A stretch of 62,677 nt of DNA, from the NCBI GenBank assembly GCA_009838845.1, contig VXRD01000089.1:1-62677 (forward strand), given 5' to 3'. Shown piece by piece: positions 1 through 62,677 of this stretch. A program made the translations under genes and the position numbers. The stretch's first letter is position 1; every line of letters begins with the position of its first letter. The stretch is from Gemmatimonadota bacterium (GTDB lineage: Bacteria > Latescibacterota > UBA2968). A model generated the notes under the pieces. The model was not told the origin of the DNA. It did not search any database and saw only the letters and a list, made by a program, of their open reading frames with translations.

Positions 1-9
1 ATTGGAAAG

Positions 10-46
10 TGTCCGATTTTGATACAGTAGTGTCCGAAAATGAACA
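10..46. repeat. Two direct TGTCCGA-type repeats, possible transposon end
   Basis: Two related motifs, TGTCCGATTTTGATACA (10-26) and TGTCCGAAAATGAACA (31-46), lie 21 bases apart in the same orientation. Each is a partial palindrome (TGT...ACA). Spaced terminal repeats of this look occur at the ends of IS21-like elements, but no transposase is present in the window, so the assignment is only a suggestion. The motifs could equally be binding sites for a regulator. Confidence 0.3.
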
Positions 47-52
47 CTTGGG

Positions 53-80
53 GGAAGTGTGAAGTAGGAAGTGTGAAGTA
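53..80. repeat. 14-bp tandem duplication
   Basis: The unit GGAAGTGTGAAGTA occurs twice head to tail (53-66 and 67-80). It is followed by a decayed partial copy (GGAGATGGGAAGTGT). It is non-coding and reads like a slippage product. Confidence 0.7.
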
Positions 81-110
81 GGAGATGGGAAGTGTAAAAA
101 AATAAATAGA

Positions 111-403
111 CGCAACCATACGCTATGAGAAAAGTGATAAGCCAAAACCATCATGCACAGCGTGTGAGTCCGTCTCGCATTGGATATCTTTATGGCCTCT
201 CAACTGCGAAGGCCACTGCATGGCGTCGTGTTACTAAAACGATTTACGCTGTGCCAGCCCCTCGGCGTTTGAGAGCGGCATTTTTTGCTTACTTTTTTTT
301 GCTGCAGAAAAAAAGTAAGTCGCCGAAGGCATGAAAAGGAAATATATAGAAAAAACTCTATACGTCGTTATACCACAACAAATGAATTATGCACACCCTT
401 CAA
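111..403. other. Gene-free stretch with a strong hairpin
   Basis: No convincing gene is seen. At 288-319 a 12-bp perfect inverted repeat (CTTACTTTTTTT / AAAAAAAGTAAG) encloses a short loop. This can fold on either strand, but its U-rich arm is inside the stem, so it is not a classical terminator. A weaker GGCCT/AGGCC inverted repeat lies near 195-215. A short open frame at 125-334 has no ribosome binding site (RBS) and low-complexity translation. Confidence 0.5.
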
Positions 404-1567
404 TCATGTGCTTCTACCCGGTATTCGAAAGACCAGCACTACTCCGAGCAACATCAAGATCGCGCTGATTTCAAAAGCCCGGCGCAGGCTGTATGCATCT
501 GCCATGATGCCGAGGAGCAACATTGCCACGCCGCGAAGCACGAATCCCGCGCCCATGTAAAGCCCGTTGGCAAAAGCCCGGTTTTCTGGGCAGCTTTCCT
601 GTACCATTGCCATGACCACAGGACCGGTGGAGAGGGCGACAAAGCCCAGGATGATTAAGATGGGAAATAAGGCCCAGCCCTGGGTTTCGAGAAAGACAAA
701 TAGGAGGAGGGGAGTTGCGATCATGGAGAAGCCGAGGATTTGTTTGCGTCCCCAGCGGTCACTTACCCATCCGCCGATTAGCGCGCCGCCAATGCCCGCG
801 CCCTCCAGGACGGAGAGAGATGCGCCCGATAGCCATAAGCTGGCGCCTTCTTCGGTCAAAAAGGTGGGGAGGAATGCGGTCAGGGAGGCCATCATAAATG
901 CGCGGACAAAGACAATGCCCGATAGGGGTATCATGACCGGTGCCATGCGTTTTAAGGCGGCCTGCCAGGTTAGTGCTTTATATGCGGATATGACGCGGCT
1001 GGCGACGCTTCTCATCCGCAATAAGAGTATCAGTGAGGCCACGACGCCTGCGGGTATCAGATAGGTCATTCCGGCGATTCCCCACAGGCCGATGACGCTT
1101 ACGATTAATATAGGTCCCAGGGTGCGACCGAGTTCACCGCATAACATCCAGATGCCCATTCCGCGTCCCAGGTTGGATCCCGAGAGCGTTCCTGCCATTG
1201 CGGGTCCAACGGCGTGAAAAGCTGCGGAGCTAAATCCCGTGATTAATAATAGGACGACAAGGGCGAGGTAACCTTGCGCTATGCCGAGCAGGCTCATGGC
1301 GATGCCCGTTATTGCAGGTCCCAGGATTACGAGAGATCGCAAGTTCAGGCGGTCTGCCTGATGTCCGATGATGGGTTGAAATACCGAGGGTGCCTGCCTG
1401 ACGACCATTAACAAGCTGGCTTCGGTTTTGGATAGGGATAGGGTTTGTATGAAGATGGGGAGTAAGGGGGGTAAGAATCCGCTGTATGTGTCGTGTACTG
1501 CATGCCCGCCGGAGAGGGTGATTACGTCGCGGGTCTGAAAACGACTGTTATTACTATTTGAGGACAA
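404..1567 (-). CDS. MFS transporter, fosmidomycin-resistance (Fsr)-like
   Basis: This 387-residue inner-membrane protein has about twelve hydrophobic segments. Its N-terminal segment carries the His-Asp pattern GGHAVHDTYSGFLPPLL seen at the start of Fsr-like exporters. The loop between segments 2 and 3 has a degenerate motif A (GHQADRLN). The equivalent loop in the second half has a canonical one (GGWVSDRWGRKQ). It is probably a proton-driven efflux carrier; the substrate cannot be told. The reading frame opens with TTG at 1567, only nine bases after the coiled-coil gene upstream, with a weak RBS, so the exact start is uncertain. The two genes are probably cotranscribed. Confidence 0.8.
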   Translation of the reverse strand: MSSNSNNSRFQTRDVITLSGGHAVHDTYSGFLPPLLPIFIQTLSLSKTEASLLMVVRQAPSVFQPIIGHQADRLNLRSLVILGPAITGIAMSLLGIAQGYLALVVLLLITGFSSAAFHAVGPAMAGTLSGSNLGRGMGIWMLCGELGRTLGPILIVSVIGLWGIAGMTYLIPAGVVASLILLLRMRSVASRVISAYKALTWQAALKRMAPVMIPLSGIVFVRAFMMASLTAFLPTFLTEEGASLWLSGASLSVLEGAGIGGALIGGWVSDRWGRKQILGFSMIATPLLLFVFLETQGWALFPILIILGFVALSTGPVVMAMVQESCPENRAFANGLYMGAGFVLRGVAMLLLGIMADAYSLRRAFEISAILMLLGVVLVFRIPGRST

Positions 1568-1576
1568 GGGCAGGTC

Positions 1577-1903
1577 TTACAGTTTGATCACGGCGATGAG
1601 AATGCCCGTTATTGCGACCATGGTGGTAATGATCCAGATGAAACGGGATTCAAGGATTTTATTCGTGTCATCAATGCGCTTATTCGTCTCGCCAATGCGC
1701 TGTCCCAGGGACTGGTTGGTCTCGTCAATGCGTTTATTTGTCTCGTCAATGCGCTTATTTGTTTCGACCATCTGCAGGCGCAACTCTTTGCTGTCTTCGC
1801 GCATCTGCAGGCGCATGTCTTGCAGGTCTTCGCGTAGATACGCAATGCCCCAATGGGTATTATCGTCAGATGTGGTCGCTTGAGATTCGGATGTTTCGGC
1901 CAT
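1577..1903 (-). CDS. Small coiled-coil protein with C-terminal membrane anchor
   Basis: About 108 residues. After a polar N-terminus comes a heptad-like tract with near-identical ETNKRID units, preceded by related LRLQM units. This should form a long coiled coil. A single hydrophobic helix (FIWIITTMVAITGILIAVI) at the C-terminus would anchor it as a tail-anchored protein. The layout resembles small DUF1640/CCDC90-like proteins, but I do not assign a function. Two ATG codons are adjacent; AGGAG sits four bases before the first and seven before the second (1903), so the second is preferred. The MFS gene follows after nine bases. Confidence 0.7.
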   Translation of the reverse strand: MAETSESQATTSDDNTHWGIAYLREDLQDMRLQMREDSKELRLQMVETNKRIDETNKRIDETNQSLGQRIGETNKRIDDTNKILESRFIWIITTMVAITGILIAVIKL

Positions 1904-2099
1904 CATAGATCTCCTGTTTCTCTTTGGAGAGAGGGGGCGGAGTCATATAAACAAGATATGCTATCACAGCAAAAAGTCAATGGTCTATCGACTATTTCAC
2001 CATAGGCTAAGTTCAGCACTGTTTCTTAGGGTTGCGGGAATAGAAATGGGGACATAATTTAGGGACTGGAACGGCCCATTATTATATAAGGATTATTAC

Positions 2100-3260
2100 A
2101 TGTCTGATTATCCCCCTATTCGTCCAATTACCCGGGGACCTGAGTTCCACTGGTTTGGTTATTACGATAAGTGGCAAATAGATCCTTCAGGCCGGTACGC
2201 GCTCGGTATGGCGGTGGATTTTGAACACCGGTCGCCCTTTGCGGATGATACGATCGGGCTGGGGATTATTGATATGGAGGATGGGGATACGTGGTCTGAG
2301 TTTGGGCGCACGCGGGCGTGGTGCTGGCAACAGGGGTGTATGTTGCAGTGGATTCCCGATTCGGATACGGAGGTTATTTTTAATGATCGCGAGGGGGATG
2401 CGTTTGTTTCGCGGATTTACAATGTGAAAACGGGGGCTGTTCGGACTCTTCCGCACGCGATTTATGCGATTTCACCCGATGGGAAGACCGCGATTGGGGC
2501 GGATTTTCGCCGGATCAATCACATGCGGCCCGGGTATGGGTATGCGGGGATTCCCGATCCCAATCGCGATGTGCGCGCGCCGGATGATGTGGGTGTTTAT
2601 TCTGTGGATCTGGAGACGGGTGAGTCAAGGCTTGTTGTTGCGATTGCCGAGGTTGCTGCGATTCCGTATCCGCATGGCGATATTTCCGGGGCGCGGCACT
2701 ATTTTAATCATTTGTTGTTTAATACGGATGGGTCGCGGTTCATTTTTTTGCACCGTTGGCGATTTGGCGAGGGAGGCTTTGATACGCGGATGATGACGGC
2801 AAGTGCCGATGGGTCAAATTTGCATGTGGTTGATGATTACGGCAAGATGTCGCATTTTATCTGGCGCGATGCAGAGACGATTCTCGGGTGGGCATATCAC
2901 CCGTCGCACGGGAATAAGTTTTATCTCTATCGGGATCTGACCGATGTGGAGCCAGAGGTGATTGGCGATGGGGTTATGACGGTTAATGGTCACTGTACGT
3001 ATTTGCCGGGGAATGAGTGGATTCTCAACGATACGTATCCGTCACAGGGGCATCGGAATCAAGTTCCGTATCTTTATCACGTTGCGACTGGCAAGCGCGT
3101 CGATCTGGGTGTTTTCCCGTCGCCGGAGCCTTATACGGGCGAGTGGCGCTGTGATTTGCATCCGCGCTTTAGTCCCGATGGGCAGTTTGTGGTGATTGAT
3201 TCGCCTCATATGGGCAATGGACGGCAGATGTATCGGATTGAGGTTGGGGATATTGTGTAA
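2100..3260 (+). CDS. TolB/WD40-like beta-propeller protein
   Basis: A 386-residue soluble protein with no signal peptide. It contains recurring blade-like stretches in which an S-P-D-G or T-D-G-S turn follows a beta strand (AISPDGKTAIG, FNTDGSRFIFLHR, FSPDGQFVVID). These are typical of TolB-like six-bladed propellers, including oligogalacturonate-lyase-like proteins. No catalytic residues can be assigned with confidence. It is the first gene of a five-gene run, preceded by AAGGATT seven bases before the ATG. The PhyH gene starts 15 bases downstream. The context suggests a role in handling a sugar or uronic-acid derivative, but this is inference. Confidence 0.7.
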   Translation: MSDYPPIRPITRGPEFHWFGYYDKWQIDPSGRYALGMAVDFEHRSPFADDTIGLGIIDMEDGDTWSEFGRTRAWCWQQGCMLQWIPDSDTEVIFNDREGDAFVSRIYNVKTGAVRTLPHAIYAISPDGKTAIGADFRRINHMRPGYGYAGIPDPNRDVRAPDDVGVYSVDLETGESRLVVAIAEVAAIPYPHGDISGARHYFNHLLFNTDGSRFIFLHRWRFGEGGFDTRMMTASADGSNLHVVDDYGKMSHFIWRDAETILGWAYHPSHGNKFYLYRDLTDVEPEVIGDGVMTVNGHCTYLPGNEWILNDTYPSQGHRNQVPYLYHVATGKRVDLGVFPSPEPYTGEWRCDLHPRFSPDGQFVVIDSPHMGNGRQMYRIEVGDIV

Positions 3261-3275
3261 TAAAGGAGATATGAG

Positions 3276-4019
3276 ATGGCTATAGCTGAAGCACCTGCGG
3301 TACTGACGGAAGAGGAGATGCTGCGTTTTCGCACGCGGGGATATCTCGGTCCGTATTCGCTGTGTTCTGAGGCGGAGATGGCGGATCTTCGACCGGCGAT
3401 TGAAGAGGTGCTGGAGACAGATCCGCCGAATGGTAAGAATCGCATTCACAACCGGCATCTGGATAGTCGGGTGGTTTACGATTTGTCAACGCATCCCGAG
3501 ATTCTCAATCGGATGGTGGCTCTGTACGGGGCGGATTTGTTGTTGTGGCGCACGAATTTTTTTATCAAGTACAAGGGTACGAAGGCGATTCCCTGGCATC
3601 AGGATTTCAATTATTGGCCGCTCGAGCCGCCGATTATTGTTTCGGCGTGGATTGCGGTAGATGCTTCGACTAAGGAGAATGGGAATTTGCAGCTTATTCC
3701 CGGGTCACATCGCAAAATTATTCCCCATGTTAAAGCCACGCCCGATGTGCAGTTTCAGGAGATGGCCGATGCGGGGTATTACGATCCGGAGCAACTGGTC
3801 GATCTCGAGATGCAGCCCGGTGAGTTTATTTTGTTTAATGAGCGTACGTTGCATCATTCGAAAGCCAATTTCTCGGATTTGCGTCGCATTGGTCTGGCTG
3901 TGCGCGCGATTCCTCCGATTGTGCATGTTCTCAGGTACGATTCCGAAGATCACACGCTTCCGGTTATTCACGGCGAGGATACGATGGGGTTTAATCGCGT
4001 TACACAACCGCCGTTATAA
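3276..4019 (+). CDS. Phytanoyl-CoA dioxygenase (PhyH) family protein
   Basis: A 247-residue Fe(II)/2-oxoglutarate-dependent oxygenase of the PhyH family. The iron-binding facial triad is visible as H108-x-D110 (PWHQDFNYW) and a distal His at about 194 (LHHSKANFS). The 2-oxoglutarate-binding Arg is about 204. The core strand motif GNLQLIPGSHR is intact. These enzymes hydroxylate small molecules; the substrate here is unknown. An AAGGAGA site precedes the ATG. It lies between the propeller gene and the enolase-superfamily gene, both within 16 bases, so it is probably part of one catabolic operon. A second PhyH copy lies at 5232-5969. Confidence 0.9.
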   Translation: MAIAEAPAVLTEEEMLRFRTRGYLGPYSLCSEAEMADLRPAIEEVLETDPPNGKNRIHNRHLDSRVVYDLSTHPEILNRMVALYGADLLLWRTNFFIKYKGTKAIPWHQDFNYWPLEPPIIVSAWIAVDASTKENGNLQLIPGSHRKIIPHVKATPDVQFQEMADAGYYDPEQLVDLEMQPGEFILFNERTLHHSKANFSDLRRIGLAVRAIPPIVHVLRYDSEDHTLPVIHGEDTMGFNRVTQPPL

Positions 4020-4034
4020 TGAGGAACCAATTGT

Positions 4035-5222
4035 ATGAAGATTACTAATATTGAGACATTTATTGTGGATGCGGGTTGGCGCCCGTGGATATTTGTTCGG
4101 GTGGATACCGATGAGGGTATTAGCGGCTGGGGGGAGTGTAGCGATGGCCGCAGTCCGTATGGGGTTACGGGGACGGTGCGCGATTTGACGCCTTTGCTCA
4201 TCGGCAAGGATCCGCGCGCTTATGAGATGCGTTTTTGGGATATGTTGCGGGGGACGCGGCAAAGTCCGGGGGGTATTGCGGCAAAGGCGATTGCGGGTGT
4301 TGAGCTCGCGCTTATTGATATTAAGGCGCGTGCGCTCGGTATTTCTGTTGTGGAGCTTTTTGGAGGTCCAACGCGCGAGCAGGTTCGCGTTTATTGGTCG
4401 CATTGCGGTACTTCGCGTGCTCGCAATAGCGATTTGCTCAATACGCCACCGCTTCGCACGATGGACGATATTGCCGCGCTGGGACGGGAGGTTGTGGAAA
4501 GGGGATACACGGCGTTGAAGACGAATATCGTGGTACCGGGGAATCCTGCCAGTGTGTATTTTGGGGGTTTTGGCGGCGAACCAGGGACGACGGATGGCGT
4601 GGTTTCGCGGCAGATTCTCCGGCATATTGAGACGCTTATTGGTACGTTTCGAGATGCTGTGGGTCCGGATGTCGATATTAATCTGGATCTGAATTTTAAT
4701 TTCAAACCCGAGTCGTGTATGCGCATTGCCCAGGTGCTGGAACAATTTGATTTGCTGTGGCTGGAGATCGATATGTACGAGCCTGATGCGATTCGGCAGA
4801 TTAAGGATGCGACGAGTACTAAAATTTGTACGGGTGAAAATTTGTTTTATATGCGCGAGTTTATTCCTTATTTCCAGGCGCGGTCTGCGGATGTGTTTAT
4901 GATCGATGTGCCGTGGAATGGGTTTGCCCAGTCGAAGAAGGTAGGGGATTTGGCCGAGGCGTATCAATTCAATGTTGCGCCGCACAATTATTACAGCCAT
5001 CTTTCGACATGTATCAGTGCGAGTCTGTGCGCGGTTTTGCCGAATGTGCGTATTATGGAGATCGATGTTGACGATGTGCCCTGGCGAGAGGATATGGTGA
5101 CGAATGTGCCGCATATTGAGAATGGATATTTGACGATTCCCTCAGGTCCGGGATGGGGTATTGAGATGGTTGAAGAGGTGCTCAAAGCACATCCCTGGGA
5201 TAAGGGAAATGCGAATTGGTAG
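4035..5222 (+). CDS. Mandelate racemase/muconate lactonizing-type enzyme (enolase superfamily)
   Basis: A 395-residue enolase-superfamily protein. The N-terminal capping domain (about 1-115) is followed by a TIM barrel. Metal ligands are seen as D218 (NLDLNF), E244 (WLEID) and E268 (TGENL). A candidate general-base His is H317 (APHNYY). This arrangement fits acid-sugar dehydratases of the galactonate-dehydratase type, which convert an aldonate to a 2-keto-3-deoxy acid. The exact substrate cannot be read from sequence. It sits 15 bases after the first PhyH gene and nine bases before the second. With the FucU/RbsD-like mutarotase downstream, this supports a sugar/sugar-acid degradation operon. 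Confidence 0.88.
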   Translation: MKITNIETFIVDAGWRPWIFVRVDTDEGISGWGECSDGRSPYGVTGTVRDLTPLLIGKDPRAYEMRFWDMLRGTRQSPGGIAAKAIAGVELALIDIKARALGISVVELFGGPTREQVRVYWSHCGTSRARNSDLLNTPPLRTMDDIAALGREVVERGYTALKTNIVVPGNPASVYFGGFGGEPGTTDGVVSRQILRHIETLIGTFRDAVGPDVDINLDLNFNFKPESCMRIAQVLEQFDLLWLEIDMYEPDAIRQIKDATSTKICTGENLFYMREFIPYFQARSADVFMIDVPWNGFAQSKKVGDLAEAYQFNVAPHNYYSHLSTCISASLCAVLPNVRIMEIDVDDVPWREDMVTNVPHIENGYLTIPSGPGWGIEMVEEVLKAHPWDKGNANW

Positions 5223-5231
5223 GAGGACAAT

Positions 5232-5969
5232 ATGAATAATCAACAACACTTGTTTGAACTCGATGTGTATGGCTTTACGGTTGTTGAAGATGTTTTGACG
5301 ACTGAGGAAGCTGGTGAGATGCGCGAGGCGCTTATGCGCTGTGAGAAGGAATTTGGCACGGAGGCCAGAAATCGGGGAACCGCTCGGCATGTCGCCAATT
5401 TGCCGGTGATGGATCGCGTTTTTCACAAGACTATTGATCATCCGCGGATTCTGCCGTTACTCGAGCACTATCTCGAGAGGTCGCTTATTCTGGGGAGTCT
5501 CAATGCCCGCATTGTGCGCCCGGGGGACCCGGACCAGGGTTTGCACAGTGATATTCCGCTGGAGATGCTGAATTTTAGTTCGCCAGTTATGATGAATACG
5601 ATCTGGATGCTGGATGATTTTTCGCCGGTAAATGGCGGTACGCGCGTGGTGCCGGGTTCGCATAAGAGTGGGTTGGTTGTCCCGCCAGAGGATGTGTCTG
5701 TCAAGCATATCGCGCAGCCCGAGGGATCTGCGGGTAGTGTTATTGTTATTAACGGTCAAATATGGCATGCGGGCGGCGCGAATACGGGGACGACGAATCG
5801 CCATGCGCTGTTCGGTCATTATCGCAAACGGATGTGTATGTTCCAGGTGGATCCCCACGATGGTTTTCCGCCCGAGTGGTTTGACGGGCTTACGGAGAGA
5901 CAAAGGCAATTGATGCGGATGAGCAAGGGGCTTAGATCAGCCCACGCAGCGGATGCGCATTTCAGGTAG
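5232..5969 (+). CDS. Phytanoyl-CoA dioxygenase (PhyH) family protein, second copy
   Basis: A 245-residue Fe(II)/2-oxoglutarate oxygenase. The triad is H105-x-D107 (GLHSDIP) and H179 ([10 protein letters not shown]), with a 2-oxoglutarate Arg at about 190. The strand motif [11 protein letters not shown] is conserved. It is clearly diverged from the PhyH protein at 3276-4019, so the two are different members rather than a recent duplication. An AGGAGGACAAT site precedes the ATG. The gene follows the enolase-superfamily gene by nine bases and is followed 19 bases later by the mutarotase. Confidence 0.9.
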
Positions 5970-5988
5970 TTGGAAACAGGAGATCAAT

Positions 5989-6420
5989 ATGCTCGTTGGT
6001 ATATCCCCATTGTTCAGTCCCGAGTTGTTGGCTACGATTTATCGCATGGGACACGGAGATGAGATTGTTCTGGCAGATGCGCATTTTCCCGGGCATTCGG
6101 TGAATGCCAATACGCTGCGGGCAGATGGTCTGGGGGTTGCGGCGTTGCTCGAGGCGATTTTGCCCCTGTTTGTGCTGGATACGTATGTGGATAGTCCGGT
6201 TTTTATGATGGATGCGGTGCCGGGCGATGCGCTCGATCCCGCGGTTGAGGCGTCTTACCGGGCTGTTATTGACAGGGTATGGCCAGATACGCCCCCTATT
6301 GCGCGCGTTGAGCGTTTTGCGTTTTACGAACAGGCGAGAGATGCTTTTGCGGTTGTTATGACTGGGGAGACGGCAAAATACGGCAATGTTATTTTGAAGA
6401 AGGGTGTGACGCCGGTGTAG
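5989..6420 (+). CDS. FucU/RbsD family sugar mutarotase
   Basis: About 143 residues. The N-terminus ([32 protein letters not shown]) is diagnostic of the RbsD/FucU fold, where the MGHGDE and DAHFP segments line the sugar site. Members interconvert anomers of fucose or ribose, so this one probably supplies the correct anomer to the operon's enzymes. The frame is open back to 5953, but the ATG at 5989 has an AGGAG six bases upstream and matches the family start. It is the last gene of the five-gene operon and is followed at once by a terminator. Confidence 0.88.
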
Positions 6421-6424
6421 GATG

Positions 6425-6451
6425 ACCTGTCCAAAAGGACAGGTTGTTTTT
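6425..6451 (+). terminator. Intrinsic terminator after the mutarotase gene
   Basis: A perfect 8-bp stem (ACCTGTCC / GGACAGGT) with an AAAA loop is followed by TGTTTTT. It ends the operon that begins at 2100. Confidence 0.85.
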
Positions 6452-6534
6452 GTCCCTGGGGACGGTGTTTTGGGATTTTGGATGGCGTATTTTTGGGGTG
6501 AGATTAGTTCATTCCAATCAAAAGGAGGCATACC

Positions 6535-8301
6535 ATGGCTGTGACGACACTTGATTATGTGCCCTGTGCGCGTGTGGAAGATATTCCCGAGGGTGGGATT
6601 ATGGCTGTGAATGTGGAGGGCCATGCGATTGCGCTGGCAAAGTCGGACGGCGAGATCCGGGCGGTGGATAACCGGTGCCCGCATATGGGGTATCCGCTGA
6701 GTGAGGGGTCGATTCACAATGGGTTGATTATTTGCCACTGGCATCACGCGCGGTTTGATCTGGTCAGCGGGTGTACGTTTGATCCGTTTGCCGATGATGT
6801 TCGGAGTTATCCGGTGGATGTGCAGGATGGTGAGATTTATGTGAATGTGCATGCGACGCATCCCGATCCGGTGGGTCATTGGAAGCGGCGGTTGAGCGAG
6901 AGTTTGGAGCAGAATATCAATCTGGTGATTGCCAAGTCGGTGATCGCGCTTCGGGGCCAGCGGGTCGATGGCGATGATATAGCAGAGATTGGCGCGCGGT
7001 ATGGTGCGCTGAGGCGGCGTCAGGGGTGGGGTCCGGGGTTGACGATTTTGACGTGTATGGCCAATGTGGTGCCGAAGCTGGCACCCGAGGATCAGGTTCT
7101 GGCGCTGTATCAGGGGTTGTTGCATGTGGCGAGCGAGACGAGTAATGCAGCGCCACGGATTGTTTTTACGCCTCTGGAGACGGAGGAGTTGACGCTGGCG
7201 CGGATTAAGGAGTGGTTCCGCTATCTGATTGAGGTGCGAAATGCCGATGGTGCGGAACGCGCTTTGTTGACGGCGATCCAGATGGGGGCAACGCCTTCGG
7301 AGATGTGCGATATGCTGGTGACGGCAGCGACGGATCACTTTTATCGCGATGGCGGGCATGTGCTGGATTTTATCAATAAGGGTTTTGAGGTGCTCGAGCG
7401 CATTGGTTGGGACAAGGCCGATGAGATTTTGCCGTCGCTGGTGGGGGTGCTTTCGGGTTCACAGCGGAGTGAGGAGTTGAACCGGTGGCGCAGTCCCGTT
7501 GATCTGGTGGCGTTGTTACGCGACGCGTTTGATGAGCTTGAGGATCTGGTTCGCGAGGGTGAGGGGAAGACGTGGGATGATGCGGATGCTTTGACGGAGG
7601 TTTTGTCAGGTGATGATCCGCACGCGATTGTGGATGGGTTGAAGGCGGCATTTGCCGGTGGGGCGACGCTGACGCAGTTGACACAGACGCTGACTTATGC
7701 AGCGGCTTTGCGGATTGCGCGGTTTCACATTAAGAATGAGTTTGCCGATTGGATCGCTGTGCTGCATACGCATTCGGCGGCCAATGCGCTGCATCAATGT
7801 GCAAAGCGCGCGCCGTCCCTGGATCTGGCGCGGGGGATTTTCCACGGTGCGATGGCGCTGTATTTTGATCGGTGGTTTAATAAGCCGGCAGCCCGTTTGC
7901 CCCAGGATCAGCGCGCGACCCAGCAGTTGCCGGAGGATGCGGATGAGTTGCTAGATTCTTTTGTGGATTTGCTCGATACTCAGGCTCAGGTGGATGAGGC
8001 GGGGCGAATTGCGTATCGGTATTTGTCGCTGGGTCATCCGCGCGGTGCTTTGTGCGAGCGGTTGGGCCATGTGTTGCTGCGAGAAGATGCCGAGTTTCAT
8101 TCGTTTCAGATGCTGGAGTCGGCGTTTAGCCAGGCAGAGGAGCTTGATGAGGAACGCGCACGGATTACGCTGGTGGGTGCGGCGCGGTATCTGGCAGCGC
8201 ATGCACCAACGGCGCGTGCGTTGGGACAGACGGCGAATTTGGCACTTCGACTGCACAGGGGAGAGGATCTTTCGGCTGAGGATCCGGATGAGGAGGTTTG
8301 A
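6535..8301 (+). CDS. Rieske [2Fe-2S] domain fused to a large helical domain
   Basis: A 588-residue protein. Residues 1-110 form a Rieske ferredoxin domain. The cluster ligands are complete: C48-P-H50 and C67-x-x-H70 (CPHMGYPL ... CHWHH). The remaining ~470 residues are Leu/Ala-rich, lack membrane segments and show no second cofactor motif that I recognise. This is unlike ring-hydroxylating oxygenases, whose catalytic domain has a 2-His-1-Asp iron site. The Rieske part probably passes electrons to, or senses redox state for, the unknown C-terminal part. AAAGGAGG precedes the ATG. The gene stands alone between two terminators. Confidence 0.8.
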   Translation: MAVTTLDYVPCARVEDIPEGGIMAVNVEGHAIALAKSDGEIRAVDNRCPHMGYPLSEGSIHNGLIICHWHHARFDLVSGCTFDPFADDVRSYPVDVQDGEIYVNVHATHPDPVGHWKRRLSESLEQNINLVIAKSVIALRGQRVDGDDIAEIGARYGALRRRQGWGPGLTILTCMANVVPKLAPEDQVLALYQGLLHVASETSNAAPRIVFTPLETEELTLARIKEWFRYLIEVRNADGAERALLTAIQMGATPSEMCDMLVTAATDHFYRDGGHVLDFINKGFEVLERIGWDKADEILPSLVGVLSGSQRSEELNRWRSPVDLVALLRDAFDELEDLVREGEGKTWDDADALTEVLSGDDPHAIVDGLKAAFAGGATLTQLTQTLTYAAALRIARFHIKNEFADWIAVLHTHSAANALHQCAKRAPSLDLARGIFHGAMALYFDRWFNKPAARLPQDQRATQQLPEDADELLDSFVDLLDTQAQVDEAGRIAYRYLSLGHPRGALCERLGHVLLREDAEFHSFQMLESAFSQAEELDEERARITLVGAARYLAAHAPTARALGQTANLALRLHRGEDLSAEDPDEEV

Positions 8302-8302
8302 A

Positions 8303-8328
8303 GTAGGGGCGGGTCTCGTGCCCGCCCG
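8303..8328. repeat. GTAGGGGC hairpin element, copy 1
   Basis: GTAGGGGCGGG, a short loop and CCCGCCCG form a 7-bp GC stem (GGGCGGG/CCCGCCC) directly after the Rieske gene stop. Related elements lie at 8851-8880 and 9889-9914. They look like a dispersed mini-palindrome family. Confidence 0.65.
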
Positions 8329-8370
8329 TGGCGGGATAGATGATTCCAGATCACACAGATGGGTATTTCA

Positions 8371-8404
8371 AAAGCCTGTACCAGCAGTGGTGCAGGCTTT
8401 TTTT
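8371..8404. terminator. Bidirectional intrinsic terminator
   Basis: An AAAGCCTG..ACCA / TGGT.CAGGCTTT stem with a GCAG loop has T7 on the plus strand and A-rich sequence on the other side. It sits between the convergent Rieske and cupin genes and can serve both. Confidence 0.85.
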
Positions 8405-8795
8405 ATGTCCTCGGTTTCCATTTTCCCTGTACGCGATAGGCTTCATCAGGATCCGGCCACGGGGGCATGGTGATGGCGATGGCGCACAGGGGTTCGCTGT
8501 TGTGGGCGCGGAATTGGAAGTGGGTGCCTTGCGGTATGGTGAGGGTTACGCCGGGGGCGAGGGAGGCGATTTCTTCGCGGTTGCCCTGTTTGCGCCACAT
8601 TTCGCCCTGTCCGCTGATGATGTACCAGATTTCTTCGACGGTGCGGTGGGCGACGGCGATGGATATTTTTCCCGGGGGGAGTTCAAAGTGGGCCATGCCG
8701 CCATTTTTGAGTTCGAGGAGTATGCGGACATCGGATCCATCGGGTGCGGTGACGTCGGATTTTTGGGGCAGGTGTTTTGTAGCAAATTCGATCAT
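8403..8795 (-). CDS. Cupin domain protein
   Basis: A 130-residue single-domain cupin. The beta-barrel motifs are visible: HFELPPGKISIAVAHRTVEEIWYIISGQGEMW (motif 1 region with His and Glu metal ligands) and PGVTLTIPQGTHFQFRA (motif 2 region with the last His). It could be a small metal-dependent enzyme or a ligand-binding protein. The frame stays open to 8918, but AGGAG lies seven bases before the ATG at 8795, which also matches the start of the fold. It lies 37 bases downstream of the ECF sigma gene on the same strand. Some anti-sigma factors (ChrR type) carry a cupin domain, but this protein lacks their N-terminal zinc domain. Confidence 0.82.
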   Translation of the reverse strand: MIEFATKHLPQKSDVTAPDGSDVRILLELKNGGMAHFELPPGKISIAVAHRTVEEIWYIISGQGEMWRKQGNREEIASLAPGVTLTIPQGTHFQFRAHNSEPLCAIAITMPPWPDPDEAYRVQGKWKPRT

Positions 8796-8821
8796 AGGTG
8801 GTCTCCTGAAAGCGGAATGGT

Positions 8822-8846
8822 GTACAACTGGTTCAGGCCAGTTCAT
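8822..8846. repeat. 25-bp dispersed repeat, copy 1
   Basis: A 25-base sequence beginning GTACAACTGGTTC and ending GGCCAGTTCAT is repeated identically at 20080-20104. ACTGG and CCAGT form a small hairpin. Here it overlaps the 3' end of the ECF sigma gene and supplies its stop codon. Confidence 0.8.
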
Positions 8847-9465
8847 CAATGTAGGGGCGGTGCCCCTGTGCCCGCCCGTTGGGTGGTTGGGTGGGGTTCG
8901 TTGATTCGTTCTCTTCAATGGTTTTCCGAAGCAGGACTCTTCCGCGGTACAGCCAGGTTTTTACTGTGCCTATGGGTACTTGCATTGCTTTTTCGATTTC
9001 GGCATAAGAATAGTCCTCGATATAACGCAGGCGCATGGCTTCGCGATATTGTTGTGGCAGTGTTTGTATGCTCCTGCGGACCAGGTGTTGGCATTCTCGC
9101 GCGTGCAGGGTGGTTTCCGGGTCTTGTGTGCAGGATGGGGCGATTTTTTGCATGCCTTCTGGCGTGTGAAAATAGGTTGCCCATTTGCGCCGAACAGATT
9201 GCGTTTCGCAGTGCGAGAGGCATACGTTCATGGCTATGCGGGTCAACCAGGTTGAGAATGCCGCGTCACCGCGAAAGCGATTGAGTCCCTGGTATGCTTT
9301 TATAAATGCGATTTGAACCAGGTCTTCGATGTCGTCCTTGTTTTTTGTGTGGCTGGCTACGATTGCATAAATTCGGGCTACGTTTGCTTTGTACAGTTTG
9401 CCAAATGCGATCCCGTCACCCATCCGCGCTTTGAGTACCATTGTCTGTTCTTCGTTCGGTGCCAT
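8833..9465 (-). CDS. ECF-type RNA polymerase sigma factor
   Basis: A 210-residue sigma-70 family protein. Region 2 is about residues 22-85, with DLVQIAFIKAYQGLNRFRGDAAFSTWL. Region 4 is about 125-180, with LPQQYREAMRLRYIEDYSYAEIEKAM and the helix-turn-helix TVKTWLYRGRVLL. The ATG at 9465 has GAGGAG seven bases upstream and matches the family start; the frame is open further upstream. The last ~24 residues (Pro/Gln/Gly-rich) are encoded by a GTAGGGGC hairpin element plus the 25-bp dispersed repeat, so the C-terminus looks acquired. A cupin gene follows. No zinc-type anti-sigma gene is adjacent. Confidence 0.9.
   Translation of the reverse strand: MAPNEEQTMVLKARMGDGIAFGKLYKANVARIYAIVASHTKNKDDIEDLVQIAFIKAYQGLNRFRGDAAFSTWLTRIAMNVCLSHCETQSVRRKWATYFHTPEGMQKIAPSCTQDPETTLHARECQHLVRRSIQTLPQQYREAMRLRYIEDYSYAEIEKAMQVPIGTVKTWLYRGRVLLRKTIEENESTNPTQPPNGRAQGHRPYIDELA
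8851..8880. repeat. GTAGGGGC hairpin element, copy 2
   Basis: GTAGGGGCGGTGCCCCTGTG followed by CCCGCCCG. It abuts the 25-bp dispersed repeat and lies inside the sigma-factor reading frame. Confidence 0.6.
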
Positions 9466-9559
9466 TATACTCCTCTTGTGTCGTGAGGTCATGTTGTTTT
9501 TTTGATCATCTACTGTGTTCTGCACCGATGGGTGTCTGGGGTGGTCCCCGGAGGGCAAC

Positions 9560-9594
9560 AAAAAACCCGACATCGAATTTAGCTTGATGTCGGG
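9560..9594 (-). terminator. Intrinsic terminator in the sigma-factor leader
   Basis: On the minus strand CCCGACATC and GATGTCGGG form a perfect 9-bp stem followed by TTTTTT. It lies about 95 bases upstream of the ECF sigma start, on the same strand. Confidence 0.8.
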
Positions 9595-9611
9595 CACGTA
9601 GGGTATAGGCA

Positions 9612-9635
9612 CCAAAAACCCCACTCAGGGGTTGG
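9612..9635 (-). terminator. Second terminator-like hairpin in the sigma-factor leader
   Basis: On the minus strand AACCCC-TGAGT-GGGGTT is followed by a T run. With the hairpin at 9560-9594 and a CCTCCAGG/CCTGGAGG stem at 9647-9676, it makes three stacked hairpins before the sigma gene. Confidence 0.65.
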
Positions 9636-9978
9636 CAAAATTTTAGCCTCCAGGGCATAATCGCCGCCTCCTGGAGGGATAATGGCAGTGTGAATAGACC
9701 ATTTGATTTTACCTAAAGATATGTAATTTCAGGTAGTTATCTCCTATAAACAGAGGGCTTTTGTTTTTTGGATTGGAAAATATAGCCCGTTCTGTTTTTT
9801 TGTGCAAGAAAAAATCTGTACCATACAAAAAAATTATTTTTTGAAAAATGAGGCGGGGCGGCGGTCAGCGGACGATCATAATGTCATCGTAGGGGCCGTC
9901 CCTCGTGCCGTCCCAGCCTGTATATTAGACCGGATAGGTGAAGGTTGTACGTCACGAGGTACGGTAAAAAGTGCGTAA
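9625..9978. other. Gene-free region with a structured leader and a GTAGGGGC element
   Basis: No gene is supported. The left part holds a stem CCTCCAGG/CCTGGAGG (9647-9676) whose loop contains an AGGCGG and an ATG on the minus strand. The middle is AT-rich and could hold the promoter of the sigma gene. The right part (9889-9914) holds a third GTAGGGGC hairpin element. Confidence 0.5.
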
Positions 9979-10899
9979 TCAAAACTGGACGACAAAATCA
10001 ATATACGGAATACCGGGAAAGATTGTGCCTTCTCCTATTGTATTGATCAGTCCCAGATCTACGCTTAATCGTTTGCCAAAAAATCTTATTCCATAAGAGA
10101 TCAAGGGTTCGTCTATGCCGGGAAAGATCCAGTTTTCTGTGACAAATGCCGTCCGTCGCGTCAAGCGCTTCTCTCCCCCGATCATTACCATGGGGCGATC
10201 TGCGAGATCTCCCTCCACAAAACCATAACCGAGTCCCGCAGTCAGGCTGGCATCGGGTTTCCCAAATGTTGTTACACCATACAATATGCCCGCAACTTCA
10301 GGGTCATCTTCTTGAATGTCCTCATCCTCATAATTGGGAATACGCACGAGAAGTGCGCCCATGGCAAAAGAGAAGGTCTTTTCCTGTACTAATCCGAATT
10401 TTGGTGTAATAAAGAATAATTGATCATTCATATCAACGGTGGGAAAGATGGAAAGTCCGCCGCCCAGAGTAAAGCGATCTGTGATCCCATAAGCAAAGCC
10501 CGGAAAAAAAATATAATAATCAGAAAAATAACCTTTGCCCTGTTTCAGCATACGCGCCGTAGGTGCAAAGAATAGGCGTGTTATATTGGGATTTGGGAAC
10601 CAGAACTCACCCTTTCGTATTAACTCGGCAGACACTGTTTCAATGTGTTTGATCTTTGAAATGGGAATTTGGATAATGCCCAGGTCTGTCTTAAATGCGA
10701 TCACTTCATCACCAATCTCTACAATGCGTCCGATATTTGTCGATCCATCGATTGTCTCTATCACCTGAATTTGAGAGGAATCGGGAATCGCCAACTGAGA
10801 GGTTAGGGAGGATGGTGCGTTCTTCGCGTGTTCTTCTGCAAAGATACTGTTTAGAGAGATTGCAGTATAGATTAAGAGTAACCATTGCGTTCGTATCAT
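9979..10899 (-). CDS. Predicted outer-membrane beta-barrel protein
   Basis: About 306 residues. A signal peptide (MIRTQWLLLIYTAISLNSIFAEE) is followed by a short domain rich in I/V with GRIVEIGDEVIAFKTDLG. The rest is alternating strands with aromatic ends (YYIFFPGFAYGITDRFTLGGGLSIFP, SYGIRFFGKRLSVDLGLI), ending in a C-terminal Phe (YIDFVVQF) as in outer-membrane barrels. The frame is open to 11097, but the ATG at 10899 gives the signal peptide. It follows the small unknown gene by 19 bases. The function is unknown. Confidence 0.65.
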   Translation of the reverse strand: MIRTQWLLLIYTAISLNSIFAEEHAKNAPSSLTSQLAIPDSSQIQVIETIDGSTNIGRIVEIGDEVIAFKTDLGIIQIPISKIKHIETVSAELIRKGEFWFPNPNITRLFFAPTARMLKQGKGYFSDYYIFFPGFAYGITDRFTLGGGLSIFPTVDMNDQLFFITPKFGLVQEKTFSFAMGALLVRIPNYEDEDIQEDDPEVAGILYGVTTFGKPDASLTAGLGYGFVEGDLADRPMVMIGGEKRLTRRTAFVTENWIFPGIDEPLISYGIRFFGKRLSVDLGLINTIGEGTIFPGIPYIDFVVQF

Positions 10900-10918
10900 G
10901 CGAAACCCTTCGTTCCAA

Positions 10919-11266
10919 TCATAACTCAGAGACCGAAAGCACTGTGGTGTAATACGCAAGCATGGCGTTGTCGGCGTCCGATTCAGTAATTTCAAAGGGG
11001 ATAGATTCAAATGGTTTGTGCTCTTGTGCATCAAGTTCTTCTGAGAGGTAAAATTCATGAAGGATATCGTTTCTGCCAAAAGAAAAATTTCTGTCACCTT
11101 TATCGGCTATACGCACATCCGCTAAGAATACGACAATGGAAAATATGACTTTAACCTTTTCAGCGTGGTGGTTCTGTAGTGATCCTTTGGCAGTAACATT
11201 ATTGTCTATCTTGCTTATAGATATACTACTTTCATCAATCTCTACTGCTGATGTATTCAGTATCAT
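10919..11266 (-). CDS. Hypothetical protein, 115 residues
   Basis: No family is recognised. The protein is mixed charged and beta-rich (SSISISKIDNNVTAKGSL, KVKVIFSIVVFLADVRI), has no signal peptide, and may be a small beta-sandwich. The start is well supported: AGGAGG lies eight bases before the ATG. It is the first gene of a probable two-gene unit with the barrel-like protein at 9979-10899. Confidence 0.55.
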   Translation of the reverse strand: MILNTSAVEIDESSISISKIDNNVTAKGSLQNHHAEKVKVIFSIVVFLADVRIADKGDRNFSFGRNDILHEFYLSEELDAQEHKPFESIPFEITESDADNAMLAYYTTVLSVSEL

Positions 11267-11353
11267 AGTTTAATCCTCCTGTATGGATTCTGATTCTGCA
11301 GACATTGTTTGCAGAATTTGATCAGGTGGATACGACTGGTAGAACAGATGCAT

Positions 11354-13957
11354 TTAACGGTTTATGATCTGTCCGAGTATTGACGAACTCGCGCAATTCG
11401 AGCCATTGGTTTCTGCAATGCTCTGAAGCCACGCCTGAAAGGCTGCATCAAGTGGCGCACAGAGTCCCGTATTTTCAAAGAAAAGTTGCTCTAATTTCGT
11501 CAGTCCTGTCAAGCTCTGAGGAAGCGCACCTGCCAAGAATGCGTTATTGTCGAGACGTAGTTTCGTAAGATTAGATAGGTCGCCCAATTCCTCTGGAATC
11601 TCACCACTTAATGCATTGCCTTCAAAACGCAGGATAGTGAGATTAATCAGGTTGCCCAATTCTACGGGAATCGCACCGCTCAGCTTATTGTCCTCAAAAC
11701 GCAGTTTCGTAAGATTAATCAGGTTGCCTAATGCCACAGGAATCGAACCACTCAACGTATTGTCCCCAAGATATAGGTACTCAAGATTGGAGAGATTACC
11801 CAATGCCACGGGAACCGAGCCGCTCAATTGATTGTCCTCAAGACGCAGATAAGTGAGATTGGAGGGGTTACCTAATGCCACGGGAATTGAACCACTCAAT
11901 GCATTGCCCCGAAAATCCAGATGGATGAGATTGGATAGGTTGCCTAATTCTTTTGGTATCTCACCACTCAATTCATTGTAGCGAAAATCCAGGTGCTCAA
12001 GATTAGACAGGTTGCCTAATTCCACGGGAATCGAACCACTCAATTCATTGGACGAAAGACGCAGGTACGTGAGGTTGGTCAGATTGGCCAATTCTTTTGG
12101 TATCTCACCACCCAACGGATTGGCCCCAAGTTCCAGATGCTCAAGATTTGTCAGGTTGCCTAATTCCACGGGAATCTCACCGCTCAATTCATTGTACCCA
12201 AGACTCAGGTACTCAAGATTAGACGAGTTGCCCAATTCCACAGGTATCTTCCCACTCAGTTTATTTTCCGAAAGACGTAGGTACTCAAGATTGGAGAGGT
12301 TACCTAATTCCACGGGAATCTCTCCACTCAATTCATTGCCCCAGAAATCCAGGCTTTTGAGCTTGGACAGGTTACCCAATTCCACAGGAATTTCACCACT
12401 CAACTGATTGGCGTAAAAATTTAGATACCTGAGGTTGGTCAAGTTGCCCAATTCTTTTGGAATCGTACCCATCAGATTATTATCCCTCAGGTCCAGGCTT
12501 GTTACCCAACCATTAGAGACGCTGACGCCATGCCAGGTGGAAAGGTCTCTATCACTTAGCCAATTGGTTTTGTTCGTCCAGTTATCTCCGTCCGTCGCAT
12601 TGTACAGAGCCACCAATAAGGATCTCTCATAAGTCCCCGGATTCCCGCAATTCGAGCCATTGGTTTCTGTAATGCCCTGAAGCCAAGTCTGAAAGACTGC
12701 ATTAAGCGGTGCGCATAGCTCCGTGTCTTGAAAGAGAAGTTTCTCTAACATTGTCAGTTCTGTCAAGTTTTGAGGAAGCGTACCTGTCAGGGATGCGTTA
12801 TCGTTGAGATATAGTTCCGCAAGATTGGTCAGGTTGCTCAATCCTTCTGGGATCTTACCACTCAATTCATTGTTTTCAAGATTCAGGTAAGTGAGATTGG
12901 AGAGGGTGAACAATTGGGGTGGGATTGTCGTGAAGTGGTTGTTACTCAGGTTGAGCCATGTCAGTGCGGGCAGGTCTTCAGAGATGCCATCTGGCAGGCT
13001 GGTTAGTTCGTTCTCTTGAAGGTTGAGCTTTGTCAGCGCGGTTAGTCCAGAAAAATCGTCGGCTTGCAGTTCTGAGAGGCTTGTCCCAACCACACCGAGA
13101 GAATCTATCGCAACGAGATGTGCATCCGTTACATTGCCACAGGTGCTTACAGGTGTGGCTGCCACAATCGCATCGCGCATTTGCGCGGTGCGGTCACAAA
13201 CTGGTAAGATTAATTGAGGAGGGGGTAACACTGCTTGTCCAAAATGGCTCGCAAATTCGAGAAAATCTGAAAACCCAATTGATCCGTCGCTGTCCAGATC
13301 GAGCCGGTTTTCGTACTTGTCTTCGTTTTGATTTGACCCAAACGCGCCTGCTAATAACACGAAGTCGCGAAAATCAACAACGCCACTTTCATCAAAGTCG
13401 GGAGAGGGCGGCATAAAGATCTGTAAAGCAACGCTGAGGGATAGGGTTACTGTCTCGAATTGTCCGCCCCGACTGAGTTCAGCGCGTACCAACCGAATCC
13501 GTGTGGACGAGAACATATCTGTGGTGCGAAAACGCATTGTGCCGATCAGACCGCTGTTACTCGTTGCAGTTCCGCCCAGAGACGCAATGTTGATTTCGAC
13601 AGAGCCAGATCCTTGTTGTATAAGAGCCTGAGCATTGGGCAATACATCGCCTGCATCAAATCCCTCGTAAATAATCTGGGTGGTGTTGTATTCAAAGCGC
13701 GCAAAAACCCCGATGGCATTCTGAATATCTGTGCCAAAAATCTGAATGAAGACGACTTGGTTGGATGGTACTGCGCGCGCGTGGATAGCTTGATTGCCTT
13801 CAGATTCATTCAGGTCCATGGAGAGGGAAAAGCTGCTCATCTGTGAGGAAAGAGGCTGCGGAAAAAGTAAGATCAGGAAGCTCAACAGACTGACGAGGCC
13901 AAGTGTGAGCAATGGAGGGGATGGTTCTTTATGTGGTTTCATACGCTTGTATATCAC
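11354..13957 (-). CDS. Secreted cohesin-dockerin-like protein with plant-type leucine-rich repeats
   Basis: An 867-residue modular protein. A signal peptide (about 1-38) precedes a cohesin-like beta-sandwich (about 42-180; motifs FIQIFGTDIQNA, VFARFEYNTTQIIYEGFDAG, SGLIGTMRFRT). Next is a dockerin-like pair of calcium loops (about 188-240; PDFDESGVVDFRDF and LDLDSDGSIGFSDF). Then come two LRR blocks, the second an array of about fourteen 24-residue repeats of the plant type (LSGEIPVELGNLSNLEYL). The array is nearly identical at DNA level with a 72-bp period. The start is GTG at 13957, overlapping the nucleotidyltransferase stop as GTGA; an ATG at 13942 is an alternative. The protein is probably a cell-surface binding protein. 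Confidence 0.88.
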   Translation of the reverse strand: MIYKRMKPHKEPSPPLLTLGLVSLLSFLILLFPQPLSSQMSSFSLSMDLNESEGNQAIHARAVPSNQVVFIQIFGTDIQNAIGVFARFEYNTTQIIYEGFDAGDVLPNAQALIQQGSGSVEINIASLGGTATSNSGLIGTMRFRTTDMFSSTRIRLVRAELSRGGQFETVTLSLSVALQIFMPPSPDFDESGVVDFRDFVLLAGAFGSNQNEDKYENRLDLDSDGSIGFSDFLEFASHFGQAVLPPPQLILPVCDRTAQMRDAIVAATPVSTCGNVTDAHLVAIDSLGVVGTSLSELQADDFSGLTALTKLNLQENELTSLPDGISEDLPALTWLNLSNNHFTTIPPQLFTLSNLTYLNLENNELSGKIPEGLSNLTNLAELYLNDNASLTGTLPQNLTELTMLEKLLFQDTELCAPLNAVFQTWLQGITETNGSNCGNPGTYERSLLVALYNATDGDNWTNKTNWLSDRDLSTWHGVSVSNGWVTSLDLRDNNLMGTIPKELGNLTNLRYLNFYANQLSGEIPVELGNLSKLKSLDFWGNELSGEIPVELGNLSNLEYLRLSENKLSGKIPVELGNSSNLEYLSLGYNELSGEIPVELGNLTNLEHLELGANPLGGEIPKELANLTNLTYLRLSSNELSGSIPVELGNLSNLEHLDFRYNELSGEIPKELGNLSNLIHLDFRGNALSGSIPVALGNPSNLTYLRLEDNQLSGSVPVALGNLSNLEYLYLGDNTLSGSIPVALGNLINLTKLRFEDNKLSGAIPVELGNLINLTILRFEGNALSGEIPEELGDLSNLTKLRLDNNAFLAGALPQSLTGLTKLEQLFFENTGLCAPLDAAFQAWLQSIAETNGSNCASSSILGQIINR

Positions 13958-14292
13958 CCGGCGGATTTGTAGAGGGTGCGTCCAAGTTTGAAAATTTCCT
14001 CGAGAAAGGGATCAAAGTTTTGCAGATGGGTTTGAATTTCTTCAGGTGTACGCACGACAATATCCATCGCAAAGTATTTTGGACGACAAATGCGAGCAAC
14101 GGCAGCACTTCGCGCTGTCGGACGCAAATCTGTATCCATGATGACGAGCAAATCTAAATCGCTATCGGTCTTTGGATCGCCATAAGCATGAGAGCCAAAG
14201 AGGATAATCTGATCTGGATGAAAGTGTTCGACAATTTTGTTTGCGATCTCATCCAAAAGCGATTCTGTTATTTTTTGTTCTTTCGCATTCAT
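13954..14292 (-). CDS. Minimal nucleotidyltransferase (MNT) domain protein
   Basis: A 112-residue member of the DNA polymerase beta-like nucleotidyltransferase superfamily. The signature G33-S34 ... D45-x-D47 (LFGSHAYGDPKTDSDLDLLV) is complete. Small MNT proteins often act as antitoxins with HEPN partners by AMP-modifying them, but no HEPN gene is adjacent. Instead the stop overlaps the start of the LRR protein gene (GTGA), suggesting translational coupling or chance. A second, larger nucleotidyltransferase starts divergently at 14685. Confidence 0.85.
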   Translation of the reverse strand: MNAKEQKITESLLDEIANKIVEHFHPDQIILFGSHAYGDPKTDSDLDLLVIMDTDLRPTARSAAVARICRPKYFAMDIVVRTPEEIQTHLQNFDPFLEEIFKLGRTLYKSAG

Positions 14293-14684
14293 CTAAGCAT
14301 TTCCTACTTTTCCGTAGTCAATGGTCAATGTTCTCTTCATTGCGTCGTGTCTCCATAAACGCGCTGTCGAACCGGGTGAATTATCCCTCTCCATTTTTTG
14401 AATATAATGATAAATGCCTATTTGCAATTTACTTGAAAAAACAGGGACTTGCAATGGCGTTTTTGCGTATAACGATAATTATATGCAAAATTCAATCCCT
14501 TCAAAATGTCTCAATGCGGAAAGCCAAAAGCGTGATCCTACCCCGAGCCTATTCACAAATTCCTCGTCCGAAAACGCATTTGCACACTTTCGCGTAGTGC
14601 CTGTATATTGATGGTATAACTGAACTGGTGTGTGAATAACGTAGTTAGCGGACAGCCACACAATACTGGCAAAGGATTCTCCTG
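14293..14684. other. Divergent intergenic region, no gene seen
   Basis: This AT-rich stretch lies between two divergent nucleotidyltransferase genes. It must carry promoters in both directions. Short open frames on both strands lack ribosome binding sites and family resemblance. Confidence 0.5.
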
Positions 14685-15503
14685 ATGCTCGATACCGTCA
14701 ATCTCCCTGAGCACAGACGCGTTTTTGACAGTCTTTTGCGACACTTTCGGAACATAGACGGAGTCATTGGCCTCTTCGTCAGCGGAAGTCAAGCTACCGG
14801 GGAAATGGACGAGCAATCCGACCTTGATTTAGGGGTTGTTCTTGATTCCCAGAAAATCCGAAATGCTGTCTGGTCTAAAAGGTGGAATTGGGCGACCGAA
14901 CCGTGGTTCCACCGATTTGATGCAGATCACATCAAGGAGTATTTCGTTATTTATCTTTTCGAGCCGTGCGTCAAGGCAGACATCAATCTGTACATAGAGG
15001 AGGACTTGCCAGGTTGGAAGGGAGGGCCCTTTCAACTTATCTGGACGAAGTCAGACAGGCTTGAAGAATGGTGTCAAGTTTCGAATGATAAGGTACGCCG
15101 CGAGAACAGGCCGACTCCCAATGAAGAACTGTTAATCCATGAAGACGAACGTCTCTGGGCCTGGCTTGTGTATGTTGTTTTGCACACGAAGCGTGGTGAG
15201 TACTATTCCGCAGCCTGGTCGTTTGCCGATCTACGCAACATCGTGGAGAAATGGCATGCATATCTACAGGGAGAACACAAATTCACGCCCAGGCAGTTCG
15301 AGCAGCGGATGCCATCGCACCTGACTCGCCGATTTGCGACTCTATTCCCTCAGCCAACACGAAATTCACTCAAGAAGGCTTACTATAACCTGGCGGAACT
15401 ACATGAGGAGCAGCGCAGAGAAATCGGTTCACGACTTGGATTGACCTGGAAGATAAGCGAGTATGGTATATGTAGGGTCAAGGATATGATTGGCGAAATA
15501 TAG
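14685..15503 (+). CDS. Nucleotidyltransferase-domain protein, 272 residues
   Basis: The N-terminal ~100 residues hold the nucleotidyltransferase signature G34-S35 ... D46-x-D48 (VSGSQATGEMDEQSDLDLGVV). A mostly helical C-terminal part follows (about 130-272; WAWLVYVVLHTKRGEYYSAAW, RNSLKKAYYNLAELHEEQ). This layout is like aminoglycoside adenylyltransferase-type proteins, where the helical part binds the acceptor. The target is unknown. A GGATTCTCCTG stretch before the ATG is a poor RBS. An ADP-ribosyltransferase-like gene follows within about 20-40 bases, so the two may form a functional pair. Confidence 0.75.
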   Translation: MLDTVNLPEHRRVFDSLLRHFRNIDGVIGLFVSGSQATGEMDEQSDLDLGVVLDSQKIRNAVWSKRWNWATEPWFHRFDADHIKEYFVIYLFEPCVKADINLYIEEDLPGWKGGPFQLIWTKSDRLEEWCQVSNDKVRRENRPTPNEELLIHEDERLWAWLVYVVLHTKRGEYYSAAWSFADLRNIVEKWHAYLQGEHKFTPRQFEQRMPSHLTRRFATLFPQPTRNSLKKAYYNLAELHEEQRREIGSRLGLTWKISEYGICRVKDMIGEI

Positions 15504-15524
15504 TGTGGCCGTCCGCTTGCTTTT

Positions 15525-15965
15525 TTGAAAAGTTTGGGGTTACTGATGCCAGATTGCGACTACAGTCTTACATGGTACCATGGCTCTCAGCAAAAGCTGA
15601 CGAAACTTCGTATCGGGAGTTCGATCACACAATACAGAACTGTGGCGAAGGCGTTCTCTCACCGTCCTTCTCTTGTCTCTTTGTCTGACGAAGGTGAGTC
15701 TCTATCTGACAAGCTCAGGCTGAAGCATAACGGCGCCACGCCAGGTTATCTCTATGTTGTTTCAGATGAGATTGATCCTGATGATGTGTATCCGCATCCC
15801 CATCCGGCAAATGTCGGTCGCTGGGAGTGGCTGACTAACCGGGAATTGAAACTGGAACTCATCGAACAGACTATCGTAACAGACAGTGAACGGCTGACAG
15901 ACGAAGATATCGCAGAGATAAGGCGGAAACAGAAGAAAAGGGGCGAGGAGTCATTCGCGGAGTGA
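15525..15965 (+). CDS. Small protein resembling ADP-ribosyltransferases (tentative)
   Basis: Up to 146 residues from TTG 15525, or 139 from ATG 15546, which is preceded by GGGG and may be the true start. The N-terminus has a TWYHGS motif like the first active-site His of rifampin ADP-ribosyltransferases and related folds. It continues with an FSHRPSLVSLS stretch, GYLYVVSDEIDPDDVYPHP, and an acidic ELKLELIEQT segment where a catalytic Glu might sit. The match is partial, and other H-x-G-S beta proteins are possible. It is followed by a bidirectional terminator, so it ends the unit begun at 14685. Confidence 0.5.
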   Translation: MKSLGLLMPDCDYSLTWYHGSQQKLTKLRIGSSITQYRTVAKAFSHRPSLVSLSDEGESLSDKLRLKHNGATPGYLYVVSDEIDPDDVYPHPHPANVGRWEWLTNRELKLELIEQTIVTDSERLTDEDIAEIRRKQKKRGEESFAE

Positions 15966-16035
15966 TCTGTTTGAAAAAACGCGCAACAAAAAGTAGGTGC
16001 AATGTCCTGCATATTCAGCAGGAGTTATAAATAAA

Positions 16036-16070
16036 AAAGCCGCTTCCCAGTTTAAGAAGCGGCTTTAATT
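16036..16070. terminator. Bidirectional intrinsic terminator
   Basis: A perfect 11-bp stem AAAGCCGCTTC / GAAGCGGCTTT is flanked by A-rich and T-rich sequence. It separates the convergent 15525-15965 and 16131-16697 genes. Confidence 0.85.
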
Positions 16071-16093
16071 TATCAGACCCTCTGACGGTTTGG

Positions 16094-16135
16094 TTTTGAC
16101 GGTCAGATTTTGACGGTCAGATTTTGACCCTCAGA
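16094..16135. repeat. Three 14-bp tandem repeats
   Basis: TTTTGACGGTCAGA (16094-16107) is repeated exactly at 16108-16121. A third copy with two changes (TTTTGACCCTCAGA) lies at 16122-16135. The third copy overlaps the stop codon of the histidine phosphatase gene on the minus strand. Confidence 0.85.
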
Positions 16136-16697
16136 ATATTTCTGCTACAATGGCGTTCAAGTTGTAATCCGGCAGGTCGAATACCACATAAGAGGGGAGG
16201 TTCAATTGTTGCCAGAGGTCGAAGCCGTTTGTCCGGGTTTTTTGGGCAGTGAATAAAGAGATGACGGTGCCGTGGGTGGCGATGGCGATGGTTTTGTGAG
16301 GGTGTGTTTTTACGGCTTTTTCAACGGCTCGGGTGAATCGCAGGCGAGCCTGATGTGCGGTTTCATTGCCAAAGATCAGGTCGTTGGGGTGTGCAAAGAA
16401 GGTTTTTACGGTGGTGTGCCATGTTTTTTGAGGGATAAAGGGGACGCCTTTGCGGTCGTGTTCGTGAAGGTCGGGTGCTGATGTATAGGGGATTTGGAGG
16501 ATGTCGGCGACGAGTTGTCCTGTTTGATGTGCTTTGGGTTCTTCGCTTGTGATGAGGAGGTCTGGTTTGTAGGGGCGCAACGCTTCGGCGAGAGGGGTGC
16601 AACTTGCGCGTCCGCTGTCCGATAGTTGCCAGTCTGGGGCGGATTTTGCCTCGTCGATTTGAGGCAAAGCGTGTTTGATTAAGATGAGGTGGTTCAT
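16131..16697 (-). CDS. Histidine phosphatase (phosphoglycerate mutase-like) family protein
   Basis: About 188 residues. The first catalytic His is in LILIKHALP, where the usual Arg of the RHG motif is Lys. The second is in AIATHGTVISLF. The fold order (LITSEEPKAHQTGQLVADIL and FGNETAHQARLRFTRAVEKAV) fits small phosphatases of the PhoE/SixA kind. The substrate is unknown. The frame is open to 16943, but the ATG at 16697 has a GGAG upstream and matches the family start. Its promoter region is shared divergently with the GNAT gene at 16801. Confidence 0.8.
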   Translation of the reverse strand: MNHLILIKHALPQIDEAKSAPDWQLSDSGRASCTPLAEALRPYKPDLLITSEEPKAHQTGQLVADILQIPYTSAPDLHEHDRKGVPFIPQKTWHTTVKTFFAHPNDLIFGNETAHQARLRFTRAVEKAVKTHPHKTIAIATHGTVISLFTAQKTRTNGFDLWQQLNLPSYVVFDLPDYNLNAIVAEIF

Positions 16698-16763
16698 GAA
16701 AGTACTCCGGTTATGTGTTATATGACTTAGACCGAGCGAGCGAAAATTGTACGTCGTGGTGTC

Positions 16764-16792
16764 TTGCATATTGGGGCGGTGTTCGGTATAAT
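16764..16792 (+). promoter_or_regulatory. Sigma-70-type promoter, likely giving a leaderless transcript
   Basis: TTGCAT (16764-16769), a 17-base spacer and a consensus TATAAT (16787-16792). The ATG of the GNAT gene begins only eight bases after the -10 box, so transcription should start at or within two bases of the start codon. No ribosome binding site is present. Confidence 0.7.
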
Positions 16793-16800
16793 TTACTTTT

Positions 16801-17334
16801 ATGGATATTGATATTCGGTCTCTTAAATCGTCTGAGGTGTCTCGGCTTCGGTATTTGCCGTTTTCCCGTAAAGAAACGCAACGGCGGCGGTTTATGCTAC
16901 AGGAATCCGGCAGGCTCCTTTTTTTTGTGGCATGGCGGGGCAATTTGCCGGTGGCTCAGGTGTTGCTCAATTGGGAAGGTGGCGATGCTGCTGGCGTGCC
17001 GCCGCAGGTGCGACCATGGCCCGAGGTGTCGTCGCTTTTTGTGCATCCAGATTATCGGCGAAGGGGTATTGCTTCGCGGTTGTTAGATGTGTGTGAGCGG
17101 ATTACTTTTCAGCGGGGCTATGAGAATATTGGTCTGTGCGTTTACGTGAAGAATCATCCTGCGCTCAATTTGTACGCTCGCCGCGGGTACAAAGATGCGG
17201 GATGGGAACCGTATTTGGCCCGGGGTGTTTATACTGATGCCAATGGCGGGCAGAGTAACTGGCGAGAGACGCGCGTTTATTTGATTAAGTCACTCAGGAA
17301 AAAATATGAATCCAGATCCTTTTGTTCAGTTTGA
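16801..17334 (+). CDS. GNAT family N-acetyltransferase
   Basis: A 177-residue acetyltransferase. The acetyl-CoA-binding motif A is clear (VSSLFVHPDYRRRGIASRLLDVCE: beta4, then R-R-x-G-I-A), followed by motif B (NHPALNLYARRGYKDAG). The fold is complete. The acceptor is unknown. It seems to be translated from a leaderless message. Its 3' end overlaps the start of pdxH by 29 bases in another frame, so expression of the two is linked. Confidence 0.85.
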   Translation: MDIDIRSLKSSEVSRLRYLPFSRKETQRRRFMLQESGRLLFFVAWRGNLPVAQVLLNWEGGDAAGVPPQVRPWPEVSSLFVHPDYRRRGIASRLLDVCERITFQRGYENIGLCVYVKNHPALNLYARRGYKDAGWEPYLARGVYTDANGGQSNWRETRVYLIKSLRKKYESRSFCSV

Positions 17335-17887
17335 TATGTGGTTTGAAGAGGCGAGGGCTTCGGAGCCGACTCTGCCCGAGGCTGTGGCTCTGGCGACGGC
17401 GACGCGCGATGGAAAGCCTTCGGTACGTATGGTGCTGGTGAAGCAGTGCGATCAAGAGGGGTTTGTGTTTTTTACGAATCTGGAGAGTCGCAAGGCCGAT
17501 GAGTTGGCGGAGAATCCCAGAGCCGCTTTGCTGTTTCACTGGAAGTCGCTGGTCAGGCAGGTGCGTATTGAGGGACGGGTTGAGGCTGTTTCGGACGAGG
17601 TGTCCAGGGCGTATTTTGATTCGCGTCCTCGAGGTAGTCGCTTGAGTGCGTGGGCGTCTCCACAAAGCGAGGCGATTCCCGATCGGGCATTTTTGGAAGG
17701 TCGCGTGGCAGAATTGGATCGTAAATATCCGGGAGAGGATGTGCCGTTGCCGGATTTTTGGGGGGGCTATCGGGTGGTTCCCGATCAGTTTGAATTTTGG
17801 GTGAATAGGGATGATCGGTTGCACGATCGGTTTTTGTATGTTCGGCAAGGTGATGGTGCGTGGAAGCGCGCTTTGCTGGCACCGTAG
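17306..17887 (+). CDS. pdxH: Pyridoxine/pyridoxamine 5'-phosphate oxidase
   Basis: A 193-residue FMN-dependent oxidase that makes pyridoxal 5'-phosphate from the pyridoxine or pyridoxamine phosphates. Family hallmarks are present: PSVRMVLVKQCDQEGFVFFTN, SRKADELAENPRAALLFHW, RQVRIEGRVE, the SRLSAWASPQS segment and the C-terminal FWVNRDDRLHDRFLY with a final LLAP. The length is a little shorter than E. coli PdxH, as in many bacteria. It overlaps the GNAT gene by 29 bases and is followed 12 bases later by pdxJ, forming a vitamin B6 pair. Confidence 0.92.
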   Translation: MNPDPFVQFDMWFEEARASEPTLPEAVALATATRDGKPSVRMVLVKQCDQEGFVFFTNLESRKADELAENPRAALLFHWKSLVRQVRIEGRVEAVSDEVSRAYFDSRPRGSRLSAWASPQSEAIPDRAFLEGRVAELDRKYPGEDVPLPDFWGGYRVVPDQFEFWVNRDDRLHDRFLYVRQGDGAWKRALLAP

Positions 17888-17899
17888 AGGAGGATGGGA

Positions 17900-18622
17900 A
17901 TGACCAAACTCAGTGTGAATTTGAATCGGGTGGCGCTGTTGCGGAATAGCCGGCCGCTTACTTTTCCCAGTGTGACAAAGGCGGCGCAGGTGTGTATTGA
18001 TGCGGGGGCGCATGGGATTACGGTGCATCCCCGGCCCGATGAGCGACATATTCGCAGGACGGATGTTTATGAGTTGAAAGAAATGATTTTGGGGGTGGAG
18101 TACAATATTGAGGGCAATCCCTTTCCCGATTTTATGGATATGGTGCGGGATGTGGTGCCAGATCAGTGTACGCTGGTGCCCGATGAACCCGATCAGAGCA
18201 CGTCCGATCACGGTTGGGATTTGAGACGAGATGGCGAGCGGCTTGTGCCGATTATTGCGGAGTTGAAAGGTCTGGGTATTCGGGTTTCTCTGTTTATGGA
18301 TCCGGTGCCAGAGGATATGGTTCTGGCAAAGGCTCTGGGTGCGGATCGCGTTGAACTTTATACGGAGTCTTACGCTTCTGCTTATGACGGAGGCGATGTG
18401 GGACCTGTTTTTCGACAGTACGCGGCTTCGGCGCGCGCTGCACAGGATGCCGGGCTGGGGGTTAATGCAGGGCACGATCTCAATCTCGATAATTTGGGGG
18501 AGTTTGTGACGATTCCCGGGATTCTCGAAGTGTCTATTGGTCACGCGCTGATCGCAGATACTGTTTTTATGGGGTTGGAGAATACGGTGAAGGCGTATTT
18601 GAAGGTGTTGGGGTATGGGTGA
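17900..18622 (+). CDS. pdxJ: Pyridoxine 5'-phosphate synthase
   Basis: A 240-residue TIM-barrel enzyme that condenses 3-amino-1-hydroxyacetone phosphate with deoxyxylulose 5-phosphate. Diagnostic segments are LSVNLNRVALLRNSR, the active-site stretch GITVHPRPDERHIRRTDV, NIEGNPFPDF, CTLVPDEPDQSTSDHGWD, and the C-terminal GLGVNAGHDLNLDNL. An ATG at 17894 is too close to AGAGGAGG; the ATG at 17900 has ideal spacing. Together with pdxH it covers the last steps of the DXP-dependent B6 route. The other pathway genes are not in the window. Confidence 0.93.
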   Translation: MTKLSVNLNRVALLRNSRPLTFPSVTKAAQVCIDAGAHGITVHPRPDERHIRRTDVYELKEMILGVEYNIEGNPFPDFMDMVRDVVPDQCTLVPDEPDQSTSDHGWDLRRDGERLVPIIAELKGLGIRVSLFMDPVPEDMVLAKALGADRVELYTESYASAYDGGDVGPVFRQYAASARAAQDAGLGVNAGHDLNLDNLGEFVTIPGILEVSIGHALIADTVFMGLENTVKAYLKVLGYG

Positions 18623-18737
18623 GGTGAGAGGCTAACATCATCCCCAACGCCATTGACAAAGCGATTTCATTTGTTTATTATTGCACGTTGGTCCCGTTAG
18701 TGAGTGAAGTATTATAAAGAAAGGATTATCCAACGCG

Positions 18738-20069
18738 ATGAATGTGCAGGTGACCGAGTCGGGGACGTGGCGTCGAACATTGGAGATTGAGGCTCCGGCT
18801 GAGGATGTGGATAAGCGTCTCAATGACGCTTACAGGAAATATAGCAAGACCCTTAATTTGCCGGGGTTTCGCAAGGGTAAAATTCCCCTGAGTGTTGTCA
18901 AACGGCAATTTGGGCCGGCCATCCAGGGTGAGGTTGTACAGGAGATGGTCGAGGAGTTTTACCGGGAGGCGAGTGAAGCCGAAGGTATTCAACCCGTTTC
19001 CCAGGCGAGTATTGACGATATCAATTTTGAAGAGGGACAACCTCTGGTGTTCAAGGCTTCTGTCGATGTCCGTCCAGAGATAACCGTGGAGACCTATAAG
19101 GAGCTGAAGGTGACGCGGCCCGTGTTTGCGGTTGAAGACGAGCATGTTGAAGGCCGGTTGCGGTATATGCAAGAGGAGAGAGCGACCGAGCAGGTCGTGG
19201 AGCGCGCTGCCGATCTCGACGATGTGGTTTTTGCCGATGTCGAAGAACTCGATGATGGCGGCAGTCCCGTGCCCGATCACGGGTCAGAAGATCAATCAAT
19301 TCGATTGTTTAAGACGGAAGACGGCAAGCCGACTGATTTGGCAGAGCAATTGATGGGTATTTCGGCTGGTGAGGCCCGTGAGGTTAAAATTACGCGGCCC
19401 GTTCAGGATGAGCCCGATCACGAGGATTGCGATCACGATGAGCCCGATCATGAGGATCACGACGAAGGACCGAAAGAAGAAACCGTGATGTTTCGCGTGA
19501 CGGCGAAAGAAATACGCGAGCGCGAGTTGCCCGAGTTGGATGACGAGTTGGCTCAGGATGTCGGCGGCGTGGAGACGTTGGACGAACTCAAGACGCAGAT
19601 CCGCAATGAGATGCAGACGCAGTACGAGCAGATGATTCGCCAGCGCGTTGAGGAAAATTTGATGGATGCGCTGATCGAGGAGAATCCTTTTGAGGTTCCC
19701 GATAGCATGGTCGAGAATTATCTCAATGGTATGATTGAGTCATACAAGCAGGAGCAAGCGGGTCACGATCAAGGGATTGACGAAGATGCGCTTCGCGAGG
19801 AAGGGCGCGATCAAGCCGAGCGCGGTGTCAAACGCTTTTTGTTGCTGGATGCTGTTGCCGATCAGGAAAATATCGAGGTGACGGATGACGATCTGGACAA
19901 GCATCTCGAAGAGATGTCGCAACGGCACAATATTGAAGGGCCGCGTTTGCGTCAGATTTTGAGCCGAACCGAACAGCTCGATCAGATTGAGTCGGAGATT
20001 AAAACGCAGAAGACGTTTGATTTTCTCATCGATAATGCAGATGTCGAAGATGTTGAGGAAGTTGAATAG
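18738..20069 (+). CDS. tig: Trigger factor (ribosome-associated chaperone, FKBP-type prolyl isomerase)
   Basis: A 443-residue trigger factor. The N-terminal ribosome-binding domain carries the signature GFRKGKIP. A PPIase-like middle part starts at about 150 (TEQVVERAADLDDVVFADVE) and a helical C-terminal arm domain follows. At about 222-245 the PPIase domain contains a His/Asp/Glu-rich insertion with repeated D-E-P-D-H-E-D units, absent from typical homologues and possibly metal-binding. It heads the classical tig-clpP-clpX order, coupling folding at the ribosome with proteolysis. Confidence 0.92.
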   Translation: MNVQVTESGTWRRTLEIEAPAEDVDKRLNDAYRKYSKTLNLPGFRKGKIPLSVVKRQFGPAIQGEVVQEMVEEFYREASEAEGIQPVSQASIDDINFEEGQPLVFKASVDVRPEITVETYKELKVTRPVFAVEDEHVEGRLRYMQEERATEQVVERAADLDDVVFADVEELDDGGSPVPDHGSEDQSIRLFKTEDGKPTDLAEQLMGISAGEAREVKITRPVQDEPDHEDCDHDEPDHEDHDEGPKEETVMFRVTAKEIRERELPELDDELAQDVGGVETLDELKTQIRNEMQTQYEQMIRQRVEENLMDALIEENPFEVPDSMVENYLNGMIESYKQEQAGHDQGIDEDALREEGRDQAERGVKRFLLLDAVADQENIEVTDDDLDKHLEEMSQRHNIEGPRLRQILSRTEQLDQIESEIKTQKTFDFLIDNADVEDVEEVE

Positions 20070-20079
20070 ACGGAGCGGG

Positions 20080-20104
20080 GTACAACTGGTTCAGGCCAGT
20101 TCAT
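20080..20104. repeat. 25-bp dispersed repeat, copy 2
   Basis: Identical over 25 bases to 8822-8846, here in the tig-clpP spacer. Its ACTGG/CCAGT arms can pair. Confidence 0.8.
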
Positions 20105-20144
20105 AGACGGATTTTACATTTAAACATGGGATTTAAAATTAAAT

Positions 20145-20759
20145 ATGGCTCTGGTTCCTACAGTTCTTGAACAAACAGGGCGTGGCGAGCGCGCTTATGA
20201 CATTTTTTCGCGGCTGTTGCGCGATAATATTATTTTTATTGGTACGCCGATCAACGATACGATTGCCAATCTGGTGATTGCCCAGATGTTGTTTTGCACA
20301 TCTGAAACGCCCGAGAAGCCGATTCGGCTGTATATCAATTCTCCCGGCGGCAGTATTACGGCGGGTTTGGCTATTTACGATACGATGCAATACGTGCCCA
20401 ATGATGTTGAAACGCTTTGTGTGGGTCAGGCTTTTTCACTGGGTGCCGTGCTTCTTGCAGGGGGCACGAAGGGGCATCGCCGCGCATTGCCAAATTCGCG
20501 CATTTTGCTGCATCAACCCATTGGCGGTGCAGGCGGTCAGGCTTCGGATATCGAACGACACGCCGAAGAGATTTTGCAATATCGCGACCGTTTGAACGCC
20601 ATTTTATCCGAATGTACGGGTCAGCCTATTGAGCGCATAGAAAGGGATGCAGACCGCGATTTCTTTATGTCGGCTGATGAGTCAAAGGAATATGGCCTGA
20701 TTGACGAAGTGCTCAGTCCCGAGAGTTCCACCCCCGATATCGACGAAGCTTTGTCATGA
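20145..20759 (+). CDS. clpP: ATP-dependent Clp protease proteolytic subunit
   Basis: A 204-residue serine peptidase. The catalytic triad is S98 ([11 protein letters not shown]), H123 (RILLHQP) and D172 ([12 protein letters not shown]). The usual Met after the active Ser is Leu, and the preceding Ala is Phe, so the motif differs slightly from the common GQAASMGA. Oligomer-forming motifs ([10 protein letters not shown]) are normal. No good RBS precedes the ATG. It lies between tig and clpX and would form the ClpXP chamber with the latter. Confidence 0.94.
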
Positions 20760-20773
20760 GGAAGTAGGGCGTT

Positions 20774-22021
20774 ATGAAACGACGGACATCCAGAGCAGAA
20801 ATTCGCTGTTCTTTTTGTGGCAAGAGTGCCGATCAGGTCGATAAGATCGTCACCGGCCCGAGCGTGAATATTTGCAGTGAGTGTATCAAGCTGTGCAATG
20901 AGGTTTTGCGAGAGGACGATCTCAAAAAGCCCGTGACGCTTCACAAAGGGTTGCCCAAGCCGCAGGAAATTAAGACGCGTCTCGACGATTATGTAATTGG
21001 CCAGGAGCGCGCCAAGCGCGTTCTTTCGGTTGCGGTGTATAATCACTACAAGCGCATTCGGTCCAATCAGTCTGCGGATGATGTCGAACTCGATAAGAGC
21101 AATATTTTGCTTATGGGACCCACGGGTACTGGCAAGACGCTTTTGGCACAAACGCTGGCGCGCATTTTGCAGGTTCCATTTTCGATTGCCGATGCCACTA
21201 TTTTGACCGAAGCAGGATATGTTGGCGAAGATGTTGAGAATATTCTGGTGCGCCTACTTCAGGCGGCGGATTACGATGTGGCGCAGGCAGAGATGGGTAT
21301 TTTGTATTTGGACGAGGTCGATAAAATTTCTCGAAAGTCGGCCAATCCATCTATTACGCGCGATGTGTCTGGGGAAGGTGTTCAGCAAGCGTTGTTGAAG
21401 ATTCTGGAAGGTACGGTGGCGAGTATTCCGCCCAAGGGGGGGCGCAAGCATCCCGAACAACCTCTGATTCAGCTCAATACCAAAAATATTCTGTTTATCT
21501 GTGGCGGTGCATTTGATGGTTTGGAAAGCGTTATTAGCACCCGCATCGGCAAGAAGACCATTGGTTTTGGAGCTGATTCGAACGATTTGGATGAGCAAAG
21601 TACCGGTGAGATTTTCCAGCATGCCGAGCCAGAAGATTTGATCAAATACGGTTTGATTCCAGAACTGGTTGGGCGGATGCCCGTGATGTGTGCGTTGAGT
21701 GAGTTGGATGAGGCTGCACTGTTGCAGATTTTGACGGAACCGCAAAATGCGATTACCAAGCAATATCAAAAGTTGTTCGAACTCGATGGGGTTGAGCTGA
21801 CTTTTGAGGATGACGCGCTGCGCGAGGTTGTGCGCATTACACAGGAAAAGGGTACAGGCGCGCGCGGGTTGCGGTCGGTTCTCGAGACTGTTATGACGGA
21901 TTTGATGTACGATATACCCTCCAATGAGGACCTGACCGAGATCACAGTGACCCTCGATATGGTTCAAAATCGCAACAAGCCGCGTATGGAAGTTCTCGAA
22001 TCCACACAAAAAAGCGCTTAA
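20774..22021 (+). CDS. clpX: ATP-dependent Clp protease ATP-binding subunit ClpX
   Basis: A 415-residue AAA+ unfoldase. The N-terminal zinc-binding domain has C12-x2-C15 and C34-x2-C37 ([15 protein letters not shown]). Walker A is GPTGTGKT (115-122), the pore loop is GYVG (148-151), and Walker B is ILYLDEVDK (D180, E181). Sensor regions follow ([24 protein letters not shown]). It feeds unfolded substrates to ClpP, whose gene ends 14 bases upstream. Confidence 0.96.
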
Positions 22022-22048
22022 AAAGATAGATATTTCCCACAGATGGGG

Positions 22049-22080
22049 AACCGGGGCCGAATTGGACCCCGGTTTTCGTT
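22049..22080 (+). terminator. Probable intrinsic terminator after clpX
   Basis: AACCGGGG / CCCCGGTT, an 8-bp perfect stem, is followed by a weak T-rich tract (TTCGTTTG). It ends 17 bases before the engB start, so engB either has its own promoter or depends on read-through. Confidence 0.55.
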
Positions 22081-22097
22081 TGTGTGAAAGGGCGGTC

Positions 22098-22685
22098 ATG
22101 CAATTCCATTCTGTCGAATTTGTTACGAGTGTTGGCTTTTTGAGGCAGTTGCCTCGCGATGGGATGGCCGAGATTGCATTTGCGGGGCGTTCCAATGTGG
22201 GCAAGTCGTCGTTGCTCAATCGGCTGTTCAATCGGAAAAATTTGGCGAAGACGAGTAGCGCGCCCGGCAAGACGCGGACGCTGAATTTTTACCGCGTAAA
22301 TCACGCGTATTATTTTGTCGATTTGCCCGGTTATGGCTATGCAAAGCGCAGTTGGGAAGAGCGTCAGGCGTGGGGAAAGCTGATTGAGGGGTATGTGCAG
22401 GATCGGCCTTCAATCAGGGGTTTTGTTCTGTTGATCGATGCGAGGCACGATCCGAGCCGAGATGATTTGCAGATGATTGACTGGCTGGTACACGGCAACA
22501 AGCCGTTTGTGGTGGTTGCTACGAAAGCGGATAAGTTGTCGGGTCATAAGCTCAAAAGTCGATTGGATCAAACCCGTCGGATGCTCGCTTTGCACGGCGA
22601 TTTTGACCTTGTGCCGTTTTCCGCGACGACGGGTCGCGGTAAGGATGCGGTTTGGCGGTGGATTGGAGAGGTGATGAATGTTTGA
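22098..22685 (+). CDS. engB: Ribosome biogenesis GTPase EngB/YsxC
   Basis: A 195-residue TRAFAC-class GTPase needed for assembly of the large ribosomal subunit. Motifs: G1 GRSNVGKSS (30-38), G2 region SSAPGKTRT, G3 DLPGYG (75-80), G4 TKAD (142-145) and G5 SAT near 168. The frame is open to 22062, but the ATG at 22098 with AAAGGGCGG upstream fits the family start. It overlaps the next gene by eight bases. Confidence 0.93.
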   Translation: MQFHSVEFVTSVGFLRQLPRDGMAEIAFAGRSNVGKSSLLNRLFNRKNLAKTSSAPGKTRTLNFYRVNHAYYFVDLPGYGYAKRSWEERQAWGKLIEGYVQDRPSIRGFVLLIDARHDPSRDDLQMIDWLVHGNKPFVVVATKADKLSGHKLKSRLDQTRRMLALHGDFDLVPFSATTGRGKDAVWRWIGEVMNV

Positions 22686-23778
22686 CTATCGGGTAAAGAA
22701 TGCCGAGGAGATTCCCACGCCTGCGCTGTTGGTTTACAAGGCGGCGGTGGCGCATAATATTCGCGCGATTGGAGATATGATGGGCGGGTATGCGCGTTTG
22801 CGTCCGCATATTAAGACGCATAAGATGTCGCAGATTGCGCGTATGGAGATGGATGAGGGGATTGATAAGTTTAAGTGTGCAACGCCCAAAGAGGCGGCGA
22901 TGCTCGCTGCGATTGGTGCGACCGATGTGTTGATTTCTTATCATATCGTGGGGGCAAATATTGGGCGCGTGGTGGATTTGAAGCGGTTGTATCCCGATGT
23001 CGATTTGAAAGTTATTGCGGATGATGGGGATGCGATTCAGGCGTTGTCCGATGCCTGCACATCGGCGGGTGTGAGTCTGGGTGTTATGGTGGATGTCAAT
23101 ACGGGGATGGATCGCACGGGTGCATTGCCCGGCGCGCCTTCGCTGGCTCTGGCACAGCAGATTGCACAGTCGTCGGGGTTGTGTTTTGTGGGTTTGCATG
23201 TGTATGATGGGCATGTGGGTGATTTCGATGCGGATATGCGTCAAAAGACGGCGTTTGAGTCGATTGAGCGGGCTGTTGAGACCCGGTGTCTGATAGAGCA
23301 GTCTGGGATTGAGGTTGAGAAATTGGTGGCTTCGGGGTCGCCGGGTTTTGAGCATACGCAACGGGTGGATGGGGTGGATGAGGTCTCGCCCGGTACGTGG
23401 ATTTTTTGGGATACCGGATATGGTGATAAGCTGGAGAGTCCCTTTGAATGGGCAGCACTAATTTTGTCCAGTGTGATCAGTACGACTCGCGCAGACCTCG
23501 TTACATTGGACGCGGGCAGCAAGTCGGTTGCGCCCGATACGCCTGTGCCCCATTTTCGCGCGTTGGGGTTGTCAGATGAGATTGCGTTTGTGCGGCGCAA
23601 TGAGGAACACCAGTTGTTGCAATTGCCGGAGGGCACACCGAGACCGCGTGTGGGCGATCAATTTTATCTGGTGCCGCGCCATGTGTGTACGACCGTGAAT
23701 TTGTGGGATGAGGTGTGTGTGATTGATGAAGACGGGATGTTTGTAGAGACATGGGCCGTGGATGCGAGAGGGCATTGA
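22678..23778 (+). CDS. Fold-type III PLP enzyme, D-serine dehydratase/D-threonine aldolase-like
   Basis: A 366-residue enzyme with an alanine-racemase-like barrel and a C-terminal beta domain. The PLP lysine lies in RPHIKTHK (43-50). Further motifs are DVNTGMDRTG and VASGSPGFEH. The C-terminal metal site reads PRHVCTTVN with H335 and C337. In characterised relatives, His plus Cys binds zinc in D-serine dehydratases, while D-threonine aldolases use His plus Asp, so D-serine-dehydratase-type chemistry is favoured. It overlaps engB by eight bases and is followed directly by serA, hinting at a serine-related context. Confidence 0.82.
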   Translation: MFDYRVKNAEEIPTPALLVYKAAVAHNIRAIGDMMGGYARLRPHIKTHKMSQIARMEMDEGIDKFKCATPKEAAMLAAIGATDVLISYHIVGANIGRVVDLKRLYPDVDLKVIADDGDAIQALSDACTSAGVSLGVMVDVNTGMDRTGALPGAPSLALAQQIAQSSGLCFVGLHVYDGHVGDFDADMRQKTAFESIERAVETRCLIEQSGIEVEKLVASGSPGFEHTQRVDGVDEVSPGTWIFWDTGYGDKLESPFEWAALILSSVISTTRADLVTLDAGSKSVAPDTPVPHFRALGLSDEIAFVRRNEEHQLLQLPEGTPRPRVGDQFYLVPRHVCTTVNLWDEVCVIDEDGMFVETWAVDARGH

Positions 23779-25365
23779 GTGAAAATGGAAAAGGTTCTGA
23801 TCGCCGATTCTCTGGCCGATGGCTGGCAGAATGTTTTCGTTTCTTCAGATGTAGAAGTCGATTTGAATACGGGTCTGTCTGAAGATGCCTTGTGTGAGAT
23901 TATCGGCGATTATGCCGGGCTGATTGTGCGCAGTGCAACGCGGGTTACGCAACGGGTGATTGAGGCGGGTGTGAATCTTCGCGCGATTGGTCGGGCGGGT
24001 GCTGGTGTGGATAATATCGATGTGAATGCCGCGACTGAGCGGGGGATTGTGGTGATGAATGCACCGGGCGGCAATACGATTTCTGCCGCTGAGTACGCGA
24101 TGGCTATGATGATGGCGCTGTCTCGCAATATCCCCCAGGCGACGGCATCGCTTAAAGCTGGCGAATGGGAGCGCGGCAAATATACGGGTGTTGAATTATA
24201 CGGCAAGACTTTGGGCATTATTGGCGTGGGGCGCGTCGGTCAGCAGGTGGCGCGACGCGCGCATGCGTTTGGTATGACGTTGTTGGGTGCCGATCCTTTT
24301 TTGTCGGATGATCTGGCGCGGCAGTTGCATATACAGCAGGCTTCTTACGATGAGATTTTTGCCAGGTCGGATTATATTACGTTGCACGCAGCGTTTACGA
24401 ATCAGACCCATCATCTCATTTCTGAATCGGCGCTTGCAAGGTGCAAAGATGGGGTGCGTATTATTAATTGCGCCCGGGGTGAGCTTGTGGATGAGAAGGC
24501 ACTTGTCAGGGCGATTGAAGCGGGTAAGGTCGCAGGGGCTGCATTGGATGTGTTTGGCGAAGAGCCGCCTGCGGTTGATCATCCGCTGATTAAAAGGCCA
24601 GAGGTGGTTTCTACGCCGCATCTGGGGGCTTCGACATTTGAGGCGCAGGAAAATGTGGCGCGGCAGATTGCCATGGATTTGCGCGATGCACTGCAGGGTA
24701 AGCCCGTTCAAAGTGGTATCAATTTGCCGCCGATTGATCCCGAGTATCTCGATGCGATCAGTCCCTATTTGTCGCTGGCAGAAAAGGTGGGGTCGCTGCA
24801 CGCGCAACTTATGGGCGGGCATTTGCACAGGGTGGTTAATCGATATCAGGGTGTGATTCAGGAATACGCTACGGCGCCGCTTACGGCTGCGGTTTTGAAA
24901 GGTATTTTTGAATATCAGGCTGAGGAGCCGGTGACGCTGGTCAACGCGCCTTTGTGGGCTAAGGCGCGCAGCATTCGGGTCGAAGAGTCCAAGAGCAGTC
25001 ACGCGGATTATAGCAATTTGATTACGATAGATGTCGAGACTTCGGAAGAGACGACATCGATTTCGGCGACGGTTTTTGGGCGCCGGGATTTGCGGTTGGT
25101 TCGCATAGATGATATTGAGGTGAAGGCAAAGCTCGAGGGGAATATGATTGTTTTGGGCAATCGTGATGTGCCCGGTGTGGTGGGGCATATGGGCAATTTG
25201 TTTGCGGTAAATGGGATCAATATTTCCGATATGGCGCTGGGGCGCAGGAGCCAGGGCGGCGAGGCGATTATGGTTTTTAATATCGATACGCCGGTGCAGG
25301 ATGAGGTGCTGGCCGATATTGTGTCTCAGGAGTTTGTGAACTGGGTTAAACAGGTGAAGTTGTAA
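23779..25365 (+). CDS. serA: D-3-phosphoglycerate dehydrogenase, long form with ACT domain
   Basis: A 528-residue enzyme for the first step of serine synthesis. Order: substrate and NAD domains (about 1-320; GIIGVGRVGQQVARRA, NCARGELVDE with the catalytic Arg, FGEEPP with Glu, TPHLGAST with His), an intervening domain, and a C-terminal ACT domain (GVVGHMGNLFAVNGINISDMALGR). This is the mycobacterial/Bacillus-type long SerA, feedback-regulated through the ACT part. The frame opens with GTG immediately after the previous stop; an ATG two codons later is an alternative. AGAGGG spacing favours the GTG. Confidence 0.93.
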   Translation: MKMEKVLIADSLADGWQNVFVSSDVEVDLNTGLSEDALCEIIGDYAGLIVRSATRVTQRVIEAGVNLRAIGRAGAGVDNIDVNAATERGIVVMNAPGGNTISAAEYAMAMMMALSRNIPQATASLKAGEWERGKYTGVELYGKTLGIIGVGRVGQQVARRAHAFGMTLLGADPFLSDDLARQLHIQQASYDEIFARSDYITLHAAFTNQTHHLISESALARCKDGVRIINCARGELVDEKALVRAIEAGKVAGAALDVFGEEPPAVDHPLIKRPEVVSTPHLGASTFEAQENVARQIAMDLRDALQGKPVQSGINLPPIDPEYLDAISPYLSLAEKVGSLHAQLMGGHLHRVVNRYQGVIQEYATAPLTAAVLKGIFEYQAEEPVTLVNAPLWAKARSIRVEESKSSHADYSNLITIDVETSEETTSISATVFGRRDLRLVRIDDIEVKAKLEGNMIVLGNRDVPGVVGHMGNLFAVNGINISDMALGRRSQGGEAIMVFNIDTPVQDEVLADIVSQEFVNWVKQVKL

Positions 25366-25380
25366 AAAAAAGGATAAAAA

Positions 25381-26658
25381 ATGTCTGTTTCAGCAATTGT
25401 AGGTGCAAATTGGGGTGATGAAGGCAAGGGCAAGATGACGGATGTTCTGGCTCGGGATTCCGATTTTGTTATTCGCTTCCAGGGTGGCAATAATGCCGGG
25501 CATACGATTATTAATGAGTATGGAAAATTTGCCCTTCACCTTTTGCCTTCGGGCGTGTTTTATCCGCACACGACGAATATTCTCGGTACGGGGATTGCGT
25601 TGAATATTCCGGCTTTTATAGAGGAGGTGGATGATCTGATTGCCCGCGGCGTGCCGAAGCCAAATCTGTGTATTTCTGAGCGCGCGCAGGTGTTGCTTCC
25701 CTATCATCTGCTTATGGATGTGTACGAGGAGGAGCGGTTGGGGGATCGAAAATACGGTTCGACCAAGTCGGGTATTGCGCCGTTTTATTCGGATAAGTAT
25801 TTGAAGGTGGGGGTTCAGGTTGCCGATTTGTACGATGAGGGCCGCTTGCGCGATCGCGTCGCGCGCGCGCTGGAGGTGAAGAATGTGCTTTTTGAGCATT
25901 TGTACCACAAGCCGCTGATGTCTCTGGAGGAAATTGTGCCCGATTTGATGGCGGCCGGAGAGCAGGTTGCGCCTTATGTTTGCGATACGTCGTTGTTGCT
26001 CCACAATGCGCTGAAGGAGAATAAGAAGATTCTCGTGGAGGGGCAGTTGGGTGCTTTGCGCGATCCGGATCACGGTATTTATCCCTATCCGACGTCTTCT
26101 TCTACTTTGGCGGGTTTTGCGTCGATTGGGGCGGGTATTCCACCTCATTCGATTACGCAGGTTGTCGCTGTTGCCAAGGCGTATTCTTCTTGCGTGGGGG
26201 CGGGTCCTTTTATTTCTGAAATTTTTGGCGAGGAGGCGGATGAGCTTCGCGAGCGGGGTGGCGATGCAGGGGAGTACGGTGCGACGACAGGACGGCCCCG
26301 CAGGATGGGCTGGTTCGATGCTGTTGCTACGCGCTATGGGTGTCGCATGCAAGGGGCGACAGCGGTTGCGTTGTCGCTGCTCGATGTGCTGGGTTATCTC
26401 GATGAGATTCCGGTTTGTACAGCTTATGAGATCGATGGGGAGAAGACAGATATTTTTCCGGTTCCGTCCCTTCTGGACCGGGCGACACCTGTGCTGGAAA
26501 AGTTGCCGGGTTGGAGAACAGATATTTCTTCGGTGCGCGAGTTTTCGGATTTGCCGACGAATGCTCAGAGTTATGTGAAGCATATCGAGGCGTGGCTCGA
26601 GGTTCCGGTGAAGTGGATTTCCGTGGGACCGAGACGGGAGGATATTATTGAAATGTGA
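25381..26658 (+). CDS. purA: Adenylosuccinate synthetase
   Basis: A 425-residue GTP-dependent ligase joining IMP and aspartate in AMP synthesis. Diagnostic motifs: GANWGDEGKGKMTD at the N-terminus with the catalytic Asp, GGNNAGHT with the catalytic His, KYGSTKSGIAPFYSDKY, and the HGIYPYPTSSST segment that replaces the usual TYPFVTSSN. The C-terminal TTGRPRRMGWFD is typical. An AAAAGGAT site lies close to the ATG. The gene is followed by a strong terminator, closing the engB-to-purA run. Confidence 0.94.
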   Translation: MSVSAIVGANWGDEGKGKMTDVLARDSDFVIRFQGGNNAGHTIINEYGKFALHLLPSGVFYPHTTNILGTGIALNIPAFIEEVDDLIARGVPKPNLCISERAQVLLPYHLLMDVYEEERLGDRKYGSTKSGIAPFYSDKYLKVGVQVADLYDEGRLRDRVARALEVKNVLFEHLYHKPLMSLEEIVPDLMAAGEQVAPYVCDTSLLLHNALKENKKILVEGQLGALRDPDHGIYPYPTSSSTLAGFASIGAGIPPHSITQVVAVAKAYSSCVGAGPFISEIFGEEADELRERGGDAGEYGATTGRPRRMGWFDAVATRYGCRMQGATAVALSLLDVLGYLDEIPVCTAYEIDGEKTDIFPVPSLLDRATPVLEKLPGWRTDISSVREFSDLPTNAQSYVKHIEAWLEVPVKWISVGPRREDIIEM

Positions 26659-26686
26659 TGGTGAGTGTGTGGATCCTTATTTGAGA

Positions 26687-26714
26687 AGCCCATCCAAAAG
26701 GATGGGCTTTTTTT
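26687..26714 (+). terminator. Intrinsic terminator after purA
   Basis: AGCCCATCC-AAAA-GGATGGGCT, a perfect 9-bp stem, is followed by TTTTTT. Confidence 0.92.
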
Positions 26715-26812
26715 GTCTGAGGGACGATGTTTTGGAGAAACCTCAAATTTTTTGGTTTTGTCAAAAAATAGGTAGAATATCACATCAACCATAGCTTATG
26801 GAGGCAAAACCG

Positions 26813-27508
26813 ATGTCATCTCTTCCTGTTGGCGATTTTGTTCCGTCTGTGTCTGAAGTGCGTATTCCTCGACGAATGGTTTATGAGGGGCAGTATATTG
26901 CGCTGTCACCTCTCAATCCCGAAAGGGATGCGCCCGGGTTGTTTGCGTGTTCGCACGGGACGGAACCCGTGGAGCAGTTGTGGACGTATATGGCGTATGG
27001 GCCTTTTGAAGATGTGTCGGATATGCAGGAATGGCTTGAGGAGATTGAAGATTCGGGGGATCCGCTCTTTTTGAGTGTTCGAGATAGAGTATCTGATCGG
27101 CCAGTTGGTATGGTGAGTTTTTTGAATATTGCGCCCGATGCGCGTCGGCTGGAGCTTGGGAATATCTGGTATGGTCCGGAGGCACAAAATACGTGTGCGA
27201 ATACCGAGGCGGCGTATCTCATGCTTTGCGAGGCGTTTGATTGTATGGGTTATCGCCGCGTCGAGTGGAAGTGCGATGCGCTCAATGAACGCTCGCGGTC
27301 TGCCGCGCTCCGCCTGGGATTCACGTACGAAGGGCTTTTTCGCCAGCACATGATTGTCAAAGACCGCAACCGGGATACGACGTGGTTTTCCATGCTGGAT
27401 ACCGAATGGCCCCGGATTAAGGAAAATATGGAGCAATGGTTGTATCACAATCCGGATAAGTCTTGGTCGCTGAGGGAAAAGAATCAGGGGCTGGGAGGCG
27501 TGAGGTAG
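26813..27508 (+). CDS. GNAT acetyltransferase, RimJ/RimL type
   Basis: About 231 residues. The RimJ/RimL-like fold shows VGMVSFLNIAPDARRLELGNIWYGP, then TEAAYLMLCEAFDCMGYRRVEWKCDALNERSRSAALRLGFTYEGLFRQH. This is the classic stretch with the N-x-x-S-R-x-x-x-x-x-G-F motif. Members acetylate proteins, peptides or small amines; the target is unknown. An ATG at 26798 contains the GGAGG of the true site, which is eight bases before the ATG at 26813, so the latter is chosen. It is transcribed separately from purA because of the terminator between them. Confidence 0.88.
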   Translation: MSSLPVGDFVPSVSEVRIPRRMVYEGQYIALSPLNPERDAPGLFACSHGTEPVEQLWTYMAYGPFEDVSDMQEWLEEIEDSGDPLFLSVRDRVSDRPVGMVSFLNIAPDARRLELGNIWYGPEAQNTCANTEAAYLMLCEAFDCMGYRRVEWKCDALNERSRSAALRLGFTYEGLFRQHMIVKDRNRDTTWFSMLDTEWPRIKENMEQWLYHNPDKSWSLREKNQGLGGVR

Positions 27509-27524
27509 CGGTACATATCTTTCA

Positions 27525-27542
27525 CATGAACGCCCGTTCATG
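27525..27542. promoter_or_regulatory. Perfect 8-bp inverted repeat
   Basis: CATGAACG and CGTTCATG lie two bases apart, 16 bases after the GNAT gene stop. It has no T tract, so it is more like an operator or RNA processing hairpin than a terminator. The rest of the 298-base gap to 27807 shows no gene; a TATAAT lies at 27769-27774, 32 bases before the next start, without a good -35 box. Confidence 0.4.
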
Positions 27543-27806
27543 GCTCAAAATGTACCCTTTTGCATCCCGGTGCATTCGGTTTGTCTGTGCCTCCAAAGGC
27601 GATCCATATATTCAAGTTAAGGCGCAATACAGCATATTAAAAGCATGATGAGGGTGCTTGAGCTTCTGTCCATAACATTATCGCTCAATTCTGTGACGTT
27701 GGCTTGATATTTGCTCGGGGTCTAACTGTTGTGTGTTTTAAAATAAAATTCACTCACTTGATATTCTATATAATTTACACATGCATGGACGAAACGGAAA
27801 TGATAC

Positions 27807-28325
27807 ATGCTGAATTTGAATGACTTAAGTGCCGGGCAGCCCGGCCTTACTTCAGAATCTGGTGGGTCGATGGCACAGTGCGCGAGTGTATGTTTGGAAT
27901 CACAAGGCCATACCAGAGGAGTCGAGCTTAGTGTCAGAGGTTATATCGCAAATAACTATATTTTGGAATGGTCGCCAGTCACAGACCAGGTCCGCAGGAC
28001 TTGGGCAGATCTCCGAGAGGCCACGGAAAAAGGGGCTGAGGGTATTGCGATCTTGCTGCTCAAACAAGAACTTGGTTACACCGCAATCGAGCGTGCTGCG
28101 ATAGGTACGCGCATTGACCGCTGGCTGGGCGAAGAATCTGATGCACCCCCCTTTCAGCGTAAGGCAAGACTGGAAGTTTCCGGTATTCTTAATGGTAGCG
28201 ATGGAGGAGTAAAAAGACGGTTGCGCGAGAAAATAGATCGAGTTAATTTTATAGATAGTCAGTTACCCGCCTATGTCGTCGTGGTCGAGTTTAGCCGCCC
28301 ACTTGCCGAGGTAAATAAAAAATGA
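27807..28325 (+). CDS. Unknown protein, 172 residues, first of a coupled pair
   Basis: I do not recognise the family. There is no signal peptide or membrane segment. The sequence has beta-like stretches (GVELSVRGYIANNYILEWSP), a helical middle (RTWADLREATEKGAEGIAILLLKQELGYTAIERA) and a basic segment (GGVKRRLREKIDRVNF). An alternative start is the ATG at codon 22. Its stop overlaps the ATG of the next gene (ATGA), so the two are translationally coupled and probably function together. GC content and codon use look like the surroundings. Confidence 0.6.
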   Translation: MLNLNDLSAGQPGLTSESGGSMAQCASVCLESQGHTRGVELSVRGYIANNYILEWSPVTDQVRRTWADLREATEKGAEGIAILLLKQELGYTAIERAAIGTRIDRWLGEESDAPPFQRKARLEVSGILNGSDGGVKRRLREKIDRVNFIDSQLPAYVVVVEFSRPLAEVNKK

Positions 28326-28702
28326 GTGCCACCACGACCAACCCTCACAATCAGGCCATGGACCTCGTGGAAACAGCTATTCTGGAACGAACACGCGGCC
28401 ATGAGGAAAAGGCTATCCAGCTTTATGCCGAAGCGTTGGAATTGGAGCTCGCTGCTATTAAGGAATTGGATGAGCGCGACGACCACGACGAGCCAACCTG
28501 GTCAGTGTTACACCGCAGTGCCGGGTGGATGGCGTTTAATAGCAACCAGTTTCGTCGGGCTGAAAAGTTGGCAAGCAGAGCACTTGCTGGCGATCCTCAT
28601 CCAGAGATTGCCGAGGAATTGCGCGACCTTCTGGCAGAAACCTACATGCAGATGCGCCGCAAACCAAAGAGTGCCTCTGTGGCCGAACCCGCTGATAACT
28701 AA
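28322..28702 (+). CDS. Small TPR-like protein coupled to the upstream unknown gene
   Basis: A 126-residue, all-helical, acidic protein. Two or three degenerate tetratricopeptide-like units are visible (GHEEKAIQLYAEALELELAAIKEL; SAGWMAFNSNQFRRAEKLASRALAGDPHPEIAEELRDLLAETYMQM). It likely binds its partner encoded by the overlapping upstream gene (4-base ATGA overlap). A terminator follows 30 bases after the stop, so the operon has just two genes. Confidence 0.65.
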   Translation: MSATTTNPHNQAMDLVETAILERTRGHEEKAIQLYAEALELELAAIKELDERDDHDEPTWSVLHRSAGWMAFNSNQFRRAEKLASRALAGDPHPEIAEELRDLLAETYMQMRRKPKSASVAEPADN

Positions 28703-28732
28703 CCGTTCGGTGCTTCCATTTATTACACACAA

Positions 28733-28765
28733 AAACCCCAGACGATTTTCGCCTGGGGTTTGGTT
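28733..28765 (+). terminator. Intrinsic terminator after the two-gene unit
   Basis: AAACCCCAG / CTGGGGTTT with extra CG/CG pairs inside, followed by a T-rich tract. The next RBS lies about 12 bases further. Confidence 0.8.
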
Positions 28766-28789
28766 TTAATTTTTCCAAAGGAGTCCACC

Positions 28790-29539
28790 ATGTCTCTCGC
28801 TGTATGTATATGGGCACTGACCTGTGCCGAGGAACTTGCTTTAGAACAGGTTGCCGATGCGGGGTTTACGCATATTGATATCCGTCCGGGTTGGCTTCAG
28901 ACCTCCGATCTTCAACAACGGGCCAGAGATCTTGGTCTCTCGGTTTCGTGTATTGCCGCTTCTGCCGATATGCCCGAGGGGGTGTCCCTTGCAGGAGATA
29001 ATCTACAATCTGCACGCGATCATATAAATCGGGCATTTGAACACGGTGCTCGGCTCGGTGCAACGACTGCGTACCTGGTGCCCCAGGGGGATGATGCCGA
29101 CCTGTTTGCCGAGTCTTTGGGTGTGCTGGCTGATCAGGCGCAAGATGCTGGTGTCAAGCTCGCTGTTGAACACTTTCCGGGTACATTTTTGCCGACGGTG
29201 CCGTTTACGCTCACTTATCTCGAGGAGATTGGTCATCCCAATCTGTATCTGCTTTTTGATATTGGACATGCACAGATGGCGAATGAAGATCCCGCGGATA
29301 TGATCGCGCTGGCGGGAGATCGTCTGGGTTATGTTCATCTCGATGATAATGATGGGGAGGAGGATCTGCACCTGGGGCTGTGCGATGGGGTGCTTACGCG
29401 GGAGGTGCTGCGATCTACATTTGACGCGCTTCTTTCGGTCAATTATGCCGGGAATATGAGTCTTGAACTCAAGTCGGATATTCCAGATCCTCTCGACGCG
29501 CTGAAGAGAAGTCGGGGGATTGTGATTGAGAATTTATAG
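28790..29539 (+). CDS. Sugar phosphate isomerase/epimerase (xylose-isomerase-like TIM barrel)
   Basis: A 249-residue AP-endonuclease-2/xylose-isomerase-like barrel. Metal-binding motifs at strand ends are visible: LAVEHFP (Glu), LLFDIGHAQM (Asp, His), YVHLDDNDGEEDLHLG (His, Asp) and a final MSLELKS (Glu). Such enzymes isomerise or epimerise sugars and inositols; the substrate is unknown. The ATG at 28790 follows AAAGGAG with seven-base spacing. The gene converges on the oxidoreductase gene and their stops overlap by six bases. Confidence 0.85.
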   Translation: MSLAVCIWALTCAEELALEQVADAGFTHIDIRPGWLQTSDLQQRARDLGLSVSCIAASADMPEGVSLAGDNLQSARDHINRAFEHGARLGATTAYLVPQGDDADLFAESLGVLADQAQDAGVKLAVEHFPGTFLPTVPFTLTYLEEIGHPNLYLLFDIGHAQMANEDPADMIALAGDRLGYVHLDDNDGEEDLHLGLCDGVLTREVLRSTFDALLSVNYAGNMSLELKSDIPDPLDALKRSRGIVIENL

Positions 29540-30520
29540 GCCGACCACGACCCGTCCGCGCATTTGTCCGGATAGGATGCGATCTATTTGGGTATTCAGG
29601 TCTTCCAAACCGCATTCTGCGATTATGTTGTTCAGGGTGTTGATTTTCCAATCTGTGGCGAGACGTTGCCAGATTTTTAGTCTGAGGTCCATGGGGCATA
29701 AGACGGAGTCGATGCCGATTAGTTTGACGCCGCGAAGGATAAATGGATATACTGTGGTGTGTAGTTCGGGGGATGCGACCAAGCCACAACAGGTTATTAC
29801 GCTGTGATATTGCGTTGTTTTGATGAGTGTTGACAGGATGTTTCCGCCAACGGTATCTATTGCCGCTGCCCACCGGCCCGATAGGATGGGCCGTCCAGTG
29901 TCGTCGTCCAATGTGCGCCGATCTATGACTTCATAAGCGCCGAGTTCTTTCAGGAAGTCCGTTTCTGATGCTTTTCCCGTGGCTGCTACGACTCGAAAGC
30001 CGTTTTTGGCCAATATCGCCACTGCGAGACTGCCCACGCCGCCGGTTGCGCCGGTTACTACGATGTCGCCCTGGTCTGGCTTTATACCTGTTTCGATGAT
30101 GTGATGGACTGATAGTGCTGCTGTAAATCCCGCTGTTCCATATCCCATGCTTTCCTTTGTGGTCAATTCTTCGGGGAGTTTGACCAGCCAATGCGCGGGC
30201 ACCCTGATGTATTGTCCGAATCCGCCCGCGGTATTCATGCCCAGGTCGTAGCCCGTGACCAATACTGTGTCGCCAGGTTTATAATCGGCGACAGTGCTTT
30301 CGGCGATTTCTCCTGCTGCATCTATTCCCGGCGTGTGCGGATATGCCTGCGTTACGCCGCGATGCCCGGTTGCGGATAGGGCATCTTTGTAATTTAACGA
30401 GGAGTAGCGCACCCGGATCAGTATTTCGCCTTCGGGTAATTCACCTATTTGTCGGTTTTCTACGGATCTTAAAAACTGGCCCTCCGATTCGCGTACGACG
30501 AGTGCTCGAAATGATGTCAT
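29534..30520 (-). CDS. YhdH/AcuI-family NADPH-dependent reductase (MDR superfamily)
   Basis: A 328-residue zinc-free medium-chain reductase. The N-terminal part has VRYSSLNYKDALSATGHRGV and TPGIDAAGEI; the nucleotide-binding core reads VTGATGGVGSLAVAILAKNGF. The YhdH/AcuI-type signature YDLGMNTAGGFGQYIRVP is present. Close relatives reduce acryloyl-CoA to propionyl-CoA and detoxify DMSP-derived acrylate, but the activity here is not proven. AGGAGG is seven bases before the ATG at 30520; the ATG at 30526 is too close. It is transcribed divergently from the UbiD-type gene. Confidence 0.87.
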   Translation of the reverse strand: MTSFRALVVRESEGQFLRSVENRQIGELPEGEILIRVRYSSLNYKDALSATGHRGVTQAYPHTPGIDAAGEIAESTVADYKPGDTVLVTGYDLGMNTAGGFGQYIRVPAHWLVKLPEELTTKESMGYGTAGFTAALSVHHIIETGIKPDQGDIVVTGATGGVGSLAVAILAKNGFRVVAATGKASETDFLKELGAYEVIDRRTLDDDTGRPILSGRWAAAIDTVGGNILSTLIKTTQYHSVITCCGLVASPELHTTVYPFILRGVKLIGIDSVLCPMDLRLKIWQRLATDWKINTLNNIIAECGLEDLNTQIDRILSGQMRGRVVVGL

Positions 30521-30622
30521 TAACATCCCTCCTTACAGTAATTTAGGAATTGTCTCTTAAATTGGTATTCAGTACACTATATTACACGTTACAACTCCAA
30601 TCCCAAACAATAGTATAACACA

Positions 30623-32452
30623 ATGCGATACAAGTCCCTCAAACAGTGCGTTGACGATCTCGAGCGCAACGGTCATCTCATCCGCATTGAACAGGAGGTG
30701 GATCCCTATCTGGAGATGGCGGAGATCCACCGCCGCGTTTTTCAGGCGAACGGTCCGGCTGTTTATTATGCGAATGTGAAAGATAGTCCATTTCCGGCGG
30801 TTTCCAATCTGTTTGGTACGCTCGATCGCTCGCGTTTTCTCTTTCGGTCAACTTTGAGATGGGTACAACGCCTTGTCGAGGCCAAGGCCGATCCGGTTGC
30901 GTTTCTTCGCGCGCCCTGGCGCGCAATGGGAATTGCGAGGATTGCATTTAATACGTTGCCGAAAAAGGTGCGCTTTGGCGCGGTGCTCAAACACAGTACG
31001 ACTGTTGATCAGCTTCCTCAGATTCAGTGCTGGCCCGACGATGGCGGCCCGTTTGTTCTTTTGCCCCAGGTTTATACTGAGGATCCCGACCGGCCGGGTG
31101 TTATGAATGCCAATTTGGGGATGTATCGCATCCAGCTTTCGGGTAATGAATACATACAGAACGAAGAAGTTGGTCTGCACTACCAGATCCGCCGCGATAT
31201 TGGGATCCACCATGCCAATGCGCTCAAGCGCGGGGAGCCTTTGCGCGTGAGTATTTTTATCGGGGGACCGCCCGCGCATACGTTTTCTGCTGTTATGCCT
31301 TTGCCCGAGGGTTTGTCCGAAATTATTTTTGCCGGGGGTCTGGCCGGGCGTCGGTTTCGCTATGCGCGCAGGAATGCCTGTGTTATTTCTACTGAGGCAG
31401 ATTTTGTTATTACTGGTGTGGTTCATCCCGGCGAGACCAAACCCGAGGGTCCTTTTGGCGATCATCTGGGGTATTATAGCCTGGCGCATGATTTTCCCGT
31501 TCTCCAGGTCGAAGATGTTTGGCACCGGAGAGACGCTATTTATCCCTTTACTGTTGTGGGGCGCCCCCCGCAGGAAGATACGGCATTTGGCGCACTTATC
31601 CACGAGATTACCGGTCCGATGGTTCCCGTCGAGATTCCCGGTCTCAAGTCTATTAATGCTGTGGATGCGGCAGGTGTCCATCCTTTGCTGATTGCCATTG
31701 GTTCGGAACGCTATGTGCCTTACCGAGAGCGACAACCACAGGAGATTCTCACGCTGGCCAATGCACTGCTCGGTTTTGGTGCGTGTTCTCTGGCAAAGTA
31801 TCTCTTTATTTGTGCGGGGGAAGATAATCCCCATCTGAATACGCACGATATCGGTGCTTATTTTATCCACGTTCTCGAGCGGGTGGATTGGCGGCGCGAT
31901 CTTCACTTTCAAACGCGTACGACGATTGATACGCTGGATTATTCGGGTACAGGGTTTAATGAGGGTTCCAAAGTCGTGATCGCCGCAGCAGGTGCGAAGA
32001 GACGCGATCTGTGGCGAGAGGTGCCGGGTGATCTGGCTCTGCCTGATGGATTTAAGAATCCCGCGATTGCACTGCCCGGTATTGTAGCTGTTGAAGGTCC
32101 CGATTTTAAAGATGCAGATCAGGGGGGTAAGGATGTAGCCCGCCTTGCCGAGACGCTTGCTTCTCAGTCTCTCGATGGTTTGCCGCTTGTCCTTATTGTC
32201 GATGATAGCGCGTTTTGTTCGCGTACGCTCAACAATTTTCTCTGGGTCGCGTTCACGCGGTCCAATCCTTCACATGATGTTTACGGTGTTGATAGTTTTA
32301 TTGAATACAAACACTGGGGCTGCAATGGGTCGCTGATTGTTGATGCGCGCCACAAGCCCCACCACGCGCCCCCGCTTGTTGAAGATCCCAATATTACAAA
32401 AAAGGTAGAGGCTCTCGGAGCGTCGGGTGGGCCATTGTATGGGGTTATATAG
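30623..32452 (+). CDS. UbiD-family decarboxylase, long form
   Basis: A 609-residue prenyl-FMN-dependent decarboxylase-type protein. The N-terminal RYKSLKQCVDDLERNGHLIRIEQEV is the usual UbiD start. The active-site region reads EGPFGDHLGYYSL followed by VLQVEDVWHRRDAIYPFTVVGRPPQED. The length of about 600 residues matches the long UbiD relatives annotated in menaquinone synthesis in Bacteroidetes and chlamydiae, rather than the ~490-residue UbiD itself. No UbiX flavin prenyltransferase or other quinone gene is nearby. The ATG lacks a good RBS. Confidence 0.88.
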   Translation: MRYKSLKQCVDDLERNGHLIRIEQEVDPYLEMAEIHRRVFQANGPAVYYANVKDSPFPAVSNLFGTLDRSRFLFRSTLRWVQRLVEAKADPVAFLRAPWRAMGIARIAFNTLPKKVRFGAVLKHSTTVDQLPQIQCWPDDGGPFVLLPQVYTEDPDRPGVMNANLGMYRIQLSGNEYIQNEEVGLHYQIRRDIGIHHANALKRGEPLRVSIFIGGPPAHTFSAVMPLPEGLSEIIFAGGLAGRRFRYARRNACVISTEADFVITGVVHPGETKPEGPFGDHLGYYSLAHDFPVLQVEDVWHRRDAIYPFTVVGRPPQEDTAFGALIHEITGPMVPVEIPGLKSINAVDAAGVHPLLIAIGSERYVPYRERQPQEILTLANALLGFGACSLAKYLFICAGEDNPHLNTHDIGAYFIHVLERVDWRRDLHFQTRTTIDTLDYSGTGFNEGSKVVIAAAGAKRRDLWREVPGDLALPDGFKNPAIALPGIVAVEGPDFKDADQGGKDVARLAETLASQSLDGLPLVLIVDDSAFCSRTLNNFLWVAFTRSNPSHDVYGVDSFIEYKHWGCNGSLIVDARHKPHHAPPLVEDPNITKKVEALGASGGPLYGVI

Positions 32453-32454
32453 CG

Positions 32455-32552
32455 AATCAACGAATCAGCGAATCAGCGAATCGGGATTTGCACTGACTTT
32501 GGGTGGCAGGGTGGGATTCGTCTATTCGTCTATTCGTCTATCTCTTCACGGA
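32455..32552. repeat. CGAATC iterons with facing GATTCGTCTA iterons
   Basis: After the UbiD stop come four copies of a GAATC-centred 8-mer (GCGAATCA-like). About 40 bases later, three copies of ATTCGTCT lie in opposite orientation. The two clusters are inverted relative to each other and could pair as a long imperfect hairpin. It lies just upstream of the LRR gene RBS. Confidence 0.7.
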
Positions 32553-32563
32553 GGACAATTCTT

Positions 32564-33424
32564 ATGTTCTACCGGCATCTTTTGATCATTCTCAGTGTCT
32601 GCCTCGCCAGCTATGGCGAATGCGACTCAGGTGCTCATAAGAAGGGGGAGGGTATAACGATTCCGGATATCTACCTGCGTGCGGTGATTGAGGATTCTTT
32701 GAACAAGGCGAGAGGGGAAGCGATTACTGCGGCTGAGATGGCGACTTTGACGCGTCTTGAAGCACCGAATTCAAGGGTTCGCGATTTGACGGGGATTGAG
32801 TACGCGACCGAACTGACGGTGCTGAATCTCGGCGATGTATTTATAAATGGCAACCGGATCAATAGCAATGAGATTTCGGATATTTCGCCACTGTCGGGTT
32901 TGGTCAAGCTGACGGAGTTGTATATCCATCGCAATCAGATATGGGATATTTCGTCGCTGTCGAATTTAACGGAGTTGGAAAAACTGGATGTTAGTGCGAA
33001 TTTTCATATTTCCGATATTTCACCGCTGTCGGGTATGACTAAACTGAGGACGCTGTATCTCTATACCAATGAGATTTCGGATCTCTCGCCATTGTCGGAT
33101 TTGACCAATTTGAGGTGGCTGAGTTTGAGTAATAATCTGATCTGGGATATTTCTGACCTGGCGAGTTTGACAGAGTTGAGGGGGTTGGCTCTAAATATCA
33201 ATGCCGTGTCGGATATTTCTCATCTGTCGGGTATGATCTATATGGAGAGGCTGAATATTTGGGATTGCGATATTGTGGATTTATCGCCTCTGGTGGAGAA
33301 CGCGGGATTGCGTGGGGAAAAGGATTTTATCGATGTGAGGGATAATCCCCTGAGCGAGACATCACTGAACACGCATATTCCGACGCTTCGGGAGAGAGGG
33401 GTCAGGGTGAGGCTGGATAATTGA
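32564..33424 (+). CDS. Secreted leucine-rich-repeat protein, copy A
   Basis: A 286-residue protein with a signal peptide (MFYRHLLIILSVCLAS) and possibly a lipid-anchored Cys at about 20. After a conserved N-cap (ITIPDIYLRAVIEDSLNKARGE, then AEMATLTRLEAPNS) come about six 22-residue repeats of the SDS22/internalin type (ISDISPLSGLVKLTELYI). It ends RGVRVRLDN. The N-cap module recurs in the protein at 59738. Probably a surface ligand-binding protein. AGGACAATTCTT precedes the ATG. It is tandemly duplicated at 33440-34300. Confidence 0.88.
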   Translation: MFYRHLLIILSVCLASYGECDSGAHKKGEGITIPDIYLRAVIEDSLNKARGEAITAAEMATLTRLEAPNSRVRDLTGIEYATELTVLNLGDVFINGNRINSNEISDISPLSGLVKLTELYIHRNQIWDISSLSNLTELEKLDVSANFHISDISPLSGMTKLRTLYLYTNEISDLSPLSDLTNLRWLSLSNNLIWDISDLASLTELRGLALNINAVSDISHLSGMIYMERLNIWDCDIVDLSPLVENAGLRGEKDFIDVRDNPLSETSLNTHIPTLRERGVRVRLDN

Positions 33425-33439
33425 CGGAGGACAGTTCCC

Positions 33440-34300
33440 ATGATTTATCGATATCTTTTGATCATCCTCGGTGTCTGTCTCGCCATTTATGGCGCGTGCG
33501 ATGCAGGTGCTCATAAAAAGGGCGAGGGTATAACGATTCCGGATATCTACCTGCGTGCGGTGATTGAGGATTCTTTGAATAAGGCGAGGGGAGAGGTGAT
33601 TACTGCGGCTGAGATGGCGACGTTGACGCGTCTTGAAGCACCGAATTCAAGAATTCGCGATTTGACGGGGATTGAGTACGCGACCGAGCTGACGGTGCTG
33701 AATCTCGGCTATGTATTGACGAATGGCGGTCGCGTCAATAGCAATGGTATTTCGGATCTTTCTCCTTTGTCGGGTTTGGTCAAGCTGACGGAGTTGAACC
33801 TTTTTCGCAATACAATAGCTGATCTTTCGCCGCTGTCGAATTTGACAGAGTTGAGAGTTCTGGACCTCAGTGGGAATTCCTATATTTCGGATCTTTCGCC
33901 GCTGTCGGGTTTGACGGGGATGAGAACGCTGCATCTCTATACCAATGATGTTTCGGATCTCTCGCCGCTGTCGGGTTTGACCGAGTTGAGGTGGCTGGAT
34001 TTGAGTAGTAATCTGATCTGGGATCTTTCGCCGCTGTCGGGTTTGACCGAGTTGGGTGGATTGGCTGTGAATAACAATGCGGTCTCGGATCTTTCTCCTT
34101 TGTCGGGTTTACCCAGGCTGAAAAGGGTGCATGGTCGGGATTGCGATGTTTCGGATTTATCGCCTCTGGTGGAGAATGCGGGATTGCGTGGCGAGAACAG
34201 TTTGATCGATTTGAGGGATAATCCCCTGAGCGATGTTTCGATTAATAAGCATGTTCCGGTGCTTCAGGAGAGAGGGGTCAGGGTGAGACTCAGTAACTGA
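33440..34300 (+). CDS. Secreted leucine-rich-repeat protein, copy B
   Basis: A 286-residue tandem paralogue of the preceding gene, with the same length. The signal peptide and N-cap (residues 1-90) are nearly identical at DNA level, and the LRRs have diverged more (DLSPLSGL instead of DISPLSGL in most units). The ...GACDAG signal end resembles a lipobox. The gap between copies is 15 bases and includes the same GGAGGACA RBS, so duplication included the leader. It converges on the deacetylase gene, six bases away. Confidence 0.88.
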   Translation: MIYRYLLIILGVCLAIYGACDAGAHKKGEGITIPDIYLRAVIEDSLNKARGEVITAAEMATLTRLEAPNSRIRDLTGIEYATELTVLNLGYVLTNGGRVNSNGISDLSPLSGLVKLTELNLFRNTIADLSPLSNLTELRVLDLSGNSYISDLSPLSGLTGMRTLHLYTNDVSDLSPLSGLTELRWLDLSSNLIWDLSPLSGLTELGGLAVNNNAVSDLSPLSGLPRLKRVHGRDCDVSDLSPLVENAGLRGENSLIDLRDNPLSDVSINKHVPVLQERGVRVRLSN

Positions 34301-34306
34301 GGGCAC

Positions 34307-35308
34307 TCAGGCACTCGGGTCTTGAAAGACGAGTTCCATGCCGTCTGTGACAGTGACCGTGATTTGCAATTTTCTCGGTTCTGTCAGGTGTGCGAGGTGG
34401 GGTTGTCCGTCGATCCATACGTTGGGATAGCGACACCAGGGGGCGGGTACGTCGGCGCAGAGGGTGAGCGTGCGGCAGGTGACGCGGTCGCTCAGGTTGT
34501 TGAGGTGAAGGCGGTAGTGCTTTTGGGTTTGCGTGTCGGACAGTATTTCGATTTGGGTGTGGCGTCTGGTCTGGTGGTAGAAGAGTACTTCTTCGGGTAC
34601 GGCGCACCAGACTTTGTCTCCGCCTTCTGTGAGGATGGTTTCAAATCTTTTTCTGAGTTGTGGATGCGAGCAGTCTTTGTTGGGGTGGATGGGTTTTTCC
34701 AATGGGCAATGGCAGTAGTCGATGATCCAGCCGTTTTGCGCTTGTGCATGGCGGATGTTGCGGAATGGGTCGTATTCGCTGAAGAATGGGGCGTAATACT
34801 GTTCGTGCAATGCCGTGCGGTTGATCCAGAAGAGCGGGGTGTTTGGACGGTTGAGGGCGTCAGTCAGGCTCATTGCGCCGAGGTAGCCGTGTTTGCGACA
34901 GGCGTCGAGGACGTGGTCCGACATGTTGGCGTTGTTGCCGGGTGCGCAGTAGAGATCGACGGGTGCGTCAATGGCGGCTTCGAGTACGTCTTTGGCGCGG
35001 CCAATTTCCAGGTCAACCATGTCGGGCTGTATGAGTTCATGGCTATAGGAGTGATTGCCAATTCCCCAGCCCCGGGCGAGGAGGTCTTTGAGTTCGTCGG
35101 CGTTCATGTGGCGATAGCCATTGTAGCTGGAGTTGCCTATGTTGCGCGTTTCGCCCAGTTGCCCTACGACGACTTCTACATGTCCCGGGATGCCGTATTC
35201 TTCGTGGATGGGGATTGCGAATTGGTGCAGGTCAACAAGGGCTTCGTCATAGGTGATGGAATAGACCCAGGTTTTATTGTATTTCCAGGGGCATATTGTG
35301 AGGGCCAT
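34307..35308 (-). CDS. NodB-type polysaccharide deacetylase-like protein, last gene of a nine-gene operon
   Basis: A 333-residue carbohydrate-esterase-4-like protein. The expected first Asp is in YSITYDEALVD (D21), and the zinc-binding His pair is GNHSYSH (H86, H90). A later stretch (LYCAPGNNANMSDHVLDACRKHGY) matches the family's third motif. The C-terminal ~80 residues are a beta-sandwich-like extension. There is no signal peptide, so it probably acts on a cytoplasmic substrate. The ATG at 35308 has GGAG upstream; it lies 14 bases after the isochorismatase-like gene. The open frame extends far upstream, but that part is antisense-type noise. Confidence 0.82.
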   Translation of the reverse strand: MALTICPWKYNKTWVYSITYDEALVDLHQFAIPIHEEYGIPGHVEVVVGQLGETRNIGNSSYNGYRHMNADELKDLLARGWGIGNHSYSHELIQPDMVDLEIGRAKDVLEAAIDAPVDLYCAPGNNANMSDHVLDACRKHGYLGAMSLTDALNRPNTPLFWINRTALHEQYYAPFFSEYDPFRNIRHAQAQNGWIIDYCHCPLEKPIHPNKDCSHPQLRKRFETILTEGGDKVWCAVPEEVLFYHQTRRHTQIEILSDTQTQKHYRLHLNNLSDRVTCRTLTLCADVPAPWCRYPNVWIDGQPHLAHLTEPRKLQITVTVTDGMELVFQDPSA

Positions 35309-35322
35309 GTTTTTCTCCAGTA

Positions 35323-36081
35323 TCAGGCTGAAAACGCCTGGATGAAATCGCGAAATGTGGTGCTGTATCCCAGTTGCCATTCGAAGATGTGTGTGCCGTA
35401 ACGGGTAGCCAATTTTTCGGGATAGGTGCTGGGGGTTTCCACGCCGACTGTTCCGTCGCGCATGAGGATGCATTGATAACCGCGGGCGAGCATGTCTCTG
35501 GCTCCGCCTTCGGCGCCGAGGATGCACATGTTGGTTGCAAATCCCGTGTAGATGAGGGTTGTGATGTCGCGCGTTTTGAGGTAAGTGTCGAGTACGTCGG
35601 TGTAAAAGACGAGGGGTTCGTCTTGTATTGGGGAGACGATGGCGGCCCGTTTCATGTTTGCAAGTGGCGATTTTGTGAGGTAGTTCGGGCCATGTGCGCG
35701 GTTTCGCATGGTTTGTGCGCGATTTTCGGGCTCCGGTTGTGATGTTTTTTTGCGTCGGGAAGGGATGTGGGGATATTGATGCGCCATCCAATCGGTTTCG
35801 ACATGGCAGACGGGCATTCCGATTTTGCGCGCGATGTCCATGGCCGGGCGTATGACTTCGGCCATGATGCGTGCGGCTTCGGCGGTTGCCTGGGGCCAGC
35901 CCATGCCCACGCAGTAGTTGGGGTCGATTGCCGGACCATCTGGACAGCCGATGTTCCAGCAGTGCAGGCCGATGAGGGCGGTTTTTGCAACGGGTAATTC
36001 GAGGCGAACAGATTCGTAACCGGGGGCATCAATGGGCAGGGCGCGATAATACCGGGCGTTCAAGGCGTATGTGTGTGACAT
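35323..36081 (-). CDS. Isochorismatase-fold cysteine hydrolase with altered catalytic residues
   Basis: A 252-residue isochorismatase-like protein. The Cys nucleophile region is well conserved (YTGFATNMCILG, C186), as is the oxyanion cis-peptide context. The Asp usually found in the first strand (ALLVIDxQ) is replaced: TALIGLHCWNIG has His40 at that place. The Lys usually preceding the third strand is not visible (DEPLVFYTDVLDTYL). The enzyme may be inactive or use different chemistry. A spacer of six bases separates it from the aminotransferase gene, so it is within the nine-gene operon. Confidence 0.82.
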   Translation of the reverse strand: MSHTYALNARYYRALPIDAPGYESVRLELPVAKTALIGLHCWNIGCPDGPAIDPNYCVGMGWPQATAEAARIMAEVIRPAMDIARKIGMPVCHVETDWMAHQYPHIPSRRKKTSQPEPENRAQTMRNRAHGPNYLTKSPLANMKRAAIVSPIQDEPLVFYTDVLDTYLKTRDITTLIYTGFATNMCILGAEGGARDMLARGYQCILMRDGTVGVETPSTYPEKLATRYGTHIFEWQLGYSTTFRDFIQAFSA

Positions 36082-36087
36082 GGGGTG

Positions 36088-37332
36088 TTAGACTCGATTC
36101 TGGTCGGCGACGGCGGCGACTATTTGGGCGACGAGGTCGCAGTGTTCGGGCTGGTATTTTTCGCAGAATGTGGTCCAGCGGATGAAATTGTCGAGAAAGT
36201 CCCGGGCATTGGGACAGGTGTTTGCGTTGTATGTGTAGGTGTGGGATGCCGGGGGTTTGGAGAAGGGATGGAGGTGTTTTTCGGCTTTGTCCGTTAAAAA
36301 GGGCAGTGCGGCGGGCATGAGATAGTATTTGCCGAGTCCCGCTCCGGTGAGTCCTGCTTCGGCGACTTGCTGGGCAAAGGATTCGGCGTCGCATGTAAAG
36401 GCATTGGGATCGATGTTGAATCCGGCCATCCAGCAGGAATAGGTTTCCATGTAATCTGGTATGGATAGCGGGATTATACCGGGAATTTCGGCGAGTTTGT
36501 CGGTGATGAGGCGAATCATGCGGTCGATGTGCGCAACGGCCGGCCGGATGATTTCGAGTTGTGCAAGGGTGATGGCGGCGGTCGATTGGGTTATGCGGAG
36601 CGCGTATCCATTTACGGCGTGTACGCGCCCCAGTCCCTCAACCATTTGCCCGCCTCTGCTTTGACCGACGAACCGAATTTGTTCGGCGAGTTTATCGTCA
36701 TTTGTAATTACACAGCCGCCGACGTCGGAGCCGAGTGTTTTTTCGGAATCGAATGAGAAGGCGGCGACATCGCCCAGGGTGCCTGCAAGGCGGCCTTTGT
36801 ACGTGCCAAATACGGCTTGACATACGTCTTCAATGACGGTCAGGCCGTGTTTTTTTGCCAGGGCGTGGATGGGGTCCATGTCGCATATGAGGCCGGTTAT
36901 GTGGACGGCGAGAATGGCTCGCGTGCGGTTGGTAATACAGGGTGCGATGGTGCGGGCGCTGATGAGCGGTGTGCCGGGTTCGGTGTCGGGAAAGACCGGG
37001 ATGTAGTTTTCTTTTAGCAGGCCCATGACCGTGCCGTAGTCGGTGATGGGCGATACGATGATTTCATCGCCGGGTTCGAGATTGAGTGCGGCTGCAAGTA
37101 TGTTGAGGGCTGCGGTGCATCCGGGTGTGCCGATGCAGTGTTTGATGCCCATTTCGCTTTCGAAAGCGGCTTCAAATCTCCGAATCATGTCGCATTGCAG
37201 ACCCGAGGAGACGACTTCCTGGAGGTATGTCAGGCAGTTTGGACCCATGGTGCGCGGAAAGGGTTGGGGCAAGCTGCCCGTGATTCCTTCAAATGCTTCG
37301 GCACCGTATTTTGCGCGTTCTTGTATAGACAT
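36088..37332 (-). CDS. DegT/DnrJ/EryC1/StrS-family aminotransferase
   Basis: About 414 residues. A PLP-dependent fold-type I enzyme of the sugar-aminotransferase family. Motifs: GTPGCTAALNILAAAL (phosphate binding), VIEDVCQAVFGTYKGRLAGTLGDVAAFSFDSEKTLGSDVGG with the PLP Asp and the likely Lys in SEKTLG. Family members aminate keto-sugars attached to nucleotides, or related carbonyl compounds. The frame extends to 37539, but the ATG at 37332 with AGGTGG upstream lies one base after the preceding stop, giving tight translational coupling. It supports a role in making or breaking an amino-sugar-like substrate. Confidence 0.88.
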   Translation of the reverse strand: MSIQERAKYGAEAFEGITGSLPQPFPRTMGPNCLTYLQEVVSSGLQCDMIRRFEAAFESEMGIKHCIGTPGCTAALNILAAALNLEPGDEIIVSPITDYGTVMGLLKENYIPVFPDTEPGTPLISARTIAPCITNRTRAILAVHITGLICDMDPIHALAKKHGLTVIEDVCQAVFGTYKGRLAGTLGDVAAFSFDSEKTLGSDVGGCVITNDDKLAEQIRFVGQSRGGQMVEGLGRVHAVNGYALRITQSTAAITLAQLEIIRPAVAHIDRMIRLITDKLAEIPGIIPLSIPDYMETYSCWMAGFNIDPNAFTCDAESFAQQVAEAGLTGAGLGKYYLMPAALPFLTDKAEKHLHPFSKPPASHTYTYNANTCPNARDFLDNFIRWTTFCEKYQPEHCDLVAQIVAAVADQNRV

Positions 37333-37333
37333 G

Positions 37334-39319
37334 TTACCACCTGTGTACGTAATGCCCTTGTCCGGAAAACCACAGGGCATCGACCGCGAACGACAGCGCG
37401 ACCCCCAGGCCATAGCCGGTGAGCAAACCGATGAAGAAGGGCTGAAAACGGCGGTAAGCAGAAACACCGCCGAAGTGCAGTACAAACAATTTGAAAGCCC
37501 AAATAATAAAAATTGAGACCTGATTGCTGCGGGCGACATTGGTGCTGCAAACCGTCAGGCCAATGGGATGCAAAGGCCACCAGGAGAAGCGATATTGCAA
37601 GAATGTGAGCAGTCCCATCAGCGCTGCGCCGCCGCCAAAAAATCCCATTCTTTGCCAGTCGGGACCAAAGGGATTGACAATTTTGCTGAGGATGACCGGA
37701 TAGATTCGGTTGGTTCCCGATTTGAGGGGAATATCGTTGAAATTGAAGGCCCCTCTTTCATAACTCAGGGGAATTACATAGAAAATAAATGTTAGACAGC
37801 CGACGAGCAATCCCAAAAAGACTGCGCTGAGGAGTTTGCGATGGTCGGTTTTTATCCATTCAGACAATTTGGCAATGTGGATCAACGCGGGCATAAACAG
37901 ACCGCGAATATAGTTGGTGAGCGCGTAGGAGAGGGCGATCGATGTCATTGTGGGCGTTGAAAGGGCGTGTGCGCCCAGAGAGTAAATGGTGAAAATCTGT
38001 GCGCTGATCGGGGCCTGCACAAAGAGGATGCCGGTTTGAGCGACGACACGCGCTACGCCTATGTAAATGACAAAGGTAGCCGCAGTGTAAAAGGCGATCG
38101 CTGAAAAGGCCATGCCGGATTGGTATAACCAGATAATAATAAAAAGCGTTCCGAAAAACAGGCCCAAAATAGCGTTGCGGTAAGACATGAGTTCCCCGCT
38201 GTCGTCGATGGGGTATTGCGGATTTACGGCTTTGAGGAAGACGGCTTTGAGGTGGTGGCGAGAGATGTACAATCCCCAAAAAACGAAAAAACACAGTGCG
38301 CCAAAACACAACCAGCCCGCGCCGGAAAAGTGAAGCGCGCCATAGGGGTCGCCGCGGCCGGGCATATCAAATCCGATGCGATTTAAGAGGCCACCTGGAA
38401 TTTGGTAAAATAGGAGATGGAAGAACCACATGCTGAATAGCACATCGAGGTTGGCAAAATAGGCAAAGCCCATGATATAGATATTGAATCGGGGGAAGAT
38501 GGGAGGATAGCCTTTGGCAAAATAGAAAAAGGGAAGTGTCAGCTTAATATCGGGTACAAGAGGAAAGAAGAAATGGAGGATATTATAGGAGAGGATGCCG
38601 GATGACAGTGCGAATCCCGCCCAGTACAGACCCCTGTATTGAAGGGATTTATCGCGTGTGGATTCTGAGGAAACGATATGCAGTGCCGGACTCAATAGGG
38701 GAAATGTCAGGCGTTCATTTTCAGACCACTGGCGGCGCAAGATGACTGCAATACAGGCCGAGACGAAGACAATGGCAACGATAAACACAAGCCACCAGAA
38801 AAGAGGGGCAACCCATATAGACCAGGGGATTGGCATGCCGGGCAGCGTGCCTTCGTAAAAATCGCGCATTGCACCGCCGGTATTGGGCGGTACCAAATAG
38901 GTGGGGAGGTGGGCGTGGAAGAATTCAGCCCAGCGGTTTTCTGGCGTGGCAAAATAATAGGGTGTGGCAATGGTTCCCAGGAGAAAACCGAGCACGCCTG
39001 AGCCGGGTACCACGCCGCCTGCAAGCCCCATTGCGATAATGACCAGTTGTTCAGAGGGGGTTAAAGAGAAGGCGGGGTTCAGGGTTGACAGCAGGGGGTT
39101 GAGCAGGTAGCGGATGAGGAGAAAGAGGATGAATACAGCGACTGGAAAATGGCTGAGGTTCATGCGCGAAGCCCGCACGATATATTCTGAATAGGGTATC
39201 CAGAGGTTGATCAGAACAACGAGCGCGAGACCCAGTACAACGGCGCGAAGACTCACGCCACTTGTCAGGTACTCGGACAGGGATTCTGACCTGTTTTGTG
39301 GGGCTGGCGTTTTTGCCAT
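37334..39319 (-). CDS. Large polytopic membrane protein, DUF6785/DUF6784-like
   Basis: A 661-residue integral membrane protein with about 12-14 hydrophobic segments (for example LRAVVLGLALVVLINLWIP, FPVAVFILFLLIRYLL, IWVAPLFWWLVFIVAIVFVSACIAVIL). A GLAGGVVPGSGVLGFLLG motif follows the third segment. The layout resembles the oligopeptide-transporter-like DUF6785/6784 proteins common in planctomycetes, Poribacteria and Latescibacteria. It is likely the inner-membrane carrier of the nine-gene operon. It lies 23 bases after the GWxTD gene and one base before the aminotransferase start. Confidence 0.75.
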   Translation of the reverse strand: MAKTPAPQNRSESLSEYLTSGVSLRAVVLGLALVVLINLWIPYSEYIVRASRMNLSHFPVAVFILFLLIRYLLNPLLSTLNPAFSLTPSEQLVIIAMGLAGGVVPGSGVLGFLLGTIATPYYFATPENRWAEFFHAHLPTYLVPPNTGGAMRDFYEGTLPGMPIPWSIWVAPLFWWLVFIVAIVFVSACIAVILRRQWSENERLTFPLLSPALHIVSSESTRDKSLQYRGLYWAGFALSSGILSYNILHFFFPLVPDIKLTLPFFYFAKGYPPIFPRFNIYIMGFAYFANLDVLFSMWFFHLLFYQIPGGLLNRIGFDMPGRGDPYGALHFSGAGWLCFGALCFFVFWGLYISRHHLKAVFLKAVNPQYPIDDSGELMSYRNAILGLFFGTLFIIIWLYQSGMAFSAIAFYTAATFVIYIGVARVVAQTGILFVQAPISAQIFTIYSLGAHALSTPTMTSIALSYALTNYIRGLFMPALIHIAKLSEWIKTDHRKLLSAVFLGLLVGCLTFIFYVIPLSYERGAFNFNDIPLKSGTNRIYPVILSKIVNPFGPDWQRMGFFGGGAALMGLLTFLQYRFSWWPLHPIGLTVCSTNVARSNQVSIFIIWAFKLFVLHFGGVSAYRRFQPFFIGLLTGYGLGVALSFAVDALWFSGQGHYVHRW

Positions 39320-39342
39320 AGGTCCTGGTAGCTTCTCGCAGC

Positions 39343-40713
39343 TTATGGCGGAGAAAATGCCTCAGCTGGCAGCGATGTCGGGTCGGTCTGATCGCCGATA
39401 GCTTGTTGATCTCGCCAGTTGGGATTGTAGCGTTCTCCTGGCATGGTGGCGTGGATCATTTCATAAACACCGTCTCCAAGGCGATCCAGAAATACAAACT
39501 CGTAGTAGTTGAGATGTTCGTAGGTCCAGATTTCAAAGGCTTTGCCCGTGGCACTGAATGGGTTGCGCTCGATGTCTGTCGGCAAGCCGTATTTGATGTG
39601 GATGCGCCCTTGGTCGGTATCCGATCCCTTTTGTCCGGGACGCGCAGAGAAGTGTTCGTCTGCATAGCGAATGCGCCTGAAATGTTCTGTGGCAAATTCG
39701 TTTTCAGGTGTTAGAGGCGTTGGGTCGCGTTTTTTCCAGAAGGTGAGAATAAATTCTACTTTTTCTGCGGCGCTCAGGGTATCATAAGTTTCGCGTTCGG
39801 TTTTTGTGGCGATGTAGCGGATTTGTTTGTAATAGCGTTTTAAGGAGGCGGGGTCTGTTGCCAGTGCGGGTTTTTGTATAGAAAAAGCCCGCTGGCGCGT
39901 GGTCATTTTGCCCGTGCCGTTATCGCGGGCAGTGATTTTCAGTACATACTGCCCTGGGGTAACCCCCTGGAGGTCAAGGGATTCGGTTTTGATTGTGGTT
40001 GCGCCGGGTTTGCGGTAGCGCGCCGAGGGAAAGTTTTTGATCCGCTGTCCCGCGGTATCCAGGAGGGCATAGGCGAGGTCGAAAGTTGCAGCGCGTCCCT
40101 CGCCTGTGGCAAGGCCGTAGAGTTCAAAGTAGATGTTTAAGGTCGTTGCGATTGACCTGCGCGCGTTGGGAACGATTTTGAACCCGTTCTTGACCAGATT
40201 TCTGGTGGTCTGTGTGTTTGCAGCGTCAATACGATGGGCAAACTGGATGTCGCTTATGGTCGGGGCGGCGTTGTCAAATTCGGGCATTGTAAAGGCGAGT
40301 TCACAGGTGCCTTCGGCATTGGCCTGCAAATCTTTCAGGCGAATGTGAACTCTATAAGTGCCGGGCGCAATTCTGAAGCTCAATGCCTCTGTAATCATTT
40401 GATCGCGCAGGTCTGTTCCCGCGTCTGTGACGATCTGTTTTTCCCATTTGAAGGGCATGCTATCGCGTTTGGAAAAAAAGGTGGCTTCTACGCGATAGTC
40501 AGCCCGCTGGTGGTCGTTCAATTCACTGAAGGTGAGGTGCTGACACGGGCACTGGAGATACAGTTCGCCGTAGTTCAGGCTGTCTGGCGTATCAAAACCC
40601 GCTCTGTCGATCCAAAATGGAATGGCGCCTCGCGCCCTGACGGGAATATCTTCTCCCGAAATTGGCGCGAGGAGAGCCTGTGCGAGACACAGCGACAAAA
40701 GGATATATTTCAT
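39343..40713 (-). CDS. GWxTD domain-containing secreted protein
   Basis: A 456-residue protein with a signal peptide (MKYILLSLCLAQALLAPISG). The middle is beta-rich. Residues ~300-430 form the GWxTD domain: AEKVEFILTFWKKRDPTP, FRRIRYADEHFS, then the glycine-rich TDQGRIHIKYGLPTDIERNPF and AFEIWTYE. The domain is widespread in FCB bacteria, but its function is unknown. It lies between the PorV-like and membrane-transporter genes of the nine-gene operon (gaps of 8 and 23 bases), so an envelope role with those proteins is likely. Confidence 0.88.
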   Translation of the reverse strand: MKYILLSLCLAQALLAPISGEDIPVRARGAIPFWIDRAGFDTPDSLNYGELYLQCPCQHLTFSELNDHQRADYRVEATFFSKRDSMPFKWEKQIVTDAGTDLRDQMITEALSFRIAPGTYRVHIRLKDLQANAEGTCELAFTMPEFDNAAPTISDIQFAHRIDAANTQTTRNLVKNGFKIVPNARRSIATTLNIYFELYGLATGEGRAATFDLAYALLDTAGQRIKNFPSARYRKPGATTIKTESLDLQGVTPGQYVLKITARDNGTGKMTTRQRAFSIQKPALATDPASLKRYYKQIRYIATKTERETYDTLSAAEKVEFILTFWKKRDPTPLTPENEFATEHFRRIRYADEHFSARPGQKGSDTDQGRIHIKYGLPTDIERNPFSATGKAFEIWTYEHLNYYEFVFLDRLGDGVYEMIHATMPGERYNPNWRDQQAIGDQTDPTSLPAEAFSPP

Positions 40714-40721
40714 ATCGCAAC

Positions 40722-41663
40722 TCAGAAGGAACCGCCGATATTTATCCGATAGGTGGGATCCAATAACTCGCCCATGTCGCTATACGCCATGTCCAGGGTG
40801 AAGGGGCGCTCATTGACCGAGTATTTGAGGCCAAAACCGAGTGCAAAACTCTCGGTATCGTTATTGAATTTCCAGCCACCGCGCAGTGCGAGAATATTGT
40901 GCAACCAGAGTTCGGCACCCGCGTGAATGCGGCCTTCAAAATCGACAAAGAAGGCATTTTCCGCAGCTACGGTAAGCGAAACTGGATCGCCCAGATTGCC
41001 GTAGAGTTCCATTGAAGCCGCGATGCTGTAGATGAGGGGGCGGAAGGCCGTATCGTCGATGATGACGATATCCTGTCCGAAATTCTTCAGCGTCATGGCC
41101 AAACGCAAAGACCGGAACCCGGTGTAAAAGAGCGTGCCTATGGAGATATCCAGACCGCTGTTGACATCGGTATAGAGCGTCTCTTGAATATACCGGCCCT
41201 GGGCACCAAATGACAATCGGTCGGTGAATTTGATGGCATAAGTCAGGCCAATGGCAAAGTCGCTGTCTTTAATGATATTGCCCGTGCCATTGGGCTGGAA
41301 AATGGTGGTTTCTTCAAATTCGTCGGGTGTGAAAGACAAGACCGTGATGCCTATGGTCTGCGTGCCCAGGTTATAGGCAAAAGCCCCCGAATAAAATTTG
41401 GAATTGACCATCCACTTGTTGTATCCCAGGCTAAAAGCGGCGCGGTCGATTTGCGTGATGCCCGCTGGATTCCAGAACATGGCATCGATACCCGTGCCCA
41501 CTGCGGTGTACGCATCGCCCATGGCAACTGCGCGCGCGCTTTGGGAGACTTTGAGGAAGGTGAATCCGGCATTGCCGAGTTTTTTGAGCCCGGCCTCTGC
41601 GCCTGTTGCCGATAGGGCAAAGGCAGTGAAGACCAGGACGAGTGTTGTTTGTAAGCGTTTCAC
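40722..41663 (-). CDS. PorV/PorQ-family outer-membrane protein
   Basis: A 313-residue protein with a signal peptide (about 1-24). It opens with the diagnostic AGFTFLKVSQSARAVAMGDAYTAVGTGIDAMFWNPAGI motif of the PorV/PorQ (UPF0164) family, a FadL-like 14-strand barrel. It ends in an aromatic Phe (INIGGSF). In Bacteroidetes, PorV shuttles T9SS substrates to the attachment complex. Here it is encoded directly after a protein with a T9SS-like C-terminal domain (16-base gap) and next to a TonB receptor. Confidence 0.9.
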   Translation of the reverse strand: MKRLQTTLVLVFTAFALSATGAEAGLKKLGNAGFTFLKVSQSARAVAMGDAYTAVGTGIDAMFWNPAGITQIDRAAFSLGYNKWMVNSKFYSGAFAYNLGTQTIGITVLSFTPDEFEETTIFQPNGTGNIIKDSDFAIGLTYAIKFTDRLSFGAQGRYIQETLYTDVNSGLDISIGTLFYTGFRSLRLAMTLKNFGQDIVIIDDTAFRPLIYSIAASMELYGNLGDPVSLTVAAENAFFVDFEGRIHAGAELWLHNILALRGGWKFNNDTESFALGFGLKYSVNERPFTLDMAYSDMGELLDPTYRINIGGSF

Positions 41664-41679
41664 GTGTTCCTCCTTTGCA

Positions 41680-43989
41680 CTATTTGATGATCATAAACAT
41701 CCCGGTCTGCTTTTTGCCCGTTTCGCCAGCAACCAGAGATTCTACCACGTAGTAGTAGCGTCCGGCGGCGACGCGCCCGGAAAATGTGCGCGTGCGCTGG
41801 TCCCAGGTGGCTTCGCCCCTGTCGGGGTCGGTGGTGCGCTGTGGGTGGTTGATGACGGCGATCAAATCTCCGGAGATTGAAAAGATGGAGATTTTTGCTT
41901 TTCGGGGTATGTTGACAAAACGAATATTGTTGCTGGCAGGTGGATACCTGTGGTCGGCATCTCCCGGGTCGTCCCGAAAGGGATTGGGAACTACGCGCAC
42001 CTGTTCGGATAGCGCGTCTTTTTCAGGGGTTGCAATCACGATGGGGCTTCTGGAGACATTCATGCGCTGTTCGGGTGCGCTGTGTCCGGATTCCAAAGAT
42101 GGAATGGATCGGCCTGTGCCGTTCCAGTCGCTGTGTCCGGAATCGTAGGTGCGCACCGAATACCAGTACCTGAAACCGGGTACGGATTCTACGTCTCGAT
42201 AGGTGTAGGTTCCCCCATCGGCGTAGGAGATCGTGGGCGATGTCCAGGGCGTGTTGGGTGCGTATTCCGTGTTGGATGGGGTAGTTCCTTTGGGGATATC
42301 AGCCACGAGTTCCCAGGGTCCCAGGTGGTTGTTTTGGGTGCGATAGACCCGATAGCCCTGCACATCCAGGGCTTCATCGCCCGTATAATCCGGGTCAGGG
42401 GACTTTTCAGCCCGGTCAGACCATGTGATGGCGTTGTTCCCGTTTTCGTCGCTATCTACAAATACGGCAACATCGGGAGGCGCGTCTGGCAGGTCGTAAT
42501 TGTTGTCGTAGGCAAATTGCGCGCGTTCCAGGTGGAGGGCCATTGCCCGTTCGCCGTCGGCGACCTGGCTCTGGTTGCCCTGGCGCGCCCATTCGTAAAC
42601 ATCCATGGGACTGCCGCCGGGACCGGCAAATTCGGCACCCGATCCGGCGACCCAGGCGACCACGACTTTGGCTTTTTCACCGGGGGCGAGATCATAAGGT
42701 CCGTAGGTGTGTGCGAAGGTTACGCGGCTGACTTTGGAGGGATTGTCCTGGACGGCTGGAACTCTACCTGAACCAATGAATTCATTGTAGAGATTCTCGT
42801 CGCTATTCAGGTTGGTAATATCTGGGGTGTCCCAATCGAAGCGCCCGTAGATCTCCCACCAGTTGACGAAGGCGGGCTGGTCCATTGTTTTGGGGGCCAC
42901 GTAGGTCTCGTTGTCGTTGGTGAACCCGTCGGTGGGATCGTAATCGAGGGGTGCCAGGCCGATGTACTGGAAAGCCATGAGTTCGCCGTGGTTGAGCTGG
43001 CCCCGGTTGATATAGGCTGACTTGGCGTTGTTTTTATCGAAAGGCTGGCCCGTGTCGTCTCCGGCAGAAGAGAGCAGATCACTGTCATAGACATAAGAGA
43101 TTTTCTTGCCACGGAGATCGGCCAGGCCATCGAAGTTGGACGCTTCGCTGTATTTGTACCAGTCGTCCAGGATGATCGGGTCGGAATACGCCCACGGTAC
43201 GGTTTGGTTCTGCCATCGGTGTCCGGCCCACGATGGGGCGAGGTTGTTCACAAAGGCGAAATAGACATCCTTGTGATCAACGGGTAACCCCGCATCGGGT
43301 GTGCCGTCTCCGTTGTTATCTCCGGTGTTTTCGATGATGACTTCGAGAATAATAAAGTCGTCGTAGTCCGGATAACTCCACGCTCTGGCTTTGCGGGTAA
43401 TGGTGAGGCCGCGTTCTGTCGTCCATTTGGAGATGACGATTTCTTCGGCCTCATTGTCGTTGGGAATGTAGCGTCCGTAATCGTAGTTGTGGATTTCGAT
43501 GGGTTCGTCGGCCACCAGTGCAGGTGCTCCGGGCCAGTAATTGGCCGTGGTATTGCCCGTGAGGGGCGACCGGGTTTCAATGCCCAGACCGCGTTCTGGA
43601 CCCGAAGCCGCATCGTAGATCATTTCAAAGATGTCGTCGGTATTGTAGCGCGGGTTGGAGATCGATACATTGTGTGATCCCCCTTCTCTGGTGAAAACCC
43701 AAAAACCCTCGCCCTGGCTGGTGTGATAGCGGTGGTCGTTGTCCTGCCCAATGATCCAGTATTCGGTAAAATCGCGTTCGCCAATGCCCCAGCCGGGATA
43801 CATTAAGCCGGCATCTGCACCCAGACGGCTGTCGTCGCGCAGGCCCTGGGTGCCGGTATTGCGAAAGGTAGCCCAGAGCTTGCCCCGGGTCAGGTGGCGT
43901 TGAAGTTCGGGTTGTTGGGCACAGATTTCGGATGCAAATACCAGCACACACAGAACGCCCATCCATCCGATGTGTTTTAATGGATACAT
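41680..43989 (-). CDS. Large secreted protein with T9SS-type C-terminal sorting domain
   Basis: A 769-residue protein. A signal peptide (MYPLKHIGWMGVLCVLVFASEICAQ) precedes an Asp/Asn/Trp-rich extracellular part and an Fn3-like stretch near 545-640 (QGYRVYRTQNNHLGPWELVADIP, PGFRYWYSVRTYD). The last ~85 residues match a type-A T9SS sorting domain: VRVVPNPFRDD, IRFVNIPRKAKISIFSISGDLI, WDQRTRTFSGRVAAGRYYYVVES, MFMIIK. It is probably exported and surface-anchored or released. It lies 16 bases upstream of the PorV-like gene. Confidence 0.87.
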   Translation of the reverse strand: MYPLKHIGWMGVLCVLVFASEICAQQPELQRHLTRGKLWATFRNTGTQGLRDDSRLGADAGLMYPGWGIGERDFTEYWIIGQDNDHRYHTSQGEGFWVFTREGGSHNVSISNPRYNTDDIFEMIYDAASGPERGLGIETRSPLTGNTTANYWPGAPALVADEPIEIHNYDYGRYIPNDNEAEEIVISKWTTERGLTITRKARAWSYPDYDDFIILEVIIENTGDNNGDGTPDAGLPVDHKDVYFAFVNNLAPSWAGHRWQNQTVPWAYSDPIILDDWYKYSEASNFDGLADLRGKKISYVYDSDLLSSAGDDTGQPFDKNNAKSAYINRGQLNHGELMAFQYIGLAPLDYDPTDGFTNDNETYVAPKTMDQPAFVNWWEIYGRFDWDTPDITNLNSDENLYNEFIGSGRVPAVQDNPSKVSRVTFAHTYGPYDLAPGEKAKVVVAWVAGSGAEFAGPGGSPMDVYEWARQGNQSQVADGERAMALHLERAQFAYDNNYDLPDAPPDVAVFVDSDENGNNAITWSDRAEKSPDPDYTGDEALDVQGYRVYRTQNNHLGPWELVADIPKGTTPSNTEYAPNTPWTSPTISYADGGTYTYRDVESVPGFRYWYSVRTYDSGHSDWNGTGRSIPSLESGHSAPEQRMNVSRSPIVIATPEKDALSEQVRVVPNPFRDDPGDADHRYPPASNNIRFVNIPRKAKISIFSISGDLIAVINHPQRTTDPDRGEATWDQRTRTFSGRVAAGRYYYVVESLVAGETGKKQTGMFMIIK

Positions 43990-44013
43990 GTTATTGCTCC
44001 TCAGATAATGAAA

Positions 44014-47000
44014 TTAAAATCCAATTTGGAGACCTATGCTGATCTCTCGAGGCCGACCGGCCCAGCGGTGGTATTCTTTGGTATCGCCGTAGTTGATATA
44101 GTTTTTGTCCGTGGGTTTGGGCATGTCCATGCCGTAGAGATACCAGAGTTCGGCCTGTGGGCCCTGATTGTGTCGATCAAACCAGGGACCGCGCCAGAAA
44201 TATTCGGTGGCCGGGTCGCGCTGGTTGAAGAAGTTGTACACGTTCATAAACAGGGTGGCTTCGGTTCGACCTGTGCGGAAGCGTTTTTCCAAAGACAGGT
44301 GGGTCTTGGTTTCCATAGGTCCAAATCGCTCGACATTGCCCTGTGTGGGATGCGGAATGCTGATTCGGCGTCCCGTTTTCAGGGTGTTGATCACATTGAG
44401 CCTGAAACCGCCGAGGGCTGGGCCGTAATGCATGGGCGTTTCATACGTAAACGCGATTTTCATGGTGCCGCGTCGGTCGCCAAAACCAGCGGTTTCTGCG
44501 CGGCCCCCACGACCCGCACTGCGATCAGAGGTGGTGTTGCGGGTGAAGTAAAAGACGCCTGAAAGATTTTCCACTTCCTGAATTTCGCTGTCGGTCAACG
44601 GATTCCAGTCGGGGTTGGTGCCCTCTCGGATGGTCTGGATATAGCGGTCTGCCTCGGCGCCGATGTCCTGAATTTGCTGCGGTGTGAGCGGTACTTTTGC
44701 TTCTGATCCATCGTCGCTGGCATTTACTACGCCGTCGCCATTGGTGTCTTTGGTGTGCTGGATAAAATAGAGATCTGATGCGATAAATTGCGAGTTGGGA
44801 AAGTAGATGATCCGGTTGATTCCCGCGTTGCCTCCCGACTGCCACTGGTGGTTGTAGGCGACCTGGAAGGAGAAGTTCTGGCTGAAGTCCTTTCGGAGGC
44901 TCATTTCAAATCCCCGATTGTCTGTAAAAACATAGCCCAGAGGTGTGTTGCGTCCCCTTTGGCTTTTGCGACTGGGGTCACGCCAGTGGGCTCTGCCGAA
45001 TCGAACCTGACCATCTACGCTTTGCTGATAAGTCGTGAAGCTCAGGACATAGTCCTGATAGAAGTTCCAGTCTGTGCCCACCTCAAAATTGGTGGAGCGT
45101 TTGTAATCGAGGTGGGGATTGCCCGTGGTGGCTGGCTGGTTGTTTTTATTGAGCCATTCGGTATCGTCGATTTGGCCATTGTCGTTGAAGTCTTCTGGAG
45201 GGGCAACGCCGCGCCATTCGTAGGAATAGAGGTGCCAGAATCCAGGCATCTGGTGAAAGATGCCGTAGGAAAATCGAATGATGGCATTGGCCGTAATGGG
45301 GTGCGAAACGCCCAGGCGAGGACTCCAGGCTGATTTGGTGGATACAGAGGTGCGCGGCATAAATTTGCGCTGCCGAGACCAGGAGTTGGTCATAGGTGCT
45401 CCGCTCCAGGCATTGTTGGCAATTGGGGAGTAAAAATCGCCGTTGTGGTCGTGTCTGTCGTAGCGGATGCCCAGGTTGACGATGATGCCTTCAAATTCCA
45501 TTTTGTCCTGGAGGTAAAAGGCGGATTGGATGGGGTTAATGGGTTCGCCCATTTCGTAGGGCACGCCCGCGAGTTGATAGCGCGATTTGCCCGCCTGCGG
45601 CCAGTTGATCTGGTTCCACCAGTAGGTGTGTCGCGTCAGATCAATGCCGGTTTTGATAAAGTGGTTCTTGTTGATCTGGCTGGAATAATCGAGTTTGAAG
45701 TTGAGGCGGGCGCGGTGGTCGTTGATCCAGATGGAGACCCGTCTGGGGCCAATGGTGAATACCCCGTCCTGATCTTTTCTGAGCGGTTCTGTAATGCCGC
45801 CGCCAAATTGGCTGGTGACACCCGGCACATTGGTTGTGTCTGTGGCGTCGCGGTAATAGGATAGCCGGGCTTCGTAAAAGGTTTTGTTGCTCAGGGTATG
45901 TGTGAGGGATATGTATGCCAGGTCGTGTTTGACGTTGGCGATGCCTGCACCGGCTTCGTTTGCGGGAAGAAAGATGTCGATGCCCTGGAGTTCTCGACCA
46001 ACGGTGCGCTTGACGCCCTGTACCCAGCTTTCCCCCTCGCCGACCTGATAGGCTTCGTGACGTGCATAGACCCCGCCGACTTTAACTTTTATGTTGGATT
46101 GCACATCCCAGGCCAGTTTGTAGGTGCCTTTGATGTTGTAGGGCGATTCGATCCAGCGGGCGGTTTGTGGAGATGTTGAGACGGCCTGGTGGAAGATGCC
46201 GCGTTTGGTGGGAGAGGGAAAATGCGAGGCTTGTCCCTCGTGCTGTGCCGTGACAAAAAAGGAGGCATTTCCCAGCAATGGACCCGAGAGTGACCCATCG
46301 ACTTCATAACCGTGAATGCCCGTGTAGTCCGTGCGCTCGTGCGCCAGGCGGGTGATGTCGTCGCCCGTTCCCATCTGGCGGTCTGGACCGGGATCTGTGT
46401 ATGTTTCATTTTCCCAGGTCGCATCGCCCCATTTCATTCTGCCTTTGTGGATGGGGCTGTCATAGACATTGCCACCCCAGTGTTTTTTGCCCGGTGGAAT
46501 ATAAGTGAAGCCGCCTTTGCCGTGAAAATTTTTGCCGCCTTCTCGGGTGATGATGTGAATGGCGCCAGATGTGGCATTGCCGTATTCGGCTTCCATCCCG
46601 CCAGTGATGACGGTAATTTCTTGTACGGCGTCGCTGTTGACTCCGACAAATTGAACATCGCCCCGGGCAGTGCCCGCATCCATGACGACGCCATCCACAT
46701 AGACGAGTGTTTCCGAGTTGCCCCGGTTGCCCTGATAGCTGCCGCGAATGGCGGGTTCGTTGTTGTCGAGAGAGACGCCTGCCTGAAGGCTCATGAGTTC
46801 TGAGGTGCTTGCCGCTGTCGATAGCCGATCTATCGTATCACCACCCATGATGTATTTGCTCGTGGTTTTGTCTCTTTCTACGGGTGGGCGTTCAGCCACA
46901 ACTGTGAGTTCGGCCAATTCGACGGTGGTTTCTTTGAGTTGAAAGTTGAGAGGCGTGGTGAAGTCCGTTTTGACCGATACATCGCTCTGGGTTTGATTGG

Positions 47001-47235
47001 TATATCCGATAAGCGAAGCTGTGAGCGCGTATCGTCCCGGTAGAATATTGATGATAAAATAGCTGCCATCGGCATCTGCCACAGCGCCGAGTCGCGTGCC
47101 TTCTACGATCACATTGGCGCCGGGAAGCGGATTGCCCTGGTCGTCTTTGATGACACCGGCGATTTTACCCGTGGTGCCCGCATAGAGATGAGAGGCAAAA
47201 CACAGAAGTACGCATATCATAGCTATTCGTTTCAT
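44014..47235 (-). CDS. TonB-dependent receptor with CarboxypepD_reg N-domain
   Basis: A 1073-residue outer-membrane receptor. A signal peptide (to about 21) is followed by a carboxypeptidase-regulatory-like domain (IAGVIKDDQGNPLPGANVIVEGTRLGAVADADGSYFI). A plug (about 120-240; VSLDNNEPAIRGSYQGNRG, YGNATSGAIHIITREGG) and a 22-strand barrel ending with GLQIGF follow. SusC-like features (the CarboxypepD_reg domain) are present but no SusD is encoded nearby. It imports a ligand with energy from TonB; the ligand is unknown. It follows the barrel gene by 14 bases and precedes the T9SS-type protein by 24 bases. AAGGAGA lies before the ATG. Confidence 0.93.
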   Translation of the reverse strand: MKRIAMICVLLCFASHLYAGTTGKIAGVIKDDQGNPLPGANVIVEGTRLGAVADADGSYFIINILPGRYALTASLIGYTNQTQSDVSVKTDFTTPLNFQLKETTVELAELTVVAERPPVERDKTTSKYIMGGDTIDRLSTAASTSELMSLQAGVSLDNNEPAIRGSYQGNRGNSETLVYVDGVVMDAGTARGDVQFVGVNSDAVQEITVITGGMEAEYGNATSGAIHIITREGGKNFHGKGGFTYIPPGKKHWGGNVYDSPIHKGRMKWGDATWENETYTDPGPDRQMGTGDDITRLAHERTDYTGIHGYEVDGSLSGPLLGNASFFVTAQHEGQASHFPSPTKRGIFHQAVSTSPQTARWIESPYNIKGTYKLAWDVQSNIKVKVGGVYARHEAYQVGEGESWVQGVKRTVGRELQGIDIFLPANEAGAGIANVKHDLAYISLTHTLSNKTFYEARLSYYRDATDTTNVPGVTSQFGGGITEPLRKDQDGVFTIGPRRVSIWINDHRARLNFKLDYSSQINKNHFIKTGIDLTRHTYWWNQINWPQAGKSRYQLAGVPYEMGEPINPIQSAFYLQDKMEFEGIIVNLGIRYDRHDHNGDFYSPIANNAWSGAPMTNSWSRQRKFMPRTSVSTKSAWSPRLGVSHPITANAIIRFSYGIFHQMPGFWHLYSYEWRGVAPPEDFNDNGQIDDTEWLNKNNQPATTGNPHLDYKRSTNFEVGTDWNFYQDYVLSFTTYQQSVDGQVRFGRAHWRDPSRKSQRGRNTPLGYVFTDNRGFEMSLRKDFSQNFSFQVAYNHQWQSGGNAGINRIIYFPNSQFIASDLYFIQHTKDTNGDGVVNASDDGSEAKVPLTPQQIQDIGAEADRYIQTIREGTNPDWNPLTDSEIQEVENLSGVFYFTRNTTSDRSAGRGGRAETAGFGDRRGTMKIAFTYETPMHYGPALGGFRLNVINTLKTGRRISIPHPTQGNVERFGPMETKTHLSLEKRFRTGRTEATLFMNVYNFFNQRDPATEYFWRGPWFDRHNQGPQAELWYLYGMDMPKPTDKNYINYGDTKEYHRWAGRPREISIGLQIGF

Positions 47236-47249
47236 TCGCGGGTCTCCTT

Positions 47250-47951
47250 TTAATTTAAGTTGAATTTGATACCGGCACCGATATCGATGAGGTTAAAGGG
47301 GTATGTTTTTTCAATGCCCCAAATGAGAAAGGGACGCAATTCTCCCATCACGATATTGTAGCGCGCGCGCACATCTAACGCGGCTTTGTCTCCCAGGCCA
47401 ATTTGAACCCCGCCGCCAAAGCTGGCACTGAAAGCTGTGCGCGTGTCATTAACAGGTTCCAAGAGGATGTTTGGATCGGGAGGCGCACCGGCACCCGAAG
47501 GCGTTTGACCGGCAAAGATCAGACCGCTGACTTTGCTGGCGTAATCGTGCAGGCCCGCGCCAAATGTGAGATAGGTCGTTGTGCCCTGGCCAAATCCCTG
47601 TTCCCGCAATGCAAATAGCCAGTTGGCGTGGATGCTGTTGATGGTCATGTTGGCTTCGGCCTGTGGACTGGTGTATTCTTTGCCGTCGCTGAAGCTGAAG
47701 GTGCGCGTTTCAAGGCTGCCGTCGTTAAAGCGGGCGTGGTGAAATTCCACTTCGACCATCTTGCGCTTGTGATAGATATAGTGCGCTGTACCCCCAAACT
47801 TGGTACCGCTGTCGTACATGTCTTTGAAGTTGAAGAGGGGAATGTAGAAGTCAAAAAAACCGCCAGCGCCGAAAGCTCCTTCTCCTGCGGTTGCCTGCGC
47901 GTTTGGCAACAGGGCCGCAACGCATAAAATCAAGAGTAATTTTTTCAACAA
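47250..47951 (-). CDS. Predicted outer-membrane beta-barrel protein, first gene of the nine-gene operon
   Basis: A 233-residue protein with a signal peptide (MLKKLLLILCVAALLPNAQATA). A small barrel follows: GGFFDFYIPLFNFKDMYDSG, HYIYHKRKMVEVEFHHARF, TTYLTFGAGLHDYASKV, ending in GAGIKFNLN. The initiation codon is TTG (47951) with AAGGAG seven bases upstream. Two tiny open frames in its leader start after a strong AAGGAGG. It is 14 bases upstream of the TonB receptor and may be an accessory porin or ligand protein of that system. Confidence 0.75.
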   Translation of the reverse strand: MLKKLLLILCVAALLPNAQATAGEGAFGAGGFFDFYIPLFNFKDMYDSGTKFGGTAHYIYHKRKMVEVEFHHARFNDGSLETRTFSFSDGKEYTSPQAEANMTINSIHANWLFALREQGFGQGTTTYLTFGAGLHDYASKVSGLIFAGQTPSGAGAPPDPNILLEPVNDTRTAFSASFGGGVQIGLGDKAALDVRARYNIVMGELRPFLIWGIEKTYPFNLIDIGAGIKFNLN

Positions 47952-47962
47952 AAACTCCTTTC

Positions 47963-48012
47963 TCAGCTTGCTGTGTTAAAGGGATTTCCGAAACGCAATA
48001 GCATCAGTCCAT
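47963..48012 (-). other. Possible overlapping leader minicistrons
   Basis: On the minus strand a strong AAAGGAGG precedes ATG GAC TGA (48012-48004). The TGA overlaps a second ATG (TGATG) opening a 13-codon frame that ends at 47963, 11 bases before the TTG start of the barrel gene. This could be a regulatory leader or merely a standby RBS. Confidence 0.3.
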
Positions 48013-48049
48013 TGTGACCTCCTTTCGAGAAATACGAAGCGTTGTATTG

Positions 48050-48583
48050 TCAATTGGACAATGCTTCGAAGGATAGCGTATCAGCCACTGATTTTATTAC
48101 GGTGGCAATGCGGGCGATGTCTGCGATTTGTTGTGCGTCAATGCCCAGTTTGTTCAATTGCGATGCGTGTGCGTTGACGCAAATACCACATGCGTTTACC
48201 ACACTTGCCGAGAGGCTCCACGCTTCGAATAATGCGCGATCGACACCGCCGTGGGTCAGCACGGCATTCATTCGCAATTTGGGCGGCTGTTTTTTTACGT
48301 CGTTATCTCGAATGAGATCGGTGAATTTATACCATACATTGGTCATGCTCATCATGGCAGCGGCAGATTTCACGGCTTTTATGTGTTGTTCGTCCATAAC
48401 AGCCTGTGCGTCTTCGATGATGTTCTGGATCACCTGTTCATTTTTCGATACCAGTGCTGCGGTGAGTGCCGATCCCCAGGCCATTGCCGGGTCGAGACGC
48501 GATGCGGATATGACCGATCCCAGGTTCAACCGAATGTCCCGCGCATAGTCGGGCATTGCCGATCGCAGATTATCTATTCCCAT
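48050..48583 (-). CDS. AhpD/carboxymuconolactone-decarboxylase-like protein
   Basis: A 177-residue all-helical protein. The AhpD-like redox motif is ACGICVNAHASQL with Cys-x-x-Cys and a downstream His, and a preceding Glu (FEAWSLSASVV) completes the proton-relay pattern. It is likely a peroxidase-type thiol protein. The frame is open to 48664, but the ATG at 48583 with GGGAG upstream fits the fold; the part upstream of it carries a terminator hairpin. It lies 98 bases before the barrel gene, so it may also belong to the nine-gene operon. Confidence 0.87.
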   Translation of the reverse strand: MGIDNLRSAMPDYARDIRLNLGSVISASRLDPAMAWGSALTAALVSKNEQVIQNIIEDAQAVMDEQHIKAVKSAAAMMSMTNVWYKFTDLIRDNDVKKQPPKLRMNAVLTHGGVDRALFEAWSLSASVVNACGICVNAHASQLNKLGIDAQQIADIARIATVIKSVADTLSFEALSN

Positions 48584-48603
48584 AAAATCTCCCGTTATGA
48601 AGT

Positions 48604-48641
48604 ACAAAACGCAGAGAACGGCATTGCTCTCTGCGTTTTGT
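48604..48641 (-). terminator. Long hairpin, probable terminator, copy 1
   Basis: ACAAAACGCAGAGA / TCTCTGCGTTTTGT is a 14-bp perfect stem. The central sequence CGCAGAGAA-GGCATTGC-TCTCTGCG recurs at 50117-50150. It terminates the tandem membrane-protein genes on the minus strand. Confidence 0.8.
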
Positions 48642-48671
48642 AATATAACTAAAATTCTGTGCAACTTTTAA

Positions 48672-49037
48672 CTATTCTTCACCGCCGCCACCATCACCGC
48701 CGCCATCACCAGACGCTAAGACGCGATTTAATACCCTCTTTGCGAATACGGTTATGACGCCGGCATACAGAGCGATAGTGATCGGATCGACGATGGCGTC
48801 CAGTTTCTCGCCTATTACCTGTATGTTGCTCAATACGTCCGCACCTGCAGCAGCACCGACCGCAAGCGCAACGACCAGGAAGGATGTCGCATCTTCAGCG
48901 TCAAGCGCCATCCCCCCGTACACCAGGCCCAGAATCACCAACGCGATCGACACAATATTTTCAGGAATCGCGCCGGCCGCCAAACCCTGAATAATCGCCA
49001 GAATGACGATCAGGGCAACAATAATTCTGACTACCAT
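48672..49037 (-). CDS. Small polytopic membrane protein, tandem paralogue 1
   Basis: A 121-residue protein with three or four hydrophobic helices. A conserved core reads GAIPENIVSIALVILGLVYGG, then LDAEDATSFLVVALAVGAAAGADVLSNI, then LDAIVDPITIALYAGVITV. A Gly/Asp-rich tail (GDGGGDGGGGEE) is present only in this copy. The family is unknown to me. GGGAGG lies five bases before the ATG. It is the last of three adjacent paralogues in the minus-strand order. Confidence 0.7.
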   Translation of the reverse strand: MVVRIIVALIVILAIIQGLAAGAIPENIVSIALVILGLVYGGMALDAEDATSFLVVALAVGAAAGADVLSNIQVIGEKLDAIVDPITIALYAGVITVFAKRVLNRVLASGDGGGDGGGGEE

Positions 49038-49145
49038 TTCATCCTCCCAGAATAAGTTGGTTGTGTTATGACGTAGCCGTAAAGGGCTACAAAGTGTACC
49101 ACGCTATCGCGAAGTTTCCAATCTCAGGTGAGCCACCAGTCATCT

Positions 49146-49472
49146 TTAACCCTTGAGGTGATTTATTATTGCTTTCACGAGTATGGTTATGACGCCGGCA
49201 TACAAAGCGGTACTGATTGGATCGACGATGGCGTCCAGGTGGGCACCAAGCTGCGGGATGCCGCTCAACGCATCCGCACCTGCAGCAGCGCCGACCGCAA
49301 GCGCAACGATCAAGTAGGTTGTTTCGTCATCAGCGCTGACCGCTACCACCGCGTAGGCCAGGCCCAGAATCACCAGCGCGAGGGACGCAAGTCCCGCAGG
49401 GATCGCGTCGGGCGTCAGGCCCTGAATAATCGCCAGAGCGGCGATCAGGCTAACAATAATCCTGCTTGCCAT
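49146..49472 (-). CDS. Small polytopic membrane protein, tandem paralogue 2
   Basis: A 108-residue paralogue. Core: AIPAGLASLALVILGLAYAVVAVSADDETTYLIVALAVGAAAGADALSGIPQLGAHLDAIVDPISTALYAGVITI. It has the same three or four helices, with no Gly-rich tail. GGGAGG lies eight bases before the ATG. It is intermediate in position between the other two copies. The family role is unknown; strict conservation of GAAAGAD and LDAIVDPI suggests those segments matter. Confidence 0.7.
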   Translation of the reverse strand: MASRIIVSLIAALAIIQGLTPDAIPAGLASLALVILGLAYAVVAVSADDETTYLIVALAVGAAAGADALSGIPQLGAHLDAIVDPISTALYAGVITILVKAIINHLKG

Positions 49473-49542
49473 ATTTCTTCCTCCCAGAATAGGTTAGTGT
49501 GTCACGACCTGTGGTTGCAGGTCGCTGGTCCGCCAGTCATCT

Positions 49543-49869
49543 TTAACTCTTGATGCGGTTTATTCCCCTCTCCACGAGTATGGCTATGACACCGGCATAC
49601 AAGGCGGTGGCGATCGGATCGACGATGGCGTCCAGTTGGGCACCTATCCCCGGGATGTTGCTCAATACGTCCGCACCTGCAGCAGCGCCGACTGCAATCG
49701 CAACGACCAGGAAGGCCGTCGCGTCCTCAGCGTCAACCGCCACTATCGCGTAGAGTAGTCCCAGTATCACCAGCGCGAGCGGCACAAGTCCCCCAGGGAT
49801 TGCGTCGGGCGCCAGGGCCTGCACAATCGCGAGGATGATGACCAGGACAATAATATTTCTGCTTGCCAT
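49543..49869 (-). CDS. Small polytopic membrane protein, tandem paralogue 3
   Basis: A 108-residue paralogue with AIPGGLVPLALVILGLLYAIVAVDAEDATAFLVVAIAVGAAAGADVLSNIPGIGAQLDAIVDPIATALYAGVIAI. The frame is open to 49923, but the ATG at 49869 with GGAGG is homologous to the other copies. It is the first of the three in the transcription direction. All three share an upstream motif around TTCTGGGAGG, so the duplication included the leader. Confidence 0.7.
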   Translation of the reverse strand: MASRNIIVLVIILAIVQALAPDAIPGGLVPLALVILGLLYAIVAVDAEDATAFLVVAIAVGAAAGADVLSNIPGIGAQLDAIVDPIATALYAGVIAILVERGINRIKS

Positions 49870-50116
49870 TTCTACCTCCCAGAATGTGGTTGTGTCACGG
49901 CTTGCGCTATCGCGCAGCCGCAACGGTTACCGACGGAATGCTACAAGATGCACCATCCCCGTCATGAAAAAGGTGAAAATATTTCCCTTTTTCTTATTGA
50001 TGAATGTAGTATTTCTTATGTTAAAAAATGTAAACAAAGTAGCAGTGTCAAGAGAATTCCCACTCGCTCAGTAAAAAAATTCGCTTATCTATCTATAAAA
50101 TTTCCCGTATAAATAC

Positions 50117-50150
50117 AAAGCGCAGAGAATGGCATTGCTCTCTGCGCTTT
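50117..50150. terminator. Long hairpin, copy 2
   Basis: AAAGCGCAGAGA / TCTCTGCGCTTT is a 12-bp perfect stem with a 10-base loop. Loop and stem are near-identical to 48604-48641. It lies upstream of the three-gene array, after a decayed aquaporin gene. Confidence 0.7.
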
Positions 50151-50174
50151 ATAAAGAATTGATTTTGTGTAGCG

Positions 50175-50400
50175 TTACATATTCTTCACCATCACCATTG
50201 ACAGACAAAAGACAATGTATTTAATAGGATTACCGCTGCCTGTACTTCCCGCTAAAAGCGCGCCAATGGCAACGGCCGGGTTGAGATGCCCTCCGCTGAT
50301 TGCACCTTACCATCACAATAATTGCAAACATCTGGGCTAATGCCAGCCCAGCCCGGTCCGCTCGTCACAATGGTCCAACAGTTACAAACTCGCAATATAA
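50175..50400 (-). pseudogene. Decayed aquaporin/glycerol facilitator fragment
   Basis: Read on the minus strand, short stretches in different frames spell an aquaporin: EFVTVGP near 50385, GLALAQMFAIIVMV near 50310-50350, and AISGGHLNPAVAIGALLAGSTGSGNPIKYIV near 50225-50307. The last includes the family signature GGHLNPAV. Frames shift between the pieces and a TAA follows at 50175. The gene should be about 230 residues, so only the N-terminal third to half remains. It is a remnant of a major-intrinsic-protein gene, possibly truncated when the adjacent array was inserted. Confidence 0.7.
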
Positions 50401-50521
50401 TTTATTTTTTTTTGAAATCAAGTTAAACTCATAGGGGTGATAAATGTTTTTTACAGTGAGCTTATCCCAAAAATTGAAAATCCTTGACATCGTCCATCTG
50501 TTGTGCGAATGTACGCACGAC

Positions 50522-50550
50522 AGACAACTAACAACTAACAACTGACAACG
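50522..50550. repeat. ACAACTA tandem repeats
   Basis: Copies of CAACTAA/CAACTGA (GACAACTAACAACTAAC...) lie immediately before the start codon of the McrB-like gene, where an RBS would be expected. Confidence 0.6.
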
Positions 50551-50553
50551 TTT

Positions 50554-52335
50554 ATGTTCTCTTTCTCTCCCAACGATTTTCTCGCCTGTAATGGCACGCG
50601 CATAGGTGCTGAGCATCTGCATGGGCGGATGCAAGTCCTGCGCGATGAGATTGAACCCGTCCTGACGAAACAGCATCCAGACCTCACGGCTGTTATTTCA
50701 CCTGTTTATGCGACGACGAATTTTCGCTCCAATCCCAACCGGCCGCGGGATCACGCGTGTCTCTATTTTGTAGATCGCAAGCTGAAGAAGAGCGCGTTTC
50801 CCCGATTGCCCCAACTGGGTATTTATTTGCACCACAATGCCGTCGCTATTGGCTTTTACTCTGGGTGGTGGACATTTGAGGCGATGCAAAAGGCGATTGC
50901 CGACCACAAGAAGTTTCGCGGTGTGGTGCCGCGCAAGGGGTATCGCTGTTTGGCGGGTGATATTATTGTGGCGTCACCCGGTCGTTCCGTGCCCTGGTCG
51001 CCATCCAGGCTCGAGGGGGTTGATCGCTCGCTGTTTGTCGGTTCGATTCTTACGCCGGATGAAGCTGCGGTGCCGACTCTTGTTGAGGATATTAAGACGG
51101 TGCTGGAGGATCTCTACGCGCTGTATGCGGTGTTTACAAGAGCGAGATATCAGACTTCTAAAAGCAGTATTGTGTACAATATGCCCGATCCCGCAGAAGC
51201 CGGTGTTGTGCGGGATGCGCTTGTGCCTGTGGAGGCAGAGCTTTTGTGCGATCTTTACCGGTTCACGGCGCTGAAGAATTTCCATATTGAAGCGGGGATG
51301 TTGTTCAATCTCTATCTGTGTTTGAAGACCAAACCGTTTCTCATTCTGGCGGGGATATCCGGGACGGGGAAGAGTACCGTGATTCGGCTTTTAGCCGAGG
51401 CGATCAATGGTCTCGATGAGGGGCGAGCGAGAGGGTATCGCCTGATTCCCGTGCGCCCGGATTGGAATGATGTGCGCGATTTGCTCGGGTTTGAAAATTT
51501 GCTCACGGGGGTGTTTCGCCCGGGTGCGTTGCTTCAGGCGATGTGCGAAGCACAGGACGATCCGGACCGTCCCTATTTTGTGTGTTTGGACGAGATGAAT
51601 CTCGCCCGCGTGGAGCACTATTTTGCCGATTTTTTGAGTGTTATGGAGACAGCGAGGCGCACGCCCGATGGGGCGTGGACGACAGATCCGATTGAATTGG
51701 CGCAGGGTGGCGATGTCGTGTCAACGGATGAGATGGGAGATGTGCTTTCGCGTTTGCCCATTCCGTCCAATTTGTTTGTTGCGGGTACGGTCAATATGGA
51801 TGAGACGACTTATGCGTTTAGTCCCAAGGTGCTGGACAGGGCAAATACGGTTGCTTTTGATCGTGTTGATCTGGGGTTGTCGGGTTATGATCCCGAGGTG
51901 CAGATTGATTCGACGGCTCTGCGCGCCCTCGGACAAGCGCTTATTGATCGTCCCTATCGGCAGTTGGAAGATGTTCGCCACCGCGATGAGGTTGTTGCGT
52001 GGAATGAGCCGTTGGAGGAGATTAACGCGATGCTCGCGGAGGAGGATTTGCATTTTGGCTATCGCATCCGCGACGAGGTTCTCATCTATATGGCGTATGC
52101 GCTCGATTTGATTGAGGGGCTGCCTTCAAATGCGCCGGCGTTCGCGCCCCGAGATGCTTTTGATTATCAGATTTTACAAAAGATTCTCCCACGCCTGTCC
52201 GGCGCAGGAGATGAACTCACAGGTTTGCTGGACGCACTTATCGCTTTTTGCGATTCCACATATCCCCGCTCAACACACAAACTCCAGCGCGTGAAACGCC
52301 GCGTTGAACTCACGGGGTTTGTGAGCTTCTGGTAG
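50554..52335 (+). CDS. McrB-like AAA+ ATPase without a McrC partner
   Basis: A 593-residue protein. Residues 1-~230 are a domain of unknown type (YATTNFRSNPNRPRDHACLYFV, LGIYLHHNAVAIGFYSGWW). Residues ~240-480 are an AAA+ module with Walker A LAGISGTGKST (267-275), Walker B YFVCLDEMN (341-349), and the McrB-type signature GTVNMDETT (411-419). In McrBC systems such a motor translocates DNA for the McrC nuclease; no McrC or other nuclease gene is adjacent. The N-domain may recognise a modified base or other signal. No RBS is visible, only ACAACTA repeats. Role uncertain: defence or nucleic-acid quality control. Confidence 0.8.
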   Translation: MFSFSPNDFLACNGTRIGAEHLHGRMQVLRDEIEPVLTKQHPDLTAVISPVYATTNFRSNPNRPRDHACLYFVDRKLKKSAFPRLPQLGIYLHHNAVAIGFYSGWWTFEAMQKAIADHKKFRGVVPRKGYRCLAGDIIVASPGRSVPWSPSRLEGVDRSLFVGSILTPDEAAVPTLVEDIKTVLEDLYALYAVFTRARYQTSKSSIVYNMPDPAEAGVVRDALVPVEAELLCDLYRFTALKNFHIEAGMLFNLYLCLKTKPFLILAGISGTGKSTVIRLLAEAINGLDEGRARGYRLIPVRPDWNDVRDLLGFENLLTGVFRPGALLQAMCEAQDDPDRPYFVCLDEMNLARVEHYFADFLSVMETARRTPDGAWTTDPIELAQGGDVVSTDEMGDVLSRLPIPSNLFVAGTVNMDETTYAFSPKVLDRANTVAFDRVDLGLSGYDPEVQIDSTALRALGQALIDRPYRQLEDVRHRDEVVAWNEPLEEINAMLAEEDLHFGYRIRDEVLIYMAYALDLIEGLPSNAPAFAPRDAFDYQILQKILPRLSGAGDELTGLLDALIAFCDSTYPRSTHKLQRVKRRVELTGFVSFW

Positions 52336-52360
52336 TAAAACCCGTAGGTTTTGGTTGTCA

Positions 52361-52411
52361 TTGCGGCATGGTCCCCGTATAGAAGCACTACGGGGCCTGC
52401 TTGAGCCGCAA
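52361..52411. repeat. Nested palindrome between convergent genes
   Basis: Outer arms TTGCGGC / GCCGCAA enclose inner arms CCCCGTA / TACGGGG. The preceding TTGTCATTGCGGC resembles the TTGTCATTGCGA start of widespread bacterial intergenic repeats. It may be a mobile mini-palindrome and can act as a terminator for the 50554-52335 gene. Confidence 0.6.
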
Positions 52412-52457
52412 TCCAGTAAAATATTTTTCGCGCAGTCCACGAAGTTCATATTCGAAA

Positions 52458-53021
52458 TTAGCCAAGACTTAATCTCCTGTATTCCGATCGTGTGATCTCA
52501 AAGTCCAGCGTCTTTCCGTTGTCCATTTCTCTTGAGATGGTCAATCCACACGATTGCCACAAGGCTTTTGAACGTTCGTTGTCTGCATGTACATCCATCG
52601 CGCAGAATCGATTGATTTCCAATTCCTCAAATGCGTACGCCATCAGGCGTCGCACTACTTCTTTTCCATAGCCTTTGCCCCAGAGGGATTTGTCCCATAT
52701 CCCAATGGGCAAGCGCATGACCTTCTCTCCCTCGATTTTTGCCCGTTCCAAATTCATCCACTGTAAACACACTTCGCCAATGGTTCGTCCGCTCGCCTTT
52801 TCCTCAATTGCAAATAGGAAGCCCTGTTTTGCCATGTGTTTGCCCACGCGTCTGAGATAGTCACCTGTCACGGGTTCTTCGGGCGGCTCTCCCTCCATTG
52901 CATTCAGAAAATCGGGATCTCTATAAAAAGGTACCGCGAGATCAAAATCAGTTTCTTCAAATGGCCGGAGCTTCAAGTTTTCTGTTTTCAGGTGAATATT
53001 GTGATGGGCAAAGTTGTCCAT
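52458..53021 (-). CDS. GNAT acetyltransferase, RimJ/RimL type
   Basis: A 187-residue acetyltransferase. Motifs: ENLKLRPFEETDFDLAVPFYRDPDF at the start, SLWGKGYGKEVVRRLMAYAFEELEINRFCAMDVHADNERSKALWQSCGL for the acetyl-CoA site. It lacks a signal peptide. The ATG is immediately next to the TAA of the NIPSNAP gene (zero-base gap), so the two are translationally coupled. The acceptor is unknown. Confidence 0.85.
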   Translation of the reverse strand: MDNFAHHNIHLKTENLKLRPFEETDFDLAVPFYRDPDFLNAMEGEPPEEPVTGDYLRRVGKHMAKQGFLFAIEEKASGRTIGEVCLQWMNLERAKIEGEKVMRLPIGIWDKSLWGKGYGKEVVRRLMAYAFEELEINRFCAMDVHADNERSKALWQSCGLTISREMDNGKTLDFEITRSEYRRLSLG

Positions 53022-53342
53022 TTATTGTATCACGGACCTCGGTGTTGCGTTGAGGCGCGTTACTACAATGCGTTCTCGGTCGATCAGTGCGCCTACTTGA
53101 TCGGTCAGGGTGTCAGTCCAATACGGGTCTTCATAGACGGCTTTGTAGAGTTGCTCTCTTTGTTCCTCGCTCTCAAATCGGCGGATCCACACGTAGAGGT
53201 CTTCTTCTTCTTCGCCGACAAAACTGCCGATAACTACCATGCCTTTTGATATTTGAAATGGGATGATTTCACTCTCCATGAATTTAACCCATTCTTCGCG
53301 TTTTCCAGGTTGGGTGCGATATTGACGTAGTTCGAAGAACAT
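53022..53342 (-). CDS. NIPSNAP-family protein
   Basis: A 106-residue dimeric alpha+beta barrel-type protein. Starts with MFFELRQYRTQPGKREEWVKFMESEIIPFQ, the typical NIPSNAP opening, and contains EDLYVWIRRFESEEQREQLYKAVYEDPYW. The function of bacterial members is unclear. AGGAG lies seven bases before the ATG. It is the first gene of a pair with the GNAT gene. Confidence 0.88.
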   Translation of the reverse strand: MFFELRQYRTQPGKREEWVKFMESEIIPFQISKGMVVIGSFVGEEEEDLYVWIRRFESEEQREQLYKAVYEDPYWTDTLTDQVGALIDRERIVVTRLNATPRSVIQ

Positions 53343-53378
53343 GTTTTTCTCCTTTGTTTGGGATTAATTGACGACGAT

Positions 53379-54467
53379 TCAAACTTGTTCATACCACCGC
53401 ACATTGCCCGTGGACATGCCGCTTGCGGCGATGTCCAATTTGCCGGTGCCGGTGAGATCTACGACTGCCATTTGCCCCATGCCAATGCGGTTGTCGATTT
53501 GTTCAATGTGCCAGGTGTCTGTTTCTAAATTTTCTGGGCGATAGATGTTGAGGGCTGTGCCGGGTCCGTTGTATCCGGCGATGACTTCCAGTGCGTTGTC
53601 GCTGTCTATATCGCCACACCAGAGGGAATGCCCGCGGTTGAGTTTGTCGCTGATCAGGTGGCGTTCCCACGCGCCTGTTCGGATGTCGCCGGTCGCTTTG
53701 TACCAGACGAGTTCATTGCCGTGCCAGGGTTCGATGGATAGTATTTCATTGATGCCATCGCCATCCATATCTACGGCAAAGGTTTCGCTGCTTTCGCGGG
53801 GGCTTATGGTCCACCGGTTCCATTTTTCCTCGAATCCATCCCCTTTGGGCGGTTCAAACCAGATCAGGCCGTCGCGTGTGCCGAGCAATAAGTCCATGCG
53901 GCCATCGCCATCTACGTCGCATACGCTCAGGCCGTGGTTGAGTCTCAGTTGCCCGTCGATTAATCGCTTTTCCCACGGTTCATTTACCGGGTCTTGTGGT
54001 ATGCGATAACACCACAATTCACCCGGCGCATCAAAGTCGTTGATCTGGCTTCCCGGCCCTTGCAGGGTTGCGACAAATAGCAGGGGTTGATTGTTGATAT
54101 CTACCATTGCAATGCGGTGTGAATAGGGTACCCAGTCGATGAAGTGTTGGGTCCATATATTGCCGTGTTCAGGTGTTTGAAACCAGTGTAGATACTCCGA
54201 TGGGATCCGCTGTCTTCGCCCAAATCCGCTGCTCGCAATCACGTCTTTTCGACCGTTGCCCGTGACGTCGAATACCGATAGTGCAATGGTGCCGGGGTGC
54301 GCTTCTGATATGATTTGTTTTTCAAAATGGGGTCCTTCGTACAGGGCGATCATCGAGGTTCCCATAGAACCGGCTACGATGTCCAGGTGTCCGTTGTCTG
54401 TGACATCGGCGACTGTCATGCCATAGGCGCTGCGGATGTTGTCGTCTATTTCGTGGATTATGAACAT
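53379..54467 (-). CDS. FG-GAP/VCBS-like beta-propeller protein
   Basis: A 362-residue protein made of about six repeated units with calcium-loop-like D-x-D/N-G-D/N-G motifs (DVTDNGHLDIVAGS, DVDGDGRMDLLLGT, DMDGDGINEILSIE, DIDSDNALEVIAGY, DLTGTGKLDIAASG). These are typical of integrin-type FG-GAP propellers. There is no signal peptide, unusual since most are secreted. It could be cytoplasmic or use an unrecognised export route. GGAG precedes the ATG by six bases. Confidence 0.82.
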   Translation of the reverse strand: MFIIHEIDDNIRSAYGMTVADVTDNGHLDIVAGSMGTSMIALYEGPHFEKQIISEAHPGTIALSVFDVTGNGRKDVIASSGFGRRQRIPSEYLHWFQTPEHGNIWTQHFIDWVPYSHRIAMVDINNQPLLFVATLQGPGSQINDFDAPGELWCYRIPQDPVNEPWEKRLIDGQLRLNHGLSVCDVDGDGRMDLLLGTRDGLIWFEPPKGDGFEEKWNRWTISPRESSETFAVDMDGDGINEILSIEPWHGNELVWYKATGDIRTGAWERHLISDKLNRGHSLWCGDIDSDNALEVIAGYNGPGTALNIYRPENLETDTWHIEQIDNRIGMGQMAVVDLTGTGKLDIAASGMSTGNVRWYEQV

Positions 54468-54522
54468 TTGTTCTCCGTTTTGACGGTTCTCCTTATCGGT
54501 AGTGGCTCAATATACCTCGTGT

Positions 54523-55632
54523 TCAGGGTAAAATCAAATGTAGATCGCCGAATTCGTGCCACAAATAATTTTTGTTGAGTGCGGCTTCATAGGTCAGTTT
54601 CAGGTGATCTAATCCCGCCAATGCCTGGAGCATGGATAGATGTGTGGCACTCGGTTCGTGCATTCCGGTGAGTAAGCTATCTACAATCCGCATGGTGTGA
54701 TCGGGTGAGATTATCAGGGATGTCCATCCTTCGCCCTGAGAGATCTGGCCGGTTTTATCGGCTACGGTTTCGAGTGCGCGCACGACTGTTGTGCCAACGG
54801 CGATGATCCGTCCGCCATTTTTTCGCGCGTTGTTGATTACTTGCGCTGTTTCAGCAGGTACGCGGTAGTATTCCTCATAAGGCGGTTCATCGGCTTCCAG
54901 GCTCGCCACGCCGGTGTGTAAGATCAGGGGGGCAATTTGTATGCCTTTTGCGACCAGTTTTGTGATGATTTTGGGTGTGAATGCTCTGCCTGCTGATGGC
55001 ATTTCAGCGCTGCCTACTTCTGTTGCATATACGGTTTGATAATAGTCAATGGGCCAGTCGTTTTGCACATAGCCATACCGGATGGGCATGCCGTATATGT
55101 CCAGGTAGGTGTCCAGATCATAGGGCAGGTTCAGGGTTGCAATCCACAGACGAATATCGGCGTTGGGATTGTGCCGCAGTTCGGGGCGATAGGGGGCGTG
55201 CAGTTGTGCGGATCCACTGCCGGGCAATGTGAAGACTTCGCCCGCGTGTGCGCGGGAAAAAGGCTGCGTTGCGATACCATTGGGTTGGCGTATTTCAACT
55301 GCCCACATGTCGGCGGGCAGTTGCGTTGATAGATGTAGTCTGAGTTCTGTTCCATCGGGTCTAATGATGGGCAGAGATGCTTTGCGCGTGCCACTGGTGT
55401 TGATGACGACGACGTCGCCCGCCTGGAGCACGTCGGGCAAGTCGCGAAATGCGATGTGTTCAATCGCATCATCACTTTGCCAGGAGACCATCAACCGAAC
55501 CTGGTCCCGACTGAGTCCGCGTGCTTCGGGCGGTTCGCCCGCTTCCAGGTTGGATGGCAGGTCAAATATTAGAGAGTCCAGTTTTGAGTCCATCATTGTG
55601 ATGGGGAGTACTGTGTTGGGTATTATGGACAT
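54523..55632 (-). CDS. QueA-family S-adenosylmethionine:tRNA ribosyltransferase-isomerase
   Basis: A 369-residue QueA-type protein, which in its classical role transfers a ribosyl group from SAM to preQ1 in tRNA to form epoxyqueuosine. Motifs: FDLPSNLEAGEPPEARGLSRDQVRL, GDVVVINTSGTRKASLP, HTGVASLEADEPPYEEYY, GRIIAVGTTVVRALET, LTGMHEPSATHLSMLQALAG. It is divergent from E. coli QueA but of similar length. Other queuosine genes are not in the window. AAAGGAGA lies before the ATG. It is cotranscribed with the SDR gene (14-base gap). Confidence 0.83.
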   Translation of the reverse strand: MSIIPNTVLPITMMDSKLDSLIFDLPSNLEAGEPPEARGLSRDQVRLMVSWQSDDAIEHIAFRDLPDVLQAGDVVVINTSGTRKASLPIIRPDGTELRLHLSTQLPADMWAVEIRQPNGIATQPFSRAHAGEVFTLPGSGSAQLHAPYRPELRHNPNADIRLWIATLNLPYDLDTYLDIYGMPIRYGYVQNDWPIDYYQTVYATEVGSAEMPSAGRAFTPKIITKLVAKGIQIAPLILHTGVASLEADEPPYEEYYRVPAETAQVINNARKNGGRIIAVGTTVVRALETVADKTGQISQGEGWTSLIISPDHTMRIVDSLLTGMHEPSATHLSMLQALAGLDHLKLTYEAALNKNYLWHEFGDLHLILP

Positions 55633-55646
55633 GAGATGTCTCCTTT

Positions 55647-56348
55647 CTATTTTGCGAGGGTGGTGAGTAGCTCACGTGCGGCGTAACGTCCACTGGGGTA
55701 ATTGCCTTTCAGGAGTTCGATAAATCCCGGTACACTCGTTTCCGGCAAGGGGCGGTCGCTGATGTCTTCAAAGGGGAATGCTTCTCGGTGCATTTGCGTT
55801 CGCATGTCGCCGGGATCTACCCAGTAGATGTGCCAGTCGGGACGTTCTGCTGCGAGTACGTGTGAGAGTTGTTCAAGTGCGGCTTTAGAAGAGCCGTATC
55901 CGCCCCAGCCGGGATACGGCTCGCGAGCGGCATCGCTGGTGATGTTGATTACGCGGGCGTCTGGTTTTAATGTGTGTTGAACTGCCTGGAGCACACCCAG
56001 GGGCGCGATTGCGTTGGCGCGATAGACGTCTGCCAATATATCGAGTGGGTAATCGAGTAGTTCGGGCTGGGGACTCGGTCCCAATATGCCCGCGTTGTTG
56101 ATTACGGCGTCCAGGCCCCCTATTTCTTTTGCTGCGTGCGCCAGTGCTTTCCGGTGTTCGGCGTCTGTTACGTCTCCGGCAATGGCGATGACTTCGGTCC
56201 ATTTGGCCAATTCTTTGCGCGCGTGTTCGAGTGCTTCTGCACCTCTTGCGTTGATGATTAGTCGCCAGTTTTGCTGTGCGAGTTCGCGTGCGAGAGACAG
56301 GCCCAGTCCGCGAGATGCGCCAGTGATGAGAGCTGTTTGTGTGGACAT
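55647..56348 (-). CDS. Short-chain dehydrogenase/reductase (SDR)
   Basis: A 233-residue Rossmann-fold oxidoreductase. NAD(P) motif TGASRGLGLSLA (TGxxxGxG), NNAG in DAVINNAGILG, and active-site Ser-Tyr-Lys (INITSDAAREP; YGSSK). The substrate is unknown. AGGAGG lies seven bases before the ATG. It is the first gene of a pair with the QueA-type gene. Confidence 0.9.
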   Translation of the reverse strand: MSTQTALITGASRGLGLSLARELAQQNWRLIINARGAEALEHARKELAKWTEVIAIAGDVTDAEHRKALAHAAKEIGGLDAVINNAGILGPSPQPELLDYPLDILADVYRANAIAPLGVLQAVQHTLKPDARVINITSDAAREPYPGWGGYGSSKAALEQLSHVLAAERPDWHIYWVDPGDMRTQMHREAFPFEDISDRPLPETSVPGFIELLKGNYPSGRYAARELLTTLAK

Positions 56349-56406
56349 GTTAAATCCTCCTGTAAGGGTGAGAGATTATCTGTTTGTTGTGGTCAAAATT
56401 TATCAC

Positions 56407-56437
56407 AAAAAAAAGCCCTCTGCATCGCACAGAGGGC
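56407..56437 (-). terminator. Intrinsic terminator after the phosphotransferase gene
   Basis: On the minus strand GCCCTCTG / CAGAGGGC is an 8-bp stem followed by T8. It ends the 56477-57538 gene and isolates the SDR-QueA unit. Confidence 0.9.
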
Positions 56438-56476
56438 GTGTTTGATACCCGTTCTTTAGGACAGGAGAGTGCCTGT

Positions 56477-57538
56477 CTATCTGAGCAGCGCACCGCAATC
56501 CCAATCCTTATACGCTTTCATCGCATTCCGAACCGAGAACGCGCGCTTCCATAAGATCGGGCAGAAGACACACGATAGCACGGATAGCCGATAATCGTAT
56601 TCGAATTGGTCTCGGCTGTAATTTTTGATGCCACCAGCTATGAGCTTTCTATAATAGAAATCCATGAGAGGACGTTCGAGTGCTTTGCGCTCGGATGTCC
56701 CGTGGATCAGCATGTAGGCGAGATCGTAAGCTCCAAGTCCTCGTTTATAGGTTTCCCAGTCGAAGAGAATGATCCGGTCCTTTGATGGATCCTTCGGGTA
56801 AAAGAGGTTCCACAGATGCGCGTCGCCGTGTAGCATTGTGATATTTTTTCCGTTTGCGACACGCGCCAGGAATATATCGGGATATCCCTGAATCACGCGC
56901 TCCATTATTTCGATGTGAGAGGGATTGAGGTCGTCTCCCAGTTCTCGTGCCAGCGGCTTCAGGGCTTTTTCAAAGCTGGCGCAGCTATCGCGCACGTCTT
57001 CTTCCGATATCGCCTGAGCCATTCTAAGTGGGCCACCGGCTTGCATCATGAATGGCCACTCGTCCAAACGTGGATCATTCCACCATTGGATGTGATATTT
57101 GAGTAGTTCTTCAATTACGGCTTTGTGAAGTTGTTTGGTGGCCTCCTTTGGCCCATCTTTATGTGTCACCGACAGGTCTGGCATGAAATAGTGACAGTTT
57201 TTCTCATTGTGATCGAATCCACAGTCAAAAACGGGACAGACAGACGCATCAGGCGTTTTTGGCGCGAGTTCCTCGTAAAATGTCCATTCGATGACGCCGC
57301 CTCCGAACCATCCCTTTCGATATATCTTTAACACAATTGCATTTGGAACATCACCCATGTAGTCATCGCTGAATGTCAGCGATAGCCTATCCCACTCCGC
57401 GCACGATGATCCGAACGAGTCCGTCTTTTCTATGGATGTGACCGAACCCGATTTCAGGAATCCGTTGCGACCAAATCGATCCGTTAGTAGCGCAGGTGTC
57501 AGTTGCTCGACATCGGTGATGGGTTCTGATAATTTCAT
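56477..57538 (-). CDS. APH-type phosphotransferase
   Basis: A 353-residue protein-kinase-like phosphotransferase of the aminoglycoside phosphotransferase/choline-kinase superfamily. Brenner motif: MLHGDAHLWNLFYP (catalytic Asp and Asn) and metal-binding LFDWETYKRG. Nucleotide contact: NAIVLKIYRKG. The target small molecule is unknown; a link to drug resistance cannot be concluded. AGGAAAAG lies upstream of the ATG. It is monocistronic, bounded by a terminator. Confidence 0.85.
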   Translation of the reverse strand: MKLSEPITDVEQLTPALLTDRFGRNGFLKSGSVTSIEKTDSFGSSCAEWDRLSLTFSDDYMGDVPNAIVLKIYRKGWFGGGVIEWTFYEELAPKTPDASVCPVFDCGFDHNEKNCHYFMPDLSVTHKDGPKEATKQLHKAVIEELLKYHIQWWNDPRLDEWPFMMQAGGPLRMAQAISEEDVRDSCASFEKALKPLARELGDDLNPSHIEIMERVIQGYPDIFLARVANGKNITMLHGDAHLWNLFYPKDPSKDRIILFDWETYKRGLGAYDLAYMLIHGTSERKALERPLMDFYYRKLIAGGIKNYSRDQFEYDYRLSVLSCVFCPILWKRAFSVRNAMKAYKDWDCGALLR

Positions 57539-57603
57539 TAGCTCTTTTCCTGGGAATAAGGACGTATTGAAGGAAGAGAGATTATTTTGTATTCATCAAG
57601 AGA

Positions 57604-57882
57604 TCATGCTATAATGCGTTCCATGCGAACCTGCATGATTTGGAAATCAAATGCTGCATGCCATCCCTTAGGGAGTACATCACCGGCGAAACGAACAAGG
57701 GTATCATCTATATCTTTTTCAATGGCGATGTTTGCAATCACTTGACGACTCGGGTCATGGGCAACAAATTGCACTTTGGTGGGCCAATCGTGCTCGTCCG
57801 TGTCTGTGACTTCAAATAATAACCATTCGTTTGGATATTTGTCGAAGTACGGCGCAATCAGTTGGTCTAAATCGAGAATCAT
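57604..57882 (-). CDS. Hypothetical protein, 92 residues
   Basis: No family is recognised. A compact alpha/beta protein with aromatic-rich stretches (PNEWLLFEVTDTDEHDWPTKVQFVAHD, GDVLPKGWHAAFDFQIMQV). The start is supported by AGGAGG seven bases before the ATG. It is divergent from the gamma-glutamyltransferase gene, 92 bases away. Confidence 0.55.
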   Translation of the reverse strand: MILDLDQLIAPYFDKYPNEWLLFEVTDTDEHDWPTKVQFVAHDPSRQVIANIAIEKDIDDTLVRFAGDVLPKGWHAAFDFQIMQVRMERIIA

Positions 57883-57974
57883 AATGATGCCTCCTTGAAG
57901 GCTGCGACAAAATCGTTGTCATTGAAAATAAAGCCAGAGTTTTGCGTGGCGTCAAGGGCGAAAAGGAGAAAATT

Positions 57975-59606
57975 ATGTCTGGTATAGATGTGGGACAGAT
58001 AGGATGGAAGGCTGAGAGTAAGACGGGTGTTGTGGCAGCAGGTGGCGCAGGTGCTGTGGCAGCGGGTGTTGAGATTCTGGATAGGGGTGGCAATGCGGCC
58101 GATGCAGCCGCGGCGACTATTTTTGCGCTGAATGTTACGGATCACGGCGCGTGTTCGATTGGCGGGGAGGTTCCGCTTCTTATTTTTGATGCTGGGACTT
58201 CGGAGGTGAAGGCGCTGAGCGGGCAGGGGCGGGCGCCGCGTTCTCAGGAGGCGATTGACTGGTATATGGAGAATGGTATTCCAGGCGATGGCGATATGAA
58301 GATGGCGCCCGTACCTTCGGTGGTCGATTTGTGTATTACGACGCTCAGGCGATACGGTACGATGTCGTTTGAAGAGATTATTGCCCCTGTGCTTGCTTTG
58401 CTCGATGCGGGTGATGATGATTGGCATCCCAATCTTGCGAGGACGTTGCGAAAACTCGTTGAGGAGGAGCATCTTACGTCGGGGAGTCGGGAGGAGAAGT
58501 TGCAAGCTGCCGCGGATCGCTTTTACGGGCGGAATAAGTATCGCAATGATATTGCGGAGGAGCTTGAGGCTTTTTATGTCGCAAAGGGGGGGTTTTTGCG
58601 TCGGGAAGATCTGGCGACGCATGTTACGACGATTGAAGATCCGGTTACGGTTTCTTATCGGGGATATACGGTTTGCAAGTGCGGGCCGTGGACGCAGGGT
58701 CCGTATTTGTGTCAGGCACTGCGCTTGCTGGAGAAGTTCGATGTCAAAGCGATGGGTCATCTTTCGGCGGATTATATTCATGTGGTTACGGAGGCGATCA
58801 AGCTGGCGATGGCGGATCGCGATGCGTATTATGCCGATCCCGATTTTTCAGGTGTGCCTCTGGGGGGATTGCTTTCCGATGCGTACACGGATCTGCGCGT
58901 GCCGCTTATCGATATGCATTCGGCTTCTCTGGAGGCGCGTCCGGGCGATCCGTATCTGATGCAGCCGGTTAAAGAAGGCGGTGTGTTCCGGCCTGGCATT
59001 GGGGGGACGACGACTTGTGTGGTGGCGGATCGCTGGGGCAATGTGGTCGCGGCGACGCCGAGTGCCAATGTTCACCGGCCCACGATTGATGGGGGGAGTA
59101 CGGGGGTTACTTATGGGAATCGTCTGCGGAGTCTGAATACGACGGCGGGTCATCCGAATTGTATCCAGCCGGGAAAACGCCCGCGTATTACGTTGACGCC
59201 TACGCTGGTGCTGAAAGATGGGCAGCCGATTCTGGGTATTAGCGTTGCGGGTGGCGATTTGCAGGATCAGACGACGTTGAATTTGTTGCTGGATTTTGTG
59301 GAGTTTGGGATTATGCCGGAGGAGGCTGTTACTGCGCCCCGTTTTGCGACGGCGCATCACAACGATTCTTTTGATCCCAATCCCATCCGCGAGCAGACGT
59401 TCAAACAGGCGGGGTCGTTGACGCTGAATGATGCGATAAGCCGGGATGTGCAGGATGATCTCGCCAGTCGGGGGCATCAGGTTGAGGCGAAAGCATCCAG
59501 TATTGCGACGCCTGTTATGGTTTATGTGGATCGGGAAGAGGGCAGGTATTACGCGGCGGGTGATCCCAGAGCGGGGCGTCACGCCGCGGGGTTGGAGGAT
59601 GGGTGA
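57975..59606 (+). CDS. Gamma-glutamyltransferase family protein (N-terminal nucleophile hydrolase)
   Basis: A 543-residue Ntn hydrolase precursor. The autoprocessing site and nucleophile are at T345 (GGTTTCVVADRWGNVVAATPS), so large (about 344) and small (about 199) subunits are expected. The N-terminal GGAGAVAAGVEILDRGGNAADAAAATIFALNV and the mid SIGGEVPLLIFD segments are typical. There is no signal peptide, unlike periplasmic GGT, so it would act in the cytosol on gamma-glutamyl compounds. AAAAGGAG lies six bases before the ATG. Confidence 0.88.
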   Translation: MSGIDVGQIGWKAESKTGVVAAGGAGAVAAGVEILDRGGNAADAAAATIFALNVTDHGACSIGGEVPLLIFDAGTSEVKALSGQGRAPRSQEAIDWYMENGIPGDGDMKMAPVPSVVDLCITTLRRYGTMSFEEIIAPVLALLDAGDDDWHPNLARTLRKLVEEEHLTSGSREEKLQAAADRFYGRNKYRNDIAEELEAFYVAKGGFLRREDLATHVTTIEDPVTVSYRGYTVCKCGPWTQGPYLCQALRLLEKFDVKAMGHLSADYIHVVTEAIKLAMADRDAYYADPDFSGVPLGGLLSDAYTDLRVPLIDMHSASLEARPGDPYLMQPVKEGGVFRPGIGGTTTCVVADRWGNVVAATPSANVHRPTIDGGSTGVTYGNRLRSLNTTAGHPNCIQPGKRPRITLTPTLVLKDGQPILGISVAGGDLQDQTTLNLLLDFVEFGIMPEEAVTAPRFATAHHNDSFDPNPIREQTFKQAGSLTLNDAISRDVQDDLASRGHQVEAKASSIATPVMVYVDREEGRYYAAGDPRAGRHAAGLEDG

Positions 59607-59737
59607 TTGGTTTCACGATGCGAGCCAAATAGTTGCGTAACATTAAGATATTGATTTATAGGGAGATGCCATTATTTTTCGATACAAACGTATGTTCAAA
59701 CGTGTGTTGAGAGGAATGTGTCGCAAAAGGAGAAACA

Positions 59738-62677
59738 ATGCGTAACCAGATTCTGTTCGTGCTATCAACACTCGCGCTTTTGATGCACCCGCTGCCTCTT
59801 TCAGCACAGAATAACTTTTCCCTGTCGCTGGATGTGAATAGTGCCACAGGTGATCAGGCAGTCACGTTTTTAAATACTTCACCAGATCAAGTTATTGCCA
59901 TACAGATTTTCGGCAAAGATATTCAGAATGCGACAGGTGTTTCTGTGCGTTTTGAATACGATGCAGGTCAAGTTACCTATGAGGGTTTTGACACGGGTAC
60001 TGTGTTGCCCAATGCAAATGCGCTCACTGAACAGGGTACAAATCCGACTTTTGTGAAGATTGGTGTTGTGTCTTTTGGGGGGCAAGCCACGGTCAATAGC
60101 GGTCTGATTGGTACGATTCGTTTTCGCACGTCGGCTGCGTTTTCGGGCGGTGCAATTCGGCTGGTGCGTGCTGAGCTTGCCCGGAGTGAGCAAATTGAAA
60201 GCAGGACTATGGATTTACGCGTTGCGTTACAAAAATTACCAACGAGCTTTTCTCTGTCTCTGGATGCGAATCGTTCATCGGGTAATCAAGGCGTCACATC
60301 TGCTACTGTGTCCGCGGGTGAAGGTGTAGCTATTCAGGTATTTGGCGAAGATCTTCTGGGTGCAACTGATATTACTGTGCGTTTTGAATATGATGCAGGT
60401 CAGGTTGTCTATGAGAGGTTTGATGCAGGTGCTGTGTTGCCTAATGCTCAGGCAACTCGCCAGCAGGGATCAAACTTTGTAGAGATTACTCTTATGTCTT
60501 CTGGTCAGGCTACGGTCAATAGTGGTTTGGTGGGTACGATTCGTTTTCGCACGCTGAGTGCATTTTCGAGTAGTGCAATTCGGTTGGTGCGTGCCGACCT
60601 TGTCCGGGGTGGTCAAACTCAGCGCAGGACCTTGAATTTGAGAGTTGCGTTACAAAAATCGCTGCCAACGAGCTTTTCTCTATCTCTGGATGTGAACAGT
60701 GCATCGGGTAATCAAGGCGTCACGTCTGCTGTTGTGTCCACGGGTGAGGGTGTAGCCATTCAAGTATTTGGCGAAGATCTTCTGGGTGCAACTGATATTT
60801 CCCTGCGTTTTGAATACGATGCTACGCAGGTTGCTTATGATAGGTTTGACGCAGGCAGTGTGTTGCCCAATGCCCGGGCAACCCGCCAGCAGGGTTCGTC
60901 CTATGTGGAGCTTAGTCTTACCTCTTCTGGTCAGGCTACGGTCAATAGTGGGCTGGTGGGTACGATTCGTTTTCGCACGTCGGCTGCGTTTTCGGGCAGT
61001 GCAATTCGGCTGGTGCGTGCAGATCTTGTCAGAGGTGGTCAAACTCAGCGCAGGACCTTGAATTTGAGAGTTGCATTACAAAGAGCGTTGCCAACGAGCT
61101 TTTCCCTTTCTCTGGATGTGAATGGTTCATCGGGCGATCAAGCCGTCACATCTGCCACAGTGTCCGCGGGTGAAGGTGTAGCCATTCAGGTATTTGGCGA
61201 AGATCTTCTGGGTGCAACTGATATTTCCCTGCGTTTTGAATACGATGCTGCACAGGTTGCTTATGAGCGCTTTGACGCGGGCGGTGTGTTGCCCAATGCT
61301 CAGGCAACTCGCCAGCAGGGTTCGTCCTATGTAGAGATTAGCCTTACCTCTTCTGGTCAAGCAACATTCAACAGTGGTCTGATTGGTACAATTCGCTTTC
61401 GTACATTGGTTGCGTTTTCTGGTAGTGCGATTCGGCTGGTGCGTGCAGATCTTACTCGGGGCAGTCAAACTCAGCGCAGGACCCTGAACTTGCGAGTTGC
61501 ATTACAAAGAGCGTTGCCAACGAGCTTTTCCCTTTCTCTGGATGTGAATGGTTCAGCGGGTGATCAGTCGGTTACATCTGTCACTGTGTCCGCAGGTGAA
61601 GGTATAGCCGTTCAGGTATTTGGCACAGATATTCAGAATGCGACAGGTGTTTCTATACGTTTTGAATACGATGGGGGTCAAGTTGTCCATGAAGGGTTTG
61701 ACGCAGGCAGTGTGTTACCCAATGTACAGGTACTCACGGAACAAGGTACAAGTCCGACCTTTGTAGAGATTGGTCTTGTGTCTTTGAGCGGTCAATCTAC
61801 GGTCAACAGTGGTCTGATCGGCACGATTCGTTTTCGCACACTATCTACGTTTTCGGGCAGTGCAGTTCGATTGGTACGTGGTGATCTTGTTCGAGGTAGG
61901 CAAATTCAAAGCGTGCCCCTGAATTTGCGCGTTGAGTTACAGCTTTCTGTTTCTACTGCGCCTTCCCCGGACTTTAATGGCAATGGTCGGGTTGATATTC
62001 CCGACTTTTTGCTTTTTGTGGATGCGTTCGGAACTCAGGCGGGTCAAGCAGGGTATGAGTCAAAATACGATCTGGATGGTAATGGCGTGATAGGGGTTCC
62101 CGATTTTCTGATCTTTATCGATAATTTTAGCAAAGAGGTATCTACGTCCAATGGTGGTGATAGTGGCGGTAGCGGTGGCGATGGTGGTAGTGGTGGTGAT
62201 AATGGCGGTAGCGGTGGTGATAGTGGTAGTGGTGGCGGGACGATGCAGGTTGCCATTCCGGATGCGAATTTACGTGCAGCCATCGCGGCTGAGCTTGGCA
62301 AAGCGAGCGGTGCGCCGATCACCAGGGATGAGATGGCAACCCTGACTCGTCTTTCTGCATGGCAGACTAACACAAGGAACTTGGCTGGGCTTGAGTTCGC
62401 GACCAGTTTGACATGGCTAAATCTTGGTGACAACAACATCACGGATCTATCTGCGTTATCTGGCTTGACCAATCTGACATTTCTGGATCTTCACTTCAAC
62501 AGTATCTCGGATGTGTCTGCATTATCTGGCTTGACGAATCTGAAAGATCTGTCTCTTCGCAACAACAACAGTATCTCGGATGTGTCTGCATTATCTGGCT
62601 TGATCAATCTGACAAGGCTGGCTCTTAGTGCCAACAGCATCACGGATGTGTCTGGACTGTCCAGTTTGACGAATCTG
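59738..62677 (+). CDS. Modular surface protein: five cohesin-like domains, dockerin-like pair and LRRs (3' end outside window)
   Basis: The frame is open for 980 codons from the ATG at 59738 (AAAGGAG nine bases upstream) to the window edge. A signal peptide (1-24) is followed by five tandem cohesin-like domains of ~142-144 residues (25-168, 169-310, 311-452, 453-594, 595-737). Copies 2-4 are nearly identical at DNA level with an exact 426-bp period; copies 1 and 5 share a different version (IQNATGVS). A dockerin-like pair of calcium loops (about 740-800; DFNGNGRVDIPDF, DLDGNGVIGVPDF), a Gly/Ser/Asp linker (about 803-832), and an LRR block with an N-cap like the proteins at 32564 and 33440 follow. 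Confidence 0.88.
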   Translation, partial: MRNQILFVLSTLALLMHPLPLSAQNNFSLSLDVNSATGDQAVTFLNTSPDQVIAIQIFGKDIQNATGVSVRFEYDAGQVTYEGFDTGTVLPNANALTEQGTNPTFVKIGVVSFGGQATVNSGLIGTIRFRTSAAFSGGAIRLVRAELARSEQIESRTMDLRVALQKLPTSFSLSLDANRSSGNQGVTSATVSAGEGVAIQVFGEDLLGATDITVRFEYDAGQVVYERFDAGAVLPNAQATRQQGSNFVEITLMSSGQATVNSGLVGTIRFRTLSAFSSSAIRLVRADLVRGGQTQRRTLNLRVALQKSLPTSFSLSLDVNSASGNQGVTSAVVSTGEGVAIQVFGEDLLGATDISLRFEYDATQVAYDRFDAGSVLPNARATRQQGSSYVELSLTSSGQATVNSGLVGTIRFRTSAAFSGSAIRLVRADLVRGGQTQRRTLNLRVALQRALPTSFSLSLDVNGSSGDQAVTSATVSAGEGVAIQVFGEDLLGATDISLRFEYDAAQVAYERFDAGGVLPNAQATRQQGSSYVEISLTSSGQATFNSGLIGTIRFRTLVAFSGSAIRLVRADLTRGSQTQRRTLNLRVALQRALPTSFSLSLDVNGSAGDQSVTSVTVSAGEGIAVQVFGTDIQNATGVSIRFEYDGGQVVHEGFDAGSVLPNVQVLTEQGTSPTFVEIGLVSLSGQSTVNSGLIGTIRFRTLSTFSGSAVRLVRGDLVRGRQIQSVPLNLRVELQLSVSTAPSPDFNGNGRVDIPDFLLFVDAFGTQAGQAGYESKYDLDGNGVIGVPDFLIFIDNFSKEVSTSNGGDSGGSGGDGGSGGDNGGSGGDSGSGGGTMQVAIPDANLRAAIAAELGKASGAPITRDEMATLTRLSAWQTNTRNLAGLEFATSLTWLNLGDNNITDLSALSGLTNLTFLDLHFNSISDVSALSGLTNLKDLSLRNNNSISDVSALSGLINLTRLALSANSITDVSGLSSLTNL

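Follow-up and report, generated by a model that had tools for sequence, protein, structure and literature searches.

Does an unbroken run of genes on one strand serve a single pathway? The question is raised by a locus of a sponge-associated Latescibacterota MAG (5.75 Mb, 98% complete), of which we analysed 62,677 nucleotides of an 82.7-kb contig (hereafter the window). Nine ORFs between 34307 and 47951 occupy the minus strand and are separated by 14, 24, 16, 8, 23, 1, 6 and 14 bases, counted from the barrel gene, and a tenth gene of the same strand, CMD, is found 98 bases upstream of this block (Table 1). A sequence-only reading had described this layout and proposed that the nine genes bind, import and process one extracellular, possibly N-acylated or amino, saccharide. 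The layout is borne out by the ORF coordinates, and the families it named (barrel, TonB receptor, PorV-type, GWxTD, DUF6785, DegT, isochorismatase and NodB) by Pfam and NCBIfam. Consensus scans for promoters and terminators within the window gave matches at chance level only. Named relatives of the CTD protein at 96–97% identity come from Latescibacterota (WS3) MAGs, one of them labelled Gemmatimonadota. On either side of the ten genes lie a tandem pair of similar genes for small membrane proteins, upstream of CMD (48672–49037 and 49543–49923, the second without a Pfam match), and two tandem LRR-protein genes (32564–34300), whose copy number at this site, one or two, seems to vary among congeners.

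Table 1. Features of the ten-gene locus, in order of transcription.
Feature	Position	Strand	Basis
CMD (carboxymuconolactone decarboxylase-like), first gene of the old acceptor operon CMD-DegT-isochorismatase-NodB	48050..48664	-	PF02627; DegT 2 nt downstream in eight congeners
5' junction scar, ~25 nt, CMD stop to cassette leader; common to G008	48025..48049	-	junction sequences
Inserted six-gene uptake cassette: 73-nt leader and six ORFs, to the DUF6785 stop codon	37334..48024	-	site without cassette in eight congeners; homology to the other-locus block exactly 48024..37334
Core gene 1: small outer-membrane beta-barrel protein (OMP_b-brl)	47250..47951	-	PF13505; alignment of 10 paralogues
Core gene 2: TonB-dependent receptor, CarboxypepD_reg_2 and plug	44014..47235	-	Pfam/NCBIfam domains; paralogues
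Core gene 3: predicted surface protein, T9SS-like C-terminal domain (VVPNPF motif), 769 aa	41680..43989	-	no SusD or other Pfam domain
Core gene 4: PorV/PorQ-family outer-membrane protein	40722..41663	-	NF033709 160.6 bits
GWxTD-domain protein, probably periplasmic or secreted	39343..40713	-	TIGR04514 100.3 bits (cut-off 28)
DUF6785+DUF6784 membrane protein; model has an OPT/Yellow-stripe-like fold	37334..39319	-	Pfam and structure model
DegT/DnrJ/EryC1 aminotransferase, old acceptor operon	36088..37332	-	PF01041 209 bits
Isochorismatase-fold hydrolase, old acceptor operon	35323..36081	-	PF00857
NodB-type polysaccharide deacetylase-like protein (Polysacc_deac_1), old acceptor operon	34307..35308	-	PF01522 36.9 bits

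Comparison with congeners separates the run into two parts. All ten congeners searched (G005–G014) have NodB, at 94–96% identity in nine and 85% in G012, and in eight of them (G005, G006, G007, G009, G010, G011, G013 and G014) CMD is followed by DegT, isochorismatase and NodB and then by the same LRR gene, with no cassette in between. CMD is the true old neighbour of the DegT-isochorismatase-NodB trio, which is also kept without the cassette in more distant relatives; in G021, an order-level relative, the trio stands beside an AAT-family acyltransferase and an AXE1-like esterase. Sequence at the empty sites runs ...CAATGGTTAAACATGTCT..., with the CMD stop, 2 nt and the DegT ATG, and the window junctions read ...CCAATTGA, about 25 nt, the cassette and ...AGGTGGTAACATGTCT...; at nucleotide level the cassette therefore sits exactly between two ORFs. 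Among the congeners searched only the window genome and G008 carry it at this site, although most genomes compared are MAGs and calls of absence are limited by contig breaks.

The same six genes occur at another locus. In G005, G007, G011 and G014 they stand next to an amidohydrolase gene (547 aa; PF07969) and have their own upstream region, and in the latter three, the only ones in which this end is readable because the G005 contig ends inside DUF6785, a hairpin with a U-rich tail directly follows the DUF6785 stop (−12.4 to −15.9 kcal/mol, z −3 to −5). Since homology between window and donor runs from 48024 to 37334, neither the upstream region nor the terminator was carried along. In the window genome itself the genes flanking the donor locus adjoin on contig C58, 20-odd nt apart, with no cassette there and with the terminator of the amidohydrolase gene also gone; in G008 these flanks fall on separate contigs. 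At least the barrel and part of the TonB gene are seen beside the amidohydrolase gene at a contig end in G009, G013 has a partial cassette on a short contig, and no cassette copy above about 50% identity was found in G006, G010 or G012. Within the leader, at 47985–48024 (minus strand), and in the donor copies L224, L225, L226 and L228 there is a Shine-Dalgarno-like AAGGAGGTC, after which a two-codon ORF (ATG NNN TGA) follows in five of six leader copies, that of G008 having no start codon.

These comparisons show that the six-gene unit entered the CMD-DegT interval lacking the upstream region and terminator that it has elsewhere, leaving ten genes in one direction with no recognisable break. 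In the nine-gene ‘operon’, a transport cassette that was already complete has recently been fused with the older CMD-DegT-isochorismatase-NodB operon. The parsimonious reading is that the CMD-DegT site was empty in the ancestor and received the cassette once; the cassette may have moved by cut-and-paste or by copy-and-loss. The 5' scar is the same in the window and in G008, two independent MAGs, which makes one event most likely and argues against an assembly chimera. A simple sister relation of the two genomes was not recovered in single-gene trees of the trio, the CTD protein or the flank, so the insertion may have spread later by recombination between species. Horizontal transfer from outside the genus is unsupported, since the cassette (91–94% at nucleotide level) has diverged about as far as the rpoB region (92–95%). 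Neither a target-site duplication nor a mobile-element signature was seen in the junction sequences inspected, and GGTAA-like microhomology at the 3' joint and at some donor 5' ends is suggestive only. Common scar and empty sites together make this a clean natural case in which a whole transport unit, precisely inserted, has fused with an operon.

This history bears directly on the idea of a single pathway, in which the cassette would import an N-acylated or amino saccharide and DegT, isochorismatase and NodB would process it. The tiny gaps between co-directional genes and the presence of the same nine genes in G008 favour such a pathway, and the acyltransferase and esterase next to the trio in G021 would be compatible with amide or ester substrates. 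Within the genus, however, the trio is found without the cassette and the cassette without the trio, NodB or isochorismatase is near only one of the 54 other cassettes with long flanks (G008, where both follow), and no signal peptide is apparent by eye in the three enzymes; we therefore regard a common pathway as distinctly improbable. Failure of the nine genes to co-occur in relatives, which the earlier reading had named as grounds for its refutation, is in part what is seen, with only one other species examined carrying them together. Given the separate existence of the two parts, the proposal that all nine act on one saccharide is not supported. The enzymes of the older operon may simply be co-expressed with the cassette.

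The cassette itself belongs to a large family. TonB, CTD and PorV genes stand together about 17 times in the window genome, 11 times with the barrel first, and among the CTD genes of the GTDB set with adequate flanks 62 of 66 have TonB before and PorV after them (barrel in 55 of those 62), the four exceptions being second CTD genes in Marinimicrobia-type loci. Such loci come from Latescibacterota, one KSB1, Neomarinimicrobiota (Marinimicrobia) and one Gemmatimonadetes MAG. When the distance matrices of the core proteins are compared, r is 0.63–0.84 among the four of them (n=34) and lower, 0.32–0.44, against that of DUF6785 (n=18); the sequences have a common phylogeny, and the statistics are descriptive. 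The four core genes co-diverge and their linkage is strongly conserved, which bears out the earlier view of an uptake unit linking the outer-membrane receptor, a probable surface protein, PorV and the inner-membrane carrier. In the Neomarinimicrobiota-type loci L100, L108, L116 and L146 an extra protein of about 330 aa is encoded between barrel and receptor, and a second CTD gene lies downstream.

Behind the core, the cargo is exchangeable (sulfatases, PhyH, dehydrogenases, DUF6785). DUF6785 follows in 32 of the 54 long-flank loci and DegT in four, and sister cassettes link sulfatases, PhyH, GFO/IDH/MocA, SDR and zinc dehydrogenases, RraA, M20 and M60 peptidases, ceramidase-like and PTE-like hydrolases and an SSF symporter to the receptor pair. 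This cargo weighs on whether the cassette might instead be an export or surface-assembly unit of PorV, CTD and GWxTD proteins, possibly for gliding or a surface layer, with the TonB-type protein as a channel. In its favour, PorV and CTD proteins are of secretion type, the window genome encodes a great many GWxTD proteins, and some cassettes have no DUF6785; but the receptor has plug and CarboxypepD_reg domains, and the transporters and catabolic enzymes of many cassettes resemble those of nutrient-uptake loci, so that we think export an unlikely function. Elsewhere in the genome (C159:16886–20187, L070) another DUF6785 gene is followed at once by a second small GWxTD gene, so the link between GWxTD protein and carrier is not unique to the window cassette.

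How the CTD protein would reach the surface is suggested by its C-terminus and by the rest of the genome. The type 9 sorting domain ascribed to it from sequence is recognisable as a sub-threshold match but falls below all curated T9SS cut-offs (CHU_C 16.9 bits against 27), with E values of 0.03–0.04 to the C-termini of PorZ and PorU; a paralogue, L064, reaches 21.4 bits, and 16.2 against 23 for TIGR04183. A signal peptide is apparent in the protein; neither Pfam nor NCBIfam gives a match at 0.01, hence none to SusD, and a search of PDB sequences with the CTD profile gave nothing significant. A beta-supersandwich fold (glycoside phosphorylases, GH116) was discarded as a candidate for the CTD protein, at a TM of about 0.24 on a poor model (pLDDT 69.5). 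The neighbouring PorV/PorQ-family protein clears the NF033709 cut-off of 90 but does not reach the PorV equivalog (63 against 250). SprA (TIGR04189) scores above cut-off in all 21 genomes searched, on contig C147 in the window genome, which also encodes on C41 a PorU-like C25 protease (NF033707 244 bits against a cut-off of 420, with further pieces in one ORF). With SprA present and a PorU-like protease probable, export of the CTD protein by a T9SS is plausible, and its sorting by this route is weakly supported. No Latescibacteria paper with type IX secretion was found in the literature searched.

For the inner membrane, the AlphaFold2 model of the DUF6785/6784 protein is multi-helical (pLDDT 86.4), and its only significant PDB structure matches are to barley Yellow stripe 1 (7wst/7wsr; E 5e-8 to 1e-7, TM 0.60/0.65), the next match having a TM of 0.12. 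Sequence identity to Yellow stripe 1 is 13%, and the sequence has no OPT match in Pfam (at 0.01) or the PDB (at 1). On the strength of the model it is probably an OPT/Yellow-stripe-type transporter, which together with the TonB receptor would give a route across both membranes. No mention of DUF6785 or GWxTD was found in the literature searched. Metal chelates are common ligands of TonB receptors, and the sole significant matches of the model are to an Fe(III)-phytosiderophore transporter, which could point to a siderophore-like ligand taken up by the receptor and a chelate carrier in DUF6785. Yet the window genome holds 50 DUF6785 matches, on many contigs and many outside TonB cassettes, mostly with carbon-catabolic neighbours that suggest many organic substrates, and OPT members also transport glutathione and folates (PMC12687453). 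Metal-chelate uptake thus seems to us improbable.

The cassette is best read as SusCD/PUL-like, an uptake module in which type 9 secretion would bring the surface protein to its place. Gene linkage, co-divergence and type of cargo lead us to infer a SusCD-like role for the CTD-PorV-receptor set. A SprA/PorU-type secretion system would export the CTD protein, PorV (perhaps with the barrel) would keep it on the cell surface next to the TonB receptor, and there it would capture the ligand in the way that SusD works for SusC. Import to the periplasm would be the task of the receptor, and the DUF6785 carrier could take the ligand, or a product derived from it, on through the inner membrane. We give a probability of roughly two in three to the locus being a composite of uptake cassette and old operon with this SusCD-like, T9SS-served mechanism. 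The insertion of the cassette between enzyme genes shows the mixing of import modules with enzymes in little-known bacteria. In a 2015 account of Latescibacteria, sugars pass the outer membrane by non-specific porins, and TonB receptors serve vitamin B12 and iron (PMC4454575); our data suggest a larger role for TonB receptors.

Several known systems resemble parts of the cassette. The DUF6785/6784 model has the overall fold of the OPT family (Yellow stripe 1, oligopeptide transporters), while its sequence stands apart. As in a T9SS (SprA/PorV/PorU, CTD cargo), the window genome has SprA, PorV-family proteins, cargo of CTD-like type and probably a PorU-like protease, but here PorV genes exist in many copies, each tied in one operon to a single cargo gene and a single TonB receptor gene, and the CTD scores below known profiles. 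Like the SusCD PULs of Bacteroidota, the cassettes form many paralogous pairs of TonB receptor and surface protein per genome with their own cargo enzymes, including sulfatases. Unlike them, the receptor matches TIGR04056 (SusC) at 73.8 bits against 368 and in its N-terminal part only, the inner-membrane carrier is DUF6785, and instead of a SusD-family protein, none of which was detected here, the partner has an apparent signal peptide and a T9SS-like C-terminus, with a PorV-family gene following it. We tentatively propose, at a little short of even odds, a second, independently organised SusCD-like architecture outside Bacteroidota, in which a TonB receptor, a type 9-secreted, PorV-held ligand-binder and a small barrel, often with an OPT-fold carrier, would make up an exchangeable module moving between operons at gene-boundary precision. 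If receptor, CTD protein and PorV do form a complex, the uncharacterised DUF6785 family would gain a probable role as OPT-like carriers, and surface nutrient capture in these phyla would be carried out by T9SS-delivered proteins rather than by SusD lipoproteins.

Follow-up and report, generated by a model that had tools for sequence, protein, structure and literature searches.

Chains that join cohesins to a dockerin have been described in several lineages, and among the closest known counterparts of the protein studied here are the scaffoldin-like proteins of ANME archaea, in which one chain combines a dockerin with as many as five cohesins (PMC9012536). As far as the available excerpt of that source extends, the likeness also covers the many dockerin proteins and the fact that no role in cellulose degradation is assumed; however, the dockerin carriers named there are ABC-transporter binding proteins and S-layer proteins, no LRR tail is named, the organisms are archaeal, and the excerpt gives no account of copy number changing at one locus from species to species. 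A second counterpart, also from a candidate phylum, is Candidatus Stygibacter (Cloacimonadota), where a non-catalytic tandem-cohesin scaffold of 3,755 aa occurs together with hydrolases that bear C-terminal dockerins. According to the available part of that account (PMC8542988), the Stygibacter scaffold itself holds CBM2/CBM3 and a conserved C-terminal domain for attachment to the surface, whereas here the chain carries LRRs and a dockerin, and type IX tails are found on other cohesin proteins. In Clostridium thermocellum CipA (Coh9-X-Doc, 3kcp/4fl4) a cohesin followed by a dockerin ends the cohesin array, as it does here, but in the present protein no CBM or X-module was found, the dockerin is client-like in sequence, and LRRs follow instead. 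The non-cellulosomal cohesin of Archaeoglobus fulgidus (2xdh) shares the fold (Z 12.6, rmsd 3.2 over 126) and is archaeal; to our knowledge, the protein that holds it has no LRR. LRR-dockerin proteins occur in Ruminococcus flavefaciens FD-1, where the LRR sits on a dockerin protein as it does here but, in the available portion of that work, no cohesins are on the LRR-Doc chains (PMC2930009).

For the phylum itself, LRR and WD40 proteins are known from MAGs of sponge-associated Latescibacterota, and the word cohesin is absent from the available part of that study (PMC12993501). The words cohesin, cellulosome and scaffold are likewise absent from a 2015 Latescibacteria genome analysis (PMC4454575), and a literature search for cohesin, dockerin and Latescibacteria together found no paper.

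Here we describe a five-cohesin gene at the end of a stretch of 62,677 nucleotides, referred to below as the window. The combination of cohesins and a dockerin in one chain is real and conserved; scaffoldin-like proteins of this general kind are already known, and the LRR-bearing variant appears to be new. It is set apart by its LRR head, by a scaffold dockerin that resembles those of clients, and by a cohesin number that differs between species, five against nine.

Results

An ATG at 59738 on the plus strand opens an ORF that remains open to the end of the window, with 980 residues of translation. It encodes, in order, a leader, five tandem cohesins, one dockerin composed of two F-hands, a Gly/Ser/Asp linker, and internalin-like LRRs. 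That this single ORF holds five domains plus a dockerin pair, as an earlier note on this DNA had proposed, is seen in both the translation and the profile scan. The features of this gene and of a second family member in the window are as follows.

59738..59806, plus strand: probable Sec signal peptide, residues 1-23, MRNQILFVLSTLALLMHPLPLSA, identified by eye in the translation; the paralogues begin similarly
59816..60247, plus strand: cohesin domain 1, 144 aa, sharing its central version with domain 5; best stretch of the Pfam Cohesin match, 49-134
60248..60673, plus strand: cohesin domain 2, 142 aa, internal version
60674..61099, plus strand: cohesin domain 3, 142 aa, internal version
61100..61525, plus strand: cohesin domain 4, 142 aa, internal version
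61526..61951, plus strand: cohesin domain 5, 142 aa, cohesin fold in the predicted model (AlphaFold2, Foldseek, VIA-align)
61964..62140, plus strand: dockerin, two F-hand repeats (predicted model, fold match, Dockerin_1)
~61970-62005, plus strand: dockerin calcium loop 1, DFNGNGRVDIPD
~62069-62104, plus strand: dockerin calcium loop 2, DLDGNGVIGVPD
62141..62239, plus strand: Gly/Ser/Asp-rich linker, from the translation, with tandem repeats within 62152-62237
62240..62677, plus strand: SDS22/internalin-like LRR region, cut by a scaffold gap (LRR_4, 6.9e-17)
11357..14011, minus strand: second family member, an open frame with leader, one cohesin and one dockerin (13229-13831), and LRR

The window ends inside the LRR array, at a scaffold gap of 100 N (C89:62678-62777). 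The 3' end, which the earlier note had lacked, is recovered in part: in the sequence after the window the LRRs resume and reach a stop at C89:63557, where the protein appears by eye to finish in an LRR cap with SKPAVEQE as its last residues, while the stretch inside the gap is absent. The 100 N are probably a placeholder, and the real length of the protein is thus not fixed by the sequence. The LRR region is matched by the internalin_H model at 1e-20, far under the cut-off of that model; the class 1 internalin models stay below theirs (NF033188, 73.9 vs 1050; NF033189, 63.9 vs 1600), which suggests an LRR type similar to class 1 internalin and not a member of it. Outside the gap, Pfam and NCBIfam scans found no catalytic domain above cut-off in the five-cohesin chain, and profile scans found no surface anchor or type IX tail; the TIGR04183 C-terminal sorting domain has no match in the part within the window. 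No CBM is among the Pfam matches with E up to 1 over the 980 residues before the gap. With no route across an outer membrane evident from the part read, the lack of CBM, anchor and tail counts against a scaffoldin.

The cohesin array has the regular spacing that had been noticed in it. ACGAGCTTTTC occurs at exactly 60242, 60668, 61094 and 61520, with no other plus-strand copy in the window, and the domains, each beginning with FSLSLD, start at 59816, 60248, 60674, 61100 and 61526 (spacings of 432, 426, 426 and 426). The 426-bp period is therefore exact for domains 2 to 5, and domain 1 starts 432 bp before domain 2. An independent call by Tandem Repeats Finder places repeats at 60089-61889, with a period of 426, 4.2 copies, and a score of 2171. 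Domains 2-4 had been called near-identical in DNA, which overstates their likeness, as their identity is 83.8-86.9% at the DNA level and 84.5-88.0% at the protein level. Because synonymous divergence among these three domains has already reached 0.34-0.54, their homogenisation is either old or partial. The separate central version ascribed to domains 1 and 5 is present as a 60-nt block from alignment position 200, 82% identical between the two and 48-58% identical when either is compared with domains 2-4; domains 1-4 are 63-69% identical to domain 5.

The cohesin repeats are under purifying selection, with dN/dS of 0.16-0.41 in the 13 pairs compared. The longest exact repeat in the part of the gene within the window is 62 bp, so the five copies probably do not reflect an assembly collapse. 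A chance repeat or an assembly artefact was considered and rejected in view of this 62-bp maximum, a homologous array in a single-contig genome of the same genus (described below), and the selection on the repeats.

We examined the identity of the cohesins by profile and by predicted structure. The whole chain passes the Pfam cohesin model (PF00963) at 46.1 bits against a cut-off of 24.1; the best single domain of the gene reaches 22.0 bits in the genome search, which counts against a scaffoldin. Domain 5 and the dockerin were modelled together with AlphaFold2 from 51 aligned sequences (pLDDT 91.0, pTM 0.68). The top PDB chains returned by Foldseek for this two-domain model are Coh9-X-Doc segments of the C. 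thermocellum scaffoldin, followed by cohesins. When the domain 5 model is aligned with VIA-align, it matches the Clostridium perfringens cohesin 2vo8 with a Z of 14.9 and an rmsd of 2.5 over 128 aligned residues; ranks 1-42 are all cohesin-bearing chains, and other surface proteins appear only from Z 11.9 down. Domain 5, the one cohesin repeat modelled, is thus a cohesin fold as predicted, in agreement with the description of the repeats as cohesin-like.

Both 12-residue loops of the dockerin, DFNGNGRVDIPD and DLDGNGVIGVPD, keep D/N at positions 1, 3, 5 and 12, so the calcium ligand positions of the proposed dockerin pair are intact in each. Modelled alone, the dockerin reaches a pLDDT of 97.8 and superimposes on 2y3n_B with a Z of 9.2 and an rmsd of 1.0 Å over 53 residues, and on 3kcp_A at 1.1 over 59. 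The dockerins of X-dockerin type II complexes fit the model at 1.1-1.5 Å over 57-59 residues, and the remaining listed dockerins at 2.4-3.0. By its predicted model, then, the domain is a dockerin fold like those of type II complexes. Sequence profiles place it near their thresholds: Dockerin_1 (PF00404; cut-off 22.9) gives 25.0 bits in the genome search and 20.8 bits in the protein scan, and NCBIfam dockerin_GC gives 25.1 against a cut-off of 29. A calmodulin-type EF-hand was considered, as calmodulins appear in the sequence search, but it was rejected because the Foldseek search with the dockerin model puts dockerin-containing chains at all of ranks 1-16.

A gene of the same architecture is found in another genome of the genus, assembled as one contig (OX638329.1; locus L062, the same as G007 by coordinates). 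It has nine cohesins of 139-144 residues each and is followed by a single-cohesin paralogue, the same arrangement as in the window genome, where a paralogue with one cohesin, one dockerin and LRR starts at C89:63675. Domain 1 of the five-cohesin gene is 91% identical in DNA to that of the nine-cohesin gene. Window domains 2-4 are 77-84% identical to nine-cohesin domains 2-9, and internal domains within the window are 84-87% identical to one another. In a DNA tree of the domains, to be read as a sketch given sequences of ~426 nt and possible gene conversion, the internal type forms one clade (support 100), within which window domains 2-4 group together (91), with domains 8-9 of the nine-cohesin gene as their sister (98). 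This topology would fit a separate expansion in each lineage and supports the suggestion that the internal type was amplified. Cohesin number differs, 5 vs 9, between species of one genus. Since the same gene holds nine cohesins in a genome of the same genus, the array appears to expand and contract.

A search of named genomes with an alignment of the cohesin-dockerin region returned 75 loci, mostly from Latescibacteria/Latescibacterota, with some from Gemmatimonadota and one from an entry named only as a bacterium. The alignment has a match in 54 of 60 genomes (the window genome included), Dockerin_1 in 58 and PF00963 in 47. With matches of 20 bits or less dropped, 76 loci of relatives (the 75 named and one unnamed) contain 62 cohesin ORFs, of which 56 have one cohesin, five have two, and one has nine. 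The dockerin begins no more than 10 residues past the last cohesin in 60 of these 62 ORFs; the remaining two are an ORF in which the gap is 125 and another that lacks a dockerin. In one genome of the same genus (G010) there are 21 Dockerin_1 matches and zero PF00963 matches, and the best alignment match is weak (2.9e-24). This pattern suggests that dockerins persist without a five-cohesin scaffold, and it counts against a scaffoldin. Separately, the available part of PMC12993501 and the names of isolates place sponge-associated lineages within the phylum, an observation that concerns relatives of the window genome.

The genome of the window holds many further dockerin proteins. From loci fetched on search matches, a sample rather than a full census and with several ORFs cut by contig ends or N runs, 144 dockerin ORFs were reduced to 77 once contained or repeated ORFs were removed. 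The dockerin lies at the C-terminal end in 37 of them, just behind the N-terminus in 30, and in between in 10. Against these 77 stand ~14 cohesin modules in the fetched loci: 11 full family cohesins on seven of the ORFs, one distant cohesin on C84, and two PF00963 chains on C91, a count to which cohesin-like domains below these profiles may add. Two ORFs (L025 and L027, labelled coh1) hold only 24-residue cohesin remnants, and 67 of the 77 have no match to the family cohesin profile.

Across the 77, Pfam finds LRR_4 in 14 and WD40 in six. Eighteen ORFs chosen from among them were scanned individually for domains; they include a GH10 (1.4e-94), a GH113, two sulfatases, a pectate-lyase-like protein and a PHB-type esterase, as well as a subtilase, an M10 protease and an FGE-sulfatase-domain protein. 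The two C91 chains combine a dockerin and a cohesin with a type IX sorting tail that scores 39.9 and 38.7 bits against a cut-off of 23, and the same genome encodes the SprA translocon (618.5 bits with in-frame neighbours; cut-off 200), which together make surface-held cohesins plausible. Five paralogues lack a full cohesin but retain the leader, the dockerin and the LRR; those on C24 and C95, and the shorter forms found on C21 and C172, have a leader, at most a stub of cohesin, a dockerin and LRR.

The scaffold dockerin groups with the dockerins of proteins that have no cohesin. Among its 24 nearest listed dockerins from the same genome, 22 sit on ORFs without a cohesin match, and in a tree restricted to pieces of at least 50 residues, with weak clade supports of 59-77, it nests with client dockerins and that of a single-cohesin protein on C41. 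No separate anchoring class is evident for it by sequence. We scored dockerin positions in 68 of the 77 ORFs, leaving out the nine that lack two motif halves; every one of the 68 has D at both position 1 and position 12, where the search motif itself demanded D at 1 and D/N/E at 12. Positions 10, 11, 17 and 18, which we take to be the recognition positions, vary across the genome, and the specificity of the dockerin can therefore not be read from them.

Discussion

Five cohesins on one putatively secreted chain, with no catalytic domain in the part read, together with enzymes of this genome that carry dockerins (among them GH10, GH113 and two sulfatases), are what would be expected of a scaffoldin; a cellulosome would in addition call for a CBM, and the part of the scaffold read has none. 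We propose, with a probability of roughly 0.6, that the gene product is a secreted, LRR-bearing, scaffoldin-like adaptor that gathers dockerin proteins and whose own dockerin tethers the assembly. We infer its mode of action, from binding and its calcium dependence to the surface location, the LRR ligand and the recombination mechanism. After export, the five cohesins would serve as sockets for calcium-dependent dockerins on secreted proteins of the same cell, with hydrolases, sulfatases, and WD40 and LRR proteins as candidate clients. Through its dockerin the adaptor, with all that it has gathered, would plug into a cohesin of a further chain; this partner could be a cohesin protein with a type IX tail, a paralogue with one cohesin, or a second copy of the adaptor. 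The distal LRR region may act as a binding head for matrix or for the surface of another cell, and unequal recombination in the 426-bp array would alter the number of sockets, giving five here and nine in the related species.

Docking between copies is also the core of the proposal made in the earlier note, that cohesin and dockerin in one chain could allow self-assembly into surface polymers. Here the dockerin would bind the cohesins of other copies, forming head-to-tail chains that branch at the five sockets and build an LRR-decorated surface mesh. The short linker seen in relatives and the grouping of the scaffold dockerin with those of cohesin-less proteins are consistent with such chains, and the client-like dockerin and short linker make head-to-tail assembly possible as judged by sequence. 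We nevertheless regard a self-polymer as a tentative and rather doubtful reading. The imbalance between 77 dockerin ORFs and ~14 cohesin modules suggests that most docking would involve other proteins, and clients would compete for the sockets; the presumed recognition positions, moreover, are variable across the genome. In CipA, the scaffoldin dockerin is discrete from the enzyme dockerins. The same is described for the primary scaffoldin of R. flavefaciens in the available part of PMC5934362, a precedent that argues against a scaffold dockerin binding its own cohesins here. It seems improbable to us, as a further extension, that a self-compatible connector polymerises and branches at tandem cohesins into an extracellular mesh presenting LRR, WD40 and cadherin-like heads to a eukaryotic host, with the number of cohesins at one locus (five to nine) tuning the branching.

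It is unlikely that the protein is instead a closed unit, in which the last cohesin packs on the dockerin like the X-module beside type II dockerins, while the repeats serve chiefly as spacers and hold the LRR head away from the cell. The linker between cohesin and dockerin is indeed short and conserved in relatives, and the close fit of the dockerin model to dockerins of X-dockerin complexes would agree with such packing. However, the pTM of 0.68 for two confidently modelled domains means that no fixed packing is predicted, and the dockerin appears independent of the cohesin, as five paralogues keep it without a full cohesin and 67 of the 77 dockerin ORFs have no family cohesin match. Less likely still is a relic, with cohesin and dockerin folds as generic secreted domains and no cohesin-dockerin bond in the phylum: cohesins and dockerins do vary independently, and some genomes have Dockerin_1 matches with zero PF00963 (G028, 2; G034, 3; G037, 11; G040, 8; G044, 6; G046, 4), but the PF00963 model largely misses this cohesin family, which makes such zeros weak, while D at positions 1 and 12 in every scored dockerin (in part a product of the motif) and purifying selection on the repeats both point away from it.

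As a scaffoldin-like adaptor, the protein would point to a cohesin-dockerin network that spans the genome, and the literature searched gave no report of such a network in this phylum. This network would be coupled to LRR and WD40 proteins, which are discussed as symbiosis factors in sponge bacteria in the available part of PMC12993501. The arrays of five and nine cohesins, finally, would provide a natural series in which to follow the evolution of socket number and dockerin specificity.

Related genes and LRR arrays

A second cohesin-dockerin-LRR gene lies in the window, and its LRR array differs from that of the main, five-cohesin gene. Elsewhere in the window, a pair of LRR ORFs (frames of 323 and 291 aa) matches the LRR part of the five-cohesin protein; none of the 77 dockerin ORFs of the fetched loci is located there. 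A near-tandem duplication was also seen.

Features within the window
11357-14011 (-), second cohesin-dockerin-LRR gene
11565-12410, LRR array of that gene
32624-34168 (+), two LRR ORFs
49136-49885, near-tandem duplication of 397 bp, matching at 79%

Scaffold gaps, present as runs of N, interrupt the LRR arrays on several contigs (locus L021, 7679-7778; L022; L024), and LRR lengths are therefore unreliable in this assembly. An alignment search of the single-contig relative (G007, contig C1) placed four cohesin-dockerin matches within very long open frames.

Matches in the relative, with open frame
6318169, 8739 aa
5079193, 6395 aa
1075427, 5846 aa
6290717, 4913 aa

On three contigs a small protein with an N-terminal dockerin, judged thioredoxin-like by eye, adjoins a cohesin-dockerin-LRR gene (L022, 1-720; L023, 1507-2229; L024, 4026-4757); the same is seen in locus L138.

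Paralogues without a cohesin

Some paralogues have lost the cohesin, so that the leader is followed by a stub at most and then by the dockerin.

Cohesin-less paralogues, by locus
L025, 3295-6993
L027, 2-721
L022, 3075-5873
L024, 30-1580

These four paralogues are a natural deletion series.
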